DNA from: Desulfovibrio sp.
GTDB lineage: Bacteria; Desulfobacterota; Desulfovibrionia; Desulfovibrionales; Desulfovibrionaceae
Assembly (NCBI GenBank): GCA_016208105.1
Contig: JACQYS010000008.1
Span: forward strand, 1-64,000
Direction: 5' to 3'
DNA: 64,000 nucleotides
Shown here piece after piece: positions 1 through 64,000 of the stretch; within the stretch, counting starts at the first letter, position 1; each line of letters begins with the position of its first letter. Made by a program: the position numbers and the translations under genes. The notes below the pieces were generated by a model. That model searched no databases. It worked only from the letters and a program-made list of their open reading frames with translations, and had not been told where the DNA came from.

Positions 1-2
1 AG

Positions 3-134
3 CATCTTCAAAAATACCTCGATGAATTCTGCTACCGATTCAACCGCCGTTTCTGGCCTGGGCAGGGCTTCGACCGCCTCTTGAGGGCCTGCTCCAGTGC
101 CACCCCTGTCACCTATGCGGAGTTAAGGGGATAG
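3..134 (+). pseudogene. IS1595-family transposase, C-terminal end only
   Basis: The window opens inside an open frame of 43 residues that ends in TAG. Its residues (HLQKYLDEFCYRFNRR, then a C-terminal VTYAELRG) match the last part of ISXO2-like (IS1595 family) DDE transposases, where the tail HLQ-YLDEF-YRFNRR is highly conserved. The start lies outside the window, so it cannot be said whether the element is intact. No clear terminal inverted repeat was found in the following 200 bases. Confidence 0.75.
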
Positions 135-345
135 CCACGAATAAAAAAGCAAGAGGTGATCGGAGAGCGATTGGAGTTCATCACACTTCAGCTGTGATCG
201 AAGGGGAAGGGAAGCTAATCCTTGAGCAAAAGGCAGGTGACCAGCAGCAGGACCCCAAGGAAGGAGGAGAAGAGCGTTTTCACGGACACGCTTACATGGG
301 CGGCGTCAAACCGATTCGAGATATGGACCGCCCCTTCGGGTCAGC
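135..345. other. Intergenic stretch between transposase end and PHP gene
   Basis: No supported gene. On the minus strand a 24-codon GTG-started frame (215-289) would encode a hydrophobic peptide, but it has no ribosome binding site and is not called. A small inverted repeat (TCACA-N7-TGTGA) lies at about 181-197. The stretch probably includes the right end of the insertion sequence. Confidence 0.4.
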
Positions 346-1005
346 CTATTTTTTCTTCAAAAAAAACTTCTGGAAAATTTCTTCCGCATTCTTCTCGGCT
401 TTCTGGATCTCTTGGGAAGTGAGGCCGGCTCCCAACGCAGCCATACGCCGCATGTCCTGCGACACCAGGTCGCCAGGCGCATGGGCGTCGTTGTCTATCA
501 CCAGCTTGGCCTTGAACTTCCGGGCCAGGGCAGCCACATGCCCGTTGGTCAGGCTGTGGCCCTTGCGGGTGGTTATCTCAAGATGCACACCTTTTTCGGC
601 GGCCAGCTTGACCTCCTCCTCGGTAATCAGCCCCGGGTGGGCCAGCACGTCCGCCCCACCCTCGATGGCCGCCAGGTTGGTGCCCCTGGCCACAGGCTCC
701 ACGATGGTCTCCCCGTGCACAACAACCACCATGGCCCCGGACCGGCGAGCCTCCACGATGAGCCCCGGGATGAGCGGCGGCGGGCAGTGGGTCAGCTCCA
801 CTCCCACGGCCAAATTGCAGTCCAGGTAGGGGCCGGTCTCGTCCGCGAAGCGGCGGAGGTTCTCGATGATGTGGTACATGTTGGAAGGGTCGGCGTGGTC
901 GGTGATGGCCAGCCCCTTGTACCCGGCAATGGCCGCGCGCCGGACCAATTCCGCGGGAATCAGTTCTCCGTCCGAGAACGTGGTGTGGGTGTGCAGGTCT
1001 ATCAT
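346..1005 (-). CDS. PHP-domain metal-dependent phosphoesterase
   Basis: A 219-residue cytoplasmic protein of the histidinol-phosphatase-like PHP family. Metal-binding motifs are visible in order: HTHTTFSDG at residues 5-13, ITDHAD near 35-40, a central VVHGET, HPG near 120, and NDAHAP near 172. These are the expected ligands for a trinuclear metal site that hydrolyses phosphate esters; the substrate cannot be read from the sequence. It is the last gene of the minus-strand run headed by miaB and the bifunctional nuclease, 4 bases after the nuclease gene, so it is probably co-transcribed with them. Family assignment is firm; a role as true histidinol phosphatase is not supported because no his genes are nearby. 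Confidence 0.85.
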   Translation of the reverse strand: MIDLHTHTTFSDGELIPAELVRRAAIAGYKGLAITDHADPSNMYHIIENLRRFADETGPYLDCNLAVGVELTHCPPPLIPGLIVEARRSGAMVVVVHGETIVEPVARGTNLAAIEGGADVLAHPGLITEEEVKLAAEKGVHLEITTRKGHSLTNGHVAALARKFKAKLVIDNDAHAPGDLVSQDMRRMAALGAGLTSQEIQKAEKNAEEIFQKFFLKKK

Positions 1006-1009
1006 GGCT

Positions 1010-1492
1010 CTACATCTTGTATTTGGTGTCTTCGGGGTTGTAGCTCTCCAGAATGTCCGCCCACTTGTCCTCGCCCTCGGCGTTACCGGGCTTGGGCTTA
1101 GCTTCGGACAGGGCCTCGATCACCTTGGGATCAACCAATATGGACGCCTTGGCGCGCAGGGCCAAGGCCACCGCGTCCGACGGGCGCGAATCGATCGCCA
1201 AGTTTTTCCCAACCCCTTCCACCGCTATCTCAGCGAAGAAGGTTCCGTCGCGCAGCTCCGTGATGGACACGGTGCGCACCTCGCCGCCCATCCGCCGGAT
1301 GGTGGAGAGGAGCAGGTCGTGGGTCATGGGCCGTGGCAGTTTCACGTCGTTTAAGGTGAGCGATATGGCCATGGCCTCCATGGCCCCGATCCATATGGGC
1401 AGGGTGGTCTTGTCCTCAAGGTCCTTGAGGATGAGCACCGGGGCCTGGGTGTCCTCGTCCAGGGCAAGGCCGAACACTTTCATCTCGATCAT
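1010..1492 (-). CDS. Bifunctional nuclease family (DUF151) protein
   Basis: A 160-residue protein with the DUF151/BFN fold: the N-terminus MIEMKVFGLALD, then PVLILKD, LPIWIGAMEA and SDAVALALR are the family signatures. Related proteins have been described with DNase and RNase activity, but the cellular role in bacteria is unclear. The start chosen is the ATG at 1492, not the upstream in-frame ATG, because it overlaps the miaB stop as ATGA and has GGGGGAGG about 8 bases upstream. Translational coupling to miaB is likely. Confidence 0.85.
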   Translation of the reverse strand: MIEMKVFGLALDEDTQAPVLILKDLEDKTTLPIWIGAMEAMAISLTLNDVKLPRPMTHDLLLSTIRRMGGEVRTVSITELRDGTFFAEIAVEGVGKNLAIDSRPSDAVALALRAKASILVDPKVIEALSEAKPKPGNAEGEDKWADILESYNPEDTKYKM

Positions 1493-2820
1493 GGTTGCGC
1501 CTCCCCCCACAGTGAGTGCTTCTTGGCCTGAGTGATCAACACGGGAACAATTTTTCCGAAAAGGTCGGGCTCGCGCGGAGCCGAAAAGTTCACTGCCCGC
1601 CCGGCCTCGTCGCGGCCACGCCAGGCCGAAATCTCCGAATCACGCTTCTTTCCGGGCCCTTCCACCAACACCATGGCCACGGTCCCGGTCAGGTCATTCA
1701 GCATGTCCTGCTGCTGGGCATTTTGCAAGGTCTGAAGCTCTCCCAGCCGCCAGGATTTTATGTCGTCCGGCACCTTGGGTTCCATCTTGACCGAGGCCAC
1801 GCCTGGGCGGTCGCAATAGATAAACGAGAAGGAACCCTCGAACTTTGCCGCACGGATGAGATCCATGGTGGCCCGGAAGTCCTCTTCCGTCTCACCCGGA
1901 AATCCGACGATAAAATCCGTGGAAAGGGAAATATCGGGCCTGGCCCGGCGCAGGGCCTCCACCTTGGCCATGTACTGTGCGCTGGTGTATTTTCTTCCCA
2001 TGCGATTAAGCACAGCGTCCGAGCCGGACTGCACGGGCAGATGCAGGCTCGGGCACAGGTTGGGGAGCTCGCCGAAGGCGGCGATGACCTCCTCTGCCAG
2101 GTCCTTCGGGTGCGAGGTTGTGAAGCGCAGACGCTCCACCCCGGGGATGGACGCCACCTGGCGCAGAAGCTGCGGGAAAGTAACGCCGTCCCCGCCGGAA
2201 TCCAGACCGTAGCTGTTCACGTTCTGGCCCAAAAGAGTGATGTCCTTGACCCCGGACGCGGCCAGCGACGCGCATTCGTCCAGGACGGCCGAGCTGGCCC
2301 GGGACTTCTGCCGGCCCCGCACATAGGGCACGATGCAGTAGGTGCAGAAGTTGTCGCACCCCTGCATGATGTTCACAAAGGCCAGCGGGGAGGACGCGGC
2401 TCCAGGGAGAGCCGGGTCGCGCTCCACGTAGTCTTCCGTGAAATCCAACAGCGAGAGCCTGAGTTTGGGATGACCAGCCAGCCTGGCAAGAGCCTGGGGG
2501 GCCTGGGATATGCCGTCCGTGCCGAAGACCAGGCGCACGAAGGGGAACCGGTTCCAGAGCTTCGTTCCCATCTGCTGGGCCACGCACCCGCCCACGGCGC
2601 AGAACATGTCCGGGTCGCGGTCGAGGTGCGCCGAGAGCCTGCCCAGAAGGCTGTAGACCTTCTGCTCGGGTTTTTCGCGCACGGAGCAGGTGTTGACGAT
2701 GTAGACCTGGGCCTCGTCTTCGGGAGTTTCCTCCCAGCCCATGCGGGTCAGGCTGCGGCCCAGCCAGCCGGAATCGGCGGCGTTCATCTGGCAGCCGAAC
2801 GTGAGGACATGAAACTTCAT
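1489..2820 (-). CDS. miaB: tRNA-2-methylthio-N6-dimethylallyladenosine synthase
   Basis: A radical-SAM methylthiotransferase that adds the 2-methylthio group to i6A37 in tRNAs reading UNN codons. Three parts are visible: the N-terminal UPF0004 domain with its cysteines (FGCQMNAADS, NTCSVRE, GGCVAQ), the radical-SAM core with CDNFCTYCIVPY (CX3CX2C) in the first half, and a C-terminal TRAM domain. Length (443 residues from ATG 2820) is normal. An ATG six codons further upstream is possible, but homologues begin at MKFHVLTFGCQMN. The stop overlaps the start of the next gene. Confidence 0.95.
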   Translation of the reverse strand: MKFHVLTFGCQMNAADSGWLGRSLTRMGWEETPEDEAQVYIVNTCSVREKPEQKVYSLLGRLSAHLDRDPDMFCAVGGCVAQQMGTKLWNRFPFVRLVFGTDGISQAPQALARLAGHPKLRLSLLDFTEDYVERDPALPGAASSPLAFVNIMQGCDNFCTYCIVPYVRGRQKSRASSAVLDECASLAASGVKDITLLGQNVNSYGLDSGGDGVTFPQLLRQVASIPGVERLRFTTSHPKDLAEEVIAAFGELPNLCPSLHLPVQSGSDAVLNRMGRKYTSAQYMAKVEALRRARPDISLSTDFIVGFPGETEEDFRATMDLIRAAKFEGSFSFIYCDRPGVASVKMEPKVPDDIKSWRLGELQTLQNAQQQDMLNDLTGTVAMVLVEGPGKKRDSEISAWRGRDEAGRAVNFSAPREPDLFGKIVPVLITQAKKHSLWGEAQP

Positions 2821-2925
2821 TTTGGCATGATAATGCATGGACGGGGCGCGGTCAAAGGGGGCTCGCTGAAGTACCTTGGGAAGGCGTGGGTGAGGCCGTG
2901 GGAAAACGTCCGACCCGTTGTTTCC

Positions 2926-3561
2926 CTATGCGTTCAGAGACGGACCCAGCCAGACAGCGAACCGTTCCAGAACCTTGTCGCGCATGGCGTCCGTACTCAA
3001 GGAGGAGGCGTCGAGCACCAGTTCTGCGCCCGGGTCCTCCTCGAAGGGCACGTCCACACCGATCACTAAGCCCAGTCCCTCGAACTTCTGGCCCGTGGCC
3101 TTGCGCTTCATGGCCTTGGCGTACAACCCGGCCATGACCGCACCTTCGGGGCGTGCGGTCTCGCGCTTCATGGCCGTGGCCACAGGGCAGCGCAGGTGAA
3201 CCTCGGCGAAACGGGGAATCAGCTCCCTGGCCGTGCGGCGCATGGCCACCTCCGGGCCGGAGCCGTCCATGAGCACCACCATGCCCTGCTCGACCAACAC
3301 GGCCGCCTCTTCGGCGAACAGCCGGTAGGCTTCGGCGCGCTCCCTGGCAGTGTAGAGGGGCCTCGGCGTGTAGTGCTTGCGCCTTGAATCCATTTGCAGG
3401 AGCGTCACATCCAGGCCACGCGTCTTCAGTTCCTCAAGCACTGCCCTGGCCAGGGTTGATTTGCCCGAGCCTGGAAGCCCCGTGAACCACAGAGCTGCTC
3501 CGAGACGCGCTTCCCGCGGGTCATCCTCCTCGGCCATTGCAGCGTTGCCCATGCCCATCAT
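2926..3561 (-). CDS. cysC: Adenylylsulfate kinase
   Basis: APS kinase, which phosphorylates adenylylsulfate to PAPS with ATP. Residues 28-35 are a P-loop (GLPGSGKS) directly after the WFTG strand typical of CysC. The substrate region shows TPRPLYTARERAEAYRLF, related to the CysC helix around the APS site, and EVHLRCPV near 145. At 211 residues it is slightly longer than the usual 180-200, with a short acidic N-terminal extension. In sulfate reducers APS goes mainly to dissimilatory reduction, so a CysC would serve sulfation or another sulfonucleotide use. No cysD/N is adjacent. Four possible ATG starts lie within 24 bases; the first is used. Confidence 0.82.
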   Translation of the reverse strand: MMGMGNAAMAEEDDPREARLGAALWFTGLPGSGKSTLARAVLEELKTRGLDVTLLQMDSRRKHYTPRPLYTARERAEAYRLFAEEAAVLVEQGMVVLMDGSGPEVAMRRTARELIPRFAEVHLRCPVATAMKRETARPEGAVMAGLYAKAMKRKATGQKFEGLGLVIGVDVPFEEDPGAELVLDASSLSTDAMRDKVLERFAVWLGPSLNA

Positions 3562-3606
3562 GCCAGAACCGTCCTAACGCTCATGAGAGCGAAGCCATAC
3601 AGGATT

Positions 3607-3662
3607 CCAAAGGAACGACGTTCCTTTGGCGGGTGCAGGGCAGCGTCCTGCCGGGTCCGGGC
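3607..3662. repeat. REP-like palindromic repeat element
   Basis: Begins with a perfect 9-5-9 palindrome (CCAAAGGAA, 5-base loop, TTCCTTTGG; 3607-3629), then CGGGTGCAGGGC and a second hairpin arm CCTGC. The same order (9-5-9 palindrome, CGGGTGCAGGGC, CCTGC) recurs on the other strand inside cbiB at 16334-16383. The palindrome arms differ in a compensatory way between the two copies, so structure rather than sequence is conserved. It occupies the gap between the APH-like kinase gene and cysC. Confidence 0.7.
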
Positions 3663-3687
3663 GGAGCCCGGTTCCTTCACCCACCCT

Positions 3688-4815
3688 CTACTCCAAATAC
3701 TTATTAATCCCCCGCCAGTCGAAGCGCTCGTCCTCCAGCACCCTTTCCAGAAAGCGCAAAAGCCCGGCCCGCACCGGCTCGGGGTGGTGCGGGTACCACT
3801 GGGGAGAGGCGATCACCAGCCCACGGAACACGTAGAAGGGCGCGATGACCTCTAAAATTTCCTCATCGCCAGTGCGCGAGAGATACTCTTCCCAGAAAGC
3901 GATGTAGAGCCTCTCGAAATCTCCTGAAAGCCTTGGCTTGTCCGTCTGGCCGTAGAGCGCGAACAGCACGAAATTGAGGCTCATGGTGGACACGTCGTCC
4001 GCCGGTTCGCCGAACTCGCCCCGGCTGCGGTCCAGCACGGAGAAATCCCATTTGCCATCATCATCTTTTCGCACCAGGGTGTTCCATGGGTGGAAGTCGC
4101 CATGAACCACGCTCAAGCGGTGCGTGTACTTGCGCAGCTTCCAGCGCCAGTCGACAACGCGCTTTTCCAGAGCCTGAAAGCGCTCCGGCAAAAACTTGTC
4201 GTAGGGGTAAGGATAGGCGTCCACCAGGCCGAAGATGCACTCCGAGGCACCTATCAGGTTGCGGATTCTGCGCAGGTACAGGTCCGGGTCGTCGGCCTTC
4301 TGCGCGTGGATCTCGGCCAGCCAGCCCGCAAAATCCCGGACCAGGGCGATGTCGTCCTGCGTGGCGCCTTCTTTGCCTATGCGCTCGAGATCCTTGTAGT
4401 AGTCGTCCCCGTCCACCAGCTCGTTTAAGATGAAGAACTCCTTGGGCTCCAGAACCCCTGTCATCTTGTCGCGCACGTCGAAATAGCCAAGGCCCATGGG
4501 CTTGGCATGTTTGGGCATACGCCCTGCGGTCTCGTGCTGGAACATGAGGATGGCGGCCCGGTCCCAGTAGAACTGGTGGCCGTACTTGTCGCCGCGCATG
4601 ATGGACAGAACGGCGGACCGCAGGCGCCCGTTCACGGAGAACTCGATGCGCAGCGGCTTGCCGTAGCCGAATTCCTTCATGCCCTGCAGGCCGTTCTGGC
4701 CGATTTCGCCAAGCCAGGAGAGCTTTGCCGAATCCCCGAACACCTGGCGCAGGTAGGCCTGGATCTTTTCGGAGCTTACCGAAAGCGGGGTTTTCTCTTC
4801 CGTGCCTGTGCGCAT
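3688..4815 (-). CDS. Aminoglycoside-phosphotransferase-fold kinase
   Basis: A 375-residue member of the APH/choline kinase superfamily. The catalytic loop VVHGDFHPWNTLV (H238, D240, N245) is intact, followed by the metal-binding aspartate in SVLDRSRGEFGEPADD. The N-lobe (about 1-120) is less typical. The substrate is unknown; such genes in bacteria act on sugars, amino-alcohols or antibiotics, and nothing here points to resistance. Neighbours are a PfkB-type kinase upstream and cysC downstream, all on the same strand. The start is supported by GGGAGG about 6 bases upstream. Confidence 0.75.
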   Translation of the reverse strand: MRTGTEEKTPLSVSSEKIQAYLRQVFGDSAKLSWLGEIGQNGLQGMKEFGYGKPLRIEFSVNGRLRSAVLSIMRGDKYGHQFYWDRAAILMFQHETAGRMPKHAKPMGLGYFDVRDKMTGVLEPKEFFILNELVDGDDYYKDLERIGKEGATQDDIALVRDFAGWLAEIHAQKADDPDLYLRRIRNLIGASECIFGLVDAYPYPYDKFLPERFQALEKRVVDWRWKLRKYTHRLSVVHGDFHPWNTLVRKDDDGKWDFSVLDRSRGEFGEPADDVSTMSLNFVLFALYGQTDKPRLSGDFERLYIAFWEEYLSRTGDEEILEVIAPFYVFRGLVIASPQWYPHHPEPVRAGLLRFLERVLEDERFDWRGINKYLE

Positions 4816-4953
4816 GGAGTCCTCCCTGGTGGCTGGGGCGATCTTAATAAGCCTGTCTTAGACCGGTTTCCCGGGGCTGCAACCTCGCAAGAAGGCGGCG
4901 CACTTCCCTGCTGCGCCTCCCCGCGTCCTGAAGCAGCGGCAACGCGAGAGGGG

Positions 4954-4971
4954 GCGCTGCCGCCCCCTGCC
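4954..4971 (-). terminator. GC-rich hairpin after the PfkB kinase gene
   Basis: An inverted repeat GGGGGC-GCTGCC-GCCCCC lies a few bases beyond the stop of the PfkB-type gene. There is no T run, so it would act as an mRNA-end stabiliser or a weak terminator at most. Confidence 0.35.
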
Positions 4972-4974
4972 CGG

Positions 4975-5910
4975 CTATGAGAGCGGCCCGAAGTTCTCCT
5001 CGTAGCGCGCCCGGAACTCTTTCTCGGTGAAGGTGTGTTCCTGGGTCCCGTGCTGCTCCACGCAATAGGCCGCGGCAACGGCTCCCATCCTGGCGGCCAC
5101 GGGCAGCGGTTTGCCCAGGGCCAGCCCCCGCAACAGACCCGCCCGGAATGAGTCACCCGCGCCGGTGGGGTCTTTCACGCCTGTAATCCTGGCCGCCGGG
5201 ACAGCGGTCTCGGCGCCCTTCTCATTGATCACGCAGCCTTCCTCGCCCAGGGTGGTGATGAGCGTGCCCACCCGGTGCAGTATGGCCTCTTTGGAGAGCC
5301 CGGTGGCATTCATGATCAGCTGGAGCTCGTAGTCGTTGGTGATCAGATAGCTGGCCCCGGTGAGCATCTCGGCCAGTTCCTCGCCGGAAAACGCGGTGAT
5401 GTTCTGGCCGGGGTCGAAGAAAAAGGGGATGCCCAGCTCCTTGAACTTGGCGCTGTAGTGCTTCATGTCCGCCAGGCAGCCGGGGGCGACGATGCCTAAC
5501 GTGGTCGCGGGATCGAAGCCATCAACCGGGAACCCGGCCTGGACCTTCATGGCTCCGGGGTTGAAGGCGGTTATCTGATTGTCGGTCTGGTCCGTGGTGA
5601 TGTAGGCCCCGGCGGTCAATTCCTCGGGAACGTTCCTAATGCCCTGCAGGGTGAGCCCGTGCTTGGTAAGCCAGGCGGCGTAGGGCTCAAAATCCTTGCC
5701 CACAGAGGCAACGATGGTGGGGCTGTCGCCTAAAAGGCTCAGGGAATAGGCGATGTTACCGGCAGTGCCGCCGAACTTTTCGGTCAAACCTTCCAGCACG
5801 AAGCACACCGAGAGGATGTGCAGTTTGTCGGGCAGGATGTGGTCGGCGAACTTGCCGGGAAAGGTCATGATCCTATCGTAGGCCATGGACCCGAAGACGA
5901 GGATGCGCAT
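4975..5910 (-). CDS. PfkB-family carbohydrate/nucleoside kinase
   Basis: A 311-residue ribokinase-fold kinase. The N-terminal glycine signature EKFGGTAGNIAYSLSLLG and the C-terminal catalytic signature DPTGAGDSF (about 247-255, catalytic Asp 253) are both complete. The N-terminus (MRILVFGSMAYDRIMTFPGKF) resembles bacterial adenosine-kinase-like PfkB proteins, so a nucleoside is the most likely substrate, but this is inferred. The ribosome binding site AAGGAG overlaps the stop codon of cutA (TAAGGAG), which implies translational coupling. Confidence 0.85.
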   Translation of the reverse strand: MRILVFGSMAYDRIMTFPGKFADHILPDKLHILSVCFVLEGLTEKFGGTAGNIAYSLSLLGDSPTIVASVGKDFEPYAAWLTKHGLTLQGIRNVPEELTAGAYITTDQTDNQITAFNPGAMKVQAGFPVDGFDPATTLGIVAPGCLADMKHYSAKFKELGIPFFFDPGQNITAFSGEELAEMLTGASYLITNDYELQLIMNATGLSKEAILHRVGTLITTLGEEGCVINEKGAETAVPAARITGVKDPTGAGDSFRAGLLRGLALGKPLPVAARMGAVAAAYCVEQHGTQEHTFTEKEFRARYEENFGPLS

Positions 5911-5919
5911 CGAGGCTCC

Positions 5920-6243
5920 TTACGCTTGCGGACCGGTCTCGGCGGTTATCCAGTCCAGAAAATCCGGGTTGCCGGCCGCCACCGGCAAGGCCACGACACA
6001 GGGCACCTGATAGGAGTGCAACTCCTTCACCCGCGCCACGACCTTCTCCATCAGCTCGGAACGGGTCTTGGCCACGAACAGGGCCTCGTCCTCCTCCTGA
6101 ACCTTGCCCTCCCACCAGTAGAGGGAACGCACGTTGTCCAGGACGTTCACGCAGGCCACCAGCCTCTCTTCCACCAGGGTCCGGCCGATTGCCAGAGCCT
6201 CGGTCCGGTCCTTGGCGGTGACGTAGACGAAAACAGCGGCCAT
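5920..6243 (-). CDS. cutA: CutA divalent-cation tolerance protein
   Basis: A 107-residue CutA1-family protein (small trimeric ferredoxin-like fold). Recognised by FVYVTAKDRTEALAIGRTLV, the strand ERLVACVNV, the tyrosine/tryptophan segment SLYWWEGKVQEEDE and KELHSYQVPCVVALPV. The ATG at 6243 is preferred over an upstream in-frame ATG because the preceding cytochrome gene stops only 2 bases before it. CutA has been linked to copper tolerance, but its biochemical role is unsettled. Confidence 0.9.
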   Translation of the reverse strand: MAAVFVYVTAKDRTEALAIGRTLVEERLVACVNVLDNVRSLYWWEGKVQEEDEALFVAKTRSELMEKVVARVKELHSYQVPCVVALPVAAGNPDFLDWITAETGPQA

Positions 6244-6244
6244 T

Positions 6245-6532
6245 CTACTCGCACACCGGCTTTGCCCCGGCCTTCTGGGCGGCGAGCCACTCCACAACGG
6301 CTGGTTTGTCCTTTTCAGGCAGTTGGGCGCCGTTCTTTATCATCCTGGTCACGGAGACATCCCAGGCGGCCTTGTCCTTCACTCCAAGAGTGGAACAGAT
6401 GCGCTTGGCGTTGTGGCATTTGGTGCATGTGGACATCACTGTCTGCGAGGCGTCCTGGGCCAGGGCCAGGCCGGCAAGGGAGACAGTAAAGACCAGGGCC
6501 AGGGCTGTAACGGCCAGACGGGTACGTGTCAT
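6245..6532 (-). CDS. Small periplasmic monohaem cytochrome c
   Basis: A 95-residue exported protein with a signal peptide (MTRTRLAVTALALVFTVSLA, cleavage after ALA) and one c-type haem site, CTKCH, near residues 36-40. A distal Met is present in VTRMIKNGAQLP, and the C-terminal PAVVEWLAAQ is typical of class I-like small cytochromes. It should act as a periplasmic electron carrier; its partner is unknown. The start at 6532 is chosen for AAGGAG 9 bases upstream. It heads the minus-strand run that continues into cutA. Confidence 0.85.
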   Translation of the reverse strand: MTRTRLAVTALALVFTVSLAGLALAQDASQTVMSTCTKCHNAKRICSTLGVKDKAAWDVSVTRMIKNGAQLPEKDKPAVVEWLAAQKAGAKPVCE

Positions 6533-6641
6533 AGGATCGTCTCCTTGAAAAGTGATTTGCTGACTCGTAGATACACGAGGCCCGTTATTTTGCAACGCGC
6601 CAAGGCTTGCCCCGGCCAGCGCGCCCGGCTAGTGTGGGCGC

Positions 6642-7292
6642 ATGCGCCGGCGTGAACAGCTCTTGGAGTATTACCAGGCCATGCTCGGGGCCCTGGGTCA
6701 CAGGCACTGGTGGCCAGCGCGCACGCCCTTCGAGGTGTGTGTGGGCGCGGTTCTTACCCAGAACACCGCCTGGACGGGCGTGGGAAAGGCCATCGCCAAC
6801 CTGGACGCGGCCGGAGGCCTGGACCCGCAGACGCTCTTCGCCCTGCCCCAGGAGAAAATCGAGGAGCTGATACGCCCGGCCGGGTATTTCAGGCTCAAGG
6901 CCAAACGGCTGCGCAGCCTCCTTGAATATCTGCGCGAGAGCTGCGGCTTCGATCTGGGCCTCTTGTCCAAGCGCGACATGGGCGCCGTGCGCGAGGAACT
7001 CCTGGGCGTTTCCGGGGTGGGGCCTGAAACGGCGGATTCCATTTTGTGCTACGCCCTTGGCATGCCAAGCTTCGTGGTGGACGCATACACCAGGCGCATC
7101 CTCTCCCGGCACGGTCTGGTTCCCGAGGACGCCCATTACGACGAACTGCGAGAGTTTTTCATGGACGTGCTGGACCCCGATCCAGCCCTGTACAACGACT
7201 TCCACGCCCAGTTGGTGCGCGTGGGCAACCGCTTCTGCAAAACCCGGAAACCGCTGTGCGAAGAATGCCCTTTGGGACCGTTTCTTTCCTGA
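6642..7292 (+). CDS. Endonuclease III-like HhH-GPD DNA glycosylase (COG2231 type)
   Basis: A 216-residue base-excision-repair glycosylase. The helix-hairpin-helix motif VSGVGPETADSI is followed by the catalytic aspartate in FVVDAYTRRI. The lysine used by bifunctional endonuclease III is replaced (GVGPETAD instead of GVGRKTAN), so a monofunctional glycosylase is expected. The C-terminal cluster has only three cysteines (CX6CX2C) and stops before the fourth, as in COG2231 proteins. The 3' end overlaps the start of the next gene by 28 bases. Confidence 0.85.
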   Translation: MRRREQLLEYYQAMLGALGHRHWWPARTPFEVCVGAVLTQNTAWTGVGKAIANLDAAGGLDPQTLFALPQEKIEELIRPAGYFRLKAKRLRSLLEYLRESCGFDLGLLSKRDMGAVREELLGVSGVGPETADSILCYALGMPSFVVDAYTRRILSRHGLVPEDAHYDELREFFMDVLDPDPALYNDFHAQLVRVGNRFCKTRKPLCEECPLGPFLS

Positions 7293-8305
7293 TTCTTCTC
7301 TTCCTGGCTGGTGCGGCCCGGGCCGGAGCGCCCTATGCCCTGGACCCCACGGCTACGGAAATGGCCGCGCGGCCCGAGCTTGGAAGGATTCTGGCCAACA
7401 TCCGCTTCCTGGAGGTCAAGTTGCGGCCCCAGACCACCCGCCTGGCCGTTCTGACCGGGGAGCGGGGCCGGCTCGTGCGGGAGCGCCAGGGAATCGAGGA
7501 CGAGCTCTCGGTGCTGACCGGGAGGCTCAAGGCCATGCTCCCAAAGCTCTGGGAGATGGAGGTCCGGCTCTCGGGCGTGCTGGAAGCTTCCGACGTGGCC
7601 TGGGACGAATCGGACCGCAACCTCAACTGGCTCGGGGCCGTATACGGCCTGGCCCGCGAGGAAGCCGGCCGCGTGGGGACTAAAAACAGCGCCCTGGCCG
7701 CCAACCTGGCCAAAGAGGCCAGGCTAAGGCCTGAGATTGATACCCAGGCCGCGCAGACCGAGGCCATCAAAGACGCCCTGCTGGCTGAGCGTCTGAAACT
7801 CCTGCGTGAGTTGACGGCGCTTCGGCGCGAGAAGCCCGCGCCAGCACAGCGACTTGAACATATCCTCGAACAGGCGTCCCTGGCGGACATCTCCCCGGTC
7901 TCCACGCTGGACAAGCCTCTGGAAACAGCTCGAGGCGCCCTGCCCTGGCCAGCCACCGGCACCATATCCGCGGTGTTTGCCCCGGACGGTCTACCGCCGG
8001 TGAACGGCATCGGGATAACAACGGCCGCCGGTGCCAAGGTGTCGGCCGTGCATTGGGGCCGCGTGGCCTATGCCGGAGAATTGAAAGGGCTTGGCACGGT
8101 GGTGGTCTTGTCCCACGGCGGTGGAGCCCTCACCGTGTATTCACACCTCTCGTCCTCGTCGGTGAAGGCCGGGCAGGAACTGGCCCGGGGCGAGATGCTC
8201 GGAACCGTTGGAAAACTCCAGCCAGGGACGGTTTCCGGCATGTATTTTGAATTGCGTTTTGGCCTAAAACCAATTAACCCCAGCCGATGGTTCCCGGCCG
8301 GTTGA
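7265..8305 (+). CDS. EnvC-like murein hydrolase activator (LytM domain)
   Basis: A 346-residue periplasmic protein: signal peptide (FLILLFLAGAARAG), a long coiled-coil region rich in Arg/Glu/Leu (about 30-230), then a LytM/M23 domain to the C-terminus. The domain keeps VYSHLS but lacks the zinc ligands: the first motif is GIGITTAAG instead of HxGxD-type, and the last is MYFELR instead of HFEL. It is therefore probably a non-enzymatic activator of amidases, as EnvC is. The start lies inside the previous gene. It is followed by ctpA and a divergent polysaccharide deacetylase, a recurrent trio in Gram-negative genomes. Confidence 0.82.
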   Translation: MPFGTVSFLILLFLAGAARAGAPYALDPTATEMAARPELGRILANIRFLEVKLRPQTTRLAVLTGERGRLVRERQGIEDELSVLTGRLKAMLPKLWEMEVRLSGVLEASDVAWDESDRNLNWLGAVYGLAREEAGRVGTKNSALAANLAKEARLRPEIDTQAAQTEAIKDALLAERLKLLRELTALRREKPAPAQRLEHILEQASLADISPVSTLDKPLETARGALPWPATGTISAVFAPDGLPPVNGIGITTAAGAKVSAVHWGRVAYAGELKGLGTVVVLSHGGGALTVYSHLSSSSVKAGQELARGEMLGTVGKLQPGTVSGMYFELRFGLKPINPSRWFPAG

Positions 8306-8376
8306 GAAACCGCCTGGGCAAAAGGTTTTCTGACGCATCCGGCCCATGCGGCCGGCTTTTCGCTGGAGGCGAATAT

Positions 8377-9657
8377 ATGTCCCGCAAAGTAAAGACCGGG
8401 CTGGCTGTGCTCCTGGTCATCCTGCTCCTCACAGCCGGATTGGCCATTGCCCAGGAGGACCGTTTCGGCCCCCTGAAACGTTTCAGCCAGGTGCTCGAAC
8501 TGGTGGAAACCAACTACGTCAAGAACGTGACCCGCCAAGAGCTCATCGACGGAGCCATCGTGGGCATGCTCCAGCAGCTCGACGCCCACTCCAGCTTCCT
8601 CAGCAAAGAAGACTTCAAGGAGATGCAGGTGAGCACCTCCGGCGAATTCTCGGGCATCGGCATCGAGATTTCCGTTGAGGGAGGCCGCATCACAGTTATC
8701 TCCCCCATTGACGACACCCCGGCCGACAAGGCCGGACTCAAAGCCGGAGACGCGATCCTGGAAATCGAAGGCCAGTCCACCCAGGACATGTCGCTCATGG
8801 ACGCGGTGCAGCGCATCCGGGGGCCCAAGGGCAAGCCCGTCAACCTGACCATCGTGCACAAGGGCAGCAACAAGCCCGAGAAGCTGCGCATCGTACGCGA
8901 CGCCATACCCATCATCTCGGTCAAGAGCTCCGAGGTTGAGCCCGGCTACCTGCTGGTGCGCATCACCCGCTTCAACGAGAACACCACCAACGAATTAAAA
9001 GACGCGGTGAACTCCTACACCAAGTCCAGCGCGCTCAAGGGGATAATCCTAGACCTTCGCAACAACCCCGGCGGACTGCTCGACCAGGCCGTGAGCGTCT
9101 CCGACTACTTCCTCGCCAAGGGCCGCATCGTCACCATCAAGGGCAAGAAAGACGAGCAGCGCAAGGACTTCGACTCCAAGAAGGACGGCTCCGAGCCCTC
9201 GGTACCGGTCACCGTGGTTATAAACGCGGGTTCCGCCTCCGCGTCCGAGATCGTTGCCGGCGCGCTCCAGGACAACAAGCGCGCCCTGCTGGTGGGCGAC
9301 AAGACCTTCGGCAAGGGTTCCGTGCAGACCGTCATTCCTCTAAACGACGGCTCGGGCATCAAGCTCACCACGGCCCTCTACTACACCCCCAGTGGCCGCT
9401 CCATCCAGGCCGAAGGCGTGGAGCCCGACTTCAAGGTGCCCCTGCAGGACACCGACAAGGAAAAGGACCTCTTCGCCCAGGGTCACCAGGTGCGCGAGCG
9501 GGATCTGACCCGTCACCTGGACAACGTCAGCCGCAAGAAGAAGCCTGACGGAACCGACCCCAAACAGAAGATCAAGGATCTCATGGAGCGCGACAACCAG
9601 CTGAAGCTGGCCCTGGAGTTGCTCAAGTACGCACCTGTGAGCTCCGCAGCGAACTAG
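8377..9657 (+). CDS. ctpA: Carboxy-terminal processing protease, S41 family
   Basis: A 426-residue periplasmic serine protease. It has an N-terminal signal or anchor helix (VLLVILLLTAGLAIA), a PDZ domain (about 85-170, FSGIGIEI and LKAGDAILEIEG) and the peptidase core with GSASASE (catalytic Ser near 286-288) and FGKGSVQT (catalytic Lys 313). The start at 8377 is supported by GGAGG 8 bases upstream. Such proteases trim or degrade periplasmic proteins, including cell-wall hydrolases and their adaptors, which fits the EnvC-like neighbour. Confidence 0.93.
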   Translation: MSRKVKTGLAVLLVILLLTAGLAIAQEDRFGPLKRFSQVLELVETNYVKNVTRQELIDGAIVGMLQQLDAHSSFLSKEDFKEMQVSTSGEFSGIGIEISVEGGRITVISPIDDTPADKAGLKAGDAILEIEGQSTQDMSLMDAVQRIRGPKGKPVNLTIVHKGSNKPEKLRIVRDAIPIISVKSSEVEPGYLLVRITRFNENTTNELKDAVNSYTKSSALKGIILDLRNNPGGLLDQAVSVSDYFLAKGRIVTIKGKKDEQRKDFDSKKDGSEPSVPVTVVINAGSASASEIVAGALQDNKRALLVGDKTFGKGSVQTVIPLNDGSGIKLTTALYYTPSGRSIQAEGVEPDFKVPLQDTDKEKDLFAQGHQVRERDLTRHLDNVSRKKKPDGTDPKQKIKDLMERDNQLKLALELLKYAPVSSAAN

Positions 9658-9658
9658 C

Positions 9659-10633
9659 ATGGCACAAAAACGCCCCGGCAAACCCCGGCGGCGTCCCGCG
9701 AGTAAAAAGCGCGGCCGGACGCCAACCCCGGCCGCGCTCGTTTTCTTCGCGGGCGTGGCCCTTGCCGCCATAATCCTGTTTTTCGGCTACGCCTTCTTCT
9801 ACCTGCCCCAGAAGCAGGCGGAAAAAGCCCAGCCCCAGACGCAAACCCAAGGCAAGGCGCAAGCCCCAGCCCAGGCTCCTGCCGCTCCCCCTGTTTCGGA
9901 CCAGGCTCAGGCCCCGGCCCAGACACCAGTGGTCCCTCCCGTTTCGCCGCAAATCTCCGAAGCCAAGCCGGGTGGTCCGCGCCTGACCATCGTCATCGAC
10001 GACCTGGGCGGCTCCCCGGACCAGGCCAAGGAACTTCTGGACCTGGGCCTCCCCGTAACCTTCTCCATCCTTCCTAATTTGACTTACACAAAAGAGGTGG
10101 ACGCCATGGCAGCCAAGGCGGGGATGGAGGTTATCCTCCACCAGCCCATGGGTGCTTACGGCAATTCCCCCGAATCCCCAGGCACATTGAAGTCCGGCAT
10201 GACAGTGCCCGAGGTGGCCCGGATTCTCACCGCGCACCTGGCCCAGCTGCCGCACGCAACCGGAGTGAGCAACCATACCGGGTCCAAGGCCACCGAGGAT
10301 CCCGTGCTCATGGCCGCTGTCATGGTCGAGCTCAAATCCAGGAACCTCTTGTTTTTGGATTCGCTCACCTCTGCCAAGAGCGTGGGCCTGAAGGAAGCCG
10401 CCAAGGCAGGAGTTCCGGCCATTCCCAGGACCGTGTTTTTAGACAACGAGCGAGGCCAGCAGGCGGCGCTTCTCATGCTGGCCCAGGCCGAGAAGGAAGC
10501 CAGAACCAAGGGCAAGGCCGTGGCAATCGGCCACCCCTATCCCGAGACCATCGGAGCCTTGGCCGTCTGGAGCATCCGCCGGGACAAGGCCGTCCGGCTG
10601 GTTCCCCTCTCCGCACTGTTAAAGACCGATTGA
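9659..10633 (+). CDS. Divergent polysaccharide deacetylase family protein
   Basis: A 324-residue protein with a basic N-terminus, one membrane anchor (about 25-50), a Pro/Gln/Ala-rich linker (about 55-105) and a C-terminal domain of the DUF610/YibQ type. Visible family motifs are IVIDDLGG, LPVTFSILPN, VILHQPMG and GVSNHTGS. It starts one base after the ctpA stop, so it is in the same transcript. The NodB-like fold suggests action on glycan in the periplasm, but the substrate is not established. Confidence 0.87.
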   Translation: MAQKRPGKPRRRPASKKRGRTPTPAALVFFAGVALAAIILFFGYAFFYLPQKQAEKAQPQTQTQGKAQAPAQAPAAPPVSDQAQAPAQTPVVPPVSPQISEAKPGGPRLTIVIDDLGGSPDQAKELLDLGLPVTFSILPNLTYTKEVDAMAAKAGMEVILHQPMGAYGNSPESPGTLKSGMTVPEVARILTAHLAQLPHATGVSNHTGSKATEDPVLMAAVMVELKSRNLLFLDSLTSAKSVGLKEAAKAGVPAIPRTVFLDNERGQQAALLMLAQAEKEARTKGKAVAIGHPYPETIGALAVWSIRRDKAVRLVPLSALLKTD

Positions 10634-10644
10634 TCATCGCTTCC

Positions 10645-10670
10645 GGGCGTGCTAGGAACGCCTCGTTTTT
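10645..10670 (+). terminator. Probable terminator of the envC-like/ctpA/deacetylase run
   Basis: Short hairpin GGCGT-7-ACGCC followed after three bases by five T residues, 12 bases after the stop codon. Confidence 0.5.
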
Positions 10671-10705
10671 GACTCTCCGCCGCAACAACCCCATAAGGAC
10701 TTGAT

Positions 10706-11653
10706 ATGAAACGACTTACTGCTCTATTCGCTGTAGTGGCGCTTGCTCTGGCCGCCACATCCGCTCTGGCCCAACAGAAGGTGGTCTCCATCACCCAGAT
10801 CGTCGAGCACCCGGCCCTAGACAACACCCGCAAGGGCTTCATGGACGGCCTCAAGGAGCTGGGCGTGGACGCCAAGTTCAACGTGCACATCGCCCAGGGC
10901 AACGCCGCCACCAACGTTCAGATCGCAGGCCAGATGCTGGACGAAAAGCCCCATCTGGTTCTGGCCATCGCCACTCCGGGCGCACAGGTAAGCGCCCAGA
11001 AGATCAAGGACATCCCCGTGCTGTTCACCGCCGTGTCCGACCCTGTGGGCGCCGGCCTGGTCAAGAGCATGGACGCTCCGGGCGGCAACTTGACCGGCAT
11101 GACCGACATGCCCCCCGTGGCCAAGCAGCTCGAACTGATTAAAACGATCCTGCCCAAGGCTGCCAAGATCGGCATCGTCTACAACGCCGGCGAAGCCAAC
11201 TCCGTGAGCCAGGTCAATGCCGTGAAAGCCGCGGGGGCCAAGCTCGGCATGAGCGTGGTGGAAGCCACCGTTTCCAACTCCGGAGGCGTGTTCCAGGCAG
11301 CCAAGAGCTTGGTGGGGGCCTGTGATGCGGTGTACATCCCCCTGGACAACACCGTGGTTTCGGCCTTCGAATCCCTGGTGAAGATCTGCGAGGAGAACAA
11401 GCTGCCCCTGTTCTCCTCGGACAACGAATCCGTGGCCAAGGGCTCCATCGCCGCCTTGGCCCTGGACTACTACGCCATGGGCAAGCAGACCGCGGCCATG
11501 GCCAAGAAAATCCTGGACGGGACCAAACCCGGTGCCATGCCCGTCGAGTCCCTCACCAACCTGGACGTGCACTTGAACCTGAAGGCCGCCAAGGCCCAGG
11601 GCGTTACCGTGCCTGAGGACGTGGTCAAGAAGGCCGTAAAAAAATTCGAGTAG
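10706..11653 (+). CDS. ABC importer substrate-binding protein (TrpX/DUF534 type)
   Basis: A 315-residue periplasmic binding protein with a clear signal peptide (ALFAVVALALAATSALAQ). The family signature is visible in VSITQIVEHPALD near the mature N-terminus, PVLFTAVSDPVGAGLV and GIVYNAGEANS. It belongs to the ABC_sub_bind family that accompanies TrpX/YufP-like permeases. Ligands of this family include tryptophan or tyrosine and other small molecules; the ligand here is not known. A terminator-like hairpin separates it from the permease gene, which would give more binding protein than permease. Confidence 0.88.
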   Translation: MKRLTALFAVVALALAATSALAQQKVVSITQIVEHPALDNTRKGFMDGLKELGVDAKFNVHIAQGNAATNVQIAGQMLDEKPHLVLAIATPGAQVSAQKIKDIPVLFTAVSDPVGAGLVKSMDAPGGNLTGMTDMPPVAKQLELIKTILPKAAKIGIVYNAGEANSVSQVNAVKAAGAKLGMSVVEATVSNSGGVFQAAKSLVGACDAVYIPLDNTVVSAFESLVKICEENKLPLFSSDNESVAKGSIAALALDYYAMGKQTAAMAKKILDGTKPGAMPVESLTNLDVHLNLKAAKAQGVTVPEDVVKKAVKKFE

Positions 11654-11676
11654 CATCCTTGACCGCAGTATATCTC

Positions 11677-11712
11677 GGGGGGTGGGGCGTACGTCTCATC
11701 CCCTTTTTTTTC
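11677..11712 (+). terminator. Hairpin with T8 tract between binding-protein and permease genes
   Basis: GGGG-rich and CCCC arms around GTACGTCTCAT, directly followed by a run of about nine T residues. It looks like a partial terminator or attenuator inside the ABC transporter unit; the rest of this 275-base gap shows no gene. A 7-bp inverted repeat (CCAAGTC/GACTTGG) lies near 11787-11807. Confidence 0.5.
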
Positions 11713-11928
11713 ACGGATGGGTTCCAGTGTGCGCAGATCGCTGATGGCAGCGATCAATTCATTTTGCTTTGCGAAATTTCATAAATCCAAGTCGTTTCCG
11801 GACTTGGGAATTCTGTTTGCCGTCCTAGCTTCGCCCTCAGGGCCTGAACGCCTTTACAAACCACTCTTTTCGGGGCAAACGTCCGGGGTTTCGCGGCCAC
11901 TTGGCCAATATCCGGAGCCATCACCAAT

Positions 11929-12825
11929 ATGTCCTTTTACGCCTTCATCGGAGCGCTCGAACAGGGCTTCGTCTTCGGTCTCATGGTGCTGGGGGTGTAC
12001 CTCACCTTCCGCATCCTGGACTTCCCCGATCTCACCGTGGACGGGTCCCTGCCTTTGGGAGCTGCCGTCTCCTCGGTGTGCATTGGCGCGGGGCTGAACC
12101 CCTACCTGTCGCTCATACCCGCCACACTGGCCGGATTCCTGGCAGGGGCGGTCACAGGGATTCTGAACACCCGGCTCAAGATCCTTCATCTGCTCTCCTC
12201 AATTCTTACCATGATCGCGCTCTACTCCATCAACATCCGCATCATGGGCAAACCCAACTTCACGCTCCTGGGCAAAACCACAGTGCTGGACTCCCTGGCC
12301 ACGCTCGGCCTACCTTCCTGGATGGCCGCCCCCGCCCTGTTCGCCCTCATCACCATTCTTGCCGCCGCCACCCTCATCTGGTTCACCCGCACCCAGCTTG
12401 GCCAGGCCATGCTGGCCACCGGCGACAACCCGCGCATGATCACCGCCCTTGGCGTTAACACCGGAAGCATGATTGTTCTGGGCGTGGGGCTTTCCAACGC
12501 CCTGGTGGCCCTGTGCGGCGCCCTGGTGGCCCAGAACCAGGGATCGGCCGATGTGAACATGGGCGTCGGCACCATAGTGGCCGGGCTGGCCTCGGTGATC
12601 ATCGGCGAGACCCTGCTCGGCAAGGGCAGCATCACCAAGATGATCCTGGCCGCGGTCACCGGTTCCGTGGTCTACCGACTGGCCATCGCCCTGGCCCTGT
12701 CGTTCAAGATGGGGAGTTTCTCTTTCGCGCCAAGCGACTTGAACCTCATCACGGCCTTGATCGTCGTGGCCGCCCTTACCGCGCCCAAGCTCAAGGGTTC
12801 ACGGTTCTGGAAGGCGGCCGCCTGA
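11929..12825 (+). CDS. ABC transporter permease (TrpY-like)
   Basis: A 298-residue integral membrane protein of the branched-chain-type permease family, with about eight hydrophobic segments. The segments GVYLTFRILDFPDLTVDGS and TGDNPRMITALGVN are characteristic of permeases paired with ABC_sub_bind proteins. It should form the channel through which the ligand of the upstream binding protein passes. The stop codon overlaps the ATG of the ATPase gene (TGATG). Confidence 0.9.
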   Translation: MSFYAFIGALEQGFVFGLMVLGVYLTFRILDFPDLTVDGSLPLGAAVSSVCIGAGLNPYLSLIPATLAGFLAGAVTGILNTRLKILHLLSSILTMIALYSINIRIMGKPNFTLLGKTTVLDSLATLGLPSWMAAPALFALITILAAATLIWFTRTQLGQAMLATGDNPRMITALGVNTGSMIVLGVGLSNALVALCGALVAQNQGSADVNMGVGTIVAGLASVIIGETLLGKGSITKMILAAVTGSVVYRLAIALALSFKMGSFSFAPSDLNLITALIVVAALTAPKLKGSRFWKAAA

Positions 12826-13619
12826 TGCTTACGCTCTCCGGAATCACCAAATGCTTCCATAGAGGCAGCGTCAACGAGGTCATGGCCTTAAACGGCATCG
12901 ACCTTGACATCCGCCAGGGGGACTTCATAACCGTCATTGGGTCCAACGGCGCGGGCAAGTCCACAACGCTCAACTGCATTGCGGGCTCCTTCCTGCCGGA
13001 CACGGGGCGCATCACCCTTGGAAGCCAGGACATCACCTCCTGGCCCGAATACAAGCGGGCCAGGTTCATTGGCCGGGTGTTCCAGGACCCGCTCATGGGC
13101 TCGGCGGCGTCGCTTTCCATCGAGGAGAACATGGCCCTGGCCGACCGGCGCGGCAAGCGGCGGGGCTTGTCGCCAGGGGTGAGAGCCCGCGACCGGGAAC
13201 GTTTCCGCGAACTTCTCTCGCATATCGGGCTTGGCCTGGAGGACCGCCTCAAGGATAAAGCCGGGCTTCTCTCCGGCGGACAGCGCCAGTCCATGACCAT
13301 GGTCATGGCCACCATGGTCCGCCCTGAAATCCTGTTGCTTGACGAGCACACGGCCGCCCTGGACCCGAAGACGGCCGGGCACGTGCTGGAACTGACCACC
13401 AGCATGGTGGAGACGCAAAAACTCACCACCCTGATGGTGACCCACAACATGAACCACGCCCTCAAGCTGGGCAACCGCCTGGTCATGATGCACCAGGGAC
13501 AGGTGATATTGGATATCGAGGGCGAAGAGAAAAGCCGTTTCAGCGTTGAGGATCTGTTAGAGCGCTTCTTCAGTCTTCAGGGGGAAGCGTTTTCCTCGGA
13601 TAAAATGCTTCTGGCGTAA
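12825..13619 (+). CDS. ABC transporter ATP-binding protein (TrpZ-like)
   Basis: A 264-residue ATPase with Walker [10 protein letters not shown], signature LSGGQRQ, Walker [13 protein letters not shown] and the H-loop VTHNMNHAL. The glutamate-histidine DEHTAALD variant instead of DEPT is typical of this subfamily. Starts at the ATG overlapping the permease stop, so the two are translationally coupled. Completes a three-gene importer. Confidence 0.92.
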
Positions 13620-13762
13620 TCCGTGGCTGTTTCGGGACTGGCATTCCCCGAGACGGTACTCCGGATCCGGCGGGGCGCCGGATGAGCAGACCGCGGTGGG
13701 CGCGGGACGCTTTTCATTCAGAAGCGATTGGATTACCAACCAGCAACCAAGGAAGGTCTCCG

Positions 13763-14179
13763 ATGGAACTCACTCTCTGCCTCATCAAGCCTGATGCCGT
13801 GAAACGCAACCTCGTGGGCGGCGTGCTCTACATGATCGAGAAGGCCGGGCTCAAGGTCGTGGCCATGAAGATGATCAAGCTCGACAAGCGCCTGGCCGAA
13901 GGCTTCTACCATGTGCACCAGGAGCGCCCCTTCTTCGGCGAGCTGACCGAGTACATGGCCTCCGGACCCATCGTGGCCGTGGTTCTGGCCGGCGACGACG
14001 CCATCAAGCGCTACCGCGACCTCATGGGCGCAACCGACCCCTCCCAGGCCGCCGACGGCACCATCCGCAAGGTGTACGCGGTATCCAAGCAGGAGAATTC
14101 CGTGCACGGCTCCGATGCCCCCGAAACCGCGGCCTTCGAGATTTCATACTTCTTCAACGCCATGGAACTTGTGGGATAA
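13763..14179 (+). CDS. ndk: Nucleoside diphosphate kinase
   Basis: A 138-residue NDK that equilibrates nucleoside di- and triphosphates. The N-terminus [15 protein letters not shown] and the active-site histidine motif [12 protein letters not shown] are complete. The start at 13763 has GGAAGG about 7 bases upstream. proC follows after 6 bases, so they form a two-gene unit ending at the terminator at 15012. Confidence 0.97.
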
Positions 14180-14185
14180 CAACCA

Positions 14186-14986
14186 ATGACAGCCACCGTC
14201 TCTTTCATCGGCACGGGCAACATGGGTGCGGCCCTCATAAAGGGCCTTGCGGGCGAGGGTTCCATTCGTCTGGTGGGCTTCGACCTGGACAGGGAGAAGC
14301 TGAACGTCCTGTGCGCACAGTGCTCGCTTTCAGCGGTGTCCACCATCAAGGAAGCCGTTTCCCAGGCCGACTATGTGGTCATGTGCGTGAAGCCCCAGCA
14401 GATGAAGACGGTGCTGGCCGAGGTTCAAGCCGCGCTTGATCCAAACAAGTGCATCATCTCCATCGCGGCCGGAGTCACACAGGCCCAGCTTGCCCAGTGG
14501 AGCGGCGGCGTATGCCCGGTAGTGCGGGTCATGCCCAACACCCCGGCCCTGGTTGGCAGCGGCGTCTCGGCCGTGTGTCTGGACGACCCCCAGTTGAACC
14601 AGGGACAGAAGGACATGATCCCCAGGATTCTCTCCTCGGTGGGGAGCGTGCATGTTCTTGAGGAAAAAGCCTTCGACGCCTTCACGGCCGTGGCCGGCAG
14701 CGGCCCGGCTTATGTCTTCTACTTCATGGAAGCTGTGATCGAGGCGGCTGTCCACGCCGGACTTGCCCGGCCTCAGGCCACGGACATCGTGGCCGAGCTG
14801 TTTCAGGGGTCGGTCAAGCTGGCCAAGGAGAGCCTGACCCATGTGAGCCTCTTGCGGGAGATGGTCACCTCGCCGGCCGGAACCACCATCGCGGCGCTCA
14901 CGCATATGGACCGCCAGGCAGTGCGCGCGGCCATCGTGGATGCTGTGTTGGCCGCCAAGAAGCGCAGCGAGGAGCTGGCCGGCTAA
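14186..14986 (+). CDS. proC: Pyrroline-5-carboxylate reductase
   Basis: A 266-residue enzyme catalysing the last step of proline synthesis with NAD(P)H. The Rossmann motif FIGTGNMGAALIKGL begins at residue 6. The C-terminal family signature (VAGSGPAYVFYFMEA and REMVTSPAGTTIAAL) is complete. Length is normal. Co-transcribed with ndk. Confidence 0.96.
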   Translation: MTATVSFIGTGNMGAALIKGLAGEGSIRLVGFDLDREKLNVLCAQCSLSAVSTIKEAVSQADYVVMCVKPQQMKTVLAEVQAALDPNKCIISIAAGVTQAQLAQWSGGVCPVVRVMPNTPALVGSGVSAVCLDDPQLNQGQKDMIPRILSSVGSVHVLEEKAFDAFTAVAGSGPAYVFYFMEAVIEAAVHAGLARPQATDIVAELFQGSVKLAKESLTHVSLLREMVTSPAGTTIAALTHMDRQAVRAAIVDAVLAAKKRSEELAG

Positions 14987-15011
14987 ACCCCATAGCACAT
15001 CCGCCCTTCCC

Positions 15012-15042
15012 GGGGCCGGTCCTCTCGGATCGGCCCCTTTTT
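15012..15042 (+). terminator. Terminator of ndk-proC
   Basis: GGGGCCG / CGGCCCC arms followed by TTTTT, 26 bases after the proC stop. Confidence 0.8.
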
Positions 15043-15108
15043 CGTATCCGGAGATTTATATGTTGAAGACACAATAGAAATCGCATTCCCACCCTCTCGG
15101 AGCCGAAA

Positions 15109-15148
15109 CAAAAAAAAGAACCCCGCCGGACCTGATCCGGCGGGGTTC
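15109..15148 (-). terminator. Terminator of cspA
   Basis: A 13-bp perfect stem (GAACCCCGCCGGA with its complement, 5-base loop) followed on the minus strand by T9. Placed 21 bases after the cold-shock gene stop. Confidence 0.9.
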
Positions 15149-15169
15149 TTCTGACTGTTTGTAAGACAG

Positions 15170-15376
15170 TTAGGCAGTTTTGATCACGTTGGTGGCTTTC
15201 ATGCCGCGTTCGCCCGTCACGGCATCGAAAACGACTTTCTCTCCTTCGCGCAAGGTGCGGAAGCCCTCGCCCTGGATGGAGGAATAGTGGACGAAGATAT
15301 CATCCTCGCCATCGCGGGTGATGAAACCGTACCCCTTCTTGTCGCTGAACCACTTTACGGTGCCTTCCAGTGCCAT
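15170..15376 (-). CDS. cspA: Cold-shock-domain protein
   Basis: A 68-residue single cold-shock domain. RNP1 (KGYGFI) and RNP2 (DIFVHY) are intact, and the frame [18 protein letters not shown] is the standard start. It binds single-stranded RNA/DNA and acts as an RNA chaperone. AAGGAGG lies about 9 bases upstream. Monocistronic, with its own strong terminator. Confidence 0.95.
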
Positions 15377-15458
15377 AAGTCTCGCCCTCCTTGAAAATAC
15401 TTCACGGCTTTTATTTCGGGCTTCGTGTGAAAAACGTCAAGCGCCCATAGGTAGGATT

Positions 15459-16538
15459 TCACGAAAAGGCGCACGCGAGAGTCGATAACAGTGCTTGAAA
15501 TGATAAAACCATACCAATTCCGGCGACAAAGATCATCCTGAGCAGCGTTTTAAAGCGAAATATATCCCATTGTGAACCCGCAGGGCCCAACAACGGTTTT
15601 TCAACAGAGGTTCCAAAGTAGACAGCAGGACCACCCATGGATGCCCCGCACAGCCAGGCTGCGGCGGCCATGGGCCAGCCCGCGTTGGGGCTCGACATGG
15701 TCCGCGCATCCTGTTTGAACTTCAGTAACGCCTTGCCAGCGGGCAGCCTTAAAACGAAGCCGGACACTATCAGCGCATAAGCGGACAGCCTTGCCGGAAT
15801 AAAGGCCAGCACATCGTCCGTGCGTGCCCCCGCCCAACCCAAATCGACAAAGCGTTCGGTTTTATATCCCCACATGGAGTCCATGGTGCTTACGCTTTTA
15901 TAGAACCACAACAGTTGGGGACCGCCAAGAAAGAGATACGTAAGCGGCGCCACGAAGGCGTCGCAGAAGTTCTCGCTCACGGTTTCGGCCAGGGTGCGCC
16001 ACAGGCCGGGTTCGTCCAGAACGGACGTGTCCCGGCTGACCAAAAAGGAGAGCTGACGGCGGGCCTCGTCCAGCTGCCCTGATTCAATGAGGTGCGATAC
16101 GTTCCTGGCCTCGCGCAGGAGTTGGCCCAAGGCCAGGCCAGCGTAGGCGAAATAGAGGGAGAATAGCCAGCCGATGATCGGAAGTCTGGTCAGGAGCAAC
16201 ACCGCAAAGTAGGCGCCAAAACTGAGAAGTATGACCGCAAAAAGCCCGAAGAGGCGCTTTTGCATCGAAATCCGCCGGACCTGGAGGCTGGTTCGGGTCT
16301 CGGCTGACTTGTTGAGCTGGGAGGCGAGGGCGTCCTTTGCAGGGCTCCGCCCTGCACCCGCCGGGGGAAATGATTTCCCCCGGTCCCCCTCGCTGGGGGG
16401 AAAAAGAGAGTGGGAATACTTTTCCAGACGGTCCAGGGCGCGACCGATCAGCCGGACCGGATGCGGCCAGCCCTGAGGATCGCCCAGGGCCATGTCCAGG
16501 GCGAAGGCGATGAAAGGAAGTAGGAAGATGAAATCCAT
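15459..16538 (-). CDS. cbiB: Adenosylcobinamide-phosphate synthase, with repeat-derived insertion
   Basis: CbiB, the membrane enzyme that joins adenosylcobyric acid to aminopropanol (phosphate) in cobalamin synthesis. Family motifs are LDMALGDPQGWPHPVRLIG at the N-terminus, SENFCDAFVAPL in the middle and SPNAGWPMAAAAW in the second half. The 359 residues exceed the usual 310-325 because residues of about 43-92 (SHSLFPPSEGDRGKSFPPAG and on) are encoded by a GC-rich palindromic element that is intergenic elsewhere. The frame is kept through it, and the hydrophobic helices resume at RLFGLFAVILL. The extra loop would lie between the first helices. No other cob genes are nearby. Confidence 0.88.
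   Translation of the reverse strand: MDFIFLLPFIAFALDMALGDPQGWPHPVRLIGRALDRLEKYSHSLFPPSEGDRGKSFPPAGAGRSPAKDALASQLNKSAETRTSLQVRRISMQKRLFGLFAVILLSFGAYFAVLLLTRLPIIGWLFSLYFAYAGLALGQLLREARNVSHLIESGQLDEARRQLSFLVSRDTSVLDEPGLWRTLAETVSENFCDAFVAPLTYLFLGGPQLLWFYKSVSTMDSMWGYKTERFVDLGWAGARTDDVLAFIPARLSAYALIVSGFVLRLPAGKALLKFKQDARTMSSPNAGWPMAAAAWLCGASMGGPAVYFGTSVEKPLLGPAGSQWDIFRFKTLLRMIFVAGIGMVLSFQALLSTLACAFS
16334..16402 (-). repeat. REP-like palindromic element inside cbiB
   Basis: Contains GCAGGGC-TCC-GCCCTGC (16339-16355), a perfect 9-5-9 palindrome CCGGGGGAA/TTCCCCCGG (16361-16383), and a third hairpin TCCCCCTCGCTGGGGGGA. Read on the minus strand, the palindrome is followed by CGGGTGCAGGGC exactly as in the intergenic copy at 3607-3662. 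The length keeps the cbiB reading frame open. Confidence 0.75.
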
Positions 16539-16540
16539 AC

Positions 16541-16568
16541 GGCGAGGGGAGGATGCCCTCCCCTCGCC
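16541..16568 (-). promoter_or_regulatory. 12-bp hairpin abutting the cbiB start codon
   Basis: GGCGAGGGGAGG, loop ATGC, then the perfect complement; the stem ends 2 bases before the cbiB ATG on the minus strand. The only purine-rich candidate ribosome binding sequence lies in its 5' arm. It could act as the end hairpin of the hydrogenase transcript or limit cbiB translation. No T run. Confidence 0.5.
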
Positions 16569-16686
16569 GGATCAGTCAAGTGAGCTTGCCCGCGTTCACA
16601 CTGGAACAATGTGATGGTTCCGCGTGTATCGAACTCACCTCGGCACGGATGAACCGCTTGAACCGTAAACGTTCCGGTATCGGCTC

Positions 16687-18069
16687 TTACACACGCACAA
16701 ACGTGACGAACGGCCCAGGCCGCTCGCCAGCCACGTCGATAAGATGCGTGGAGCACGAGATGCACGGGTCGTACGCACGCACCAGCATGGACAGCTTGAG
16801 CTCGATGTCCGCCTCTGAGAGCTTGGCCAGCCCCGGAGTCAGGGCCTCCATGTCGCGCTGGATGTTGGCGTGGTTCTGGTTGGTGGGGATAACGCAGTCC
16901 GCGTGCACCACGCGCCCCCGGTCGTCGTATTCGTAGGCGTGGAACAAGATGCCGCGCGGCACTTCCACGGCCCCCACCCCCTTGCCCGCCACTGGTTTGA
17001 TCTGCGGCCTGGGTTCGTCGCGCACGCCCCGGGTGAGCAGCTTGTCGATAAGGCTTATGGAATCGTCCACGGAGTGCACGCATTCCACCATCTGGGCGAT
17101 GGTGATCATGTAGGGGTTGTGGCAGGGAGCCTTCAATTTCAGCTTGCGTGCGGCTTCCTTGGCTCTGGGGGAAAGCATCTGGGAATTGACGTTGAAGCGG
17201 GCCAGGGCACCCACCATGTAGGTGTCCTCCGCTCCCCGGCACCATTTGGCCGTGGAGGTCGGGATCAGGTACTCCTTTGTCACGTTCAGGTAGAGCTGGG
17301 CCGGGCGCGGCTGGGCCTTGCTGGAGCCCACTTGCCCCCAATACAGGGCGTATTCGGTGGGGGAAATCAGGGCCACATATTCCGTGGGCCTGGCAAAAGC
17401 CGGCACCTTGTCAAGCACGGCGGCCAAGAGATCCACCACCGCATCCAGCTTGGGCCGAGTTTCTTCAAGGGATTGGCGCAGCTTTGCCAGCTCCGGGGCG
17501 GTGGGGACCTTGGCCATCCCCCCGGGGACGAACCGCTGCGGATGCGTGGTGCGTCCGCAGATCTGGGCGGAGAAGTCGTTGGCCACGCGTCTGGCGCCTA
17601 TGAGCGTCAGCAGTTCCTTCCTATGGGTTGCGGCCAAAGGGATGACCGACGGCGCGCCAACGAAATCGGGCAATGCCAGATAGCCTATGTGCAGAAGGTG
17701 GCTCTGCAGATTTTCGGCGTGCAGGGCCAGCTTGCGAAGAATAAGCGTCTGTTCCGAGACCTGGACGCCCAGGGCGTCCTCCGTGGCCTGAAGGCTGGCC
17801 AACTGATGGCCTATGGAGCAGATGCCGCAGATTCGCGAGGTGATGTGGTGGATGTCCTCGAAGCTCTTGCCCAGGACCATGGCCTCAAAAAACCGTGGCG
17901 CCTCAGGGACTTCCCAGCGGCAAGACGTCACTTTACCCGACTCGTCTATCTCCGCGACAATGTTTCCGTGACCTTCCACCCTGGTGAGATGATGGACATT
18001 CACCCGCTTCGGCCCGCCCGGAACAGGAGCGGCCTTGCTCTCCTGCTTTACTTTCTGAGTCTTCGCCAT
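16687..18069 (-). CDS. hydA: Group 3-type NiFe hydrogenase large (alpha) subunit
   Basis: A 460-residue catalytic subunit of a soluble bidirectional NiFe hydrogenase (sulfhydrogenase/group 3b type). Both NiFe ligand pairs are present: RICGICSIGH (C81, C84) and DPCISCSTH (C436, C439). The C-terminal peptide of 18 residues after H442 is what a maturation endopeptidase removes on nickel insertion. Last gene of the order hydB-hydG-hydD-hydA. No hyp or protease gene is in the window, so maturation must come from elsewhere. GAGGT lies 7 bases upstream of the start. Confidence 0.92.
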   Translation of the reverse strand: MAKTQKVKQESKAAPVPGGPKRVNVHHLTRVEGHGNIVAEIDESGKVTSCRWEVPEAPRFFEAMVLGKSFEDIHHITSRICGICSIGHQLASLQATEDALGVQVSEQTLILRKLALHAENLQSHLLHIGYLALPDFVGAPSVIPLAATHRKELLTLIGARRVANDFSAQICGRTTHPQRFVPGGMAKVPTAPELAKLRQSLEETRPKLDAVVDLLAAVLDKVPAFARPTEYVALISPTEYALYWGQVGSSKAQPRPAQLYLNVTKEYLIPTSTAKWCRGAEDTYMVGALARFNVNSQMLSPRAKEAARKLKLKAPCHNPYMITIAQMVECVHSVDDSISLIDKLLTRGVRDEPRPQIKPVAGKGVGAVEVPRGILFHAYEYDDRGRVVHADCVIPTNQNHANIQRDMEALTPGLAKLSEADIELKLSMLVRAYDPCISCSTHLIDVAGERPGPFVTFVRV

Positions 18070-18123
18070 GTCGTATACCTCGTGGCGGCCTGGCCGCCTG
18101 ACTTCCGTTCACGCCCCCCCATT

Positions 18124-18187
18124 GAAGTTTTTTGGACGGGGGGCCTGGGGGGAGACCTTTTGTTCACAAAAGGTCTCCCCCCAGAAT
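18124..18187. repeat. Strong intercistronic hairpin between hydD and hydA
   Basis: A 17-bp perfect stem (18146-18162 with 18167-18183, loop TTCA) with arms TGGGGGGAGACCTTTTG and complement, next to a GGACGGGGGGCC stretch. It lies within the hydrogenase operon, so it may separate expression of the large subunit from the rest or be a dispersed repeat. A related ACCTTTT/AAAAGGT hairpin is at about 45045-45060. Confidence 0.65.
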
Positions 18188-18192
18188 TATTC

Positions 18193-18936
18193 CTACAGCG
18201 GCGCGCTGGTGTCGCCCAGGAAGAAGCGCATCAGGTCCTGCACGTGCTTGCGGTCGAACCCGTGCTGGTCCATGACCTCGCGGGCGGCGTCCAGGTTGGC
18301 TGACGGGGCCAGCCCCCGGCATCCCCAGCACTGGGCTCCTTCGGTGACGCAGCAGGCGTTACATCCGGCCCGGGTGATGATGCCCAGGCACATGCGCCCC
18401 AGATGGTAGCGGCAGACGTTGCCGGCCTTCTTGCACTCGACGCACACCGGGTAGTCGGGCAGCCAGGGCACGCGGCCTAAGAGCATCTCCTTGACGATGC
18501 GTGCGAACTCACCCCTGTCTATGGGGCAGCCGTGGATCTCCACGTCCACCTTGACCACGGCCTTCAAGGGCCTGGCTTCGTAGGTGGGATACCAGCGGGC
18601 CCGGGTGCCGTAGACGTTCTCGGAATACACGTCGCGCCCCAGGAAGTTCTTGATGCAGTTGACCCCGCCGATGGTGGCGCAGGCCCCAAGGGCCACGAGC
18701 ACCTTGGCATTGGCGCGTATCTCCTTGAGCCTGGCCTCGTCCTGGGGCCTGGTGATGGACCCTTCGACGAAGGCGATGTCGTAATTGTCCGAATGACCGG
18801 TGTGGACCTCGCGGAAGCTGACCACCTCGACATGTTCGAGGATGTCCAGGAGCTTTTCTTCCAGGTTGGCCACCTGGAGCTGGTCTCCCTCGCAACCCGC
18901 GAAATCGAAAAAGGCGATTTTGGGCTTGGCTGCCAT
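18193..18936 (-). CDS. hydD: Group 3-type NiFe hydrogenase small (delta) subunit
   Basis: A 247-residue electron-transfer subunit that pairs with HydA. Proximal cluster ligands are in DFAGCEGDQLQV (residues about 10-20) and ALGACATIGGVNC; further cysteines for other clusters are in PVCVECKKAGNVC, LGRMCLGIITRAGCNACC and AQCWGCRGL. It carries no signal peptide, as expected for a cytoplasmic enzyme. AGGAGG overlaps the hydG stop (TAGGAGG), so the two are coupled. Confidence 0.9.
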   Translation of the reverse strand: MAAKPKIAFFDFAGCEGDQLQVANLEEKLLDILEHVEVVSFREVHTGHSDNYDIAFVEGSITRPQDEARLKEIRANAKVLVALGACATIGGVNCIKNFLGRDVYSENVYGTRARWYPTYEARPLKAVVKVDVEIHGCPIDRGEFARIVKEMLLGRVPWLPDYPVCVECKKAGNVCRYHLGRMCLGIITRAGCNACCVTEGAQCWGCRGLAPSANLDAAREVMDQHGFDRKHVQDLMRFFLGDTSAPL

Positions 18937-18944
18937 GGGACCTC

Positions 18945-19784
18945 CTAGATGGCCTCTTCAAGGGTCTCGATGTCGGTGTAGGCGAACACTGGGCCGTCCA
19001 CGCAGGTGGACAGGCCGTTTATCTGGCAGTGACCGCACTTGCCCAGGCCGCACTTCATCTTGCGTTCCAGCGACACGTAGATGCGCTCGCCCCTGATGCC
19101 CATGTCGCGGCATTCGGAAATGACGAAGCGGTACATGATGGGCGGGCCCACCATGGCCACGTACGTCTGGGACGGGTCCATCTCCACCTTGGGCAGAAGT
19201 GTGGTGATGACGCCCACGTTCCCGGTCCAGGCCGGGTCCGGCTGATCCACGGTTTCAAGCACTTCCACGTCCCCACGGGCCGAAATCTCGGCCAGTTGGT
19301 CCACGAAGATGCGTTCCTTGGGGTTCCTGGTGCCGATAAGAACCACGATCCGCCCGAACTCGTCGCGGTGGCGCAGCTGGTAGTGCAAAAGGCTGCGAAG
19401 CGGGATGTAGCCGAGCCCGCCCGCGATAAACAGGGTGTCCTGGCCAACGAACTTCTGAATGGGAAAGAACGAGCCGTATGGCCCGCGCACGCCCACCTTG
19501 GCTCCAACCTCCAGACGGTGCAGGGCCTCGGTGAGGGTTCCGGTGCGGCGAACGGCCAGCTCGAAGTTGCCGGACTGTTTAGTGGGGGGGGAACTGACCG
19601 AGAAGGGGGCCTCGCCCACGCCGAAGATGGAGAGCATGATGAACTGGCCCGGCCTGTGGGCCAGGATGCGCCCGTCGTCGAAGGCGAAGGTGAAGAGGGT
19701 GACGAAGTCCGAGAGTTTGGACTTCCCAACCAGTGTGGCGGGCTTTGGCACATAGGGGGAAAAGGATTTGGGCTTAGTCAGCAT
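18945..19784 (-). CDS. hydG: Hydrogenase/sulfhydrogenase gamma subunit, FAD- and NAD(P)-binding
   Basis: A 279-residue ferredoxin-NADP reductase-like subunit. The FAD-binding half shows HRPGQFIMLSIFGVGEAPFS (about 45-65), the NAD(P) half LFIAGGLGYIPLRSLL, and the C-terminus a 2Fe-2S ligand set CGLGKCGHC...C. It links the hydrogenase clusters to NAD(P)H. It overlaps hydB by 11 bases. Similar subunits occur in dihydroorotate dehydrogenase B and anaerobic sulfite reductase, but the operon identifies this as a hydrogenase subunit. Confidence 0.9.
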   Translation of the reverse strand: MLTKPKSFSPYVPKPATLVGKSKLSDFVTLFTFAFDDGRILAHRPGQFIMLSIFGVGEAPFSVSSPPTKQSGNFELAVRRTGTLTEALHRLEVGAKVGVRGPYGSFFPIQKFVGQDTLFIAGGLGYIPLRSLLHYQLRHRDEFGRIVVLIGTRNPKERIFVDQLAEISARGDVEVLETVDQPDPAWTGNVGVITTLLPKVEMDPSQTYVAMVGPPIMYRFVISECRDMGIRGERIYVSLERKMKCGLGKCGHCQINGLSTCVDGPVFAYTDIETLEEAI

Positions 19785-20820
19785 TGGCCTGGTCCTCCCA
19801 GAGTGCGTTGAAAACTTCGCGGGGGTTGGCGATACGGGCCGTGCAGGCTCTCACGCAGCGGCCGCAGCCTACGCAACCCAATTCACCGATCTTGTCGCTT
19901 ATGTATTTGCCTTTTCGCATGTAGCGGTGGCGGTACCGCTCCAAAGCCTTTGTCCTGAAGTTATGGCCTCCGGCCACGGTGGCGAAGTTCACCAGCATGC
20001 AGCCGTCCCATTCGCGGAAACGCCTGCCCGTCTTGAGGGTTTCGTCCGCTTCCTCGGAGACGTTGAAGCAGTAGCAGGTGGGGCAGACCACGTTGCAGGA
20101 ACCGCAGGCCAGGCACAGTTCCGCTTTTTCCCGCCAAACGCCTGCGTTCCACCCCTTTTCCATAAGCTTCGGGGTGTGACGCCAATCGAAGTTCAAACGG
20201 TTGGACCGGGAGAGATCCATGACCTTCTGGTGGGCCTTGCGGGCCGCCTCCCTGTCACCGGCCGTGGCGGCAGGGAGAGGGCCGCGGGCCAGCAGGAGTT
20301 CCTCGCCTTTGACCGACCCCACTTCCACCATGAAGTTGGCCGGGCTTATGCGGGTGAAGTGAAGGTCGTAGCCGTGGCTGACCACATCCGCGCCGATGGT
20401 GGACCAGAAGGCGGTGTCCGCAACCCGTTGGGGCTCCATGGCCATGACCACGGTAGCCTCGCGCCGGGCCATGTAGTTGCGGTCCGGGGCACCGGCCTCC
20501 ATGAGCTGGTCGAGCTGGTTCACGGCGCGAACATCGTAGGGGTGGACCCCGAAGAGGATCTGCTTGGGGTCTTCAAAGACCGCCTGGGCCTCGTAACTGG
20601 CCAGATCGAAGGTGAGGAGATCTTCGCTTGGAGGGAGAAAATAGCGTTTGAGAGTGTTGTAGGCCAGGTCGTAATCGAAGGCGATCTCCGTGCCTTCGCG
20701 CCACGGAGCGAAGTCGTAATGGCCTCCTTCGGCGGCCACCGGGACGTACACGTCATATTCCTTCCGCCACCAGGCCATGAGCGGCGGAAGTTGTTCCATG
20801 TGGAGGCAATAGGCTGTCAT
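19774..20820 (-). CDS. hydB: Hydrogenase/sulfhydrogenase beta subunit, 4Fe-4S protein
   Basis: A 348-residue iron-sulfur subunit of the HydB/AsrA type. Two 4Fe-4S clusters are evident: CLACGSCNVVCPTCYC (about 225-240) and CVGCGRCVRAC (about 320-330). It passes electrons between HydG and the hydrogenase half. The second of two adjacent ATG codons is used because GGAGG lies 4 bases before it but only 1 base before the first. It is the first gene of the hydrogenase operon; no convincing promoter was identified. Confidence 0.88.
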   Translation of the reverse strand: MTAYCLHMEQLPPLMAWWRKEYDVYVPVAAEGGHYDFAPWREGTEIAFDYDLAYNTLKRYFLPPSEDLLTFDLASYEAQAVFEDPKQILFGVHPYDVRAVNQLDQLMEAGAPDRNYMARREATVVMAMEPQRVADTAFWSTIGADVVSHGYDLHFTRISPANFMVEVGSVKGEELLLARGPLPAATAGDREAARKAHQKVMDLSRSNRLNFDWRHTPKLMEKGWNAGVWREKAELCLACGSCNVVCPTCYCFNVSEEADETLKTGRRFREWDGCMLVNFATVAGGHNFRTKALERYRHRYMRKGKYISDKIGELGCVGCGRCVRACTARIANPREVFNALWEDQANAD

Positions 20821-20963
20821 CATTCCTCCGGTTGGGGCGGTCCCTTACAGGGCCGCCGGGCTGGGTATGGCAGGATGGACCTGTGTAGCGGTCTTCGCCA
20901 GAAGCGGCAAGCGGAGTGAAAAAAATAACGAATGAATTCGAGCGGGAAGATGGGCTCTGGCGC

Positions 20964-20992
20964 TTGCCAACCCTGGTATGACGCATGATACA
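20964..20992 (+). promoter_or_regulatory. Possible sigma-70 promoter for the TVP38 gene
   Basis: TTGCCA, 17-base spacer, GATACA, ending about 41 bases before the gene start. Match to consensus is moderate. Confidence 0.4.
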
Positions 20993-21033
20993 GGTTTAGT
21001 AACCGTCATGAACGCAGGGTCCGCATCAATACC

Positions 21034-21777
21034 ATGCTCACCAGGATTCAGATAAAGCTCAAACGTCTGGCCGCCGTAGTACCCGTTCTGGCGGGCGCTT
21101 TGGCCATTACCGCGCTCTTGAGCCTGATCGCCTGGGCGCTCTTGCCCTACGCCCCCCCCGGACTGAACGACTTTGTCGCCAACTTCGCCAACGAAGGTTT
21201 CGAGGCCCACAAGAACGAACTGAAAAACTGGTTCGACGGCTTTGGCGATAGCGCTTTCTGGATGTTCCTGGGCTTGCAGTTCCTGCAGGTCATGGTGGCG
21301 CCCATTCCAGGGCAGCTGATCGGCATCACCGGAGGATTCGTCTTCGGTTTTTGGAAAGGGTTGTGCCTAAACGTTGCCGGAAACATGCTCGGTTCTTTCA
21401 CAGCGATGCTCATGACACGCTTTCTGGGCGAAAAAGTGATGCGACCCTTTGTCCCGGCCTCGATACAGGAAAGATTCGATGGCGCAGTCTCGCGCGGGGG
21501 CCTCGAGAATTTTTTCATGCTCTTTCTGCTCCCGGGAACGCCCAAGGACTCGATTTGTTTTATGGCCGGGCTGACCAGACTCAATCTCTGGGCCCTTCTC
21601 GGGGTGAACACCCTGGGCAGGTTGCCGGGCCTGGCAGTGCTCACTTTCACCGGGGCCGGACTCGACTACGACTTGGCCACGGTGCAATGGGTCTTTTCGG
21701 CTGGCCTGGCCCTGGCCTTCGTCGTGTGGCTCTTCGACGAGGAGTTGAAGGAGCGCCTGAGGCGCTTGGGAGCATAG
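21034..21777 (+). CDS. TVP38/TMEM64 (VTT domain) membrane protein
   Basis: A 247-residue integral membrane protein of the DedA/VTT superfamily with about five hydrophobic segments. The VTT core shows PGQLIGITGGFVFGFWKG, NMLGSFTAMLMTRFLGEK, then FLLPGTPKDSICFMAGLT and LGRLPGL, the typical reentrant-loop motifs. Members are implicated in lipid scrambling and membrane homeostasis. It is transcribed away from the hydrogenase operon and converges on the chemoreceptor gene. Confidence 0.88.
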   Translation: MLTRIQIKLKRLAAVVPVLAGALAITALLSLIAWALLPYAPPGLNDFVANFANEGFEAHKNELKNWFDGFGDSAFWMFLGLQFLQVMVAPIPGQLIGITGGFVFGFWKGLCLNVAGNMLGSFTAMLMTRFLGEKVMRPFVPASIQERFDGAVSRGGLENFFMLFLLPGTPKDSICFMAGLTRLNLWALLGVNTLGRLPGLAVLTFTGAGLDYDLATVQWVFSAGLALAFVVWLFDEELKERLRRLGA

Positions 21778-21781
21778 GGCA

Positions 21782-21816
21782 AGAAAAAGGCCGGGACGCA
21801 GCAGCAACCCGGCCTT
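21782..21816 (-). terminator. Terminator of the chemoreceptor gene
   Basis: AAGGCCGGG / CCCGGCCTT stem with a T run on the minus strand (A5 on plus at 21784-21788), 23 bases after the stop of the minus-strand gene. It could also end the convergent TVP38 transcript. Confidence 0.75.
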
Positions 21817-21839
21817 GGCTTGTTCAAGCTTCGAGCAAT

Positions 21840-23411
21840 TCAGGAGCTGAGTGAGCGGATAGCCCCCTGGAGTTCACTGGCCAGGCGCGACAGGGCTTCG
21901 ACTCCGCCCGCGGCCCCGGTCATTTCCTGGGCGGTCTCCATGGAGACCCTGCGCACGTCTTCCACGGCGCGTGCGATCTCGTCGCTGGCGGCGGATTGTT
22001 CCTCGGCCGCGGCCGCAATGGAGCGCACCTGATCGGAGGTGGCCACCACCAAGGCAACGATCTGTTCCAGAGACTTTCCCGACTCTCCGGCGAGGGAAGT
22101 GGCCCTCTCCACGGCCTGGGCCGCCTGGCCCGTGCCGTTTATGCTTTCACGCACCCCGCTCTGGATGGCGCCTATGGATTCGCCCACTTCCTTGGTGGCG
22201 GTCATGGTTTTCTCAGCGAGCTTTCGCACCTCGTCCGCCACCACGGCAAAGCCGCGTCCGGCTTCGCCGGCACGGGCGGCCTCGATGGCAGCGTTCAGGG
22301 CCAAAAGGTTGGTCTGGTCAGCGATGTCGGAGATGACACCCATGATGCGCCCGATTGCCTCGGCCTGGCCAGAGAGCCCATCCATGCTGTTCTTGAGGGT
22401 GGCGGTGAGTTTCTCCACTTGGCGGATGGCCTCCACGGACCTCTCCACCACCTTCTCGCCCTCCAGGGCCTGGGCCTGGGCTTCACCCGCACGCTCCGCG
22501 GCGCTGCCGGCGTTTCGGGCCACTTCCAGTACGGTGGAATTCATCTGCTCCATGGCGGTGGCGGTTTCCTCGGTGCGTTTGCTTTGAAGCTCCGCTCCCC
22601 TGTTGGCTGCCTCCACCTGCGAGGCCAGGGCATTGCTGGTCTGGGCCAGGCTGGCCGATATTTCCTCGACCATTCTCACGGCGTTCAAGATGCTCTCACC
22701 TTGGCAGGTGATCTGCTCCTCCTTGCGCCGGATTTCGGTGTAATCCAGATACATGCACAGGCCGCCGCTGACCTTGCCGTCCAGGTCGTGCAGCGGGGAA
22801 AGCGCCGCCTGTATGAAGCGGGTGTTGTTCTTTAGGTTCTTGAACTCCACATCCCGCACCACTCCTTCGTTCTTTTCCATAATGTCCACGATGAGGGCCT
22901 TACGGTTGCGGTCGCCGTAAAAGAACTCGGAGAAGAACATGCCGACGTAGTCCGAGGGCTTGCCATCGCGCTCCAGCATGTCGAGCGCCATCTGGTTGCA
23001 GAAGGTGAGATGGCCCTTGATGTCCACCAGGGCGTAAGGGATGAGCACTGCCTCGGTGAAGCCGCGCCAGTTGCCGATGGTGAGTTTGAGCTGGCTCAGT
23101 ATGGCTTGGAGCGAATCCTCCAGGGCACCGATCTCCGCCACTTGGCACGATGGCAGTTCCACCTTGAAGTTGCCCTTGGCCACTTCAAGGAGGCATGAAT
23201 TCACCGCGGAGAGGGTTTGGGAGACCCCTGCAAACAAGAACAGACCCAGTCCCAATCCCAGGGCCAACCCCGCTCCCCCGGCGGCAAGAGAGGCCGACAT
23301 CCCGCTCAAACCCAAAATCTTTTCCGCCAGGACAAGACAGGCCAGGGTCAACAAGGGCAGAGCGCAGCCCAAAAGCAACGCCCTGGCGCGAATGGAAAGA
23401 GCTGAAGTCAT
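21840..23411 (-). CDS. Methyl-accepting chemotaxis protein with PAS domain
   Basis: A 523-residue transducer. Two adjacent transmembrane helices (about 8-30 and 40-61) leave almost no periplasmic loop. A PAS domain (about 115-225) precedes the signalling domain, whose hairpin tip [21 protein letters not shown] lies at about 362-382. The input is therefore probably cytoplasmic (redox or a small ligand) rather than periplasmic. GAGGTG precedes the start. No chemotaxis genes are adjacent. Confidence 0.92.
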
Positions 23412-23488
23412 AGCAACACCTCGTGGAGCTTTCTTATGGCCGGGAGGTACACCCCGGCGGGGATGTCATACGAAGCAATAGAGTACAC

Positions 23489-23522
23489 TTTCAGCTTAAA
23501 AAAAAGAAAAAAAATGCTGAAA
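23489..23522. repeat. Inverted repeat with a 20-base A-rich loop
   Basis: TTTCAGC and GCTGAAA flank a loop of almost only A residues (AAAAAAAAG type tract). It lies between trmL (ends 23559, minus) and the chemoreceptor start (23411). On the minus strand the loop is a T tract, so it may mark the trmL transcript end or be a curved AT-rich promoter element of the chemoreceptor gene. Confidence 0.45.
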
Positions 23523-23558
23523 AGCCCAATTTGGGGGTCCAATGGTTCCGCCCAAGGA

Positions 23559-24035
23559 TCAAATGGATTGGCCGGGCAGCCCATTCGTGGTTCGCAGAGC
23601 TTCGTAAAGCAGGACGGAAGCAGCATTGGCAATGTTGAGCGAGCGAACGCATCCCCAAATGGGAATACGTACCATGTTTGTCTGCCCTATGATGAGCTCT
23701 TCGGGAAGCCCCGTGCTCTCGGAGCCGAAAACTATGGCGTCGTCCGGGGTATAACGAAACTGGTGGTACTGCGTGCCCAGCATGCCCCTGTTGCCCGACG
23801 AGGTGAACACCAGCCGCGCAGGCGAAGCGCCTTCCAGATAGTCGCTCCAACCGGGCCAGACCGAAAGTTTCACATGTGGCCAGTAGTCCAGGCCGGCGCG
23901 TTTGAGATAGCGGTCCGTGAGCTTGAAGCCCAGTGGCTCAATCAGGTGCAGGGGAGTGTCCGTAGCCGCGCAGAGCCTGGCGATGGACCCGGTGTTCTGG
24001 GGAATCTCTGGGGAATGAAGTACTATGTTTATCAT
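23559..24035 (-). CDS. trmL: tRNA (cytidine/uridine-34-2'-O)-methyltransferase
   Basis: A 158-residue SPOUT methyltransferase that methylates the wobble base of tRNA-Leu species. Family signatures are VLHSPEIPQNTGSIARLCA at the N-terminus, FGSESTGLPEE and VRSLNIANAASVLLYEALR at the C-terminus. Length is typical. The ATG stands only 5 bases after a terminator hairpin that follows the tRNA-Val gene, and no separate Shine-Dalgarno sequence is visible. Confidence 0.94.
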   Translation of the reverse strand: MINIVLHSPEIPQNTGSIARLCAATDTPLHLIEPLGFKLTDRYLKRAGLDYWPHVKLSVWPGWSDYLEGASPARLVFTSSGNRGMLGTQYHQFRYTPDDAIVFGSESTGLPEELIIGQTNMVRIPIWGCVRSLNIANAASVLLYEALRTTNGLPGQSI

Positions 24036-24040
24036 AACGA

Positions 24041-24062
24041 AAGCCCCGCTGGCGCGGGGCTT
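24041..24062 (-). terminator. Terminator-like hairpin between tRNA-Val and trmL
   Basis: AAGCCCCGC / GCGGGGCTT stem with 4-base loop, followed on the minus strand by TTTCGTT and then the trmL ATG. It would end most tRNA transcripts while leaving read-through as the source of trmL mRNA. Confidence 0.7.
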
Positions 24063-24074
24063 AGGGGCTTTCGG

Positions 24075-24150
<76 letters not shown>

Positions 24151-24157
24151 GTCGGCG

Positions 24158-24186
24158 TGAATAGGTAAATCCCACCTCCTTGGCAA
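24158..24186 (-). promoter_or_regulatory. Sigma-70 promoter of tRNA-Val
   Basis: On the minus strand TTGCCA, 17-base spacer, TATTCA, ending 7 bases before the mature tRNA 5' end. Position and spacing fit a tRNA promoter with a very short leader. Confidence 0.65.
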
Positions 24187-24275
24187 GCACTTTTTTACAC
24201 ATTGATTCCATTCCCGGTTTGAGGCAGGAAGACCCCGGGGCTTTCCCCCACATCACGCTCCAAGAAGGTCTATCC

Positions 24276-25298
24276 ATGCGACTTCTCGTAACCGGCGGGT
24301 GCGGATTCATCGGCACCAACTTCGTGTACATGATGCTTAAGAAGCATCCGGACATGGTCATCGTCAACTTAGACAAGCTGACCTACGCCGGAAACCGCTT
24401 CAACCTGCTGCCCATTGAACAAAGCCTTGGCGGAAAGCGCTATCATTTCGTGCATGGCGATATCGCCAACGCCGAACTGGTGGCCCATATCATCACCGAC
24501 CACAAGATCGACGCGGTAGTAAACTTTGCGGCCGAATCCCACGTGGACCGCTCCATCGCGGACTGCAACCCCTTCATACTGACCAACGTCCTTGGCACCC
24601 AGGTGCTTTTGGACACCGCCCGCCGCCTGGGCATACCCAAATTCGTGCACGTATCCACGGATGAGGTTTACGGAACCCTAGGCCCCGAAGGCAAATTCAC
24701 CGAACAGACCCCGCTGGCGCCAAACAGCCCCTACTCCGCCTCCAAGGCCTCGGCGGACATGCTGTGCCGCGCCTTTTTCGAAACATACGACTTCCCGGTG
24801 ACCATCACCCGCTGTTCCAACAACTACGGGCCCTTCCAGTTCCCGGAAAAGCTTATTCCACTGATGATCATGAAGGCATCGCGGGGTGAATCCCTGCCCG
24901 TGTACGGCGACGGCATGAACGTTCGCGACTGGATATTCGTCACCGACCACTGCCGCGGCGTGGAGCTGACCCTTCTTTCCGGCAAGCCTGGCCAGGCCTA
25001 CAACTTCGGAGGCAATGCGGAAAAACCCAACATTGAAGTGGTCAAAACCATCCTCAAAGCCCTGGGGCAGCCCGAAGACCTGATCTCCTACGTCAAGGAC
25101 CGCCCCGGACACGACCGCCGCTACGCCATGGACTACTCCCTGGCTGCGCGCGAGCTTGGCTTCGAACCCGAGTACACCTTCGAACGCGGCATCGCCGAGA
25201 CCCTGGAGTGGTACAAGGCCAATACCTCCTGGATGGAACAGGTCCAGAGCGGAGCCTACCTCACCTTCATGGACAAATGGTACGAGGAACGCCAGTGA
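24276..25298 (+). CDS. rfbB: dTDP-glucose 4,6-dehydratase
   Basis: A 340-residue extended short-chain dehydrogenase making dTDP-4-keto-6-deoxyglucose. NAD motif GGCGFIGTNFV at residues 8-18; catalytic region VSTDEVYG and PYSASKAS (Tyr/Lys); ITRCSNNYGP and DHCRGVEL are family-specific. The start at 24276 has AAGAAGG upstream and matches homologues. rfbD overlaps its stop. rfbA and rfbC are not in the window. Confidence 0.95.
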   Translation: MRLLVTGGCGFIGTNFVYMMLKKHPDMVIVNLDKLTYAGNRFNLLPIEQSLGGKRYHFVHGDIANAELVAHIITDHKIDAVVNFAAESHVDRSIADCNPFILTNVLGTQVLLDTARRLGIPKFVHVSTDEVYGTLGPEGKFTEQTPLAPNSPYSASKASADMLCRAFFETYDFPVTITRCSNNYGPFQFPEKLIPLMIMKASRGESLPVYGDGMNVRDWIFVTDHCRGVELTLLSGKPGQAYNFGGNAEKPNIEVVKTILKALGQPEDLISYVKDRPGHDRRYAMDYSLAARELGFEPEYTFERGIAETLEWYKANTSWMEQVQSGAYLTFMDKWYEERQ

Positions 25299-26167
25299 GC
25301 AGCCGCGTCACCGTGCTGGGCGGGCGGACCGGGCTTCTGGGAGTTCCCCTGGCCCGGGCCTTCGATGCCGAGGGTTTTGAGACCGAACCTCTGGGCCGTG
25401 CCGACTTGGACATCTGCGACCCGGTGGCAATGAGCAAATACCTGGACGAATTTCGTCCGGACTGGCTGGTCAACGCCGTGGCCTACACCGCCGTGGATCT
25501 GGCCGAGGACGAACCACAGGAGGCAGCGCGCTTAAACAAAACCCTTCCCGCCATGCTTGGCAGGCTCTGCGCCGACAGGGGAATAGGGCTTTTGCACTTC
25601 AGCACGGATTTCGTATTCAACGGGAAAAAGAGCACTCCCTATACCGAGGACGACCCTGTGGGGCCTGAGAGCGTTTACGGGCAGTCCAAACTCGATGGCG
25701 AAAAAGCCCTTATGGCCCTTGCCCTGCCGCGCCTGATCATCGCCCGGGTGGCCTGGCTTTTCGGACCGGGCAAGAAGAATTTCGTGCGCACCATCCTGAA
25801 CCTCGCCAAGGACCGCAGCGAGCTCAAGGTGGTGCACGACCAGATCGGCTCTCCATCCTACACCCTGGACCTGGCCGACTATTCCGTGGCCCTGGTGAAG
25901 GCCGGAACACCCGGACTCTTCCATCTGGCCAACGCGGGCCGGGCCAGCTGGTGCCAACTGGCCAGCGAAGCAGTGGCCGCGGCCGGGTACGAGTGCCAGG
26001 TGCTGCCCATCACCAGCGCCGACTATCCCCTAAAAGCCACGCGCCCTGCCTACTCCGTACTGGACACCACCAAGTTCTCCGAGGCCACCGGGGTCGCGCC
26101 CAGACCCTGGCTGCAGGCCCTGCGCGAATACGTGTACGCCGAGCTGGAACCCGGCGAAGCCGAATAA
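25295..26167 (+). CDS. rfbD: dTDP-4-dehydrorhamnose reductase
   Basis: A 290-residue NAD(P)H-dependent reductase for the final step to dTDP-L-rhamnose. It shows the dinucleotide motif GGRTGLLG, then VNAVAYTAVDLAEDE, STDFVFNG and the catalytic YGQSKLDGE. The GTG start overlaps the rfbB stop (GTGA). Product use (O-antigen or other surface glycan) is inferred. Confidence 0.93.
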   Translation: MSSRVTVLGGRTGLLGVPLARAFDAEGFETEPLGRADLDICDPVAMSKYLDEFRPDWLVNAVAYTAVDLAEDEPQEAARLNKTLPAMLGRLCADRGIGLLHFSTDFVFNGKKSTPYTEDDPVGPESVYGQSKLDGEKALMALALPRLIIARVAWLFGPGKKNFVRTILNLAKDRSELKVVHDQIGSPSYTLDLADYSVALVKAGTPGLFHLANAGRASWCQLASEAVAAAGYECQVLPITSADYPLKATRPAYSVLDTTKFSEATGVAPRPWLQALREYVYAELEPGEAE

Positions 26168-26190
26168 TTCGTCCCCATATTGTTCAATAC

Positions 26191-26228
26191 AAAGGCCGTG
26201 GAAAACGTTTTCCACGGCCTTTCTTGTT
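26191..26228 (+). terminator. Terminator of rfbBD (also faces the phytase-like gene)
   Basis: A near-perfect 16-bp palindrome (AAAGGCCGTGGAAAAC and complement) followed by TTCTTGTT. It lies 23 bases after the rfbD stop and could serve both strands. Confidence 0.85.
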
Positions 26229-26301
26229 AACGAATGCGGGCCTGTCCTCCTGAAAGCACCACCTAAGCGTCAGGCCTGCTTAACCCCCAACATCTTGTTC
26301 A

Positions 26302-27687
26302 TTAGTAATCTGCGGCTTTCTTGGGCAACGTCGCCACCCACAGCCTGGGGATTTCCCGGGTCGGGCGTATGCCCAGTACCGCCTTGCTGGGCTGCCCCTC
26401 GAAGAGGAGCCTCCCGTCCGCCCCAAGCTGATACTTCGTCGGATCAAGCACCGGTTTGCCGTCCGGTCTCACGGAACTATCAGCTATGGGGACTTCCAAT
26501 CCGAAACCATGGCCACTCATCACCGCCAGAGTGCGTCCGTCCGACAAGAGGGTCATGCTCTCGGCGAATGCCCCGGTGAACCCCGCCGCGTGGAGATCCA
26601 GAACCATGGTTTTGCGGGCGAGCTTCAAATCCTGCTTCCTCCATTGGGCCTTTTCTCTGAGGACTTCAGGCGGCTGGCGAGCGTCGTTGTAAACCTTGTT
26701 GATGTTGTGGGTCTGGGTCAGGTCCACGGAGAAAACCAGGCTGCGGGACTTGCCGCTCTTGTCCACTCCCTGCTCCAGCACAAGCAGACGTTTGTCCGCG
26801 AAGGCCACCACCTCGCCCGTGGACACCGCGGCAGGATCCGGGAAGGTTTCGTCGTCAATGGGGTAGGGCAGTTGCCGCACGCGCTCGGTGTCAGGATCGA
26901 ATTCGATGATTCGGCTAAATATCGCGGGTTTTTCCTCCACAAAAAGAACTCCCCGCATGATGGTGTAGACCTTGCCAGTGGGGCTTATGCTCGTGCCCGA
27001 GAAACCCCAGCCAGCCCGGCGGGTGGCCAGGTAGTCCTCCAGGCCGCTGCCCGGGGCAAGTGCGATGAGAGTGCGGCCATCCCTGGGTGAAACGCGAAGC
27101 AGAGCCGGACGGTACCCGTCCGCCACCCAGAAGACCCCGCGTTTGGCATCGTAGGCCACACCCTGGGGATCCACTCCGTGTTTGTCGAATTCCAGGCGCT
27201 TGAGCGCAAGATCAAGCGGCAACTCGACCTGGCCGCCATGCACGGTTGGCGCGGGCGGAATCCCGCGCAGCGGGTTGCCGTCTTCATCCTTGAGCGCCAG
27301 CATGCCAAGCACTTCGGCCTTGTTTCCCGTAAGCTTCATGGTGGCGATGGAGGGTGTGAAACCAGGCAAAATAAATACGGACGAGGGCGCCAGAGCACCC
27401 TGCCCGGGAACCATGGGCCCTTTGACGGTTGGTCCGCGCCCGGTGAGCGTATTAAGGACCATGGACCCGTCGGCCTGGGCCTGGGCGCAGTTCAGGCCGA
27501 ATCCGAGGCCCGGCAGAAAACCATTGGGAAATTGCCCGCGAAGATATTCCGGCACCGGAACCATCATGGCTTGCGGGACGATGACTTCCGGGGAGCGCAC
27601 CTCTGGCGCCTGCGCACTCGCCGGGAGGCAAAACACCGGAAGAACCCAAGCAGCCAGGATCAGGCACAATAAGAAATGCGACGCCAT
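26302..27687 (-). CDS. Exported esterase-like/phytase-like beta-propeller protein
   Basis: A 461-residue secreted protein with a signal peptide (LLCLILAAWVLPVFCLPASAQA). The body matches the 'esterase-like activity of phytase' family, with features such as DPQGVAYDAKRGVFWVADGY, RIIEFDPDTERVRQLPY and TLLSDGRTLAVMSGHGF. A propeller fold and calcium-dependent phosphoester hydrolysis are inferred from the family; the substrate is unknown. The start at 27687 is supported by AAGGAG 7-8 bases upstream. It is separated by about 200 bases from the regulator gene. Confidence 0.78.
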   Translation of the reverse strand: MASHFLLCLILAAWVLPVFCLPASAQAPEVRSPEVIVPQAMMVPVPEYLRGQFPNGFLPGLGFGLNCAQAQADGSMVLNTLTGRGPTVKGPMVPGQGALAPSSVFILPGFTPSIATMKLTGNKAEVLGMLALKDEDGNPLRGIPPAPTVHGGQVELPLDLALKRLEFDKHGVDPQGVAYDAKRGVFWVADGYRPALLRVSPRDGRTLIALAPGSGLEDYLATRRAGWGFSGTSISPTGKVYTIMRGVLFVEEKPAIFSRIIEFDPDTERVRQLPYPIDDETFPDPAAVSTGEVVAFADKRLLVLEQGVDKSGKSRSLVFSVDLTQTHNINKVYNDARQPPEVLREKAQWRKQDLKLARKTMVLDLHAAGFTGAFAESMTLLSDGRTLAVMSGHGFGLEVPIADSSVRPDGKPVLDPTKYQLGADGRLLFEGQPSKAVLGIRPTREIPRLWVATLPKKAADY

Positions 27688-27885
27688 CCTGGTCTCCTTA
27701 ACCTGCCCTGAAGCGGCGGGAAGAATTACTCGGTGACAACCGGTGAGCAAACCCGGCCATCGCTCACGGCAACTGCCAACAAGGCGTATTTGAGACAGCC
27801 TGATGCGGCCCCATAACGCACAGTTACATTCAGAAATCATCCGCAACACGAATGCCGGCCAGTCAAAACGCCCTGGCCGGGCCTG

Positions 27886-29286
27886 TCAGGACTTGAATTC
27901 CTGGGCTTCAATTCCTAACCTTTTCAATATCTTCTGTAAACTCGCCCGTTCGAGCCCGCTCACCCTGGCCGCCTCGGAGACGTTCCCACGGGTACGACCC
28001 AGCAGTTGGTCAACATAGGCCCTGGTGAAAGCTTCCACGGCCTGATTTTTGGCATCCTGGTAGCTGCCCAGGATGCACGCGGGCGGGGCAACCGTTATGC
28101 CCGCTCCCGCGTCAACGGTCCTGGCCGTGGGAGCGTCGATGACGTCGCCCGGGGAAAACACCACCAGACGACGCATGAAGTTCAAAAGCTCCCGCACGTT
28201 TCCGGGCCACTCTCTGCCGGCCAGATACCCAAGGGCGTCCGGGGTGAGCTCTTTCTCCGCGAGGTTCATCTCCTTGCAGGTTCGCTTGAGGAAATGGATA
28301 GCCAAAAGGGGCACATCTTCCCGGCGTTCGCGAAGGGTTGGAGTTTGGATGGTCAGCACGTTCAGGCGGTAGAAAAGATCCTCACGAAAGGACCTGTCCC
28401 TGATCTTCTCCTCCAGGTGCTGGTTGGTGGACGCGATGATGCGCACGTCCACCTTCACGGTCTCGCTGCCGCCTACCGCACGCACCTCCCGCTCCTGCAG
28501 CACCCGCAGGAGCTTGGTCTGGATGTTCATGGGGATATCGCCGATCTCGTCCAAGAGAATGGTCCCGCCTTCCGCAGCCAAGAAAAGGCCCTTGCTGGAC
28601 CGCTCCGCTCCGGTGAAGGCCCCTTTCACATGGCCGAAAAGCTCCGATTCCAGAAGCTGCTCCGGGATGGCCGGGCAGTTTACCGACAACATGGGACCGT
28701 CGTTTCGCCCGCTCAGGCGGTGGATGGCCCTGGCCACCACCTCCTTGCCCGTTCCCGATTCCCCTTGGATGAGAACCGTGTAGTCCGACCCGGCCACCGC
28801 TGATATGGTCTGCTTGAGCCGTATGACGCTTGACGATTCGCCGATGAGCTCGCGCCAGGTTTCCGCTTCGGCCACGGATTCGCGCAGCCTTCGGTTCTCG
28901 GTGATGAGCCGCATGCGCTCCAAGGCCTTGTCCAGGGTCAGAAACAGGTTGTCCGGTTCCACCGGCTTGGTGATGAAGTCGTAGGCACCGGCCTTGAGGG
29001 CCGCCACGGCCGAGCTCACGTCGCCATGCGCGGTGAGCATCACCACTGTGAGCATGGGGTTGCGGGCGTGGGCCCGTTCCAAAAGCTCCTGCCCGCTCAT
29101 GCCGGGCATGCGCAGATCCGTGAACATGAGGTTCGGAATCTTCTCGTCCAGAAGGGCCAGGGCCTGAGCGCCGTCGTGGGCCTGTATGATGTCCAGCAGC
29201 GGATGGCGCGAGCTGATAAGCCGCGCCAGGCCCTTGGTGAAGTCCGGTTGGTCGTCCACTAGCAGAATCGATTCAGGCCGCTTCAC
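27886..29286 (-). CDS. Sigma-54-dependent response regulator (NtrC family)
   Basis: A 466-residue activator. The receiver domain (1-120) has the phosphoacceptor D57 in MFTDLRMPG. The AAA+ domain (about 145-375) carries Walker A GESGTGKE and the sigma-54 contact loop GAFTGA. A Fis-type helix-turn-helix ends the protein ([20 protein letters not shown]). It should activate sigma-54 promoters after phosphorylation by the kinase encoded just upstream. GTG start with AGGAGA upstream; overlaps the kinase gene by 14 bases. A sigma-54 promoter is found nearby at 32468. Confidence 0.95.
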
Positions 29287-31711
29287 GTTTCGTCTCCTGG
29301 GTTCCGGCCAGCGGGAGCCGGACGATGAATTCGGCCCCGCCGTCGCTTACGGCTTCCACGCTGCCCCCCATGTCGTTCACTAGCCCGAAGACCACGGCAA
29401 GCCCAAGCCCGGTGCCCTTGCCCACTTCCTTGGTGGTGAAGAACGGATCGAAGATACGCCCCAGATTTTCAGGGGGGATGCCCGGTCCGTTGTCCGCCAC
29501 GCGAAGGACAGCCAAGCCGTCTTCCACGCCGGTGCTCACCTTGATGCTCCCACCTGTGGGGCTCACCGCGTCCAGGGCATTGATGAGCAGGTTGGACAAT
29601 ATCTGCTCAAGCGAAGTGATGTCCGCCCGGACTTCCGGCATGCCTTCCGGCGCGTCCACTTCCAGGCTCACCCCTTCGGCCGAGGCCTGGGCCTGGAAGA
29701 CGCCCGCCGTTCTGCGGGCCACAACAACCAGGTCACAGGTGCCGTCCGCGCCCTTCTTGGGCCTTACGAAGTCCAAAAGGTCCCGCAGCACCTTCTGGGC
29801 CTGGCGGGTGTGGCGCAGAATGACTTCAACGTCTTCACGGCTCTCCTCCTGGCCGGCGGATGCCTTGAGCAGTTCCCCATAGAAAAGGATCACCCCCAGG
29901 GGATTGTTGATTTCGTGGGCCAGACCCGCAGCCAACCGGCCCACTGCAACGAGTTTCTCGTTCTGCTGGGCCAGCTCCTGCATGCGCCTTTCTCCCGTTA
30001 CCTCGCGGGCATAGGCCACCAGACGCCCTCCCCTGCCCCGGTATTCCGGCAAGGGATAGAGCGATACCAAAAACGTCCTGTCGCCGGGCAGCTTCACTTC
30101 CCGAACCAGAGGGCCGGCCAGCACGAAGTCCGGCAGCGGCTGTCCGGGAACTATTCCCAGAGACTGCCGCAAGCTCGTGGTCGCGTCCCCCGCGCTTCGT
30201 GCACCGGAGGCCGACAGCTGCCTGGCCGATTCGTTGGCCAGCACCACCTGACCTTGGCCATCGAGCAGGGCCACCGGATCGCTTATCCCCTCGAATACGG
30301 CGTGCAGCAGGTCGTTCTGGCGGATAAGGTTGTCCAAGGCGTCCATGTTCTCCATGACCACGCCAAGTTGTTGCCCTACCGCCAGGAGCACTTCCCTGGG
30401 CATTGGGTCGGGCAGGTTCTCTTTGGTCCAGCACAGGGTAAGCATGCCGTGGGCAGCGCCTGAAGTCTGCACCGGAATATAGGCGCAACCGTCCGTGAAC
30501 ACCGTTTCCCCACGGGCGGCCATCCTCTCCCAGGACTGCGGCATGGGAGCCTGGCCGTCCTGATCCGGCCAGGAATAGGAGGCACCGGCGGACATGGTGC
30601 AGCAATAGGTCACCCTGTGCGCGCCGAATCTCTTGCCTATTAACCCCAGGCAACCGTCCAGAATCTCCTTGCGATCCCTAGTGTGATTCAAGCCATTGAG
30701 CAAATTGACGAAGAGCCCCACATCCGCCCTTCGGGCTTCCGCTTCCCGGCTCAAATCTCTGGTGCGTCCTTCCACCATGCCTTCAAGGTTGGATGCGTAG
30801 GACTGCAACTGCCACCTGGCCTGCCTCAGGCTTTCCGCGAACTGCTCCATGGACGCCAGCATGAGCTCGATCTCGTCCTTGGATTTATCCAGGGGGTGAG
30901 GTTTGGGTGCGATGGCCGCCTCGCTGGCAGCCTCCGGGAAGTGGCGGCCCATGAGCGACAGAGCGCGGTGAAGGTTGTGCACCACCAGACGGTTGAAGAA
31001 AACGTAGATGGAAGCGAACAAGCACAGGGTGCCAACGCTGAACATCAGCACGAAACCAAGCGTGGCTCCCTGAATGCGCATGGCAGTGGCCTGCATGGGC
31101 AGCACCACCACATGAGCCCCGGCAAGTTCGCCTTCCTTGCGGTTGAAGCCGCGCTCCGTGCCGAATGTCTCGATGAGGTCCTTGGGAGCCTGGGCCGGGT
31201 CTCCGTGGCAGCGCAGGCAGAATCCCTGGTAGCGGACCGGCTGGGCCATGACCAGGTATTCATGACCCTGCTCCTTGATGAAGGCTTCCCCCCATTGCTG
31301 GTAAGGGTCTGCGTTGAAGCGTTCGATGAAATCGCGTTCCAGGCCCACGGCCTCCAGGTCCGGGCTGCGCGCTCCGATGGCCACTCGTCTGAAGCGGTAG
31401 TCTCCATGTGCTTCCTGGCCGGAGGGTCCCATGGCGGCCCGGGCCAGAGCCGTGCAGGACATCGCCTCGAGAAGCCCCTGGTCCTCAAGGAGCGTCCCGG
31501 TGATCACGGGGCGGAGATTGTCCTGCACGTAGGCGTGCAGGGACTCCACACCCCGCAGGATGACCTGAGCCTTGCCCCTGGCTTCCTGCTCCAGGGTCTC
31601 ACGCAGATACTGCTGCAAGAGGTACACGAAGAATATCCCGATGACCGCCATAATCGCCGCCAAGCCCAGGATGAACTTGGTCTGGAGGTTGCGGGGCTTG
31701 AATATGTTCAT
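29273..31711 (-). CDS. Haem-binding (DUF3365) sensor histidine kinase
   Basis: An 812-residue membrane kinase. TM1 at about 14-34; periplasmic DUF3365/Tll0287-like domain with a c-type haem site CLRCH at 165-169; TM2 near 213-235. Then come a HAMP-like/coiled segment, a GAF-like region (about 325-475), a PAS domain (about 480-575), the dimerisation domain with phosphoacceptor H599 in [11 protein letters not shown], and the ATPase domain with [16 protein letters not shown] and GTGLGLA. The haem suggests sensing of redox state or a gas. Partner is the sigma-54 regulator. ATG 31711 is chosen over one 13 codons upstream. Confidence 0.9.
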
Positions 31712-31818
31712 CGTTTTGCTGTCCTGAGTCGCCGCTTGAAGCGGCAACACGATTTGGTTCGCGCGTCACAGTGAAGCCGGTCTTGACGGACTGCCTCCGT
31801 CGGGACACTGTCGTCAGC

Positions 31819-32343
31819 ATGGACGCCAGCAGCGAAACTCCACGCACCTGCTTGGACGACGGCTACGAAATCTTCTGGGCCACCCCTGAGGTGGCTGTGG
31901 GAGCTATGCCCTGCAAGCCCGGCCACCTGAAACTGCTTCATGCCCACGGCATCAGCGCCGTGCTCAACTTGTGCGCCGAGTTTTGCGATCTGCCTGACAT
32001 CGAGCGCGATCACGGCCTGCACGTTCGCTACCTGCCCATCGACGACATGGGCGTGCCCGATCCAGGCCTGCTGGACGACGCATTGGCCTGGCTGGACGAG
32101 CAACTGGCGCACGGCGGCAAGGTCTTCATCCACTGCCGCTTCGGCATGGGCCGCACGGGCACGGTGCTGGCCTGCTGGCTGGCCCGCCGGGGGATATGCC
32201 TGAGCCAGACGGCTGGCTGGCGGGCAACCCCAGTTTCACATGAGCAGCACCGTTTCGTCAGAAGTTACCTGAACCGCCTGGGAATAAGCCCCCAAACAAA
32301 CGGTCTGTGGAAGCATCTCAAAGCCTGCCTCTTTGGAAACTGA
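31819..32343 (+). CDS. Dual-specificity/tyrosine phosphatase-like protein
   Basis: A 174-residue protein with the Cys-dependent phosphatase P-loop HCRFGMGRTGT (HCX5R) near the middle, and the upstream aspartate loop DDMGVPDPGLL as general acid. It resembles bacterial dual-specificity phosphatases related to kinase/phosphatase signalling. The ATG at 31819 is used; an in-frame GTG at 31771 is the alternative and neither has a good ribosome binding site. Divergent from the haem kinase gene. Confidence 0.8.
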   Translation: MDASSETPRTCLDDGYEIFWATPEVAVGAMPCKPGHLKLLHAHGISAVLNLCAEFCDLPDIERDHGLHVRYLPIDDMGVPDPGLLDDALAWLDEQLAHGGKVFIHCRFGMGRTGTVLACWLARRGICLSQTAGWRATPVSHEQHRFVRSYLNRLGISPQTNGLWKHLKACLFGN

Positions 32344-32467
32344 GTTTCCCAGAATGCATCCTTAAGAACGCACCCTGCAAACTCAGGTACGCAAAAGAAC
32401 GATTCTCTGTCCATCTCTATTTTTAGTAGAACAATGATTTCAAAGTGTTAACCAAAACGACCCACAT

Positions 32468-32483
32468 TGGCATCCACTTTGCT
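32468..32483 (+). promoter_or_regulatory. Sigma-54 promoter
   Basis: TTGGCATCCACTTTGCT: GG at 32469-32470 and GC at 32481-32482 with exactly 10 bases between, matching the -24/-12 consensus TGGCAC-N5-TTGC with one mismatch. Predicted transcription start about 32494. A sigma-54 activator gene lies 3.2 kb away on the other strand. Confidence 0.75.
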
Positions 32484-32493
32484 TAATGAGAAT

Positions 32494-32637
32494 CGGGTTG
32501 GTTGTGGTGGGGGATGCCGCGAGAATTAGAGCGCTCGCGGAAGTCCTTCACTCGAGTCGAGCGCATCCGGCCTCCCGCCGGGCCTCTTCCCTCAGGGCAG
32601 GGCCGCGAAGGTGACGACCTTCGCGGCCCTATATTTT
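32494..32637 (+). ncRNA. Candidate sigma-54-dependent small RNA
   Basis: About 144 nt from the predicted start to the T tract. Structure visible by eye: a G-rich 5' end (GGTTGGTTGTGGTGGGGG, 32496-32513) able to form a two-tier G-quadruplex; hairpin CCGCGAG/CTCGCGG (32517-32540 region); hairpin CCGGC/GCCGG (about 32569-32584); and the 14-bp terminator stem. No ribosome-bound frame ends before the terminator. No known RNA family was recognised. Function is unknown; regulation by the nearby haem-kinase/regulator pair is a guess. Confidence 0.55.
32599..32637 (+). terminator. Strong intrinsic terminator of the small-RNA unit
   Basis: A 14-bp perfect stem (AGGGCCGCGAAGGT and complement, loop GACG) followed by ATATTTTC. 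Confidence 0.85.
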
Positions 32638-32678
32638 CACTTGCCTTTCTGAAACCCTGCTTTATCCTTCTCTAATAC

Positions 32679-33932
32679 ATGTCGCCGCTAGCCAAAGATA
32701 TCAGCCAGGCCTGCCGTTTCGAAAACCGTGTGGACATCCGTTGCGAACTGATGCGCCTTCTTGAAGACGCACCGGACGCCGTGCGAGTGGCTGTCCTGCA
32801 CCTTATGGTTTCCTTGAAAACGAGCCTGGACGTCCTGGTCAAACGTCCGGACTTCCAGGACGTTGCAAAACCCGTCCGCAACTGGGCGGAACTGCTCACC
32901 GGGCTTACGGAACTTCGCCTGGACTTAGACAGGATAAAATCTTCCCGCCTGGCCAGGCTGCGCCATTGCCACCCCCATTTCATACAGCTCGAACACCGCT
33001 TTGAACTCCTTAAGCGCGCCTACGAGTCTTCCACGCTCATGATCGAAATCATCTACGCCCTCATCGCGGCCGGACAGGAGTTCACCACTGCCGAGGAAGT
33101 TCTGGAGCAGTCCGGTGAGATCCTGCTCCGAGAGCTGGGGGCGGACCTGTACGTCTGCCGCCTGCGGGACGACGAAGGCAGCTGGATCAACGTGGCGGCC
33201 AACGACTCCGAAGACAAGCAGACCCCCATCTTCGTCTGGGCCATGGAGGATTCGCTCCCCAACCACCCGGTCATGCAGGCTGTGCACGAACGGGGCATCT
33301 TTCACGTTCTTTCCAACGACCTGCGCGGGCTGGAACGCGGAGGAGAATCCGTGGACTGCATGGCCTACCACGAGGGCTACCGCTCCCGCCTGGCCTTTTT
33401 GCTCCGTACCGACTGCGAGGCGTTCGGCGCCATAAACCTCTATTCGCACCAGCCCGGTTTTTTTGACCGCTTCGATTCGCAGTTCCTGGCGGACGCCTCC
33501 AAGATCGTTTCCCTCACCGTGGGCCGCCAGCTTGAGGTCGGCAAGGACGCCCTGGCCAAGGCGGCGGGCGGCATGGCCCACGTGGGCAACAATGTGCTGG
33601 GCATCATGATGAATTACAACTCCCTGGTCATGGAGGAGCTGGAATACCTCTCCGGCGAAGTGAAGTCCGCCCTGGGGAGGACCCTTCCGGACAGAGACGT
33701 GGAAGGCCTGGCCCGCGAGATCGCTTCCCTGCGCAAGCTGCTCATCGAGCTGGACCTGGACCGCAAGGTCAATTCCCTCCAGGGAGTTGCCGAGGCCATC
33801 CTGCGCTTGAAGGCCGCCATCGAGAACCTGCTTTCCCAGGTGAACAAGCCCGTGCTCATGCCCTATGTGCGCGGCCAGGAAGTGCTCGACCTGGAGCCTT
33901 CCCACTCCCTGCCTGCCGGCCACCCGACTTAA
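32679..33932 (+). CDS. GAF-domain protein with histidine-kinase-like dimerisation segment
   Basis: A 417-residue cytoplasmic protein. The N-terminal 120 residues are helical and unrecognised. A GAF-type domain spans about 125-285 (AAGQEFTTAEEVLEQSGEILL through YSHQPGFFDRFDSQFLADA). It is followed by AKAAGGMAHVGNNVLGIMMNY, which resembles the phosphoacceptor helix of histidine kinases (H near 303), and a second long helix to about 390. There is no ATPase domain. It may be a phosphotransfer or GAF sensor adaptor. Translation start has no evident Shine-Dalgarno sequence. Confidence 0.6.
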   Translation: MSPLAKDISQACRFENRVDIRCELMRLLEDAPDAVRVAVLHLMVSLKTSLDVLVKRPDFQDVAKPVRNWAELLTGLTELRLDLDRIKSSRLARLRHCHPHFIQLEHRFELLKRAYESSTLMIEIIYALIAAGQEFTTAEEVLEQSGEILLRELGADLYVCRLRDDEGSWINVAANDSEDKQTPIFVWAMEDSLPNHPVMQAVHERGIFHVLSNDLRGLERGGESVDCMAYHEGYRSRLAFLLRTDCEAFGAINLYSHQPGFFDRFDSQFLADASKIVSLTVGRQLEVGKDALAKAAGGMAHVGNNVLGIMMNYNSLVMEELEYLSGEVKSALGRTLPDRDVEGLAREIASLRKLLIELDLDRKVNSLQGVAEAILRLKAAIENLLSQVNKPVLMPYVRGQEVLDLEPSHSLPAGHPT

Positions 33933-33984
33933 GCGGCGGCGCCCCAAGGGCGCGTCAACCCGGCCCTGGTTCACGACCGCCGTC

Positions 33985-34013
33985 TTGACAGCACCGCCCA
34001 CCGTTGTTAGCTG
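33985..34013 (+). promoter_or_regulatory. Promoter of hrcA-grpE
   Basis: Consensus -35 TTGACA (33985-33990), 17-base spacer, weak -10 TAGCTG (34008-34013). The predicted start falls inside the CIRCE element, the classical arrangement for HrcA repression. Confidence 0.65.
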
Positions 34014-34014
34014 T

Positions 34015-34041
34015 TTGGCACTCTCAAAAGACGAGTGCCAA
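34015..34041 (+). promoter_or_regulatory. CIRCE operator
   Basis: TTGGCACTC-N9-GAGTGCCAA, a perfect 9-9-9 inverted repeat differing from the consensus (TTAGCACTC-N9-GAGTGCTAA) at one symmetric position per arm. Binding site of HrcA. It ends 4 bases before the hrcA ATG. Confidence 0.95.
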
Positions 34042-34045
34042 AACC

Positions 34046-35086
34046 ATGCGGGACACCCCACTCTTCCAGCGCGAACTCGAAGTCCTCACGGCCATCGTGG
34101 AGGACTACGTAGCCAAGGCTCAGCCCGTGGGGTCTCGAACCGTGTCCAAAACCGGGCAGGTGCAACTCTCCCCTGCCTCAATCCGCAACACCATGTCCGA
34201 TCTCACGGAGAAGGGCTACCTTGAGCAGCCGCACACCTCCGCCGGCCGGGTGCCCACGGCCAAGGCATTCAGGCTCTACCTGGACCAGGTGATGCAGCTT
34301 CGCCCCCTGCCCCGCCCGGTCAAGGAAATGATGGCAGCTTCCCTGGGCCAGGCCGGACTTGAGATCGACGACATCCTCCGGCACGCTTCCCGGGTTCTGT
34401 CCACCGTATCCAAGCAGGTGTGCATGGTTTTGGCCCCCAGGCACTCCATGGCCCGCTGGCGCCAGATAGATTTCGTGCTGCTTCGCCCGGGCCTGGTCAT
34501 GGCCATACTGGTGCTCCAGGGCGGGTTGGTACAGAAACGCCTGGTTGCGGTTGACGACGGCATCACTGCGGACGATCTGGTCCACTTCGGCAATTACCTG
34601 AACCACCACTTCCAGGACCTCACCGTGGCCGAGGTGCGCACCCGTATCATCGCCGAAATGGCCGCAGCCGAGAGGGAGCTCTCCAACCTTACAGGCCGGG
34701 CCTTGACCCTGGCCATGGACACCTTTTCTTTTTCCGAATCCCCGGAGATGTATGTGGAAGGCACCCTCAACATGCTCTCCCAGCCAGACTTCTCCGACGT
34801 GGGAACCATGCGCGAGGTGCTCAAGGCCCTGGAAGACCGCACGCGCCTTCTGGAAGTTCTGGACAAGACCATGGCTCAATACCGGACCGTGATCGTGCTG
34901 GGCGAGGAAGCCCAGGTGACGGATCTGGCCGGATGCGGACTGGTTACTTCCCCTTACGGCGGCCAGGGAACCCCCATGGGAGCCGTGAGCGTTTTGGGTC
35001 CCCTGCGCATGGACTACGCCGAGGTGGTGCCGCTGGTGCACTACACGGCCCAGCTCATCACCAGCATGCTGGGCAAACATTTCTAA
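34046..35086 (+). CDS. hrcA: Heat-inducible transcription repressor
   Basis: A 346-residue HrcA. The N-terminal winged helix shows ELEVLTAIVEDYVAKAQPVGSRT with SPASIRNTMSDLTEKGYLEQPHTSAGR, both diagnostic; the C-terminal GAF-like domain contains VLGEEAQ and VTSPYGG. It represses its own operon through CIRCE, with activity dependent on GroE in studied species. The operator sits where a Shine-Dalgarno sequence should be, so hrcA may be translated inefficiently or from a nearly leaderless mRNA. Confidence 0.96.
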   Translation: MRDTPLFQRELEVLTAIVEDYVAKAQPVGSRTVSKTGQVQLSPASIRNTMSDLTEKGYLEQPHTSAGRVPTAKAFRLYLDQVMQLRPLPRPVKEMMAASLGQAGLEIDDILRHASRVLSTVSKQVCMVLAPRHSMARWRQIDFVLLRPGLVMAILVLQGGLVQKRLVAVDDGITADDLVHFGNYLNHHFQDLTVAEVRTRIIAEMAAAERELSNLTGRALTLAMDTFSFSESPEMYVEGTLNMLSQPDFSDVGTMREVLKALEDRTRLLEVLDKTMAQYRTVIVLGEEAQVTDLAGCGLVTSPYGGQGTPMGAVSVLGPLRMDYAEVVPLVHYTAQLITSMLGKHF

Positions 35087-35143
35087 TACCTGGTTTTCCT
35101 ACTATCAGCTGACGATACGGATGCCTATTTTAAGGAGCGAATA

Positions 35144-35662
35144 ATGACGCCTGATAAAGATATCCCCGATGCCTCCGACACCCCTGCGGAAGCCAAGCCG
35201 CTCACGCCCGAGGAGGAGATCGACCGCCTCAAGCTGGAAGTTGCGGCCGAAGCGGACAAGCGTTTGCGCGCCCTGGCCGAGGCGGACAACCTCAAGAAAC
35301 GGTTGATCAAGGAGAAGGAGGAGTTCGTGAAGTACGCTGCCGAAGGCGTTCTCTCCGACCTCCTGCCTGTGCTTGACAACCTGGACCTGGCCCTGGCCCA
35401 CGGCCGCAGCATCGCTGCCTGCAAGGACGTGGTGATGGGGGTGGACATGACCCGAAAGGTCTTTCTGGATATTCTGGCCCGCCACGGTCTGGAGGCCTGC
35501 GGCCAGCAGGGCGAGGAATTCAACCCCGAGGTGCACGAGGCCGTCGGCATGCAGCCGGGGGGCGAGACTCCCCCGAATCATGTGCTTCAGGTGATGCAGG
35601 CGGGCTATCGTCTGCGCGGCAGGCTGCTCAGGCCCGCCAAAGTGCTGGTAAGCCAGGGTTAA
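35144..35662 (+). CDS. grpE: Nucleotide exchange factor GrpE
   Basis: A 172-residue GrpE: an acidic N-terminus, a long coiled coil (about 25-75, RLRALAEADNLKKRLIKEKEE), then the C-terminal beta domain with the signature FNPEVHEAVGMQPG and VLQVMQAGYRLRGRLLRPAKV. It releases ADP from DnaK. AAGGAG lies 8 bases upstream. Second gene of the hrcA unit. Confidence 0.97.
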   Translation: MTPDKDIPDASDTPAEAKPLTPEEEIDRLKLEVAAEADKRLRALAEADNLKKRLIKEKEEFVKYAAEGVLSDLLPVLDNLDLALAHGRSIAACKDVVMGVDMTRKVFLDILARHGLEACGQQGEEFNPEVHEAVGMQPGGETPPNHVLQVMQAGYRLRGRLLRPAKVLVSQG

Positions 35663-35697
35663 GGCTCTCCAAAGGACGAAAAATACCGCAAGCCCCC

Positions 35698-35725
35698 TTT
35701 ACACTTCGGAAATGCGCCTTATAGT
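35698..35725 (+). promoter_or_regulatory. Promoter of dnaK
   Basis: TTTACA, 16-base spacer, TATAGT, about 100 bases before the dnaK ATG. No second CIRCE is seen, so dnaK can also be read independently of the HrcA-controlled start. Confidence 0.6.
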
Positions 35726-35827
35726 CGGGACCTGAACGCGCCCGCTAGCCGGGCGCTTCGCACGTCGACACAATCCGGTTCCATACGCGACACCGGCTGA
35801 CATCTACCCCAAGGAGGAACGGATTTC

Positions 35828-37747
35828 ATGGGCAAAATAATCGGGATCGACCTCGGCACGACCAACTCGTGCGTCTATGTCATGGAGGGCAAGGACCCGA
35901 AATGCATAACCAACCCTGAAGGCGGGCGCACCACGCCCTCCATCGTCGCCTTCACCAAGGAACGTCTGGTGGGCGAAATCGCCAAGCGCCAGGCAGTCAC
36001 CAACCCGGAGCGCACCATTTTCGCGGTGAAGCGCCTCATGGGCCGCAGCTTCGACACCCCCGAGGTGGCCGAATGGCTGAAGCACTGCCCCTATAAGATC
36101 GTTTCCGGCGCCAACGGCGACGCTGCCGTCGAAGTGGACGGAAAGCGCTACTCGGCGCCCGAGATATCGGCAATGATCCTGGGGAAACTGAAGTCCGACG
36201 CGGAAGCCTATCTGGGCGAAACCGTCACCGAAGCGGTCATCACCGTTCCGGCCTACTTCAACGACTCCCAGCGTCAGGCCACCAAGGACGCCGGCCGCAT
36301 CGCTGGCCTTGACGTCAAGCGCATCATAAACGAGCCCACCGCCGCGTCCCTGGCCTACGGGTTCGACAAGAAGGCCAACGAAAAGATCGCCGTGTTTGAC
36401 TTGGGCGGCGGCACCTTCGACATCTCCATCCTGGAAGTGGGCGACAACGTCGTGGAAGTGCGCGCCACCAACGGCGACACCTTCCTTGGCGGCGAGGACT
36501 TCGACCATCGCGTCATCCAGTACTTGGTGGACGAATTCAAGCGCGAGAACGGCATCGACCTGTCCCAGGACCGCATGGCCCTGCAGCGCCTCAAGGAAGC
36601 TGCTGAAAAGGCCAAGAAGGAACTCTCCACCTCCATGGAGACCGAGGTCAACCTGCCCTTCATCACCGCTGACGCCAATGGCCCCAAGCACATGATGGTC
36701 AAGCTCTCGCGCGGCAAGCTCGAGAAGCTGGTGGAAGACCTGATCGAACGCACCGCTGGTCCCTGCAAGAAGGCCATGGCTGATGCCGGGCTTACCGCTT
36801 CCGAAATCGACGAAGTCATCCTGGTTGGCGGCATGACCCGCATGCCCATGGTGGCCCAGAAGGTGAAGGAACTCTTCGGCAGGGAGCCCAACCGTTCCAT
36901 GAACCCCGACGAGGTTGTGGCTATGGGCGCGGCCATCCAGGGCGGCATCCTGGCCGGCGACGTCAAGGACGTGCTGCTTCTGGACGTGACTCCGCTGTCG
37001 CTTGGCATCGAGACCCTGGGCGGCGTGTTCACCAAGCTGATAGAGCGCAACACCACCATCCCCACCCGTAAATCGCAGGTGTTCACCACCGCGGCCGACA
37101 ACCAGCCCTCGGTGTCCATCCACGCCATGCAGGGCGAGCGTCCCATGGCCGCGGACAACATGACCCTGGGCCGCTTCGAGCTCACCGGCATCCCCGCCGC
37201 CCCTCGCGGCGTGCCGCAGATCGAAGTCAGCTTCGACATCGACGCCAACGGCATCGTGAACGTATCCGCCAAGGACACCGCCACGGGCAAGCAGCAGTCC
37301 ATTCAGATCACCGCCTCCTCCGGCCTTTCCGAAGCCGAGATCCAGCGCCTGATCAAGGACGCCGAATCCCACGCGGACGACGACAAGAAGAAGCAGGAAA
37401 CCATTGAGGCCAGAAACCACGCCGACACTTTGGTCTACACCACGGAGAAGAGCCTGCGCGATCTTGGCGACAAGGTGGACGCGGTGACCAAGGGCGAGAT
37501 CGAGGCCAAGTGCGAGAAGCTGAAGGAACTCATGAAGGGCGAGGATGCCGAGGCCATCAAGAAGGCCACGGAGGAACTCTCCCAGGTGGCCCACAAGCTG
37601 GCCGAAAAACTCTACCAGCAGCAGGGCGCTCAGCCCGGCGGCCCGGAAGCGGGCGGCCCCGGCGCAGGTCCCGAGGGCGGGCATCCTGGTGGCCACGCCA
37701 AGGACGAGGATGTGGTCGACGCGGACTACACCGAAGTGAAGAAATAA
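35828..37747 (+). CDS. dnaK: Chaperone DnaK (Hsp70)
   Basis: A 639-residue Hsp70. The ATPase signatures [12 protein letters not shown] (5-16), [12 protein letters not shown] and [14 protein letters not shown] are intact; the substrate-binding domain begins after [17 protein letters not shown]; and the C-terminus ends in a Gly/Pro-rich tail and [21 protein letters not shown] precedes the start. dnaJ is not adjacent. Confidence 0.99.
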
Positions 37748-37770
37748 ACGCAGCCGCGAAGAAGAATACA

Positions 37771-37808
37771 AAAGCCCGGTCGGAGATCCTCCGGCCGGGC
37801 TTTACTCT
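37771..37808 (+). terminator. Terminator of dnaK
   Basis: AAAGCCCGG...CCGGGCTTT stem with an inner GGAG/CTCC extension, followed by TTTACTCTTTT; 24 bases after the stop. Confidence 0.85.
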
Positions 37809-37841
37809 TTTGCCCACACAGAAAGAGACCTGCCGGCCACG

Positions 37842-38465
37842 TCACTTCCTGCTTATGCTCACCACGGCCCAGGTTTCCTTGTCCGACAACCCTTGAGCGT
37901 GGTACTTCACGCTCCCCAGGCCGCTTATCTCCTTGAACAGCGCCTGATGGTTGCTCACTATCCCCATGGGGCAGCTGAACAGGCAGATCAGGCAGCCGCT
38001 GGATCCGGGCCGGGTTGCCGTGTTCAGGTTGCCACCGAAGCGCATATCAATGTCGCGCCCCCCTGGATCTTTAATCAACTCGTTGATATCCATGGTTTTT
38101 GTCACTCCCTCCACGGTCACCATGATCCGGAGGGAATCGCCTTCCACCTGGGTGGTGTGCCAGTTTTGCATGGTCATGTTGTCACCGGCCTTGAAGCCGA
38201 GCAGGACCATGGCGTCGTAAAACTGCCTGGGGGTGATGTAGCCTTTAAACAGAGCCTTTTCCGCGTATTCCCCATCTTTGAACACCGCGAAATGCTGGAG
38301 AATGTCTCCCGTTTTCCTGGGATTAAGCTCGGCCAGAAAGGAAAGGGTTCCCGTCGCCACGTCCACTGTGAGAGGCATTTGCGGAGAGAGGCCCCTGGGC
38401 AGTTCCCCGGCCCAAGCTGGAAGGGCCAGCAGACAAATGCCCAGGGCAAGGACAATGCGTTTCAT
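37842..38465 (-). CDS. YdjY-domain exported protein
   Basis: A 207-residue protein with a signal peptide (IVLALGICLLALPAWAGE). The body is the YdjY domain: FAVFKDGEYAEKALFKGYIT, FYDAMVLLGFKAGDNMTMQN, and the C-terminal cysteine motif CLICLFSCPMGIVSN. YdjY proteins often occur with redox or ferredoxin-type genes, but the function is unknown; the cysteines could bind a metal or cluster in the periplasm. Start at 38465 chosen for GGAGA upstream and the signal peptide. It follows the C_GCAxxG_C_C gene by 13 bases. Confidence 0.85.
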   Translation of the reverse strand: MKRIVLALGICLLALPAWAGELPRGLSPQMPLTVDVATGTLSFLAELNPRKTGDILQHFAVFKDGEYAEKALFKGYITPRQFYDAMVLLGFKAGDNMTMQNWHTTQVEGDSLRIMVTVEGVTKTMDINELIKDPGGRDIDMRFGGNLNTATRPGSSGCLICLFSCPMGIVSNHQALFKEISGLGSVKYHAQGLSDKETWAVVSISRK

Positions 38466-38478
38466 AATCGTCTCCGGA

Positions 38479-39000
38479 TTATCCGAGCTTGTCCGCCAAG
38501 CGGCGCAGAAGAGACGCCAGCCGGGAACGGCGGCGAAGGCGAGGATGGTGCGCGCCGCCGGCCAATTCGGGCAGGCGTTCAAGTATGAGCCTGGCTGCCA
38601 ATTCCGTGCCGTAGCGGGTAAGCCCCGAACATTTCGCGAAATGCTTGGCCGGCACGGCCTTGACCGGCTTGGTCAGGACCCGGCAGCAGGAAGAACCGTG
38701 ATCGGCTTTGAACTTATCGTGCAATATTTTAGATGCTTCCCGGACCGTTGTTGGCGGCAAACTCCGTGATAAAAACCACGACGTGGCCATAACCGCCCCG
38801 GCCAATGCCCCGCAGATGCATCCCGCCTTTCCCAGACCCTCGCCGAACCCCATGGCCAGACCACGCGCCTGCTCGCGGTCCAAGCCGCCACCCAGGCCAT
38901 CGTTCAACACCGTCATGATGGATTCGGCACAGTACATTTCACGGCTCAAGAACAGGGCCTCGGCCCTTTCGGCCAAGGCGTGTATCAGTACGTCACTCAT
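38479..39000 (-). CDS. C_GCAxxG_C_C family redox protein
   Basis: A 173-residue protein with the family's cysteine pattern: YCAESIM near 23-29, GKAGCICGALAGAVM near 57-71, and a later SSCCRVLTK and KHFAKCSG. These cysteines are thought to form a redox-active or metal site; the family is common in strict anaerobes and the function is unproven. The C-terminus is Arg-rich. ATG 39000 lacks a strong ribosome binding site, but upstream in-frame codons are not conserved-looking. Pairs with the YdjY gene downstream. Confidence 0.8.
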   Translation of the reverse strand: MSDVLIHALAERAEALFLSREMYCAESIMTVLNDGLGGGLDREQARGLAMGFGEGLGKAGCICGALAGAVMATSWFLSRSLPPTTVREASKILHDKFKADHGSSCCRVLTKPVKAVPAKHFAKCSGLTRYGTELAARLILERLPELAGGAHHPRLRRRSRLASLLRRLADKLG

Positions 39001-39156
39001 GGAAAACCTGTTTGGCAGGGGAGAGGCAAAAAGGCAAATCCGCAATGCCGATGCCTGGCATGCCATTCCATACACCACGCCAATCCTTGATTTGACGCGA
39101 GATGGGAGCTAGAGTAGCGCACACTGATTCGAATACTCCACAAGGGTTTACCCGCC

Positions 39157-41178
39157 ATGATCACCTCACGCCTGCTCAACGCCTCTCTCATCATATTGCT
39201 TTTTACCCTCTCGGGCTGTGCCGGGATGGACTTCTTCGGCAAGGATGCCCCGCCAACCTCTCCCCAGGAGCAGGCGGCGCTCCAGGCCAAAGCCGACGAA
39301 GCATGGCGGGCCGCGAAATACGACCGGGCGCTCACCCTCTACGGTTTGATCCTGCAAGGCCAGTCCCTCACACGCGAGGCAAAGCTCACCGCCCACGAGC
39401 GCTCCGCCAGGGCCGCTCTCTATACCGGCCGGGCCGCAGAGGCCCTGACTTCCCTGGACAACTGGGCCCAGACCGATTCCAAAGTGAAAGCAACCTGGGA
39501 ATGGACCAGCCTGTACATCCAAGCTCTTTCAGCCACAGGACGCGAACGCCAGGCTGAAGAACATCTGGCCAAGATACTCCAGGGCAGGGGGAATCCGTTC
39601 GAGCTGACCGGCCCGGCGGGCATCGAACTTGCCAAGCGCTATGCTTCCCGCGACCAGGCCAGCCAGGCTGCCCAGGCCCTTCGTACCCAGCACGCCAAAG
39701 CGCCCAACCGCAAGGACCGCGCCCAGTTCGAGTCGGACACTGCCCGCATGCTGGGTTCGCTTGAGCCCAAGCCCATGTCCGCTTTTCTTTCAACGGTGAA
39801 CGAAGCCAACAAGAACGTCTTTCCCTACAACCTGATCGCTTTTGAGAACCTTCGCAGGGCTGTCTCAGCCAATCCCGCGGAACGCGGGCGCATGCAGGAC
39901 ATGGCCGACCGGCTGGCCCGTTCCTCGGACCTGGCCGATCGCGACCTTCCCGGACGCATTCTCGCCAGGGGTTTGAGCGAGGCCACTTCAGGGGTGAAGG
40001 CCGCTCCGCCGATTCCCGAGAAGGACACGGCCCTCGTCAAGCCCGGCACCGTGGCCGTGGCCCTGCTGCTGCCCCAGACCGGACAGCTGCGCGGTCTGGC
40101 CTCCAAAGTGCAGGCCGGAGCCAACGCGGCCAAGGCCATGCTCACCGCCCAGGGATCGCAGGTGGACATCCGGGTGATCAACACCGATGATCCCAATTTC
40201 GTGGACCACCTGACGGCCCTGCCCCATGAGGTCACCCTGGTGGGCGGGCCCATGCACGCCTCCTACTTCAAGAGCCTCCCGCCCAGCGGCGAATTGTCCC
40301 GCAGAGTGTTTCTCACCTTCATGCCCGAAATCTCCGACGCCGAGGAAGGCAAGCACGTCTGGCGGTTCTTCTGGAGCCCGCAGGACGAGGTCAGCGCTGT
40401 GTTGAACATTCCAATTGAAGAGGGCGTGAAGCGCTACGGGGTTCTCTACCCCGAGGACCGCATGGGCAAACGTCTGGCCGACGCCTTTTCCGCAGCCGTC
40501 ACCGCTCGCGGGGGCGAAGTCGCCACCATCCAGCCCTATCCCCCCCAGGACGTGCCCAAATGGGGCGACATAGTGAAAAGCATGGTCAGAGCCGTTCCCA
40601 AGGGAACCGACGGCAAAAACTTCGCGGCCCGCCCTGACTTCGATGCCATCTACATCCCAGACGAACTGCAGCGTGCCGAGCACATGATCGGCCAGCTCCA
40701 GTTCTACCAGGCGGACTCGCTCATCGTGCTCGGTCCGCAGCTGTGGTCCACCGCGCTCTCCGGACAGGGGGCCAAGCCGAACATCAACCCCGCCAACTAC
40801 CGTTTCGCATTCTGCCCGGGAGCCTGGTGGCCGCAGTCCACCTCCAAGGTCGTGACCGACTTGAGGTCCCATCTTCCCAAGGACCAGCAGGCCGACGCCG
40901 ACTTCTGGACCTCCCTGGGTTTCGACTTCGTGCGTCTGGCAGCCACGGCCGGTACGGTTTCGCCAGATACCGCTCCCTCGGAAATCACCAGACGGCTTAA
41001 CGAGGCGTCCAAAAAGATGGAATGGGCCATGGCTCCCATCAGCTGGGACAGCTCCGGGCACGCCAAGATGTCCATGTACTTTTTCAGGCCCTCGGTTGAG
41101 GGGCTGGCCCCGGTGGACAAGGACGGCTTCAAGGAGCGCCTGGACGCCCTGAGGGCCAAGCAGCAGCCCCAGCAGTGA
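39157..41178 (+). CDS. LpoA/LppC-like lipoprotein (penicillin-binding protein activator family)
   Basis: A 673-residue lipoprotein with lipobox LSGC (Cys 21). The N-terminal half (about 40-280) is helical and TPR-like (KADEAWRAAKYDRALTLYGL, YTGRAAEALTSLDNWAQ). The C-terminal half (from about 295) is a type 1 periplasmic-binding fold (VAVALLLPQTGQLRGLASKV, VLYPEDRMGKRLADAFS, FDAIYIPDELQ). This is the architecture of LpoA, which activates PBP1a in enterobacteria; activity in this group is inferred. Overlaps the acyltransferase gene by 4 bases (GTGA). Confidence 0.8.
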   Translation: MITSRLLNASLIILLFTLSGCAGMDFFGKDAPPTSPQEQAALQAKADEAWRAAKYDRALTLYGLILQGQSLTREAKLTAHERSARAALYTGRAAEALTSLDNWAQTDSKVKATWEWTSLYIQALSATGRERQAEEHLAKILQGRGNPFELTGPAGIELAKRYASRDQASQAAQALRTQHAKAPNRKDRAQFESDTARMLGSLEPKPMSAFLSTVNEANKNVFPYNLIAFENLRRAVSANPAERGRMQDMADRLARSSDLADRDLPGRILARGLSEATSGVKAAPPIPEKDTALVKPGTVAVALLLPQTGQLRGLASKVQAGANAAKAMLTAQGSQVDIRVINTDDPNFVDHLTALPHEVTLVGGPMHASYFKSLPPSGELSRRVFLTFMPEISDAEEGKHVWRFFWSPQDEVSAVLNIPIEEGVKRYGVLYPEDRMGKRLADAFSAAVTARGGEVATIQPYPPQDVPKWGDIVKSMVRAVPKGTDGKNFAARPDFDAIYIPDELQRAEHMIGQLQFYQADSLIVLGPQLWSTALSGQGAKPNINPANYRFAFCPGAWWPQSTSKVVTDLRSHLPKDQQADADFWTSLGFDFVRLAATAGTVSPDTAPSEITRRLNEASKKMEWAMAPISWDSSGHAKMSMYFFRPSVEGLAPVDKDGFKERLDALRAKQQPQQ

Positions 41179-42326
41179 ATTCCGTGCGGGCTTTGCCCGA
41201 ACGGGCGGCCTGGGACCCGTTCGCCCTGGCCGCCCGCGCTGTTCCCGGGCTGGACGGGCTTCGCGGTCTGGCCTGCCTGATGATCTTCAACGTCCATTTC
41301 TTCGCCCAGTTCGCCGACGCCTCCTACTTCGTCGCCCCTGGTGGCCTCCTCCACGAGATTCTGCACACCCTTCATTCCGGCTCCCACGGGGTGGACGTGT
41401 TTTTCGTGGTCTCGGGCTTTCTCATCTACGGTTCACTTACCCGCAAGCGCCCGAATCTCTCCCGGTTCCTGGTGGAACGCTACAAACGCCTGCTTCCGGT
41501 GGTGCTGGTGATAAACATCCCCGCGCTTTACTGGGTAAACGCCAACTGGAAGGAGATCGTGGACAACGTCTTCTTTCTCGACCTGTTCGGGTCCAAGCTG
41601 GTCACCTTCGTCTCCTGGGCATTGGTCTACGAGATGTACTTTTACCTGTTGTGCGGGGTGTGGCTCATCGTGCTGGGGCGCGGCAAGAACGGTCCGCCCT
41701 GGCTCTCATGGTCGGCGCTGTGCGTACTCTTCGTGGCCAACAGCCTCTCTTTCAAGCTGACTCCGGTTCTCTCCGACTGGCGCTTCGTGGGGTTCTTCGT
41801 AGGCATAGGATTGGCCATGCTCCGGGCCGACACTCGCGGCAGGCGGGTATTCGAGATGGTTCCGCGTGGGGTCTGGCCGGTCTGCCTTGGGGTGCTGGCC
41901 CTGGCCTGTTGGTTGTGGTCGCAAGATGTCGTGGGCATGCTTTCTGCGAAGTCGCCCGCGCTGGCCTTGGGCTATTTCACCCTGTTCGATCTTGTTGTGG
42001 CCCTGTTGGTGGCCTCTTTGGTGAACGCCGCAAGCGCAAAAACCTCACCTGGCAGCCAACATACACCAAGAGGAGTTCACTCTGCCGCCCTGCCCGCTGG
42101 AGGCGGAATCTTCACCTGGATGCCGCTTCGCTGCGTGGGAGCCGTGAGCTACTCGCTGTTTCTCCTCCACACCCAGTGGGGTCTGCCTCTGGCCACCACC
42201 CTCTTCGGCAAGCCAGCCAGCCTGGCAGGACTCGCGCTGCACTACGGCCTGAGCCTGGGCGTTTCGTTCATCCTGGCCACCTTCTTGTACATGCACCTGG
42301 AAAAGTTCTACTTCACAAGGCGCTGA
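41175..42326 (+). CDS. Acyltransferase 3 (OafA/NodX-type) membrane protein
   Basis: A 383-residue integral membrane O-acyltransferase with about ten hydrophobic segments. Family motifs: LDGLRGLACLMIFNVHFF (catalytic His in the first helix), GVDVFFVVSGFLIYGSL and RYKRLLPVV. It should acylate a surface glycan using cytoplasmic acyl-CoA. GTG start overlaps the lipoprotein stop; the next acyltransferase starts one base after its stop. Confidence 0.88.
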   Translation: MNSVRALPERAAWDPFALAARAVPGLDGLRGLACLMIFNVHFFAQFADASYFVAPGGLLHEILHTLHSGSHGVDVFFVVSGFLIYGSLTRKRPNLSRFLVERYKRLLPVVLVINIPALYWVNANWKEIVDNVFFLDLFGSKLVTFVSWALVYEMYFYLLCGVWLIVLGRGKNGPPWLSWSALCVLFVANSLSFKLTPVLSDWRFVGFFVGIGLAMLRADTRGRRVFEMVPRGVWPVCLGVLALACWLWSQDVVGMLSAKSPALALGYFTLFDLVVALLVASLVNAASAKTSPGSQHTPRGVHSAALPAGGGIFTWMPLRCVGAVSYSLFLLHTQWGLPLATTLFGKPASLAGLALHYGLSLGVSFILATFLYMHLEKFYFTRR

Positions 42327-42327
42327 C

Positions 42328-43158
42328 ATGGGCTGGCTCAAAAAAACCTTTCTCTACCGGGATGACTACATTCCGGCCCTGCAAGGCCTGCGGGGGATGG
42401 CCGTGCTGTGGTTCTTCCACTGGAGCTTCTACAGCCAGTTCGACCCGGCCAAGCTGTCGCGCATCGCCCGGGGAAAACCGTGGATGGATACTGCCCTCAA
42501 TGCCTTGCGGCTGGCTGTGGCTCCGGGTGAAGCTGCATGGATTGTCATGCTGATCATCTGCGGGTTCCTGCTGGTGCGCAAGGGTTACGGCGGTGCCGAT
42601 CCAGGCCGGTATTTTCTGAATACGTTCAGTCGCATCTATGGTTTGTACCTGCTCGTTGTCCTGCCCTCTTTAAGCTATATGCAGCCTGACCTCGCCACGA
42701 TCGCCAGGACTCTGGTATTTCTTGAGGCTCCAGCTGGATTTCCTCCATTTATCACTCTTCTTGGCATCATTCTGGCCGCCAAGCTCCTCGTATTCGGCCT
42801 GACAGCCTGTAACGTGATCTCCCGGAAAGCCCGGCGTGGTAGTGGAGCGGCCCCTTTATCCCAAACCGTTCCTCCTTTCTTGCTGCCGCTGGCACACCCC
42901 GTTCTGCGTTATTTCGGGGCCGTGGCCCTGCCATTTTATCTCATCCACACCACCTGGGGGTTCAGGCTCTCGCGCTCCATTCTCCAGGGAGAATTGCACT
43001 CCATTCAGGCCATCGCTGCTCACTACGCTATGAGCCTGGCCTTTTCCGCTGTGTTCGCCGGGTTTCTCCACGTGTTCTTCGAGAAGCCCTCCTTCTTGCG
43101 AAACGCCCCGTCTGCGGATACTAAGCCTTCGTCCGCCACCCAAGGAGTCTCCCCATGA
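42328..43158 (+). CDS. Acyltransferase 3 family protein, short
   Basis: A 276-residue membrane protein related to the preceding one: ALQGLRGMAVLWFFHWSFY and IICGFLLVRKGYG correspond to the family's first two motifs, and LPFYLIHTTWGFRLS to the late helix. It is about 100 residues shorter than the neighbour, lacking several central helices, so catalytic competence is uncertain. Base composition in the middle (about 42600-42780) is less GC-rich than its neighbours. Overlaps gatC (ATGA). Confidence 0.75.
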   Translation: MGWLKKTFLYRDDYIPALQGLRGMAVLWFFHWSFYSQFDPAKLSRIARGKPWMDTALNALRLAVAPGEAAWIVMLIICGFLLVRKGYGGADPGRYFLNTFSRIYGLYLLVVLPSLSYMQPDLATIARTLVFLEAPAGFPPFITLLGIILAAKLLVFGLTACNVISRKARRGSGAAPLSQTVPPFLLPLAHPVLRYFGAVALPFYLIHTTWGFRLSRSILQGELHSIQAIAAHYAMSLAFSAVFAGFLHVFFEKPSFLRNAPSADTKPSSATQGVSP

Positions 43159-43445
43159 AATTCACACCTGAACAGGCAGCCAAGGTGGCCGCCCTGGCGC
43201 GGCTTACGCTGCCTGAAGACAAGCTTGAGCATCTGGCCGCCCAGATGGGCGACATCCTCTCCTATATGGACACCCTGGCCTCCTGCCCCACCGACGGAGT
43301 CGAGCCCCTATACAGCCCTGTGGAGCACGACACCCCCATGCGCGAGGACAAGGCCCGAAAGACCTGCCAGCGAGCCGACGTGCTGGCCCAGGCCCCCGAG
43401 TCCGACGGCAGGTTCTTCATCGTCCCCAAGATCGTCGCCGGGTAA
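43155..43445 (+). CDS. gatC: Asp/Glu-tRNA amidotransferase subunit C
   Basis: A 96-residue Gat[21 protein letters not shown] and ILSYMDTLA with the C-terminal RFFIVPKIV. It stabilises the GatAB amidotransferase that makes Gln-tRNA or Asn-tRNA from the mischarged form. AAGGAG precedes the ATG, which overlaps the acyltransferase stop. Confidence 0.95.
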
Positions 43446-43455
43446 AGGACGCGCC

Positions 43456-44922
43456 ATGCCAGACATTACAACGCTTACTCTCACGGACCTGCGCGCCAAG
43501 CTGGCCGCCAAGGATATCTCCGCCACCCAGGCCACCCAGGCCTGCCTGGACCGCATACAGGCCACCGAGCCCAAGGTGGACGCCCTGCTTTGTGTCCAGG
43601 CAGAAGCGGTGCTCGAACAAGCCAAGGCTCTGGACCAAGCCGGACCAGACAAGGACAAGCCGCTCTGGGGCGTGCCCATCGTGGTGAAGGACGCCATCTG
43701 CACCAAGGGCGTTCCCACCACCTGCGGCTCGAAAATCCTCGAGAACTTCGTGCCCTTTTACGACGCCACCTGTGTGGAGCGCCTGAAGAATGCGGGGGCC
43801 ATCCTCCTGGGCAAGGCCAACATGGACGAATTCGCCATGGGGTCCTCCACCGAAAACTCGGCCTTCAAACCCACCCGCAACCCCTGGGCCCTGGACAAGG
43901 TTCCCGGCGGTTCAAGCGGCGGCTCTGGTGCCACCGTTGCGGCCGGACAATGCTTCTCCTCCTTGGGCACGGATACGGGCGGCTCCATCCGCTTGCCAGC
44001 CGCCTTCTGCGGCGTGACTGGCATCAAGCCCACTTACGGGCGCATCTCCCGCTATGGAGTGGTGGCCTACGGATCAAGCCTGGACCAGGTCGGCCCCATG
44101 GCCCGCACCCCGACCGATTGCGCGGCAATGCTTGCAGTCATGTCCGGCCACGACCCCAAGGATTCCACCTCCGCACCCCGCCCGGTCCCGGACTTTGAGG
44201 CTGAAACCGCCGCGCGCAGGGACCTCAAGGGACTTCGCCTGGGCATGCCCGGGGAATACTGGGGCGAGGGACTCACTCCGGAGGTCAGGGACCGCTGCCA
44301 GGCTGCCATGGACACCGCCAAGTCCCTCGGAGCCGAAATCGTTCCGGTGAAGCTGCCCCACACCCAGTACGCCATCGCCACCTACTACATCGTGGCCATG
44401 GCCGAAGCCAGCTCCAACCTGGCCCGCTTCGACGGCGTGCGCTACGGCTACCGCTCGCCCGAGGCTCGCGACTTAAAGGAGCTTTACGAGCTTTCCCGCT
44501 CCAAGGGTTTCGGGGAGGAAGTGCAGCGCCGCATTGTGCTCGGCACATACGTGCTTTCAGCCGGCTACTACGATGCCTACTACCGCAAGGCGGCCCAGGT
44601 GCGCCGTCTTATCCGTCAGGACTTTTTGAACGCCTTTGAAAAGTGCGACGTGATCGTGGGGCCAACCTCGCCGTTCACCGCCTTCGGCCTGGGCGAGAAA
44701 ACCGGTGACCCCCTCCAGATGTATTTGGCCGACATTTTTACCATCTCGCTCAACCTGTCCGGCCTTCCCGGGCTTTCGGTCCCTGTTGGGCTTGGCAAGG
44801 ACACCGGCCTGCCCGTTGGATTGCAGATGTTCGGCAAGGCCTGGGACGAAGCGACGATCCTGGGTGCGGCGCATGCTCTGTCCGGCGCATTGCCCGGCCT
44901 TGGCGAGCCCAAGGGTCTGTAG
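43456..44922 (+). CDS. gatA: Asp/Glu-tRNA amidotransferase subunit A
   Basis: A 488-residue amidase that releases ammonia from glutamine for the transamidation. The Ser-cisSer-Lys triad regions are complete: [10 protein letters not shown] (Lys), then [14 protein letters not shown] and [18 protein letters not shown] (the two serines). AAAGGA lies about 6 bases upstream of the ATG. gatB is not adjacent. Confidence 0.97.
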
Positions 44923-44947
44923 AACTCCAAGCCGCATGTCTTCTCAG

Positions 44948-44978
44948 GCCGCCCCGGGATTCCGGGGCGGCTTTTTTT
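44948..44978 (+). terminator. Terminator of gatA
   Basis: GCCGCCCCGG / CCGGGGCGGC stem with a 4-base loop and T7; ends the lipoprotein-acyltransferase-gatCA run. Confidence 0.92.
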
Positions 44979-45106
44979 GTGTTTTCGGGCTGGTGAAAAC
45001 TCCGCGAGATGAATCACTTCCTCCCTGTTCACTTTTCGGATACCTTTTTTACAAAAGGTGTACCCCACGAACCATAATGGCCGACGGCCCCTGTGGAGAC
45101 AACCTG

Positions 45107-47011
45107 ATGGGGAAATCCCGTCTTTCCCTTTCTTCCGCCATGGTCATCGCGCTCCTCACGCTCCTGTGGGGTGCGTCCATCACTCTCTCCATCATCATCT
45201 ACTATTCGTCTGAAAGCTTCCTTCTTCCTCATGCCATTGCGCTCATGGAGAACGCCGTCACCTCGAGCACCATGCAGAGCCGCAGCTACTTAAACTTCGC
45301 CAGCGCCTCGGCCAACCTCACCAGCCGCCTCGTTCGCGAGGAGATCATCCTAAGCGGCGACATCGACAAAATGACCCAGTACTTCCTCGAAACCCTAAGG
45401 ATTAACAGGTACTCTGGGATATACTTCGGTTTCGCCAACGGCGATTTCGCTTACGCCTACCAGGACGACGAATGCCAGCTTCCCTGTGCGGAGACCCTCA
45501 CCATCGTCAACAAGGACGGCAAGCGTACGGCCACCGAGAGGCGCTACGACGCCAACGGAGAAATTGTAAGCGATCTGGAGGTGGACGACCCGTACGATCC
45601 GAGGCTCAGGCCGTGGTTTATAAAAGCCCGTGACAAAGGACAATTGACCTGGGTGGACCCGTACATCTTCTTCCACCAGAGCGTGCCGGGCATCACCACG
45701 GCCTGCCCTGCCTACGACCATAAGGGGCATTTCATCGGGGTGGCTGCCGTGGACATCGAACTTGGGAGCATGTCATCCTTTCTCAAGGCCATACAGATCG
45801 GTCAGGGCGGCACTTCCTTCATCGTGGACCGGGAAGGAGCGCTCATCGCCCACCACGACATGACCGCCCTTCTCGCCGCGGTCACCGCCAGGAAGGACCG
45901 CAGCCGGCTGCTCAACATCTCCGAAATAGACCAGCCACTTACCCAGCAGGCCTTCAAGGCCTTGAGACTCAGCGAAGGCCCCATCGACCTGACCAAACCC
46001 GAGGGACTCATTGCCACCTTCACCCATGACGGAGCCGACTACCTGGCTCTGTTCAAATCCCTCTCGTATCTCGACTCGCAATGGTACATAGGCGCCGTCT
46101 ACCCCAAGAACGAGTACGTAGGCCCGCTGAAAAGAGGGCTGTCCATCTTCTACCTGATCACCCTGATCGTGACTGTGGGGGCCACATTGGCGGCCCTGTT
46201 CGTCTCCAGAAGGATAACCCAGCCCCTGACCGAACTTGAGCAGGAGGCCCACTCGATAAAAAACCGGATCATCTCCCCCCAATCTGAGCAGCGCAGCTCC
46301 TTCAGGGAGATACAATCCCTCTTCGAAGCCTTCGGAGAGCTCAAGGCATGGCTCAGGGAGTACGAGGAATCGAACATCAAGCTGCAAAACGACATCAAGC
46401 ACGCCCACAAGGAAACGGTCCTGCACCTGGCGAGCTGCGCGGAATTGCGGGACAAGGAAACCGGCGACCACCTCCTGCGCATCAGCTATTATGCGGAATT
46501 CCTCGCCGCGAGACTGAACCTGGACCAGAAGGACGTGGACACCATATCCATCGCCGCGCCCCTGCACGACGTGGGCAAGCTGGGCATACCCGACAGCATC
46601 CTGAAAAAACCCGGCAAGCTCACGGATGAAGAGTGGACCGTCATGCAGACCCACGTGGACATAGGCAAGGACATCCTGAGTCCGCCTCAGTCCGAATTCA
46701 TGAGGGTGGCCAACGACATCGCCCGTTATCACCACGAGAAATGGGACGGTTCGGGATATCAGCAAGGCCTCAAGGAGACCGGCATCCCCTTGTCAGCCCG
46801 TATCGTGGCCGTGGTGGACGCGTTCGACGCCATAACCACCGCGAGGCGCTACAAAGATGCCACGAGTTTCGACGGAGCCATAGAGATACTCGTAAAGGAG
46901 AGCGGCACGCACTTCGACCCGGCCTGCGTGAAGGCCTTCATAGGCGACCGGGAAGCGCTCCGCGCCCTCTTCGACACCCTCCGCAACGGACTGAGTCCAC
47001 CCGCCGCGTGA
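45107..47011 (+). CDS. Membrane cache-domain HD-GYP phosphodiesterase
   Basis: A 634-residue sensor protein. TM1 at about 12-35; periplasmic dCache domain (about 40-320, including DPYDPRLRPWFIKARDKG and SVPGITTACPAYDHKGHFIGV); TM2 near 345-365; HAMP; a coiled coil; then an HD-GYP domain with HDVGKLGIPDSILKKPGKL and RIVAVVDAFDAITTARRY. Expected to hydrolyse cyclic di-GMP. The GYP motif reads DGSGYQQG, with Gln in place of Pro. ATG 45107 (GGAGA upstream) is preferred to one 10 codons earlier. Confidence 0.9.
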   Translation: MGKSRLSLSSAMVIALLTLLWGASITLSIIIYYSSESFLLPHAIALMENAVTSSTMQSRSYLNFASASANLTSRLVREEIILSGDIDKMTQYFLETLRINRYSGIYFGFANGDFAYAYQDDECQLPCAETLTIVNKDGKRTATERRYDANGEIVSDLEVDDPYDPRLRPWFIKARDKGQLTWVDPYIFFHQSVPGITTACPAYDHKGHFIGVAAVDIELGSMSSFLKAIQIGQGGTSFIVDREGALIAHHDMTALLAAVTARKDRSRLLNISEIDQPLTQQAFKALRLSEGPIDLTKPEGLIATFTHDGADYLALFKSLSYLDSQWYIGAVYPKNEYVGPLKRGLSIFYLITLIVTVGATLAALFVSRRITQPLTELEQEAHSIKNRIISPQSEQRSSFREIQSLFEAFGELKAWLREYEESNIKLQNDIKHAHKETVLHLASCAELRDKETGDHLLRISYYAEFLAARLNLDQKDVDTISIAAPLHDVGKLGIPDSILKKPGKLTDEEWTVMQTHVDIGKDILSPPQSEFMRVANDIARYHHEKWDGSGYQQGLKETGIPLSARIVAVVDAFDAITTARRYKDATSFDGAIEILVKESGTHFDPACVKAFIGDREALRALFDTLRNGLSPPAA

Positions 47012-47133
47012 GGGCCCTTGACTGCTGCGGACAACCCCTGCAAATAGTTGCCGATCGTTGGCTCGGCCGGGGTGTCCGGTTCAGGCGCCCATCATCCCGT
47101 AACCTTTCTTTTTGAACACCCCTTCGAGGCTTC

Positions 47134-48375
47134 ATGATCAAAAGCGCCCTGGGTCTGGTTGTCCTGGTCTGCATCGCCTGGCTTTTAAGCACCAACCGCG
47201 GGCGTGTACCCTGGCGCATGCTGCTTGGCGGCATTGCGTTGCAGTTCGCCATCGCGGGTCTCATGCTCAAGGTTCCTCTGTTCTCCGGGGTTTTCATGAC
47301 CCTGAACAAGGTGGTCCTGGCCATGGAGGAGGCCACCCGCGCCGGCACAACCTTCGTGTTCGGCTACCTGGGAGGCGGCCCCGTCCCCTTTCCCGATCCC
47401 AAGCCCGGACAAAGCTTTATCCTGGCCTTCCAGGCGTTGCCCCTGGTGATCGTCATCGCGGCGCTGACTTCGCTCCTCTATTATTGGCGCATCCTGCCCC
47501 GGGTGGTGCATGCCTTTTCCTGGGTACTCAAGAAGTCCATGGGCATCGGCGGAGCCCTGGGCGTGGGCGCGGCCGGAACCATCTTCCTGGGCATGATCGA
47601 GGCTCCGCTTCTGATCCGGCCATACCTACTCCAGATGACCAGGAGCGAATTATTCGCCCTCATGGCCACGGGGCTCTCCTGCATCGCCGGAACCATGCTC
47701 ATGCTCTACGCCGCGGTGCTGGGCAACGTGATCCCGGACGCGCTCGGGCATATCCTTACCGCATCGGTCATCCATGCCCCGGCCGCCCTGGCAATTGCCG
47801 CTGTTATCATCCCGGAAACCGAGGCACCCACCCTGGGCGAGGACATCCCCCCCTCCCCGGCCACCGGTTCCATGGACGCCGTGGCCAGGGGCACCTGGGA
47901 GGGATTCCAGCTTTTTTTGAACATCATCGCCATGCTCATCGCCTTCATCGCCCTGGTGAAGATCGTGAACCTGGGGCTTGACCTGGCACCCGACTTCGGA
48001 GGCGAACAGCTTACTCTGCAGCGCATGCTGGGCTGGCTGCTCTCTCCCCTGGCCTGGCTTCTGGGCGTGCCCTGGCAGGAGGCCCACACGGCGGGAAGCC
48101 TTCTTGGCACCAAGGTGGTGCTCAACGAGTTCATCGCGTTCATCGACATGGCCAACCTTCCTGCCAACGCCTTGTCCGAACGCACCAAGCTTATTCTGGC
48201 CTACGCCATGTGCAGCTTCGCCAATTTCGGCAGCGTCGGGATCATCATAGGGGGGATGGGAGCGCTCTGCCCGGAACGGCGCACCGAGATCGCCTCCTTG
48301 TCCATGCGCGCCCTGGCCGCCGGGGCCCTCGCCTCGCTCATGACGGGTGCCGTGGTGGGTATTCTTTTCCCGTAA
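47134..48375 (+). CDS. NupC/CNT-family nucleoside transporter
   Basis: A 413-residue membrane protein with about eight to ten hydrophobic segments. Concentrative nucleoside transporter motifs: WRMLLGGIALQFAIAGLMLK, GTTFVFGYLGGG, LGMIEAPLLIRPYL (the EAP substrate motif), TKVVLNEFIAFIDMA and YAMCSFANFGSVGI. It should import nucleosides with H+ or Na+. It stands 61 bases before the hydantoinase-like gene. Confidence 0.92.
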   Translation: MIKSALGLVVLVCIAWLLSTNRGRVPWRMLLGGIALQFAIAGLMLKVPLFSGVFMTLNKVVLAMEEATRAGTTFVFGYLGGGPVPFPDPKPGQSFILAFQALPLVIVIAALTSLLYYWRILPRVVHAFSWVLKKSMGIGGALGVGAAGTIFLGMIEAPLLIRPYLLQMTRSELFALMATGLSCIAGTMLMLYAAVLGNVIPDALGHILTASVIHAPAALAIAAVIIPETEAPTLGEDIPPSPATGSMDAVARGTWEGFQLFLNIIAMLIAFIALVKIVNLGLDLAPDFGGEQLTLQRMLGWLLSPLAWLLGVPWQEAHTAGSLLGTKVVLNEFIAFIDMANLPANALSERTKLILAYAMCSFANFGSVGIIIGGMGALCPERRTEIASLSMRALAAGALASLMTGAVVGILFP

Positions 48376-48436
48376 GCGTGAGGTTGTGAGCCTTAAGGCA
48401 ATGGTGTTTGGAAACAATCCGTGCTAGCTTGACTCC

Positions 48437-50116
48437 ATGCTGCTTGGCATAGACGTGGGGGGCACGCACACGGACGCCGTCCTGGTGGGGACGGACGGTC
48501 TTAAGGCCTGGGCCAAGGCCAAGACGAACCATACGGATCTGATGGCCTCAATCCGCGATGTTCTGGGACAGATTGTGCCCCAGGCCGGCCATGAGCCCAT
48601 AACCCGCCTGAATCTCTCCACCACCTTGTCCACCAACGCCATCGTGGAGGGCTTGACTGAGCCCGTTGGCGTTTTCGTGGCCGCGGGTCCCGGGGTCAAC
48701 CCGAACGCATACGCCGTGGGCCAGCATTTCCGGACCATTTCCGGCGCCACCGACCACCGGGGGCGCATAACCTCCCCCCTGGATGAAATTTCCGCCCTTG
48801 AGCACGCGGCCCACTGCAAAACAGCCGGTGTGAGCGTTTACGCATGCGTGGGCAAGTTCTCCCCCCGAAACCCCGATTTCGAGGAAACCCTGCGGGGGGT
48901 GGTCCATCCCCAGGCCGACTTCGTCAGCTGCGGCCACGAGTTTTCCGGGCAGTTGGGCTTTGGACGCCGCATCCACACCGCTGTTTTCAACGCCTCGGTC
49001 TGGCGGGTGTTCAACCGCTTCGCCGACGCGGTGCAGCGATCGGCCATCGGCTTCGGCTTGAATGCCCAGGTGAACATCCTGAAGGCGGACGGGGGCACCA
49101 TGCCCCTGTCCATGTCCCGCACGTTTCCCGTGGAATCCATCCTCTCCGGCCCGGCCGCATCGGTCATGGGCATCATCGCGGTGTGCGACATCGACCAGGA
49201 TTCGGTCATTCTTGATATCGGCGGAACCACCACGGACATCGCGCTTTTCGCTGACGGAGCGCCGCTTATCGAACCGGAAGGGGCAGTGATTTCCGGCAGA
49301 CCGACTCTGGTCCGGGCGCTCAAGAGCCGGTCCATCGGCATTGGCGGAGACTCGGCCATCACCTTTGTAGCCGGCCATGTTCGTGTCGGCCCGCGCAGGC
49401 TCGGACCGGCCATGGCTGAAGGCGGCAACCACCCCACATTGACCGACGCCCTCAATGTATTGGGCTCGGCAGAGCTTGGCGACGTGTCCGCCTCCCGCCG
49501 GGGTTTGAATGAACTGGCCGCCCAGCACGGTTCCGATGGACGAACCATGGCCCAAGACGCGGCCTTGGCAGCTGTCACTTCCATCCGGGCGGCCGTGATC
49601 GAGCTCACCCGGGCGGTGAACGACCGCCCCGTCTACACCATCTACGAACTGCTCGAAGGCAAGCGTTTGGTTCCAAAGACCGTCTACGTCATGGGAGGAC
49701 CGGCCAAGGCCATGGCGGGACTTCTGTCCGAAGTGTTTCCCGAGGACGTGCTGGTTCCCGGCAACTACGCCGTGGCCAATGCCATCGGCGCGGCCCTCTC
49801 ACGGCCCACTCTTTCCGCCGAGCTCTTCGCGGACACGCAGCGGGGGCGCATGCTCATCCCAGGCCTTGATGTCGAGGAAAGTGTTCCCCGTTCCTACGAC
49901 TTGGACGCGGCCCAGGAAGACGCCGCCAGGTACCTGCGCCAGTATCTGGAGCATCTGCGCATCGAAGATCCCGAGGGAATGATGGAGACCATTGAAGCGC
50001 AATCGTTCAACATGGTCGAGGACGACGCCATGGTTGGCAGAACCATCCGCGTCAAATGCCAGATCAAGCCTGGCGTGCTGCCCGGATACCGCAAGGCGGT
50101 GAGCCGCCAATGCTGA
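48437..50116 (+). CDS. Hydantoinase/oxoprolinase-family protein
   Basis: A 559-residue protein of the ASKHA fold. N-terminal Hydant_A_N starts with MLLGIDVGGTHTDAVLV and TLSTNAIVEG; the hydantoinase A core shows ESILSGPAASVMGII and VILDIGGTTTDIALF. It is shorter than typical HyuA (about 650-700) and has no HyuB partner beside it, so activity on hydantoins or 5-oxoproline is uncertain. The stop is overlapped by the start of the HDAC-like gene. Confidence 0.85.
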   Translation: MLLGIDVGGTHTDAVLVGTDGLKAWAKAKTNHTDLMASIRDVLGQIVPQAGHEPITRLNLSTTLSTNAIVEGLTEPVGVFVAAGPGVNPNAYAVGQHFRTISGATDHRGRITSPLDEISALEHAAHCKTAGVSVYACVGKFSPRNPDFEETLRGVVHPQADFVSCGHEFSGQLGFGRRIHTAVFNASVWRVFNRFADAVQRSAIGFGLNAQVNILKADGGTMPLSMSRTFPVESILSGPAASVMGIIAVCDIDQDSVILDIGGTTTDIALFADGAPLIEPEGAVISGRPTLVRALKSRSIGIGGDSAITFVAGHVRVGPRRLGPAMAEGGNHPTLTDALNVLGSAELGDVSASRRGLNELAAQHGSDGRTMAQDAALAAVTSIRAAVIELTRAVNDRPVYTIYELLEGKRLVPKTVYVMGGPAKAMAGLLSEVFPEDVLVPGNYAVANAIGAALSRPTLSAELFADTQRGRMLIPGLDVEESVPRSYDLDAAQEDAARYLRQYLEHLRIEDPEGMMETIEAQSFNMVEDDAMVGRTIRVKCQIKPGVLPGYRKAVSRQC

Positions 50117-51429
50117 AAGCCCCAAGCTCGCTGGGCGTGGTGTTCTTTCCGGCCTACGATTGGGCCATCAGCCCAACGCACCCCGAACGCCAGGAGCGCC
50201 TGCTCTACACGCAGGACCAGCTGCGCGAGGAAGGCCTCTTCGACTTCGAGGGCATCCGCGAATACAAGCCCGACGTGGCCAAGACCGGCGACGTGGACCT
50301 GGCTCATTTCACCTTCCCGGACGTGGAGCAGGTGGTCACATCCTCGCACCTCATCTCCGCGGGCGGGGCCATGCGTGCGGCCAGGCTGGTGATGGAACGC
50401 GAAGCCAAACGGGCCTTCGCCCTGGTCCGCCCGCCAGGACACCACGCCATGAAGGTGGTGCACGGCACGCGCGGCTTCTGCACCATCAACATCGAAGCGG
50501 TGATGGTGGAATACCTGCGCGAGCGCTACGGAGTGCGCCGTATCGCCATAGTGGACACCGACTGCCACCACGGCGACGGCACCCAGGACATCTACTGGAA
50601 CGATCCGGACGTGATGTTCATCTCCATCCACCAGGACGGACGCACCATCTACCCCGGCAGCGGCTTCCCCTATGAGCTTGGCGGCCCGACTGCCATCGGC
50701 TCCACCTGCAACATCCCTCTACTCCCCGGGACAGGAGACCAAGGCATCCTGCACATGCTCGACAACGTGGTGTTGCCAGTACTGGAACGATTCAAACCGG
50801 AAATCATCATCAACTCGGCCGGGCAGGACAACCACTTCTCCGACCCCATCACCAACATGGCCTTTTCAGCCCAGGGGTATGCCGAGCTGACCCGCAGGCT
50901 CGGGGCTCACATCGCTGTGCTTGAAGGCGGATACTCCATCCAGGGGGCCCTGCCCTACGTTAACCTGGGCATCTGCCTTGCCATGGCGGACATGGACACC
51001 TCCCAGGTGAGCGAGCCCACCTACGACCCGGAAATGATCAAGCAGGAGCAGCGCGTCACCGACTATACCCTTTCCCTGGCCGACCAGTTGCGGAATTATT
51101 TCATGGATCCGCCTCCCATGCCCAAGCACGGCCGTGTTGAAGGCGAATGGTTCGTCCGCGAGAAGGAAATTCACTACGACACGGACGGAATCTTCGAACG
51201 CCAGACCGAGAAGGTCTTCATGTGCGGGCAGTGCCCTGGCACCGTGGTCATCGAGAGCCGGGCGGACAGCGGCCCGCTGTGCCTTGCGGTTCAGATACCG
51301 CTACACGCCTGCCCGGCCTGCGTCGAAAAAGGGCACGAGGTCTTCGAGACTGGCCAGAGATCAAAGAACTACCGCCGGGCCATGCTGGTTGACCGGCCGG
51401 GGAAGGACGTGAAGCGGGTGTTGATATAA
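50110..51429 (+). CDS. Histone-deacetylase-family amidohydrolase with C-terminal zinc-ribbon-like tail
   Basis: A 439-residue protein. HDAC/acetylpolyamine amidohydrolase core (1-310): RPPGHHAM (H111, H112), VDTDCHHGDGTQD (zinc ligands D151, H153), SAGQDNH and LEGGYSIQGALPY (active-site Tyr). It should remove acetyl or similar groups from an amine. A further 110 residues form an extension with CGQC (372-375) and CPAC (401-404), resembling a zinc ribbon, which is unusual for the family. It overlaps the hydantoinase-like gene by 7 bases. Confidence 0.88.
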   Translation: MLKAPSSLGVVFFPAYDWAISPTHPERQERLLYTQDQLREEGLFDFEGIREYKPDVAKTGDVDLAHFTFPDVEQVVTSSHLISAGGAMRAARLVMEREAKRAFALVRPPGHHAMKVVHGTRGFCTINIEAVMVEYLRERYGVRRIAIVDTDCHHGDGTQDIYWNDPDVMFISIHQDGRTIYPGSGFPYELGGPTAIGSTCNIPLLPGTGDQGILHMLDNVVLPVLERFKPEIIINSAGQDNHFSDPITNMAFSAQGYAELTRRLGAHIAVLEGGYSIQGALPYVNLGICLAMADMDTSQVSEPTYDPEMIKQEQRVTDYTLSLADQLRNYFMDPPPMPKHGRVEGEWFVREKEIHYDTDGIFERQTEKVFMCGQCPGTVVIESRADSGPLCLAVQIPLHACPACVEKGHEVFETGQRSKNYRRAMLVDRPGKDVKRVLI

Positions 51430-51451
51430 ACGTCGAGGCTGCCCCGACGTT
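51429..51451 (+). terminator. Weak hairpin after the HDAC-like gene
   Basis: AACGTCG / CGACGTT stem starting at the stop codon, with only GTCTTC after it. The 185-base convergent gap has no better terminator. Confidence 0.35.
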
Positions 51452-51614
51452 GTCTTCAGCGCAACCCAGGGGAGTATCTTCGGTGCCAGCCTGAAAGAAT
51501 TCGCCCGCCACCGGAATCGATGGCGAGCGCAATAGTTAGAAAGGCGAGTTCCAAGACGGTTTGACAGCCCTGGATACACCTTGTGTACACTGGTCAGCGA
51601 GATTCTTTGCGGCG

Positions 51615-52280
51615 TTACTTACCAGCCGTTATTTCCTTCACCGCATCCGCCACCCGCTTGCCGTCCGGCATCTTGGCCTCGGGATGAATGGCCAGGAGCT
51701 CCTGCCAGGCCTTGAGCGCTGCCTGTTTGTCCTTAAGATCGAACAGGTAGACCACTCCCGTGTTCAAGCGGGCCTGTTGGTGTTTGGGGTCGATGGATAT
51801 GGCCTGCTCAAAGGCCTTGAGCGCCTCCTGCGTTTTCCCCATGACCCGGAGCATGATCCCCATGTCGGTCCAAACGTTTGGCTGGTTGGGGCTTAGCGCC
51901 AGAGATTTCTGATAAGCCACTACGGACCTATCCGGCAGTTCGGCATCGAAATAGGTGTCCCCAAGCTTGGCCCAGACCACAGGATCGTTGGGGCTCTTGG
52001 CCGCCTGTTCTTCCATGGCCTTGGCCTGGGCCATCAGGGGGGAAGTCATGGGGTTCTGGCTTTGTCCAGGCGCAGCTTGCTGGGTCTGCTGCTGATGCAT
52101 TCCAGGTTTGCCACCCTGGGCGGCATCCTGGTTGAAAACAACCACCGCCCCCTGCCAACCGAGAAACACTCCCGCAAGCAGCATGACCACGCACAGGGCC
52201 ACGGCGGATTGCCTGCGGACCATGGGACGCGGCTCCGGAGAGTCCTGTCTGGCCGGGGTGGGATGCTTGGATTTCTTCAT
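51615..52280 (-). CDS. Membrane-anchored TPR protein
   Basis: A 221-residue protein with a basic N-terminus, one TM helix (about 25-45, SAVALCVVMLLAGVFLGW), a Gln/Pro-rich linker, then three TPR units (PVVWAKLGDTYFDAELPDRS, PNVWTDMGIMLRVMGKTQEA, ARLNTGVVYLFDLKDKQAA). It resembles the C-terminal part of CycH-type or other envelope scaffold proteins. Last gene of the O-acetylation run; start supported by GAGGAG. Confidence 0.8.
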   Translation of the reverse strand: MKKSKHPTPARQDSPEPRPMVRRQSAVALCVVMLLAGVFLGWQGAVVVFNQDAAQGGKPGMHQQQTQQAAPGQSQNPMTSPLMAQAKAMEEQAAKSPNDPVVWAKLGDTYFDAELPDRSVVAYQKSLALSPNQPNVWTDMGIMLRVMGKTQEALKAFEQAISIDPKHQQARLNTGVVYLFDLKDKQAALKAWQELLAIHPEAKMPDGKRVADAVKEITAGK

Positions 52281-52348
52281 TGATTCTCCTCGATCTTTCC
52301 ATGAAAGGCTTTCACAGCCGAGCACCAAACTAAGCCGGGCCGGGATGT

Positions 52349-53206
52349 CTACTGCCCTGACGCGCCCAGTCCCTTGCCGTATTTTGGATTCAGAGCGGCC
52401 TTGGACAAAAAGTAGTCGAACTTGATCTTGCGGTTCAGATAGATACGTTCCCAATAGTAGGTGGACGGGTCTTTCCAAACCAGCCGGTCCTTTGTTCCGT
52501 CCTGAAAAACGGCCTCGACGGCCGGGTCCGGACAATCGGCGTAGCCGCCCGAACGCAGGGTAATGGTGGCCACGAAGGTAAGGGACTTGAAGGTCTCGCG
52601 CAAATCCTTGGAACGCAGCCTCTCTATGTAACGGCTGTCCAGCTCAGTAATGCTCAAGAGGTCCACTTCGCCCCTGAACTCCGCCTTGCCCGGTTCCAAG
52701 ACCTTCCAAGAGCGGGAGGTGAAGAAACCGTAATTGTCAAGCGCTTGTCCAAGGGTAACCGCCGGGTTGAATCTGAGCTTGGCCGCCCTGAAAGGTTCCA
52801 CATCTCCTGAACTCTGGCCAGCTCCAGACACCTGTTCCGTTGCCGGAGACGGGGCAGGGGATTGGGAATGAGTGTCCAGACCCTTCACGTCCACCTTTGA
52901 CACCGGCAAAGTGAATACTGGGGCTTGATCGTTGAAAATGAGCAGATGCCCTGCGACTTCCACAGTGAGTTTGCGTTCCACAGCCTGGTCCAAGGCGGCC
53001 CGTGTGGCCGGGGGGAAGAACTCCCTGTCGCCAAGCACGATCAGCTTGTTGTTCTCAAGAAGCAGCCGGTACACGGTGGCCTGGCCCTCAGCGGCAACGC
53101 CGACCTTGCCCGTTCGCGTGACCTGCATCTCCTTGATCAGCCTGGCTTGGGCTGGGCCTGCGGACAGCGCGGCGGCCAGGACCGCCAGGATAACTATACG
53201 AATCAT
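52349..53206 (-). CDS. Exported protein of unknown function
   Basis: A 285-residue protein with a signal peptide (IVILAVLAAALSAGPAQA). No family was recognised. Region 20-95 contains two short strands with LLLENNKLIVLGDREFFPPA; a Ser/Pro-rich linker follows (about 118-140); the C-terminal half (145-285) has two cysteine-poor beta-rich stretches ending in RIYLNRKIKFDYFLSKAALN. It lies 22 bases after a DUF459 lipoprotein gene, so a role in the same envelope-acylation process is likely. AAGGACG supports the start. Confidence 0.6.
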   Translation of the reverse strand: MIRIVILAVLAAALSAGPAQARLIKEMQVTRTGKVGVAAEGQATVYRLLLENNKLIVLGDREFFPPATRAALDQAVERKLTVEVAGHLLIFNDQAPVFTLPVSKVDVKGLDTHSQSPAPSPATEQVSGAGQSSGDVEPFRAAKLRFNPAVTLGQALDNYGFFTSRSWKVLEPGKAEFRGEVDLLSITELDSRYIERLRSKDLRETFKSLTFVATITLRSGGYADCPDPAVEAVFQDGTKDRLVWKDPSTYYWERIYLNRKIKFDYFLSKAALNPKYGKGLGASGQ

Positions 53207-53228
53207 GACAACACGTCCTTCGTCGCGA

Positions 53229-54095
53229 TCACACACCGCGATCTGCCAGGGGCGCGCTCCCCTGCAAGGGGCCGTCCCAGGTTATCCTCGTTTCCAGGGC
53301 GGCCAGGCAGCGCCCGGCCAGGGCCTGAGCACCGGCTGTGGTCAGGTGGATGCCGTCTCTGGCTCGCAGGGCGGCTCCCCCTTCCACATCAGGCTTGGAA
53401 AAGGCGAAACCGCCCCCGGCTGTGGCGAACACCGGCCAGGTGTCCACATAGTGGCAGTCGCTCAAGGAAGCCATGGTCTTGCGCAAAAGGTTGTTGATGT
53501 GCCGAAGGTCTCGGTTCAAGTCCTCGTCGGCCATGACCGGCGCGCCCAGCCAGAATACTGTGGCCGTGGCATTGTGGGAGCGGATGATCTCCACGATGCG
53601 CTTGACCTTGGCGCTGTACGCCCGGTCCCACTCGGCGGTGCCGTAGGTGATCTGCGAACCGTCCGCCTGGCGCAGGTGTTTGTTGTCGTTGGTGCCGAGC
53701 ATCACCACCACCGCGTCGGGCCGGTAGCGACGGGCCAGGTTTTCCATGTTGCGGTCCCAATCGAAGAAATCGGGCCGAGCCAAACCGGAGGACACCTTCC
53801 CCAGGCTTGTGAATCCTAGCCCGGGTTTGCTGGCCAAGCATTTTTCCAATTCGGAGGCGAGGCTTATGGAGAGCGAGTCTCCCGTTACTGCCAAGGTCTT
53901 GATCTGGCGCTTGGGAAGGCGGCTTGCGAAGAGGTCCTTAGGGGTGAGGTTGGGACGTTCCAGAGCGGCCAGGGCCTGGGACTTGCTGGACTTGGCGAAG
54001 GCGGAGTTCTCGCCTCCATCAAGCCCGGCGCATCCGGTGACGGTAAGCACCGCAAGTACGGTGACGAGCTTGTTCGTAAATGATGAAATACGCAT
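53229..54095 (-). CDS. SGNH/DUF459 lipoprotein, second copy
   Basis: A 288-residue lipoprotein (lipobox VTGC near residue 21). SGNH-hydrolase-like blocks: TLAVTGDSLSISLASELEK (block I with Ser), VVMLGTNDNKHL (block III Asn), and ARDGIHLTTAGAQ (Asp/His dyad). DUF459 proteins accompany MBOAT acyltransferases and are thought to move acetyl groups onto periplasmic or surface glycan. It is a paralogue of the next gene upstream. GGAGG precedes the ATG. Confidence 0.82.
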   Translation of the reverse strand: MRISSFTNKLVTVLAVLTVTGCAGLDGGENSAFAKSSKSQALAALERPNLTPKDLFASRLPKRQIKTLAVTGDSLSISLASELEKCLASKPGLGFTSLGKVSSGLARPDFFDWDRNMENLARRYRPDAVVVMLGTNDNKHLRQADGSQITYGTAEWDRAYSAKVKRIVEIIRSHNATATVFWLGAPVMADEDLNRDLRHINNLLRKTMASLSDCHYVDTWPVFATAGGGFAFSKPDVEGGAALRARDGIHLTTAGAQALAGRCLAALETRITWDGPLQGSAPLADRGV

Positions 54096-54142
54096 GGCAC
54101 CTCCGTTTGGCCCCATTCGGGGCCGCCGTCAAGGCCGGAGGC

Positions 54143-55198
54143 TCATTGGGCGTTCATCCTGTTCTGCGTTGGCGCCTCGGCCACATCCGTGCTGCCCTTG
54201 GGCCGCAACTCGATGACCTCTCCAGCGTCCTTGAGCAAGGCCTTGACGATTATGTCCCCGCCGGCCGTGGAAAAGTGAATCTTGTCGCCCTCCCGGACGC
54301 GCACCCTGTGGCCGGCGGTGTCCAGGATGTGCTGGGCGTAGTTCCCCTGCTGGTCGCAGAGCAGGGGCCACGTATCCAGAAAGCGGCCATGGGCCGAGCC
54401 CTGGCAGGCTGTGCGCACGAGGGAGTTCAGCGCGCGGCTCTTCCCCGAGAGCTCCGGGTCGCCCATGACGGGCAATCCTATCCAATAACTCCTCACCCCG
54501 CGTTCGTCCATGACCGCAAGAAATTTTTCCAACCTGGCCTCGTAGACCGCCCGGCGTTTGTCGGCCAGGGCCGCCGGTTCGGGCTGTTCAGGGTCGAGGC
54601 TCAGATACTTGGCGTCGTTGGCGCCCATCATGACGATCACCAGTTTGGGGTCATACTCCTTGATGAACTGTCTGAGGGCCTGCTCCCAGTTGAAGTATTG
54701 AGGATTCTGAAGCCCGCTGGCGATCTTTCCTTTGGGGATCATGGTCAGGCCTTCGAACCCCCTGAAAGCCTTGTCGAGGCTCACGGCCAGGGTGATGGCC
54801 AGGGAATCCCCCACGACCAGGACGTTTGCCGGAGGGGCCAGCTTTTCGGGAGTGATTTTGGCTTCGCTCCCAGAAACAGGAGAGCTCTGGGCCTCCTGCA
54901 CCGATTCCTCCCTGGGCAGTGGGGGGGTGCTGTCGACCAGGGTGCTGTCCTGACACCGATAGGTCTTTTTATAGGTACCATCGAACATTGGGGCCGTGGA
55001 ACAATCCATGGCCAAGGCCAAACCGGCCAAACCGGAGGCGGAATGAACTACCTCGACGGCGTTCATCGCCACTGCAAGGCTTTGGGGCGGACCATCGGGG
55101 AATCTGGCCGAAAGCCACGTCTCTAATTTGTCGAACTGCAGAAGCACCGCTACTGCCAGAGCCAGAGCGTATATCAGAGTGGTCCGTCGGCCCGTCAT
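54143..55198 (-). CDS. SGNH/DUF459 membrane-anchored protein
   Basis: A 351-residue protein with an N-terminal anchor (LIYALALAVAVLLQF) and an SGNH domain from about 120: VLVVGDSLAITLAVSLDKA, VIVMMGANDAKYLSLD, and GDKIHFSTAGGDII. It is similar in order and spacing to the following lipoprotein, so the pair arose by duplication. It begins 17 bases after the MBOAT gene. Probable partner of the MBOAT enzyme in O-acetyl transfer. Confidence 0.83.
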   Translation of the reverse strand: MTGRRTTLIYALALAVAVLLQFDKLETWLSARFPDGPPQSLAVAMNAVEVVHSASGLAGLALAMDCSTAPMFDGTYKKTYRCQDSTLVDSTPPLPREESVQEAQSSPVSGSEAKITPEKLAPPANVLVVGDSLAITLAVSLDKAFRGFEGLTMIPKGKIASGLQNPQYFNWEQALRQFIKEYDPKLVIVMMGANDAKYLSLDPEQPEPAALADKRRAVYEARLEKFLAVMDERGVRSYWIGLPVMGDPELSGKSRALNSLVRTACQGSAHGRFLDTWPLLCDQQGNYAQHILDTAGHRVRVREGDKIHFSTAGGDIIVKALLKDAGEVIELRPKGSTDVAEAPTQNRMNAQ

Positions 55199-55215
55199 GA
55201 TCCAGATGCCTTTTG

Positions 55216-56604
55216 CTAAAACGAGAAGTAGATGAACGGCAACATGCCGTCAGGCCCCAAACGAACAATAAGCGCCCCCAAGACCCCAAGCGCTGCGGCC
55301 ATGGCAGGCGCGGGCAGCCTGGTCAATAGCCCCGGGCACGACCTCAACCAGTTAAGACGAAACGCCTGGAAACCTATCACGCCGAAGGTGATGACCATGA
55401 GGGTCACACCAGGCCCGGCCCCCTCTCTGTCGAAGCTCACGATTCGCCGGAGCACCTGAGCGGCCGTTTCGAAATCCGGGGCGGCGAAAAACACCCAGGC
55501 CAGGGTGACGAAGCTAAACGTGCCGGCCCAAAAGGCCGCGTCGCGCGCCTGGGCTTTCCAACCCGTCAATCCCGGCCCCACACGCCCGGAGAGGGCGTGG
55601 GTGACGATAAGTCCTACGCCGTGAAGCAGGCCCCAGACCAAAAAGGTCAGATTGGCCCCATGCCAGAGCCCGCCAAGCCCCATGGTGACGAGCAGATTGA
55701 AGCCCCGCCGCACAGACCCGCAACGGCCGCCGCCCAGGGGGATGTACAGGTAGTCGCGCAGCCAGGTGGACAGGCTCACGTGCCAGCCCTGCCAGAATTC
55801 CCGCAGGTTCATGGCCTTGTAGGGCTGATTGAAGTTGTCCGGAACGCGAAGCCCCATAAGCCCGGCCAGACCTTGGGCCAGATCGGAGTAGCCGGAGAAA
55901 TCGCAGTAGATCTGGGCGCTATAGGCCATTGCCCCCACCAGGGCGCCAAAACTGGAAAAATCGTCCGGATTGCTGAAGAGCTGGCGGGTGGCGTGCTCGG
56001 ACAGGTAGCTTGAGAGCGCAACCTTCTTGAACAAACCGATCACGATGAGCCAGAAGGCCTGATTCGCGTCCGTCCAGGATGGAGCGGCCATATGGAGCTG
56101 GGGGACGAAATCTTTGGCGCGCAGGATGGGGCCGGAGAGAACCGTTGGGAAAAAAGCCATGAACAACAGGACGTCCAAGGGGGAGCGGACCAGCTCACCG
56201 GGCCTTCGGGAGACGTCCATCACGTAGCCGATTCCCTGGAAGCTGAAAAACGAAATGCCCACGGGCAGCACCAGGGAGAGTTCGGGCAGAATCCCGGTCA
56301 GCTCCGAGGCCAGCCCGTAGTATTTGAAAAAACACAATTCGCCCAGAACAGCCGTTAAATAACCCGCAAGCACTGCTTTGCGCGCCTTGGGGCGTTCCAG
56401 GCGAACCAAGGCCAGCCCGGCTCCCCAGGTTGTCAGGCTCACCCCCAAGAGCAAGACCGCGAACCCGACGTGAAAGGATGCGTAGAAGATATAGGATGCG
56501 GCGAGAAGAAGCAGTCTGAAGGCTGTGGGGCGGCTCCTGACGGTCCAGGCCAGGGCAAGGACCGCAAGGAAAAAGATGGCGAACTCGAGGCTAAGGAGCT
56601 GCAT
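55216..56604 (-). CDS. MBOAT O-acyltransferase (AlgI-like)
   Basis: A 462-residue polytopic protein of the membrane-bound O-acyltransferase family. AlgI-like motifs: LPVGISFFSFQGIGYVMDV, FMAFFPTVLSGPI, REFWQGWHVSLSTWLRDYLY, and GLGGLWHGANLTF with the catalytic His. It should transfer acetyl groups across the membrane to SGNH partners. First gene of a five-gene run down to 51615. No alginate or cellulose genes are nearby, so the glycan is unknown. Confidence 0.92.
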   Translation of the reverse strand: MQLLSLEFAIFFLAVLALAWTVRSRPTAFRLLLLAASYIFYASFHVGFAVLLLGVSLTTWGAGLALVRLERPKARKAVLAGYLTAVLGELCFFKYYGLASELTGILPELSLVLPVGISFFSFQGIGYVMDVSRRPGELVRSPLDVLLFMAFFPTVLSGPILRAKDFVPQLHMAAPSWTDANQAFWLIVIGLFKKVALSSYLSEHATRQLFSNPDDFSSFGALVGAMAYSAQIYCDFSGYSDLAQGLAGLMGLRVPDNFNQPYKAMNLREFWQGWHVSLSTWLRDYLYIPLGGGRCGSVRRGFNLLVTMGLGGLWHGANLTFLVWGLLHGVGLIVTHALSGRVGPGLTGWKAQARDAAFWAGTFSFVTLAWVFFAAPDFETAAQVLRRIVSFDREGAGPGVTLMVITFGVIGFQAFRLNWLRSCPGLLTRLPAPAMAAALGVLGALIVRLGPDGMLPFIYFSF

Positions 56605-56851
56605 ATGTGCCGGACATGAAACGCATGATTCTACTCGGAAGAAGACGGGCTTGACTGAGCCCTTTGCCTGTTACACTCTCGACCTGCGCCGCGCCCCTTG
56701 AGAGCGGCGTGCCTCATCAAGCAAGTCAAACTATCTCGGGCAGTTGCCACTGCCACTTTGCGGGGTGAGAGCCCCTGTCCGGCTTGGCGAGGCTATTTTA
56801 CCTTTCGTGTCAAAAAAGGCAACAGCCAACCACAACCCCGGAGCCGTCCCC

Positions 56852-57124
56852 ATGGAACAACTCTTGCGCGAACTCATTGCCATAAACAAAGAAATGTTGA
56901 ACGAAATGCGGCTGTTGCGCCAGTCACTCAGCCCGGCTTCAGGCCAGACGCCAAAAATCGAACCGCTTTTCGGCCAGCAGGAGCAGGGAAAAACTCCGCC
57001 TCCTCGCTACACTCCTGAGGATCTGGAAGATATACATGGCTCTCTTGTTGAAGGGCTGAAGCAGCGCAACAAAGAGAAGAGCAACGCGTTCTCAGAATTC
57101 GAGAAGCGCCACAAGAACTGGTAA
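56852..57124 (+). CDS. Small coiled-coil protein of unknown function
   Basis: A 90-residue protein. Residues 1-26 form a heptad-like helix (MEQLLRELIAINKEMLNEMR), then a Pro/Gln-rich linker and a charged helical end (YTPEDLEDIHGSLVEGLKQR and onward). No family recognised; no signal peptide. Start chosen for GGAG about 8 bases upstream. It stands alone between divergent and convergent neighbours. Confidence 0.6.
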   Translation: MEQLLRELIAINKEMLNEMRLLRQSLSPASGQTPKIEPLFGQQEQGKTPPPRYTPEDLEDIHGSLVEGLKQRNKEKSNAFSEFEKRHKNW

Positions 57125-57227
57125 GCACGGACGGCGTTACACTAGAAAGGCCCGGCCGGTTCACTCTGCTTTCAGGGGGGAGGAGCAGTCGGGCTGACGC
57201 CTTGGACGCCTGGGAGAGGGGAACTCT

Positions 57228-58067
57228 TTAAAAATAGGGGCGGTAGGAGAGCCCCCGGACCTGTTGTACCACGTCCGGATCCGGCACATGGGGATTGTCG
57301 GCCAGGGCGGGTATGGGCACCGTAAGCTCCCCGGCAAATGGCGTCGCAAGAAGAAGCTCATCAAGGGCGTGGGCAAGAAGCACTTCCAGAGAAAGCACAT
57401 CCGCCGCGTTATAGGCCAGAAGCGTCTCCAGCACGCGGCTGTCGCCGGTTCGCTCCCACTCCCGCCACAAGAGCACCGCGCTCCAGCCATCCACTCCGTC
57501 GAGCTCCCGCCGTGAGATCCCGTAGCGCTTTTCGCAGGCCTTGAGCCCGCCTTTAGCTCCAATTGCTCCGAGCACAAAACGCAAATCCACATGAGCCTTG
57601 GGACAACAGACGCCAAGTACGCGTTCGATGATGGGAACGTCGAAGCATTTGCCGTTGAACGTGACCAGCACCTTCACGGGGGCGAGGTCTTCTTCCAGCT
57701 CGTCCATGTTCCGGCCATGAACGTAGGTGGTAAGCCGGCCCTGGTGGTACAGGGCCACAGCCGTGACCACGGGGTGGGGTTCGCCGTCGGTTTCGATGTC
57801 CAGATAGCCGGCGTCCGGCAGAAAATGGGGGAAAAGCCTCCAGGCATTGGCCGACTTGAGCCGTGAGGCGAACCAGTCAGGATCGCCTGCTTCACGCGCG
57901 GCCAGGGACTCTTCGATTCCCTGGCGCATGAGTCCGGCCTTGCCGGCACTGACCGGCGGCACGGACGCGCAAAGGAAATCCTCCCAGCCGCGGATGCCCG
58001 CGTGCCACAGGGAGGATTCACTCTTGGGCCCCACGCCGGGGAGATGACAGAACGTATGTCCCAGCAT
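57228..58067 (-). CDS. RNase H-like-fold exonuclease (YprB family)
   Basis: A 279-residue DEDD-type exonuclease-like protein. The acidic motifs are AGYLDIETDG (Exo I), VTFNGKCFDVPIIERV (Exo II), HVDLRFVL, and LAYNAADVLSLEVL (Exo III). The N-terminal 85 residues (HLPGVGPKSESSLWHAGIRG) resemble a helix-hairpin-helix segment. A nucleic-acid exonuclease is likely; the substrate is unknown. The tat gene lies immediately downstream on this strand's upstream side (18 bases). Confidence 0.8.
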   Translation of the reverse strand: MLGHTFCHLPGVGPKSESSLWHAGIRGWEDFLCASVPPVSAGKAGLMRQGIEESLAAREAGDPDWFASRLKSANAWRLFPHFLPDAGYLDIETDGEPHPVVTAVALYHQGRLTTYVHGRNMDELEEDLAPVKVLVTFNGKCFDVPIIERVLGVCCPKAHVDLRFVLGAIGAKGGLKACEKRYGISRRELDGVDGWSAVLLWREWERTGDSRVLETLLAYNAADVLSLEVLLAHALDELLLATPFAGELTVPIPALADNPHVPDPDVVQQVRGLSYRPYF

Positions 58068-58085
58068 GGCCCCAGGATACTTTGG

Positions 58086-58331
58086 CTAGACCTTGCTTTT
58101 GTCGGTCTGGTTCACGGTGGTGGTAGTGGTGGTGGTTGAGGCCTGAGTGGAGTGATCCTCAATCTTTTCAGGGGTGACGTCCTTGTCGTTCATCGCACCC
58201 TTGAATTCCTTGATGCTCTTGCCCAGTTCGCGGCCAAGGTTTCCTATGCGGCCCGGCCCGAAAAGCAAGATCACGATTCCCAAGATGATAAGCCACTGCC
58301 ACGGGGAGTTGATAAAGCTGTAATGCATCAT
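58086..58331 (-). CDS. tatA: Twin-arginine translocase subunit TatA
   Basis: An 81-residue TatA/E protein: one TM helix (about 8-25, QWLIILGIVILLFG), the FGPGRIGNLGRELGKSIKEF hinge and amphipathic helix, and a hydrophilic tail with a Thr run. Forms the pore of the Tat pathway. AAGGAG lies 8 bases before the first of two adjacent ATGs. tatB and tatC are not adjacent. Confidence 0.93.
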   Translation of the reverse strand: MMHYSFINSPWQWLIILGIVILLFGPGRIGNLGRELGKSIKEFKGAMNDKDVTPEKIEDHSTQASTTTTTTTVNQTDKSKV

Positions 58332-58477
58332 AAGGGTCTCCTTACTCCGAAAGGCCTCTTGATTCACATGTGCGGGATAACTAAGCCCGGCTTACGCGTT
58401 TGGCAACTACAAAACGTGAATGATGCCGTTTCGGGCCTTTACGTCGAATTTCGTCTGGCCGCCTTCTCTTGCTGGAA

Positions 58478-59122
58478 TCATTTCCTGGAGGACAACTGCT
58501 TCATAAAGGCTTCAACATCCGGAAGAATGCGCTTCACGATTTCCTCGATGCCCCGCCCCGTTGGATGCAGGCCATCCGGCAAGTTGAGCGCCGGATCGCC
58601 GGCCACTCCTTCCAGAAAGAACGGATAAAGCCTGACCCCATGCTTCTGGGCAAGACGAGGATACACCTGCGCAAATTCTTCGCCGTAGCGTTTTCCCATG
58701 CCAGAGAGCGTGCGCATGCCCGCCAGCAGAACCGGGATGCGGGCCTGCCCGAACATCGTGAGGATCTGATCCAGGTTGGCCTCGACCAGAGCTGGATCGA
58801 AGCCGCGCAGGCCATCGTTCGCGCCAAGTTCCAAAATCACTCCGTCCGGTTTGACGGCCATAACCGCCCGCATGCGGGCCACACCTCCGGCAGTGGTGTC
58901 GCCGGAGATGCCGAAATTGATCACCTCCACATCGTATCCTCGGGCCCTCAGCTCCCGCTGGAGCACTGCCGCGAAGGATTCGTCGGGCTTCAACCCCCAC
59001 CCGGCCGTAAGGCTGTCGCCAAATGCCGCGATGCGCACGGTCCCGGCATGGGCCGCGTTTTCCATCACCCCTCCCACGAACAAAAACACACATGCCGCAA
59101 GCGCGGCCAAGTACCCAATCAC
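58478..59122 (-). CDS. TesA-like arylesterase/lysophospholipase (SGNH)
   Basis: A roughly 214-residue exported SGNH hydrolase. Block I AAFGDSLTAGWG, block II NFGISGDTTAGG, block III LELGANDGLRG, block V PDGLHPTGRG give the complete Ser-Asp-His set. A hydrophobic signal sequence (LAALAACVFLFVGG) precedes it. The GTG at 59122 has GGGGA upstream and is used; an ATG at 59161 would overlap the divergent ATPase gene. Divergent TesA/YbbA pairs occur in Escherichia coli too. Confidence 0.87.
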   Translation of the reverse strand: MIGYLAALAACVFLFVGGVMENAAHAGTVRIAAFGDSLTAGWGLKPDESFAAVLQRELRARGYDVEVINFGISGDTTAGGVARMRAVMAVKPDGVILELGANDGLRGFDPALVEANLDQILTMFGQARIPVLLAGMRTLSGMGKRYGEEFAQVYPRLAQKHGVRLYPFFLEGVAGDPALNLPDGLHPTGRGIEEIVKRILPDVEAFMKQLSSRK

Positions 59123-59159
59123 GTTGCCATCCCCGCTTTTCTCATGCCATGATACGCAC

Positions 59160-59837
59160 ATGGACAACGAGATGATAGTCCTTCAAAATGTTTCCCTGAC
59201 CCTACAAAGCCAGGCGGGACCGGTCAACATACTGCGCAAGGCCAACCTCAAAGCCATGGCCGGCGAACATCTGACCGTGGTCGGTCCGTCCGGCGCGGGA
59301 AAGACCACCCTGCTCATGCTCATGTCCGGCCTGGAGCGCCCCACCTCGGGCATGCTGCGCGTGGCCGGGAATGAGCTCTCGTCCATGGACGAGGACCAAC
59401 TGGCCCGATTCAGGCTAAACAATGTGGGTATCGTATTCCAGAATTTCCACCTGGCCCCCGCCATGACGGCTCTGGAAAACGTGGCGCTTCCCCTGGAGTT
59501 CGCCAGGCGCCCCGGGGCATTTGATCTGGCCGCAAAGGCGCTCACGCGGGTGGGGCTTTCCGCAAGAACGCACCATTACCCTGCGCAGCTTTCCGGGGGC
59601 GAACAGCAACGCGTGGCCCTGGCCCGGGCAATTGTGGCCGGACCTCGCCTTATCCTGGCGGATGAACCCACCGGCAACCTGGATCACGCCACAGGCGAGA
59701 AGGTGGTGGACATGCTCTTCGAACTGGCCGCAGAGACAAAGGCCACCATGGTGCTTGTCACCCACGACATGACCTTGGCCGACCGTTGCGGACGCAAAGC
59801 CCGCATGGAGGACGGCGTGATCGAGGACCTCTCATGA
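59160..59837 (+). CDS. ABC transporter ATPase, YbbA/LolD type
   Basis: A 225-residue ATPase. Walker [12 protein letters not shown]-loop [19 protein letters not shown], signature [14 protein letters not shown], Walker [14 protein letters not shown]-loop VTHDM. This is the MacB/LolD/YbbA subfamily, which normally works with a FtsX-like permease such as YbbP. None follows; the next gene is a TPM protein, overlapping by ATGA. An alternative start is 4 codons later. Confidence 0.9.
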
Positions 59838-60328
59838 CAGAGGAACGCATCGACCTGGAGGGCCCCCGAAAAAAATTTTCCGTTCCCAGGGCATTGTTGC
59901 TCGTGTGCGTTATTCTGGGCACGGTCTGGGCCTATTCCCGCCACTTCGAAGGAGTGGCCGACCGCTTCCAGCGCGTAGACGACATCCGCGACGAGACAGG
60001 CACCCTTCCCCCGGAAAAAATAAAGCTCCTGCGCGACTCTTCGCGTGCCATGCAGGACACGTACGGCGTCGCCTTGCGGGTCGTCGTGAGCCGCTCGCCC
60101 GTGTCTCCTCCCGCCCAGGACCCGAAAATATTGTTCATTGGGCTGGACGTCTCGGCAGGCAAAGCCGTTGTCGTAATCCCTCCGCTCCTGGCCAGGGCAC
60201 TGCCCCCGGAGCTTGCCCAAAGGCTCTCGAGCGGCTATTTCGACCCCTTCTTCGCCGAGAACGCCTGGCCCGAGGGGCTCTACTCGTGCGTGCTCGCCAT
60301 ACTGGAGGCCTTACGTGAACAGCGCTGA
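59834..60328 (+). CDS. Membrane-anchored TPM-domain (DUF477) protein
   Basis: A 164-residue protein: basic start, one TM helix (about 20-38, [15 protein letters not shown]), then a TPM domain ([20 protein letters not shown] near 48-67, [40 protein letters not shown]). TPM proteins have been linked to photosystem repair and phosphatase activity in plants; bacterial roles are unclear. It shares ATGA with the ATPase gene and overlaps rnhA. Confidence 0.7.
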
Positions 60329-60800
60329 CACCGCCGATTGCCCCGTCATCATCCACACGGACGGAGCCTGCCTGGGCAACCCCGGCCCGGGCGGTTACGG
60401 GGCGGTACTCAACTGGAACGGCCGGGAGAAGGAACTCTCCGGCGGTTTCAAGCTCACCACCAACAACCGAATGGAAATCCTGGCCGTGATCGTGGCCCTG
60501 GAATCGCTGACAAAGCCCTGCAAGGTGACCGTGGTCACGGACTCCATGTACGTACGCGACGCCATCGAAAAGAAGTGGCTCACCAACTGGAAACGCAATG
60601 GCTGGAAAACCGCAGCCAAGACTGACGTGAAAAACCGCGATCTTTGGGAGCGCCTGGACAGCCATCTTGCCCTGCACACAGTGACCTTCACCTGGGTACG
60701 GGGCCATGCCGGACACGTAGAGAACGAGCGCTGCGACACCCTGGCCCGGTCAGCGGCCCAGGGCAGAGGTTTGGCTGACGATTCAGGCTACAAACGCTAG
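60315..60800 (+). CDS. rnhA: Ribonuclease HI
   Basis: A 161-residue RNase HI that cuts RNA in RNA-DNA hybrids. The DEDD residues are in [39 protein letters not shown] and [13 protein letters not shown] start inside the preceding frame (14-base overlap). Length normal. Confidence 0.95.
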
Positions 60801-60865
60801 CCGACTTGCCCCCTGGCCAGCGTCTCTTTCCCGTTCCCGACTTTCCATGCAGGCAGATATAAAAT

Positions 60866-60891
60866 GGGGATGCCCGTAAGGGCATCCCCTT
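60866..60891 (+). terminator. Hairpin after rnhA
   Basis: GGGGATGCCC-GTAA-GGGCATCCCC, a perfect 10-bp stem, followed by only TTG. Preceded by AAAA, so on the minus strand it would carry a short T run. Confidence 0.6.
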
Positions 60892-60903
60892 GCTGATGCT
60901 CCT

Positions 60904-60950
60904 CCCCCCGAAGGGGTTTGCCCCGGGGAGTTGGGAGAGGGCGCCGGGTT
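60904..60950 (+). repeat. Direct repeat copy 1 flanking the repeat-protein pair
   Basis: CCCCCCGAAGGGG hairpin, CCGGGGAGT and GGGAGAGGGCGCCGGG in this order. The same order with small changes is at 63184-63230 in the same orientation. The two copies bracket the divergent gene pair at 61107-63084. Confidence 0.6.
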
Positions 60951-61043
60951 TGAGGAGCAGGCATTCTTGGCCAAAGGCCTTCATTCTAACACTCCATGGA
61001 TGTTTCACCCCCCACGGACTTGGATGATTTCGTTGCGGCCAGG

Positions 61044-61073
61044 CAAAAAGCTGATTCGCCATTGCCGGCGAAT
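61044..61073 (-). terminator. Terminator of the minus-strand repeat-protein gene
   Basis: ATTCGCC-6-GGCGAAT stem followed on the minus strand by CAGCTTTTT, 34 bases after the stop. Confidence 0.7.
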
Positions 61074-61106
61074 GTGGGCTGAGTCCCCTCTTGCATCATG
61101 CTCGCC

Positions 61107-62024
61107 TTATCCCGACACCATGGAAAAGAGCGTTGCCGCGGTGGAGTTTGAGCTGATGCTGGCGTTGGAATAGCTCGCCTGGCTGTTCGCAATGAGGTTT
61201 TGAAGCATGCTGAACAGGCTGTCCTCGGTGCTGGTTGTGCTCGTTTCATCAGTGGAAGAGGTCTGCGTCGGAGGCGGTGGTGGCGGGGGGGGTCCCTGAG
61301 GCTTCAGGCTGTCCATGGTGCCGGAGTTGGAAGCATCGGCAAACATTGCGGACATGCTCGAAAGCATCTGGGACGCGTTGCTGTCCGTGGAAGATGATGC
61401 CTGCAAAGCCAGGTCGGCCGAGATCTGCGCCGTAACTTCCTTGAACTTCGCGGGATCGCTTGACTGCAAAGCGGACAACTGCTCCATCAATTGCCCCATG
61501 GGATCCTGGCCGAGCTTGGAAGCCGAGGAAGCGCTCCTGAAGCTCGCATTGGACAACCCGCTGATGCTGGCATTGGATGCCCCGGACATCTCGCTCGAGA
61601 TGGTGTTCAAAATCTCCCCGAACACGTCCGAACTGCTTCCGGAGCTGCCGCTCGGAGGTGGGGGCGGCGGGGAGCCTTGAGGCTTCAGGCTTTCCATTGT
61701 GCCGGTCTGGGCAGCGCTGGCGAATTGGCTGGAAAGCGTGCTCAGCGCCTGGCTCTGCTGGATGGTGGTGGCGCTTTGGGCCTGGGTGGCGAAGTCGTCG
61801 GAAATCTGCTGGGCCAATTCCTTGAACTGCTCCGTATCGGTGGTGGAAAGCTGCATGAGCTGACTCATCATCTGGCCCATCTGGGAAAAGCTAGCCTGAT
61901 CCGTGGATGTTTTGGACGTGCCGCTTGAACTCGCTGTCTTTTGCTGGCTTAAGAGCTCCTCGATCTCCTGAACACTGTAGACTTGGGACGTTTGGCTGCT
62001 GCCTGTAATGCTCGTTATGCTCAC
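61107..62024 (-). CDS. Ser/Gln/Ala-rich protein with two copies of an unrecognised repeat
   Basis: A 305-residue protein with no cysteine, no signal peptide and no TM helix. Two repeats of about 77 residues (49-124 and 176-252) share M-Q-M-QL, a central FKE--QIS-(D)-, an A-rich helix, then GTM-SLKPQG and a run of six to eight prolines. Each is followed by an amphipathic stretch (DVFGEILNTI; DSLFSMLQNLI) and NASIS. The N-terminus MSITSITGSS matches the divergent paralogue. GTG start with GGGAGG 7 bases upstream. Function unknown; composition resembles surface or flagellar-export-type proteins. Confidence 0.8.
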   Translation of the reverse strand: MSITSITGSSQTSQVYSVQEIEELLSQQKTASSSGTSKTSTDQASFSQMGQMMSQLMQLSTTDTEQFKELAQQISDDFATQAQSATTIQQSQALSTLSSQFASAAQTGTMESLKPQGSPPPPPPSGSSGSSSDVFGEILNTISSEMSGASNASISGLSNASFRSASSASKLGQDPMGQLMEQLSALQSSDPAKFKEVTAQISADLALQASSSTDSNASQMLSSMSAMFADASNSGTMDSLKPQGPPPPPPPPTQTSSTDETSTTSTEDSLFSMLQNLIANSQASYSNASISSNSTAATLFSMVSG

Positions 62025-62547
62025 TGGGGACCTCCCGGTATGCGGTTTTCAAGACTCATGGCGCCAAGCGCCGGGTCATGTTTTCCGTTATCCCCTGCGA
62101 GCAATACAAATACCTACTCATTCTACGCGTAACTCTTGTAATAAAAGAGAATTATAGTCTGTAACCTTTTGCGGAGCCAACGATCGGCACCGCCCCACCC
62201 AGGTCCTCAATAAAAGTGCTGTTATTTAATATGGTTATATCAATGGCCAATGGGCATTTTTTTCCGGACCCCTCGCTGGCCACATCCCCACATTAAAGAA
62301 ATTTAACACTTGTAACCTTTTTAAATTGTTAACGAAATCCGTACAGCATACTCACACGCCCATCCCTTCGCCATCTGACAACAGACCTGAATCATTGACG
62401 TAAATCCCAAACACGCCCCTGTTTCATCTGCCGAAACGCGCTGAAAAGTCCTGTTGGACAAAGGGGTTGCGGCCATTTTGCCAGGGTAAACTCTCTGCCT
62501 GATCAGCCGATCTATGCTCCATCAACATCACAGGAGGCATGACCATT
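62025..62547. other. 523-base intergenic region between divergent repeat-protein genes
   Basis: Clearly more AT-rich than its surroundings (about 62095-62360), with AACCTTTT-type tracts repeated at 62163 and 62310. No gene is seen. It carries the sigma-28 promoter for the plus-strand gene (62487-62513). For the minus-strand gene only a weak -10-like GGGGATAA (about 62080-62090) was noticed. Confidence 0.6.
62487..62513 (+). promoter_or_regulatory. Sigma-28 (FliA) flagellar promoter
   Basis: TAAA, exactly 15 bases, then GCCGATCT; consensus is TAAA-N15-GCCGATAA. Predicted transcription start about 62520, with AGGAGG at 62532 and the gene start at 62548. This places the gene in the late flagellar regulon. 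Confidence 0.78.
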
Positions 62548-63084
62548 ATGAGCATTTCCGGGATAACCACCAGCCAATCGTCCGCATTGAGTCTCATTTC
62601 AGGAACCAGCTACGAGTCGAACACGTCGGTGAACGACGTGCTCGCCCAGGGGCAAAGCAGCGATGCGACCACAATCTCCAAAGGCGCCCAGCAGATGAGT
62701 CAGCTGCAAAAGCTTCAGGCCAGCGATCCTGACAAATTCAAGGAGGCAGCGCAGCAGATCTCGGACGCCCTGACGGAGCAGGCCAGTTCAGCCTCAGACT
62801 CGCATGAAGCGGAAGCATTGACCGATATGGCGGCCAAATTCTCCGAAGCAGCCACATCCGGCACCATGGACAGCTTGCAGTTCAGCCCCCCGACTGACGC
62901 GTCAGCGCTTGCCGGATCGGCCTCCAACCAGCAAAAGGGGGTGTTGAAGTTCAAGAACCAGCAGGGCATCGGCAAACCCATGGCAACGATGGACAGCGTT
63001 ATTTCAAACGTCTTGTCCAACATTGACTCCAGCACTACGTCTTCCATCAGCAGCGTGTCCGCCAGCAGCGAAACCGCCGCGTAG
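62548..63084 (+). CDS. Ser/Ala-rich protein with one copy of the same repeat
   Basis: A 178-residue protein, cysteine-free, no signal peptide. Residues 48-111 align with the repeat of the divergent paralogue: QQMSQLQKLQASDPDKFKE, QQISDALTEQASS, then AATSGTMDSL. The polyproline tract is absent and the C-terminus is a single amphipathic stretch (MDSVISNVLSNI). The ATG at 62548 is preferred to that at 62539, because AGGAGG is 10 bases away rather than 1, and because it yields MSISGITTSQ like the paralogue. The sigma-28 promoter suggests flagellar co-regulation. Confidence 0.8.
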   Translation: MSISGITTSQSSALSLISGTSYESNTSVNDVLAQGQSSDATTISKGAQQMSQLQKLQASDPDKFKEAAQQISDALTEQASSASDSHEAEALTDMAAKFSEAATSGTMDSLQFSPPTDASALAGSASNQQKGVLKFKNQQGIGKPMATMDSVISNVLSNIDSSTTSSISSVSASSETAA

Positions 63085-63183
63085 GAGCGTTCTGCCCAAC
63101 TATTGCGTACCAAAGGCATCGTACGATCGTATGGTTGATGTCAGCCGGGATGCGGGAGACCATCCTGGTTTGATGCTCCACAT

Positions 63184-63230
63184 CCCCCAACGGGGAACGT
63201 GTCCGGGGAGTCTGGAGAGGGCGCCGGACG
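63184..63230 (+). repeat. Direct repeat copy 2 flanking the repeat-protein pair
   Basis: CCCCCAACGGGG, CCGGGGAGT and GGAGAGGGCGCCGG, as in the copy at 60904-60950. It lies in the 218-base gap between the plus-strand repeat protein and the HD-GYP gene. Confidence 0.6.
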
Positions 63231-63302
63231 CTGGGAGAAAAAAGAGTGGAGAGTTCAGGGAGGGCAAGAAACCACTTAGTTTACTGACTTCTCAAGAACA
63301 AC

Positions 63303-64000
63303 TCAGAGGGAACACACCAGCTTGCTCTGCTCAATGCGCAGCACGCCTTCGTCGAACAGCTTGAGAGCCGCATTGCACACGTCCTGATCGTATTTCACCC
63401 CGGCATTCTCCGCTATCTCGTTCAAAGCCGCTTCAAGGCCCATGGCCGGACGGTACGGGCGGTGGGCGGACATAGCTTCCAGCACATCCGCAACCGCAAG
63501 AATGCGGGCGCCCAATAATATGTCCTTCCCCGAGATTCCTCTTGGGTACCCGGAACCATCCATTCTTTCGTGATGCTGCAGGATGATGTCGCTCACAGGC
63601 CAGGCGAAGGGGATGTTCTTCACTATTTCATAACCGGCTTCAGGGTGCTTCTTCATGAGCGCCATTTCTTCAGGAGACAGCACAGACGGCTTGGAGAGTA
63701 TCGCCATGGGGATGCACACCTTGCCAATATCATGGAGCAGCCCGGCAATTCTCAAGCTTTCGATCTGGTCGTGCGGCAGGTTCATTTCATCAGCGATGCA
63801 GCAGCTTATCATTGAAACGATCCGCTGATGGCCAGATGTGTACAGGTCTCGTTTTTCATGCGCTGTGGAAAGTGACTCCACTGTTTCATACATCATACTC
63901 TTCAATCGTCTGTGACTTATGGTCAGTTCTTCCTCAGCCTGCCGCCGGGTGGATATGTCGCGCGAGACCATCGTAACGCCGGAAATTTCGCCCTGTGACG
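63303..64000 (-). CDS. PAS/HD-GYP phosphodiesterase, N-terminus beyond the window
   Basis: The frame is open to the window edge; the first visible residues (GEISGVTMVSRDISTRRQAEEEL) are the end of a PAS domain, so the gene is longer than the ATG at 63971 would suggest. The HD-GYP domain shows LLHDIGKVCIP, ILQHHERMDGSGYPRG and RILAVADVLEAMSAHRPYRP, all key residues intact. Expected to degrade cyclic di-GMP. It converges with the sigma-28-linked repeat protein. Confidence 0.88.
   Translation of the reverse strand, partial: SQGEISGVTMVSRDISTRRQAEEELTISHRRLKSMMYETVESLSTAHEKRDLYTSGHQRIVSMISCCIADEMNLPHDQIESLRIAGLLHDIGKVCIPMAILSKPSVLSPEEMALMKKHPEAGYEIVKNIPFAWPVSDIILQHHERMDGSGYPRGISGKDILLGARILAVADVLEAMSAHRPYRPAMGLEAALNEIAENAGVKYDQDVCNAALKLFDEGVLRIEQSKLVCSL

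Follow-up and report, generated by a model that had tools for sequence, protein, structure and literature searches.

In a 64-kb window, the whole stretch of DNA analysed here, the genome G000 (4.18 Mb, 99.99% complete; genus Fundidesulfovibrio, family Desulfovibrionaceae) contains a conserved locus, RNA A, which we propose encodes a sigma-54-dependent, Hfq-independent small RNA that is activated by a haem kinase with an NtrC-type regulator and captures a second RNA, RNA B, linked to pyruvate:ferredoxin oxidoreductase (PFOR). On balance we hold this proposal as a whole to be probable, with considerable room for doubt. Sequence comparison shows that conservation throughout a set of seven Fundidesulfovibrio genomes, comprising G000 and six others of the same genus, extends to the promoter and the upstream site, to the RNA and its pairing potential, and to synteny. 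An initial annotation had marked the segment as a candidate sigma-54-dependent small RNA; the element, its spacing and the terminator were all found at the positions it gave, and its core interpretation is supported. The features are collected in Table 1.

Table 1. Features of the RNA A locus and of its predicted partner (window positions unless a contig is named)
Feature	Position	Strand	Remarks
NtrC-type response regulator, probable RNA A activator	27886..29286	-	Response_reg + Sigma54_activat + HTH_8; ortholog with RNA A in 7/7 genomes
Sensor histidine kinase, Tll0287/DUF3365 c-type haem Cache domain (CLRCH)	29273..31750	-	Pfam; motif in 7/7 orthologs
Putative upstream activator site, imperfect palindrome TGCATCCTTAAGAACGCACCCTG	32355..32377	+	conserved 7/7; consensus TGCRTTC-N4-GAACGCACCCTG
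Sigma-54 -24/-12 promoter element TGGCATCCACTTTGCT	32468..32483	+	GG-N10-GC; TGGCA and TTGCT invariant in 7/7 genomes
RNA A, predicted ~144-nt non-coding RNA	32494..32637	+	covariance model 7/7 genomes; no conserved ORF; folding z -4.1
RNA A 5' G/U-rich pairing region GGGUUGGUUGUGGUGGGGGAUGCCGCGAG	32495..32523	+	antisense to RNA B loop and stem; most conserved part of RNA A
RNA A hairpin 1, CCGCGAG/CUCGCGG	32517..32540	+	single-sequence and alignment folding; 5' arm also in RNA B duplex
RNA A hairpin 2, CCGGC/GCCGG	32567..32581	+	folding; compensatory changes between species
RNA A intrinsic terminator	32599..32637	+	14-bp stem; several pairs change in step or via G-U
Sigma-70-like promoter TTGCCT-N16-TATCCT of GAF-hrcA-grpE-dnaK operon	32641..32668	+	conserved 7/7; not part of RNA A
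RNA B, predicted unannotated terminator-ended RNA	G000:C22:472965-473107 (L041 9966-10108)	-	conserved in 7/7 Fundidesulfovibrio genomes

The RNA A locus and its promoter

Inspection of TGGCATCCACTTTGCT places GG at 32469-32470 and GC at 32481-32482 with a spacing of 10, exactly the arrangement first reported, and in all seven genomes the element sits about 12 nt ahead of the predicted RNA A start, as expected for the promoter of a sigma-54-dependent sRNA. Sigma-54 itself (rpoN) is encoded in G000. We note that the window holds three equal-scoring sigma-54 consensus sites, i.e., two besides that of RNA A, and that the promoter match taken alone in the window is weak evidence, not beyond chance. 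The previously described terminator is likewise present: its stem of 14 bp occupies 32599-32630, and ATATTTTC comes directly after it. Terminator-like matches in the window number 9 against 9.8 expected from shuffles, and so are not above chance. What places the locus above chance is the conservation of its promoter and of RNA A in seven genomes amid otherwise poorly alignable DNA, TGGCA and TTGCT being invariant at the right spacing in each of them. From the upstream gene to the promoter the DNA is largely unalignable across the seven genomes, with the exception of one site. The initial annotation had named a kept terminator without a kept promoter as the pattern that would refute a sigma-54-dependent sRNA; that pattern is not what the genomes show, since the promoter has been retained along with the body of the RNA and the terminator.

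The conserved block GGGTTGGTTGTRGT... opens within two bases of the predicted RNA A start and is followed by the hairpins and the terminator (7/7 genomes). For the 144-nt RNA the predicted folding energy is -77.2 kcal/mol, better than that of all 200 dinucleotide shuffles (z = -4.1); folding gives two internal hairpins, and the consensus fold includes pairs that have changed on both sides between species. When relatives were searched at the DNA level, each of the six other Fundidesulfovibrio genomes yielded the element, and no match elsewhere was convincing. The covariance model, a check proposed with the original call, was built from the same seven genomes that the DNA search had found independently; it matches all seven (E 1e-28 to 1e-34) and revealed no homologue in 240 family genomes outside Fundidesulfovibrio. 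Its matches beyond the genus, of which the best had E 2.7e-6, turned out when examined to be hairpins of unrelated terminators. Rfam covariance scans of RNA A at gathering and relaxed thresholds gave no match, Qrr, GlmY/GlmZ, CrcZ and 6S included, in agreement with the earlier remark that no known RNA family is recognisable here.

The upstream palindrome and the kinase-regulator pair

The one alignable site upstream of the promoter is an imperfect palindrome about 120 bp from the RNA A start, followed by a conserved TGYAAACTC. In genome-wide scans allowing 0-2 mismatches it occurs only upstream of RNA A in each of the seven genomes, the second match in G003 being this palindrome again, seen from its opposite strand. 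The nearby sigma-54 activator and haem kinase of the initial annotation are borne out by their Pfam domains, and the pair accompanies RNA A in all seven genomes, the regulator being 79-88% identical. In the kinase the Tll0287-like domain (Pfam E 7e-31) is fused to a signalling module, and its CXXCH motif is intact (as CLRCH) in the orthologs of all seven genomes, as expected for an sCache_heme kinase. In G005, which lacks an intervening phosphatase gene, the pair is directly divergent from RNA A. The genome encodes many further sigma-54 activators, and the assignment of this one to RNA A therefore rests on synteny, from which we consider it the probable activator; it would act via the palindrome.

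With respect to gene order, a dual-specificity-phosphatase-like gene (window 31771-32343) lies between the kinase and RNA A and is the gene missing in G005. In G002 an insertion of about 10 kb (G002:C3:87400-100700; L086, L131) parts RNA A from the kinase-regulator pair and carries genes for a CheB/CheR-type hybrid kinase, a second kinase, an FdhD-like protein and an aldehyde ferredoxin oxidoreductase-like protein.

DUF3365/Tll0287 domains are reported to bind c-type haem, and a signalling-associated member was recently described as a selective nitric oxide (NO) sensor (2026 preprint, PMC12889525). By analogy with this one characterised relative, NO may be the signal of the kinase described here.

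In other Desulfovibrionaceae genera, regulators 61-64% identical to this one, together with a related kinase, adjoin genes with sigma-54-like promoters and not RNA A. The divergent genes beside such pairs (L140, L142, L143, L146) encode UspA and a PF03601-like transporter in g25 and another membrane protein in g48; the intergenic region L142 has a GAGTTTACAGG motif in common with the Fundidesulfovibrio upstream site. For D. vulgaris, the described targets of sigma-54 response regulators are transporters and the lactate/pyruvate operon DVU3025-3033 (PMC3333781, PMC4641369). Since the related regulators elsewhere stand beside protein genes, the comparison leads us to suggest that in Fundidesulfovibrio the regulator has come to control an sRNA.

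RNA B, its predicted pairing with RNA A and the proposed circuit

The RNA A covariance model gives a weak second match in G000 (C22:473051-473207) that contains a nearly exact RNA A 5' block. At this second locus a covariance model of RNA B matches all seven genomes (E 1e-26 to 1e-33), with compensatory and G-U changes in the fold, and the terminator GCGGGGGGAG...CTCCCCCCGC-TTCTTTTT together with the fold indicates the minus strand. A reading of the locus on the plus strand, which would make it paralogous to RNA A, was rejected: the terminator and the wobble pairs favour the minus strand, the count of paired cells (215 vs 207 of 224) lending by itself modest support. The predicted RNA comprises an outer stem, in which compensatory changes are seen, as well as an inner stem formed by CUCGCGGC/GCCGCGAG, a nearly invariant C-rich loop of 27 nt, AUCGCCCCACCACA(A)CCCCGCCCUA, a second C-rich strand and the terminator. 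That second single strand, CCACGCUGCCCAC, is invariant. RNA B, like RNA A, found no match in Rfam scans at gathering and relaxed thresholds, and its covariance matches outside the genus (best E 1e-4) were on inspection unrelated terminator hairpins.

RNA B begins about 100 nt past the stop codon of PFOR (TIGR02176), and its locus follows that gene closely in each of the seven genomes. Between the two there is a hairpin and no T-rich terminator, and RNA B may therefore be released from the PFOR 3' UTR. The hairpin, strong and conserved, stands right after the PFOR stop (L041 10162-10200, minus strand), lacks a T-tract, and might serve in processing or mRNA stability instead of termination.

Nucleotides 2-30 of RNA A are complementary to the RNA B loop and one arm of its inner stem over about 28 bp with small bulges in all seven genomes, the extended and conserved complementarity expected of a sponge or antisense pair, and the invariant part of RNA A coincides with its pairing part. 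Among 288 family genomes the core of the motif shared by the two loci, 21-22 nt long, is confined to Fundidesulfovibrio. The predicted duplex of the 31-nt RNA A 5' end with RNA B has an energy of -48.7 to -59.7 kcal/mol across the seven genomes, compared to shuffled means of -31 to -39 (SD 3), and in sliding scans of the DNA examined per genome RNA B is the top partner after RNA A's own complement in every case. In the pair of F. agrisoli genomes (G001, G004) the duplex contains two A-C mismatches, which make it weaker. When both RNAs are cofolded at full length, by a method that cannot represent loop-loop contacts, the net energy clearly beats shuffled partners in only three of the seven genomes, because both are strongly folded and stems must open. 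Hfq (PF17209) had no match in the 99.99% complete G000, the same search being positive in five of the control genomes; the presence of sigma-54 and absence of Hfq fit a long GC-rich duplex that would form unaided by a chaperone.

We put forward the following scheme as a proposal. The c-type-haem sensor kinase, probably sensing nitric oxide or a related redox signal, would phosphorylate its NtrC-type partner, which would bind the palindrome and fire the -24/-12 promoter. We infer that RNA A is then transcribed and terminates at 32637, and that in vivo its first 30 or so nucleotides would invade the C-rich loop of RNA B and the supporting stem. The likeliest result would be the sequestration or destruction of RNA B while the kinase is active, RNA B itself probably being an sRNA that derives from the PFOR 3' UTR and pairs through C-rich loops. 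RNA A as the sponge or antisense of RNA B is preferred over the reverse direction and over direct action on the PFOR mRNA, because RNA B accounts for nearly all of its 5' end and because its promoter belongs to the signal-dependent kind. We hold only tentatively, and indeed doubt more than we credit, the complete Hfq-free relay in which a periplasmic c-haem (NO) kinase and NtrC-type regulator have this one sRNA as their only direct target and it captures a C-rich sRNA released from the PFOR mRNA; were it true, nitrosative stress would be tied to pyruvate metabolism through RNA-RNA titration.

The complementarity of the two RNAs is symmetric and thus silent on who regulates whom. Alternatively, then, RNA A might be an ordinary trans-acting sRNA that acts on mRNAs by its G/U-rich 5' end, with RNA B as its sponge, and pairs of sRNAs are known, e.g., CjNC140/CjNC110 (PMC10470494). 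A conserved mRNA target of either pairing region did not turn up among BLAST matches, which do not amount to a full target prediction, and we regard this reading as unlikely, yet as the most serious of the competitors. The weak BLAST matches to the RNA B complement were scattered coding matches not common to the species, and were rejected as mRNA targets.

The next alternative, also unlikely in our estimation, is a direct effect of RNA A on the PFOR mRNA, RNA B being merely the 3' UTR of that mRNA and the pairing altering its stability. The want of a T-rich terminator between the PFOR stop and RNA B agrees with this, but the compact conserved fold of RNA B and its own terminator suggest a stand-alone product.

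Two further readings seem to us improbable, and equally so. One takes the segment for a leader or attenuator of the GAF-hrcA-grpE-dnaK heat-shock operon, immediately upstream of which it lies in all seven genomes, and the terminator U-tract is indeed poor in G001 and G004. Against this, the sigma-70-like promoter just past the RNA A terminator, 10 bp ahead of the ATG at 32679, is conserved in all seven; RNA A is therefore best read as a separate gene. Moreover, no conserved alternative antiterminator is apparent, and RNA B accounts for the invariant 5' end instead. The other takes the 25-nt motif common to both loci for a DNA element (a protein site or duplicated fragment) that has nothing to do with RNA pairing. 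There are only two copies per genome, one at the RNA A start; yet the motif begins near the predicted transcription start, at RNA B it falls within a loop that is single-stranded, and certain differences between the loci keep the pairing via G-U. Lastly, a small protein can be dismissed: the 53-aa ATG frame present in the window varies in frame and length between species through indels and has no properly spaced ribosome-binding site, in accordance with the original statement that no coding frame is supported.

As a separate observation on the downstream operon, the -10 of its promoter ends 10 bp before the ATG of the GAF-like gene that precedes hrcA (window 32641-32681) in all seven genomes, which leaves no room for a ribosome-binding site and suggests that in each of them this gene is translated from a leaderless mRNA.

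Relation to known small RNAs

The targets and mechanisms of sRNAs in Hfq-less sulfate reducers are poorly known, and here the sequence lets us name an sRNA together with its likely activator, the activator's site and the RNA with which it likely pairs. RNA A could be an output of the c-haem NO-sensing Cache kinases that have recently been described, and could connect PFOR, at the entry to pyruvate oxidation, with post-transcriptional control.

Qrr, GlmY/GlmZ and CrcZ-type sRNAs are sigma-54-dependent and depend on Hfq or RapZ. RNA A resembles them in its sigma-54 promoter and its proposed control by a response regulator, and GlmY and CrcZ in the decoy or sponge logic, but differs in having no Rfam match and in residing in a genome without Hfq. 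The direct sRNA-sRNA interaction of CjNC140/CjNC110 (PMC10470494) is similar to the one predicted for RNA A and RNA B, whereas the RNAs and organism are unrelated and one partner here is sigma-54-driven. Similarly, the 3'-UTR-derived sRNA that is released from glutamine synthetase mRNA (PMC9731577) originates, as RNA B would, at the 3' end of a gene of central metabolism; RNA B has a distinct structure, and its release from the PFOR mRNA is a presumption.

The initial annotation considered sigma-54-dependent small RNAs to be few, which needs correcting: they are not so rare, and the sigma-54 regulome of D. vulgaris includes four ncRNAs (PMC4641369), located downstream of DVU0653 and DVU0679 (Dv_sRNA2) and upstream of DVU3282 and DVU2357 (PMC4641369, PMC3333781). 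The class of sigma-54-driven sRNAs is thus already known in Desulfovibrio (PMC4641369, PMC3333781). Like RNA A, these RNAs occur in the same bacterial family and lie beside or under a sigma-54 enhancer-binding regulator. Compared by description, RNA A is set apart from them by its position upstream of the kinase-regulator operon, its confinement to Fundidesulfovibrio and the identification of an antisense partner; and in the papers searched there appears to be no description of the RNA A and RNA B sequence families, of the palindrome specific to this locus or of the conserved antisense partner beside PFOR.
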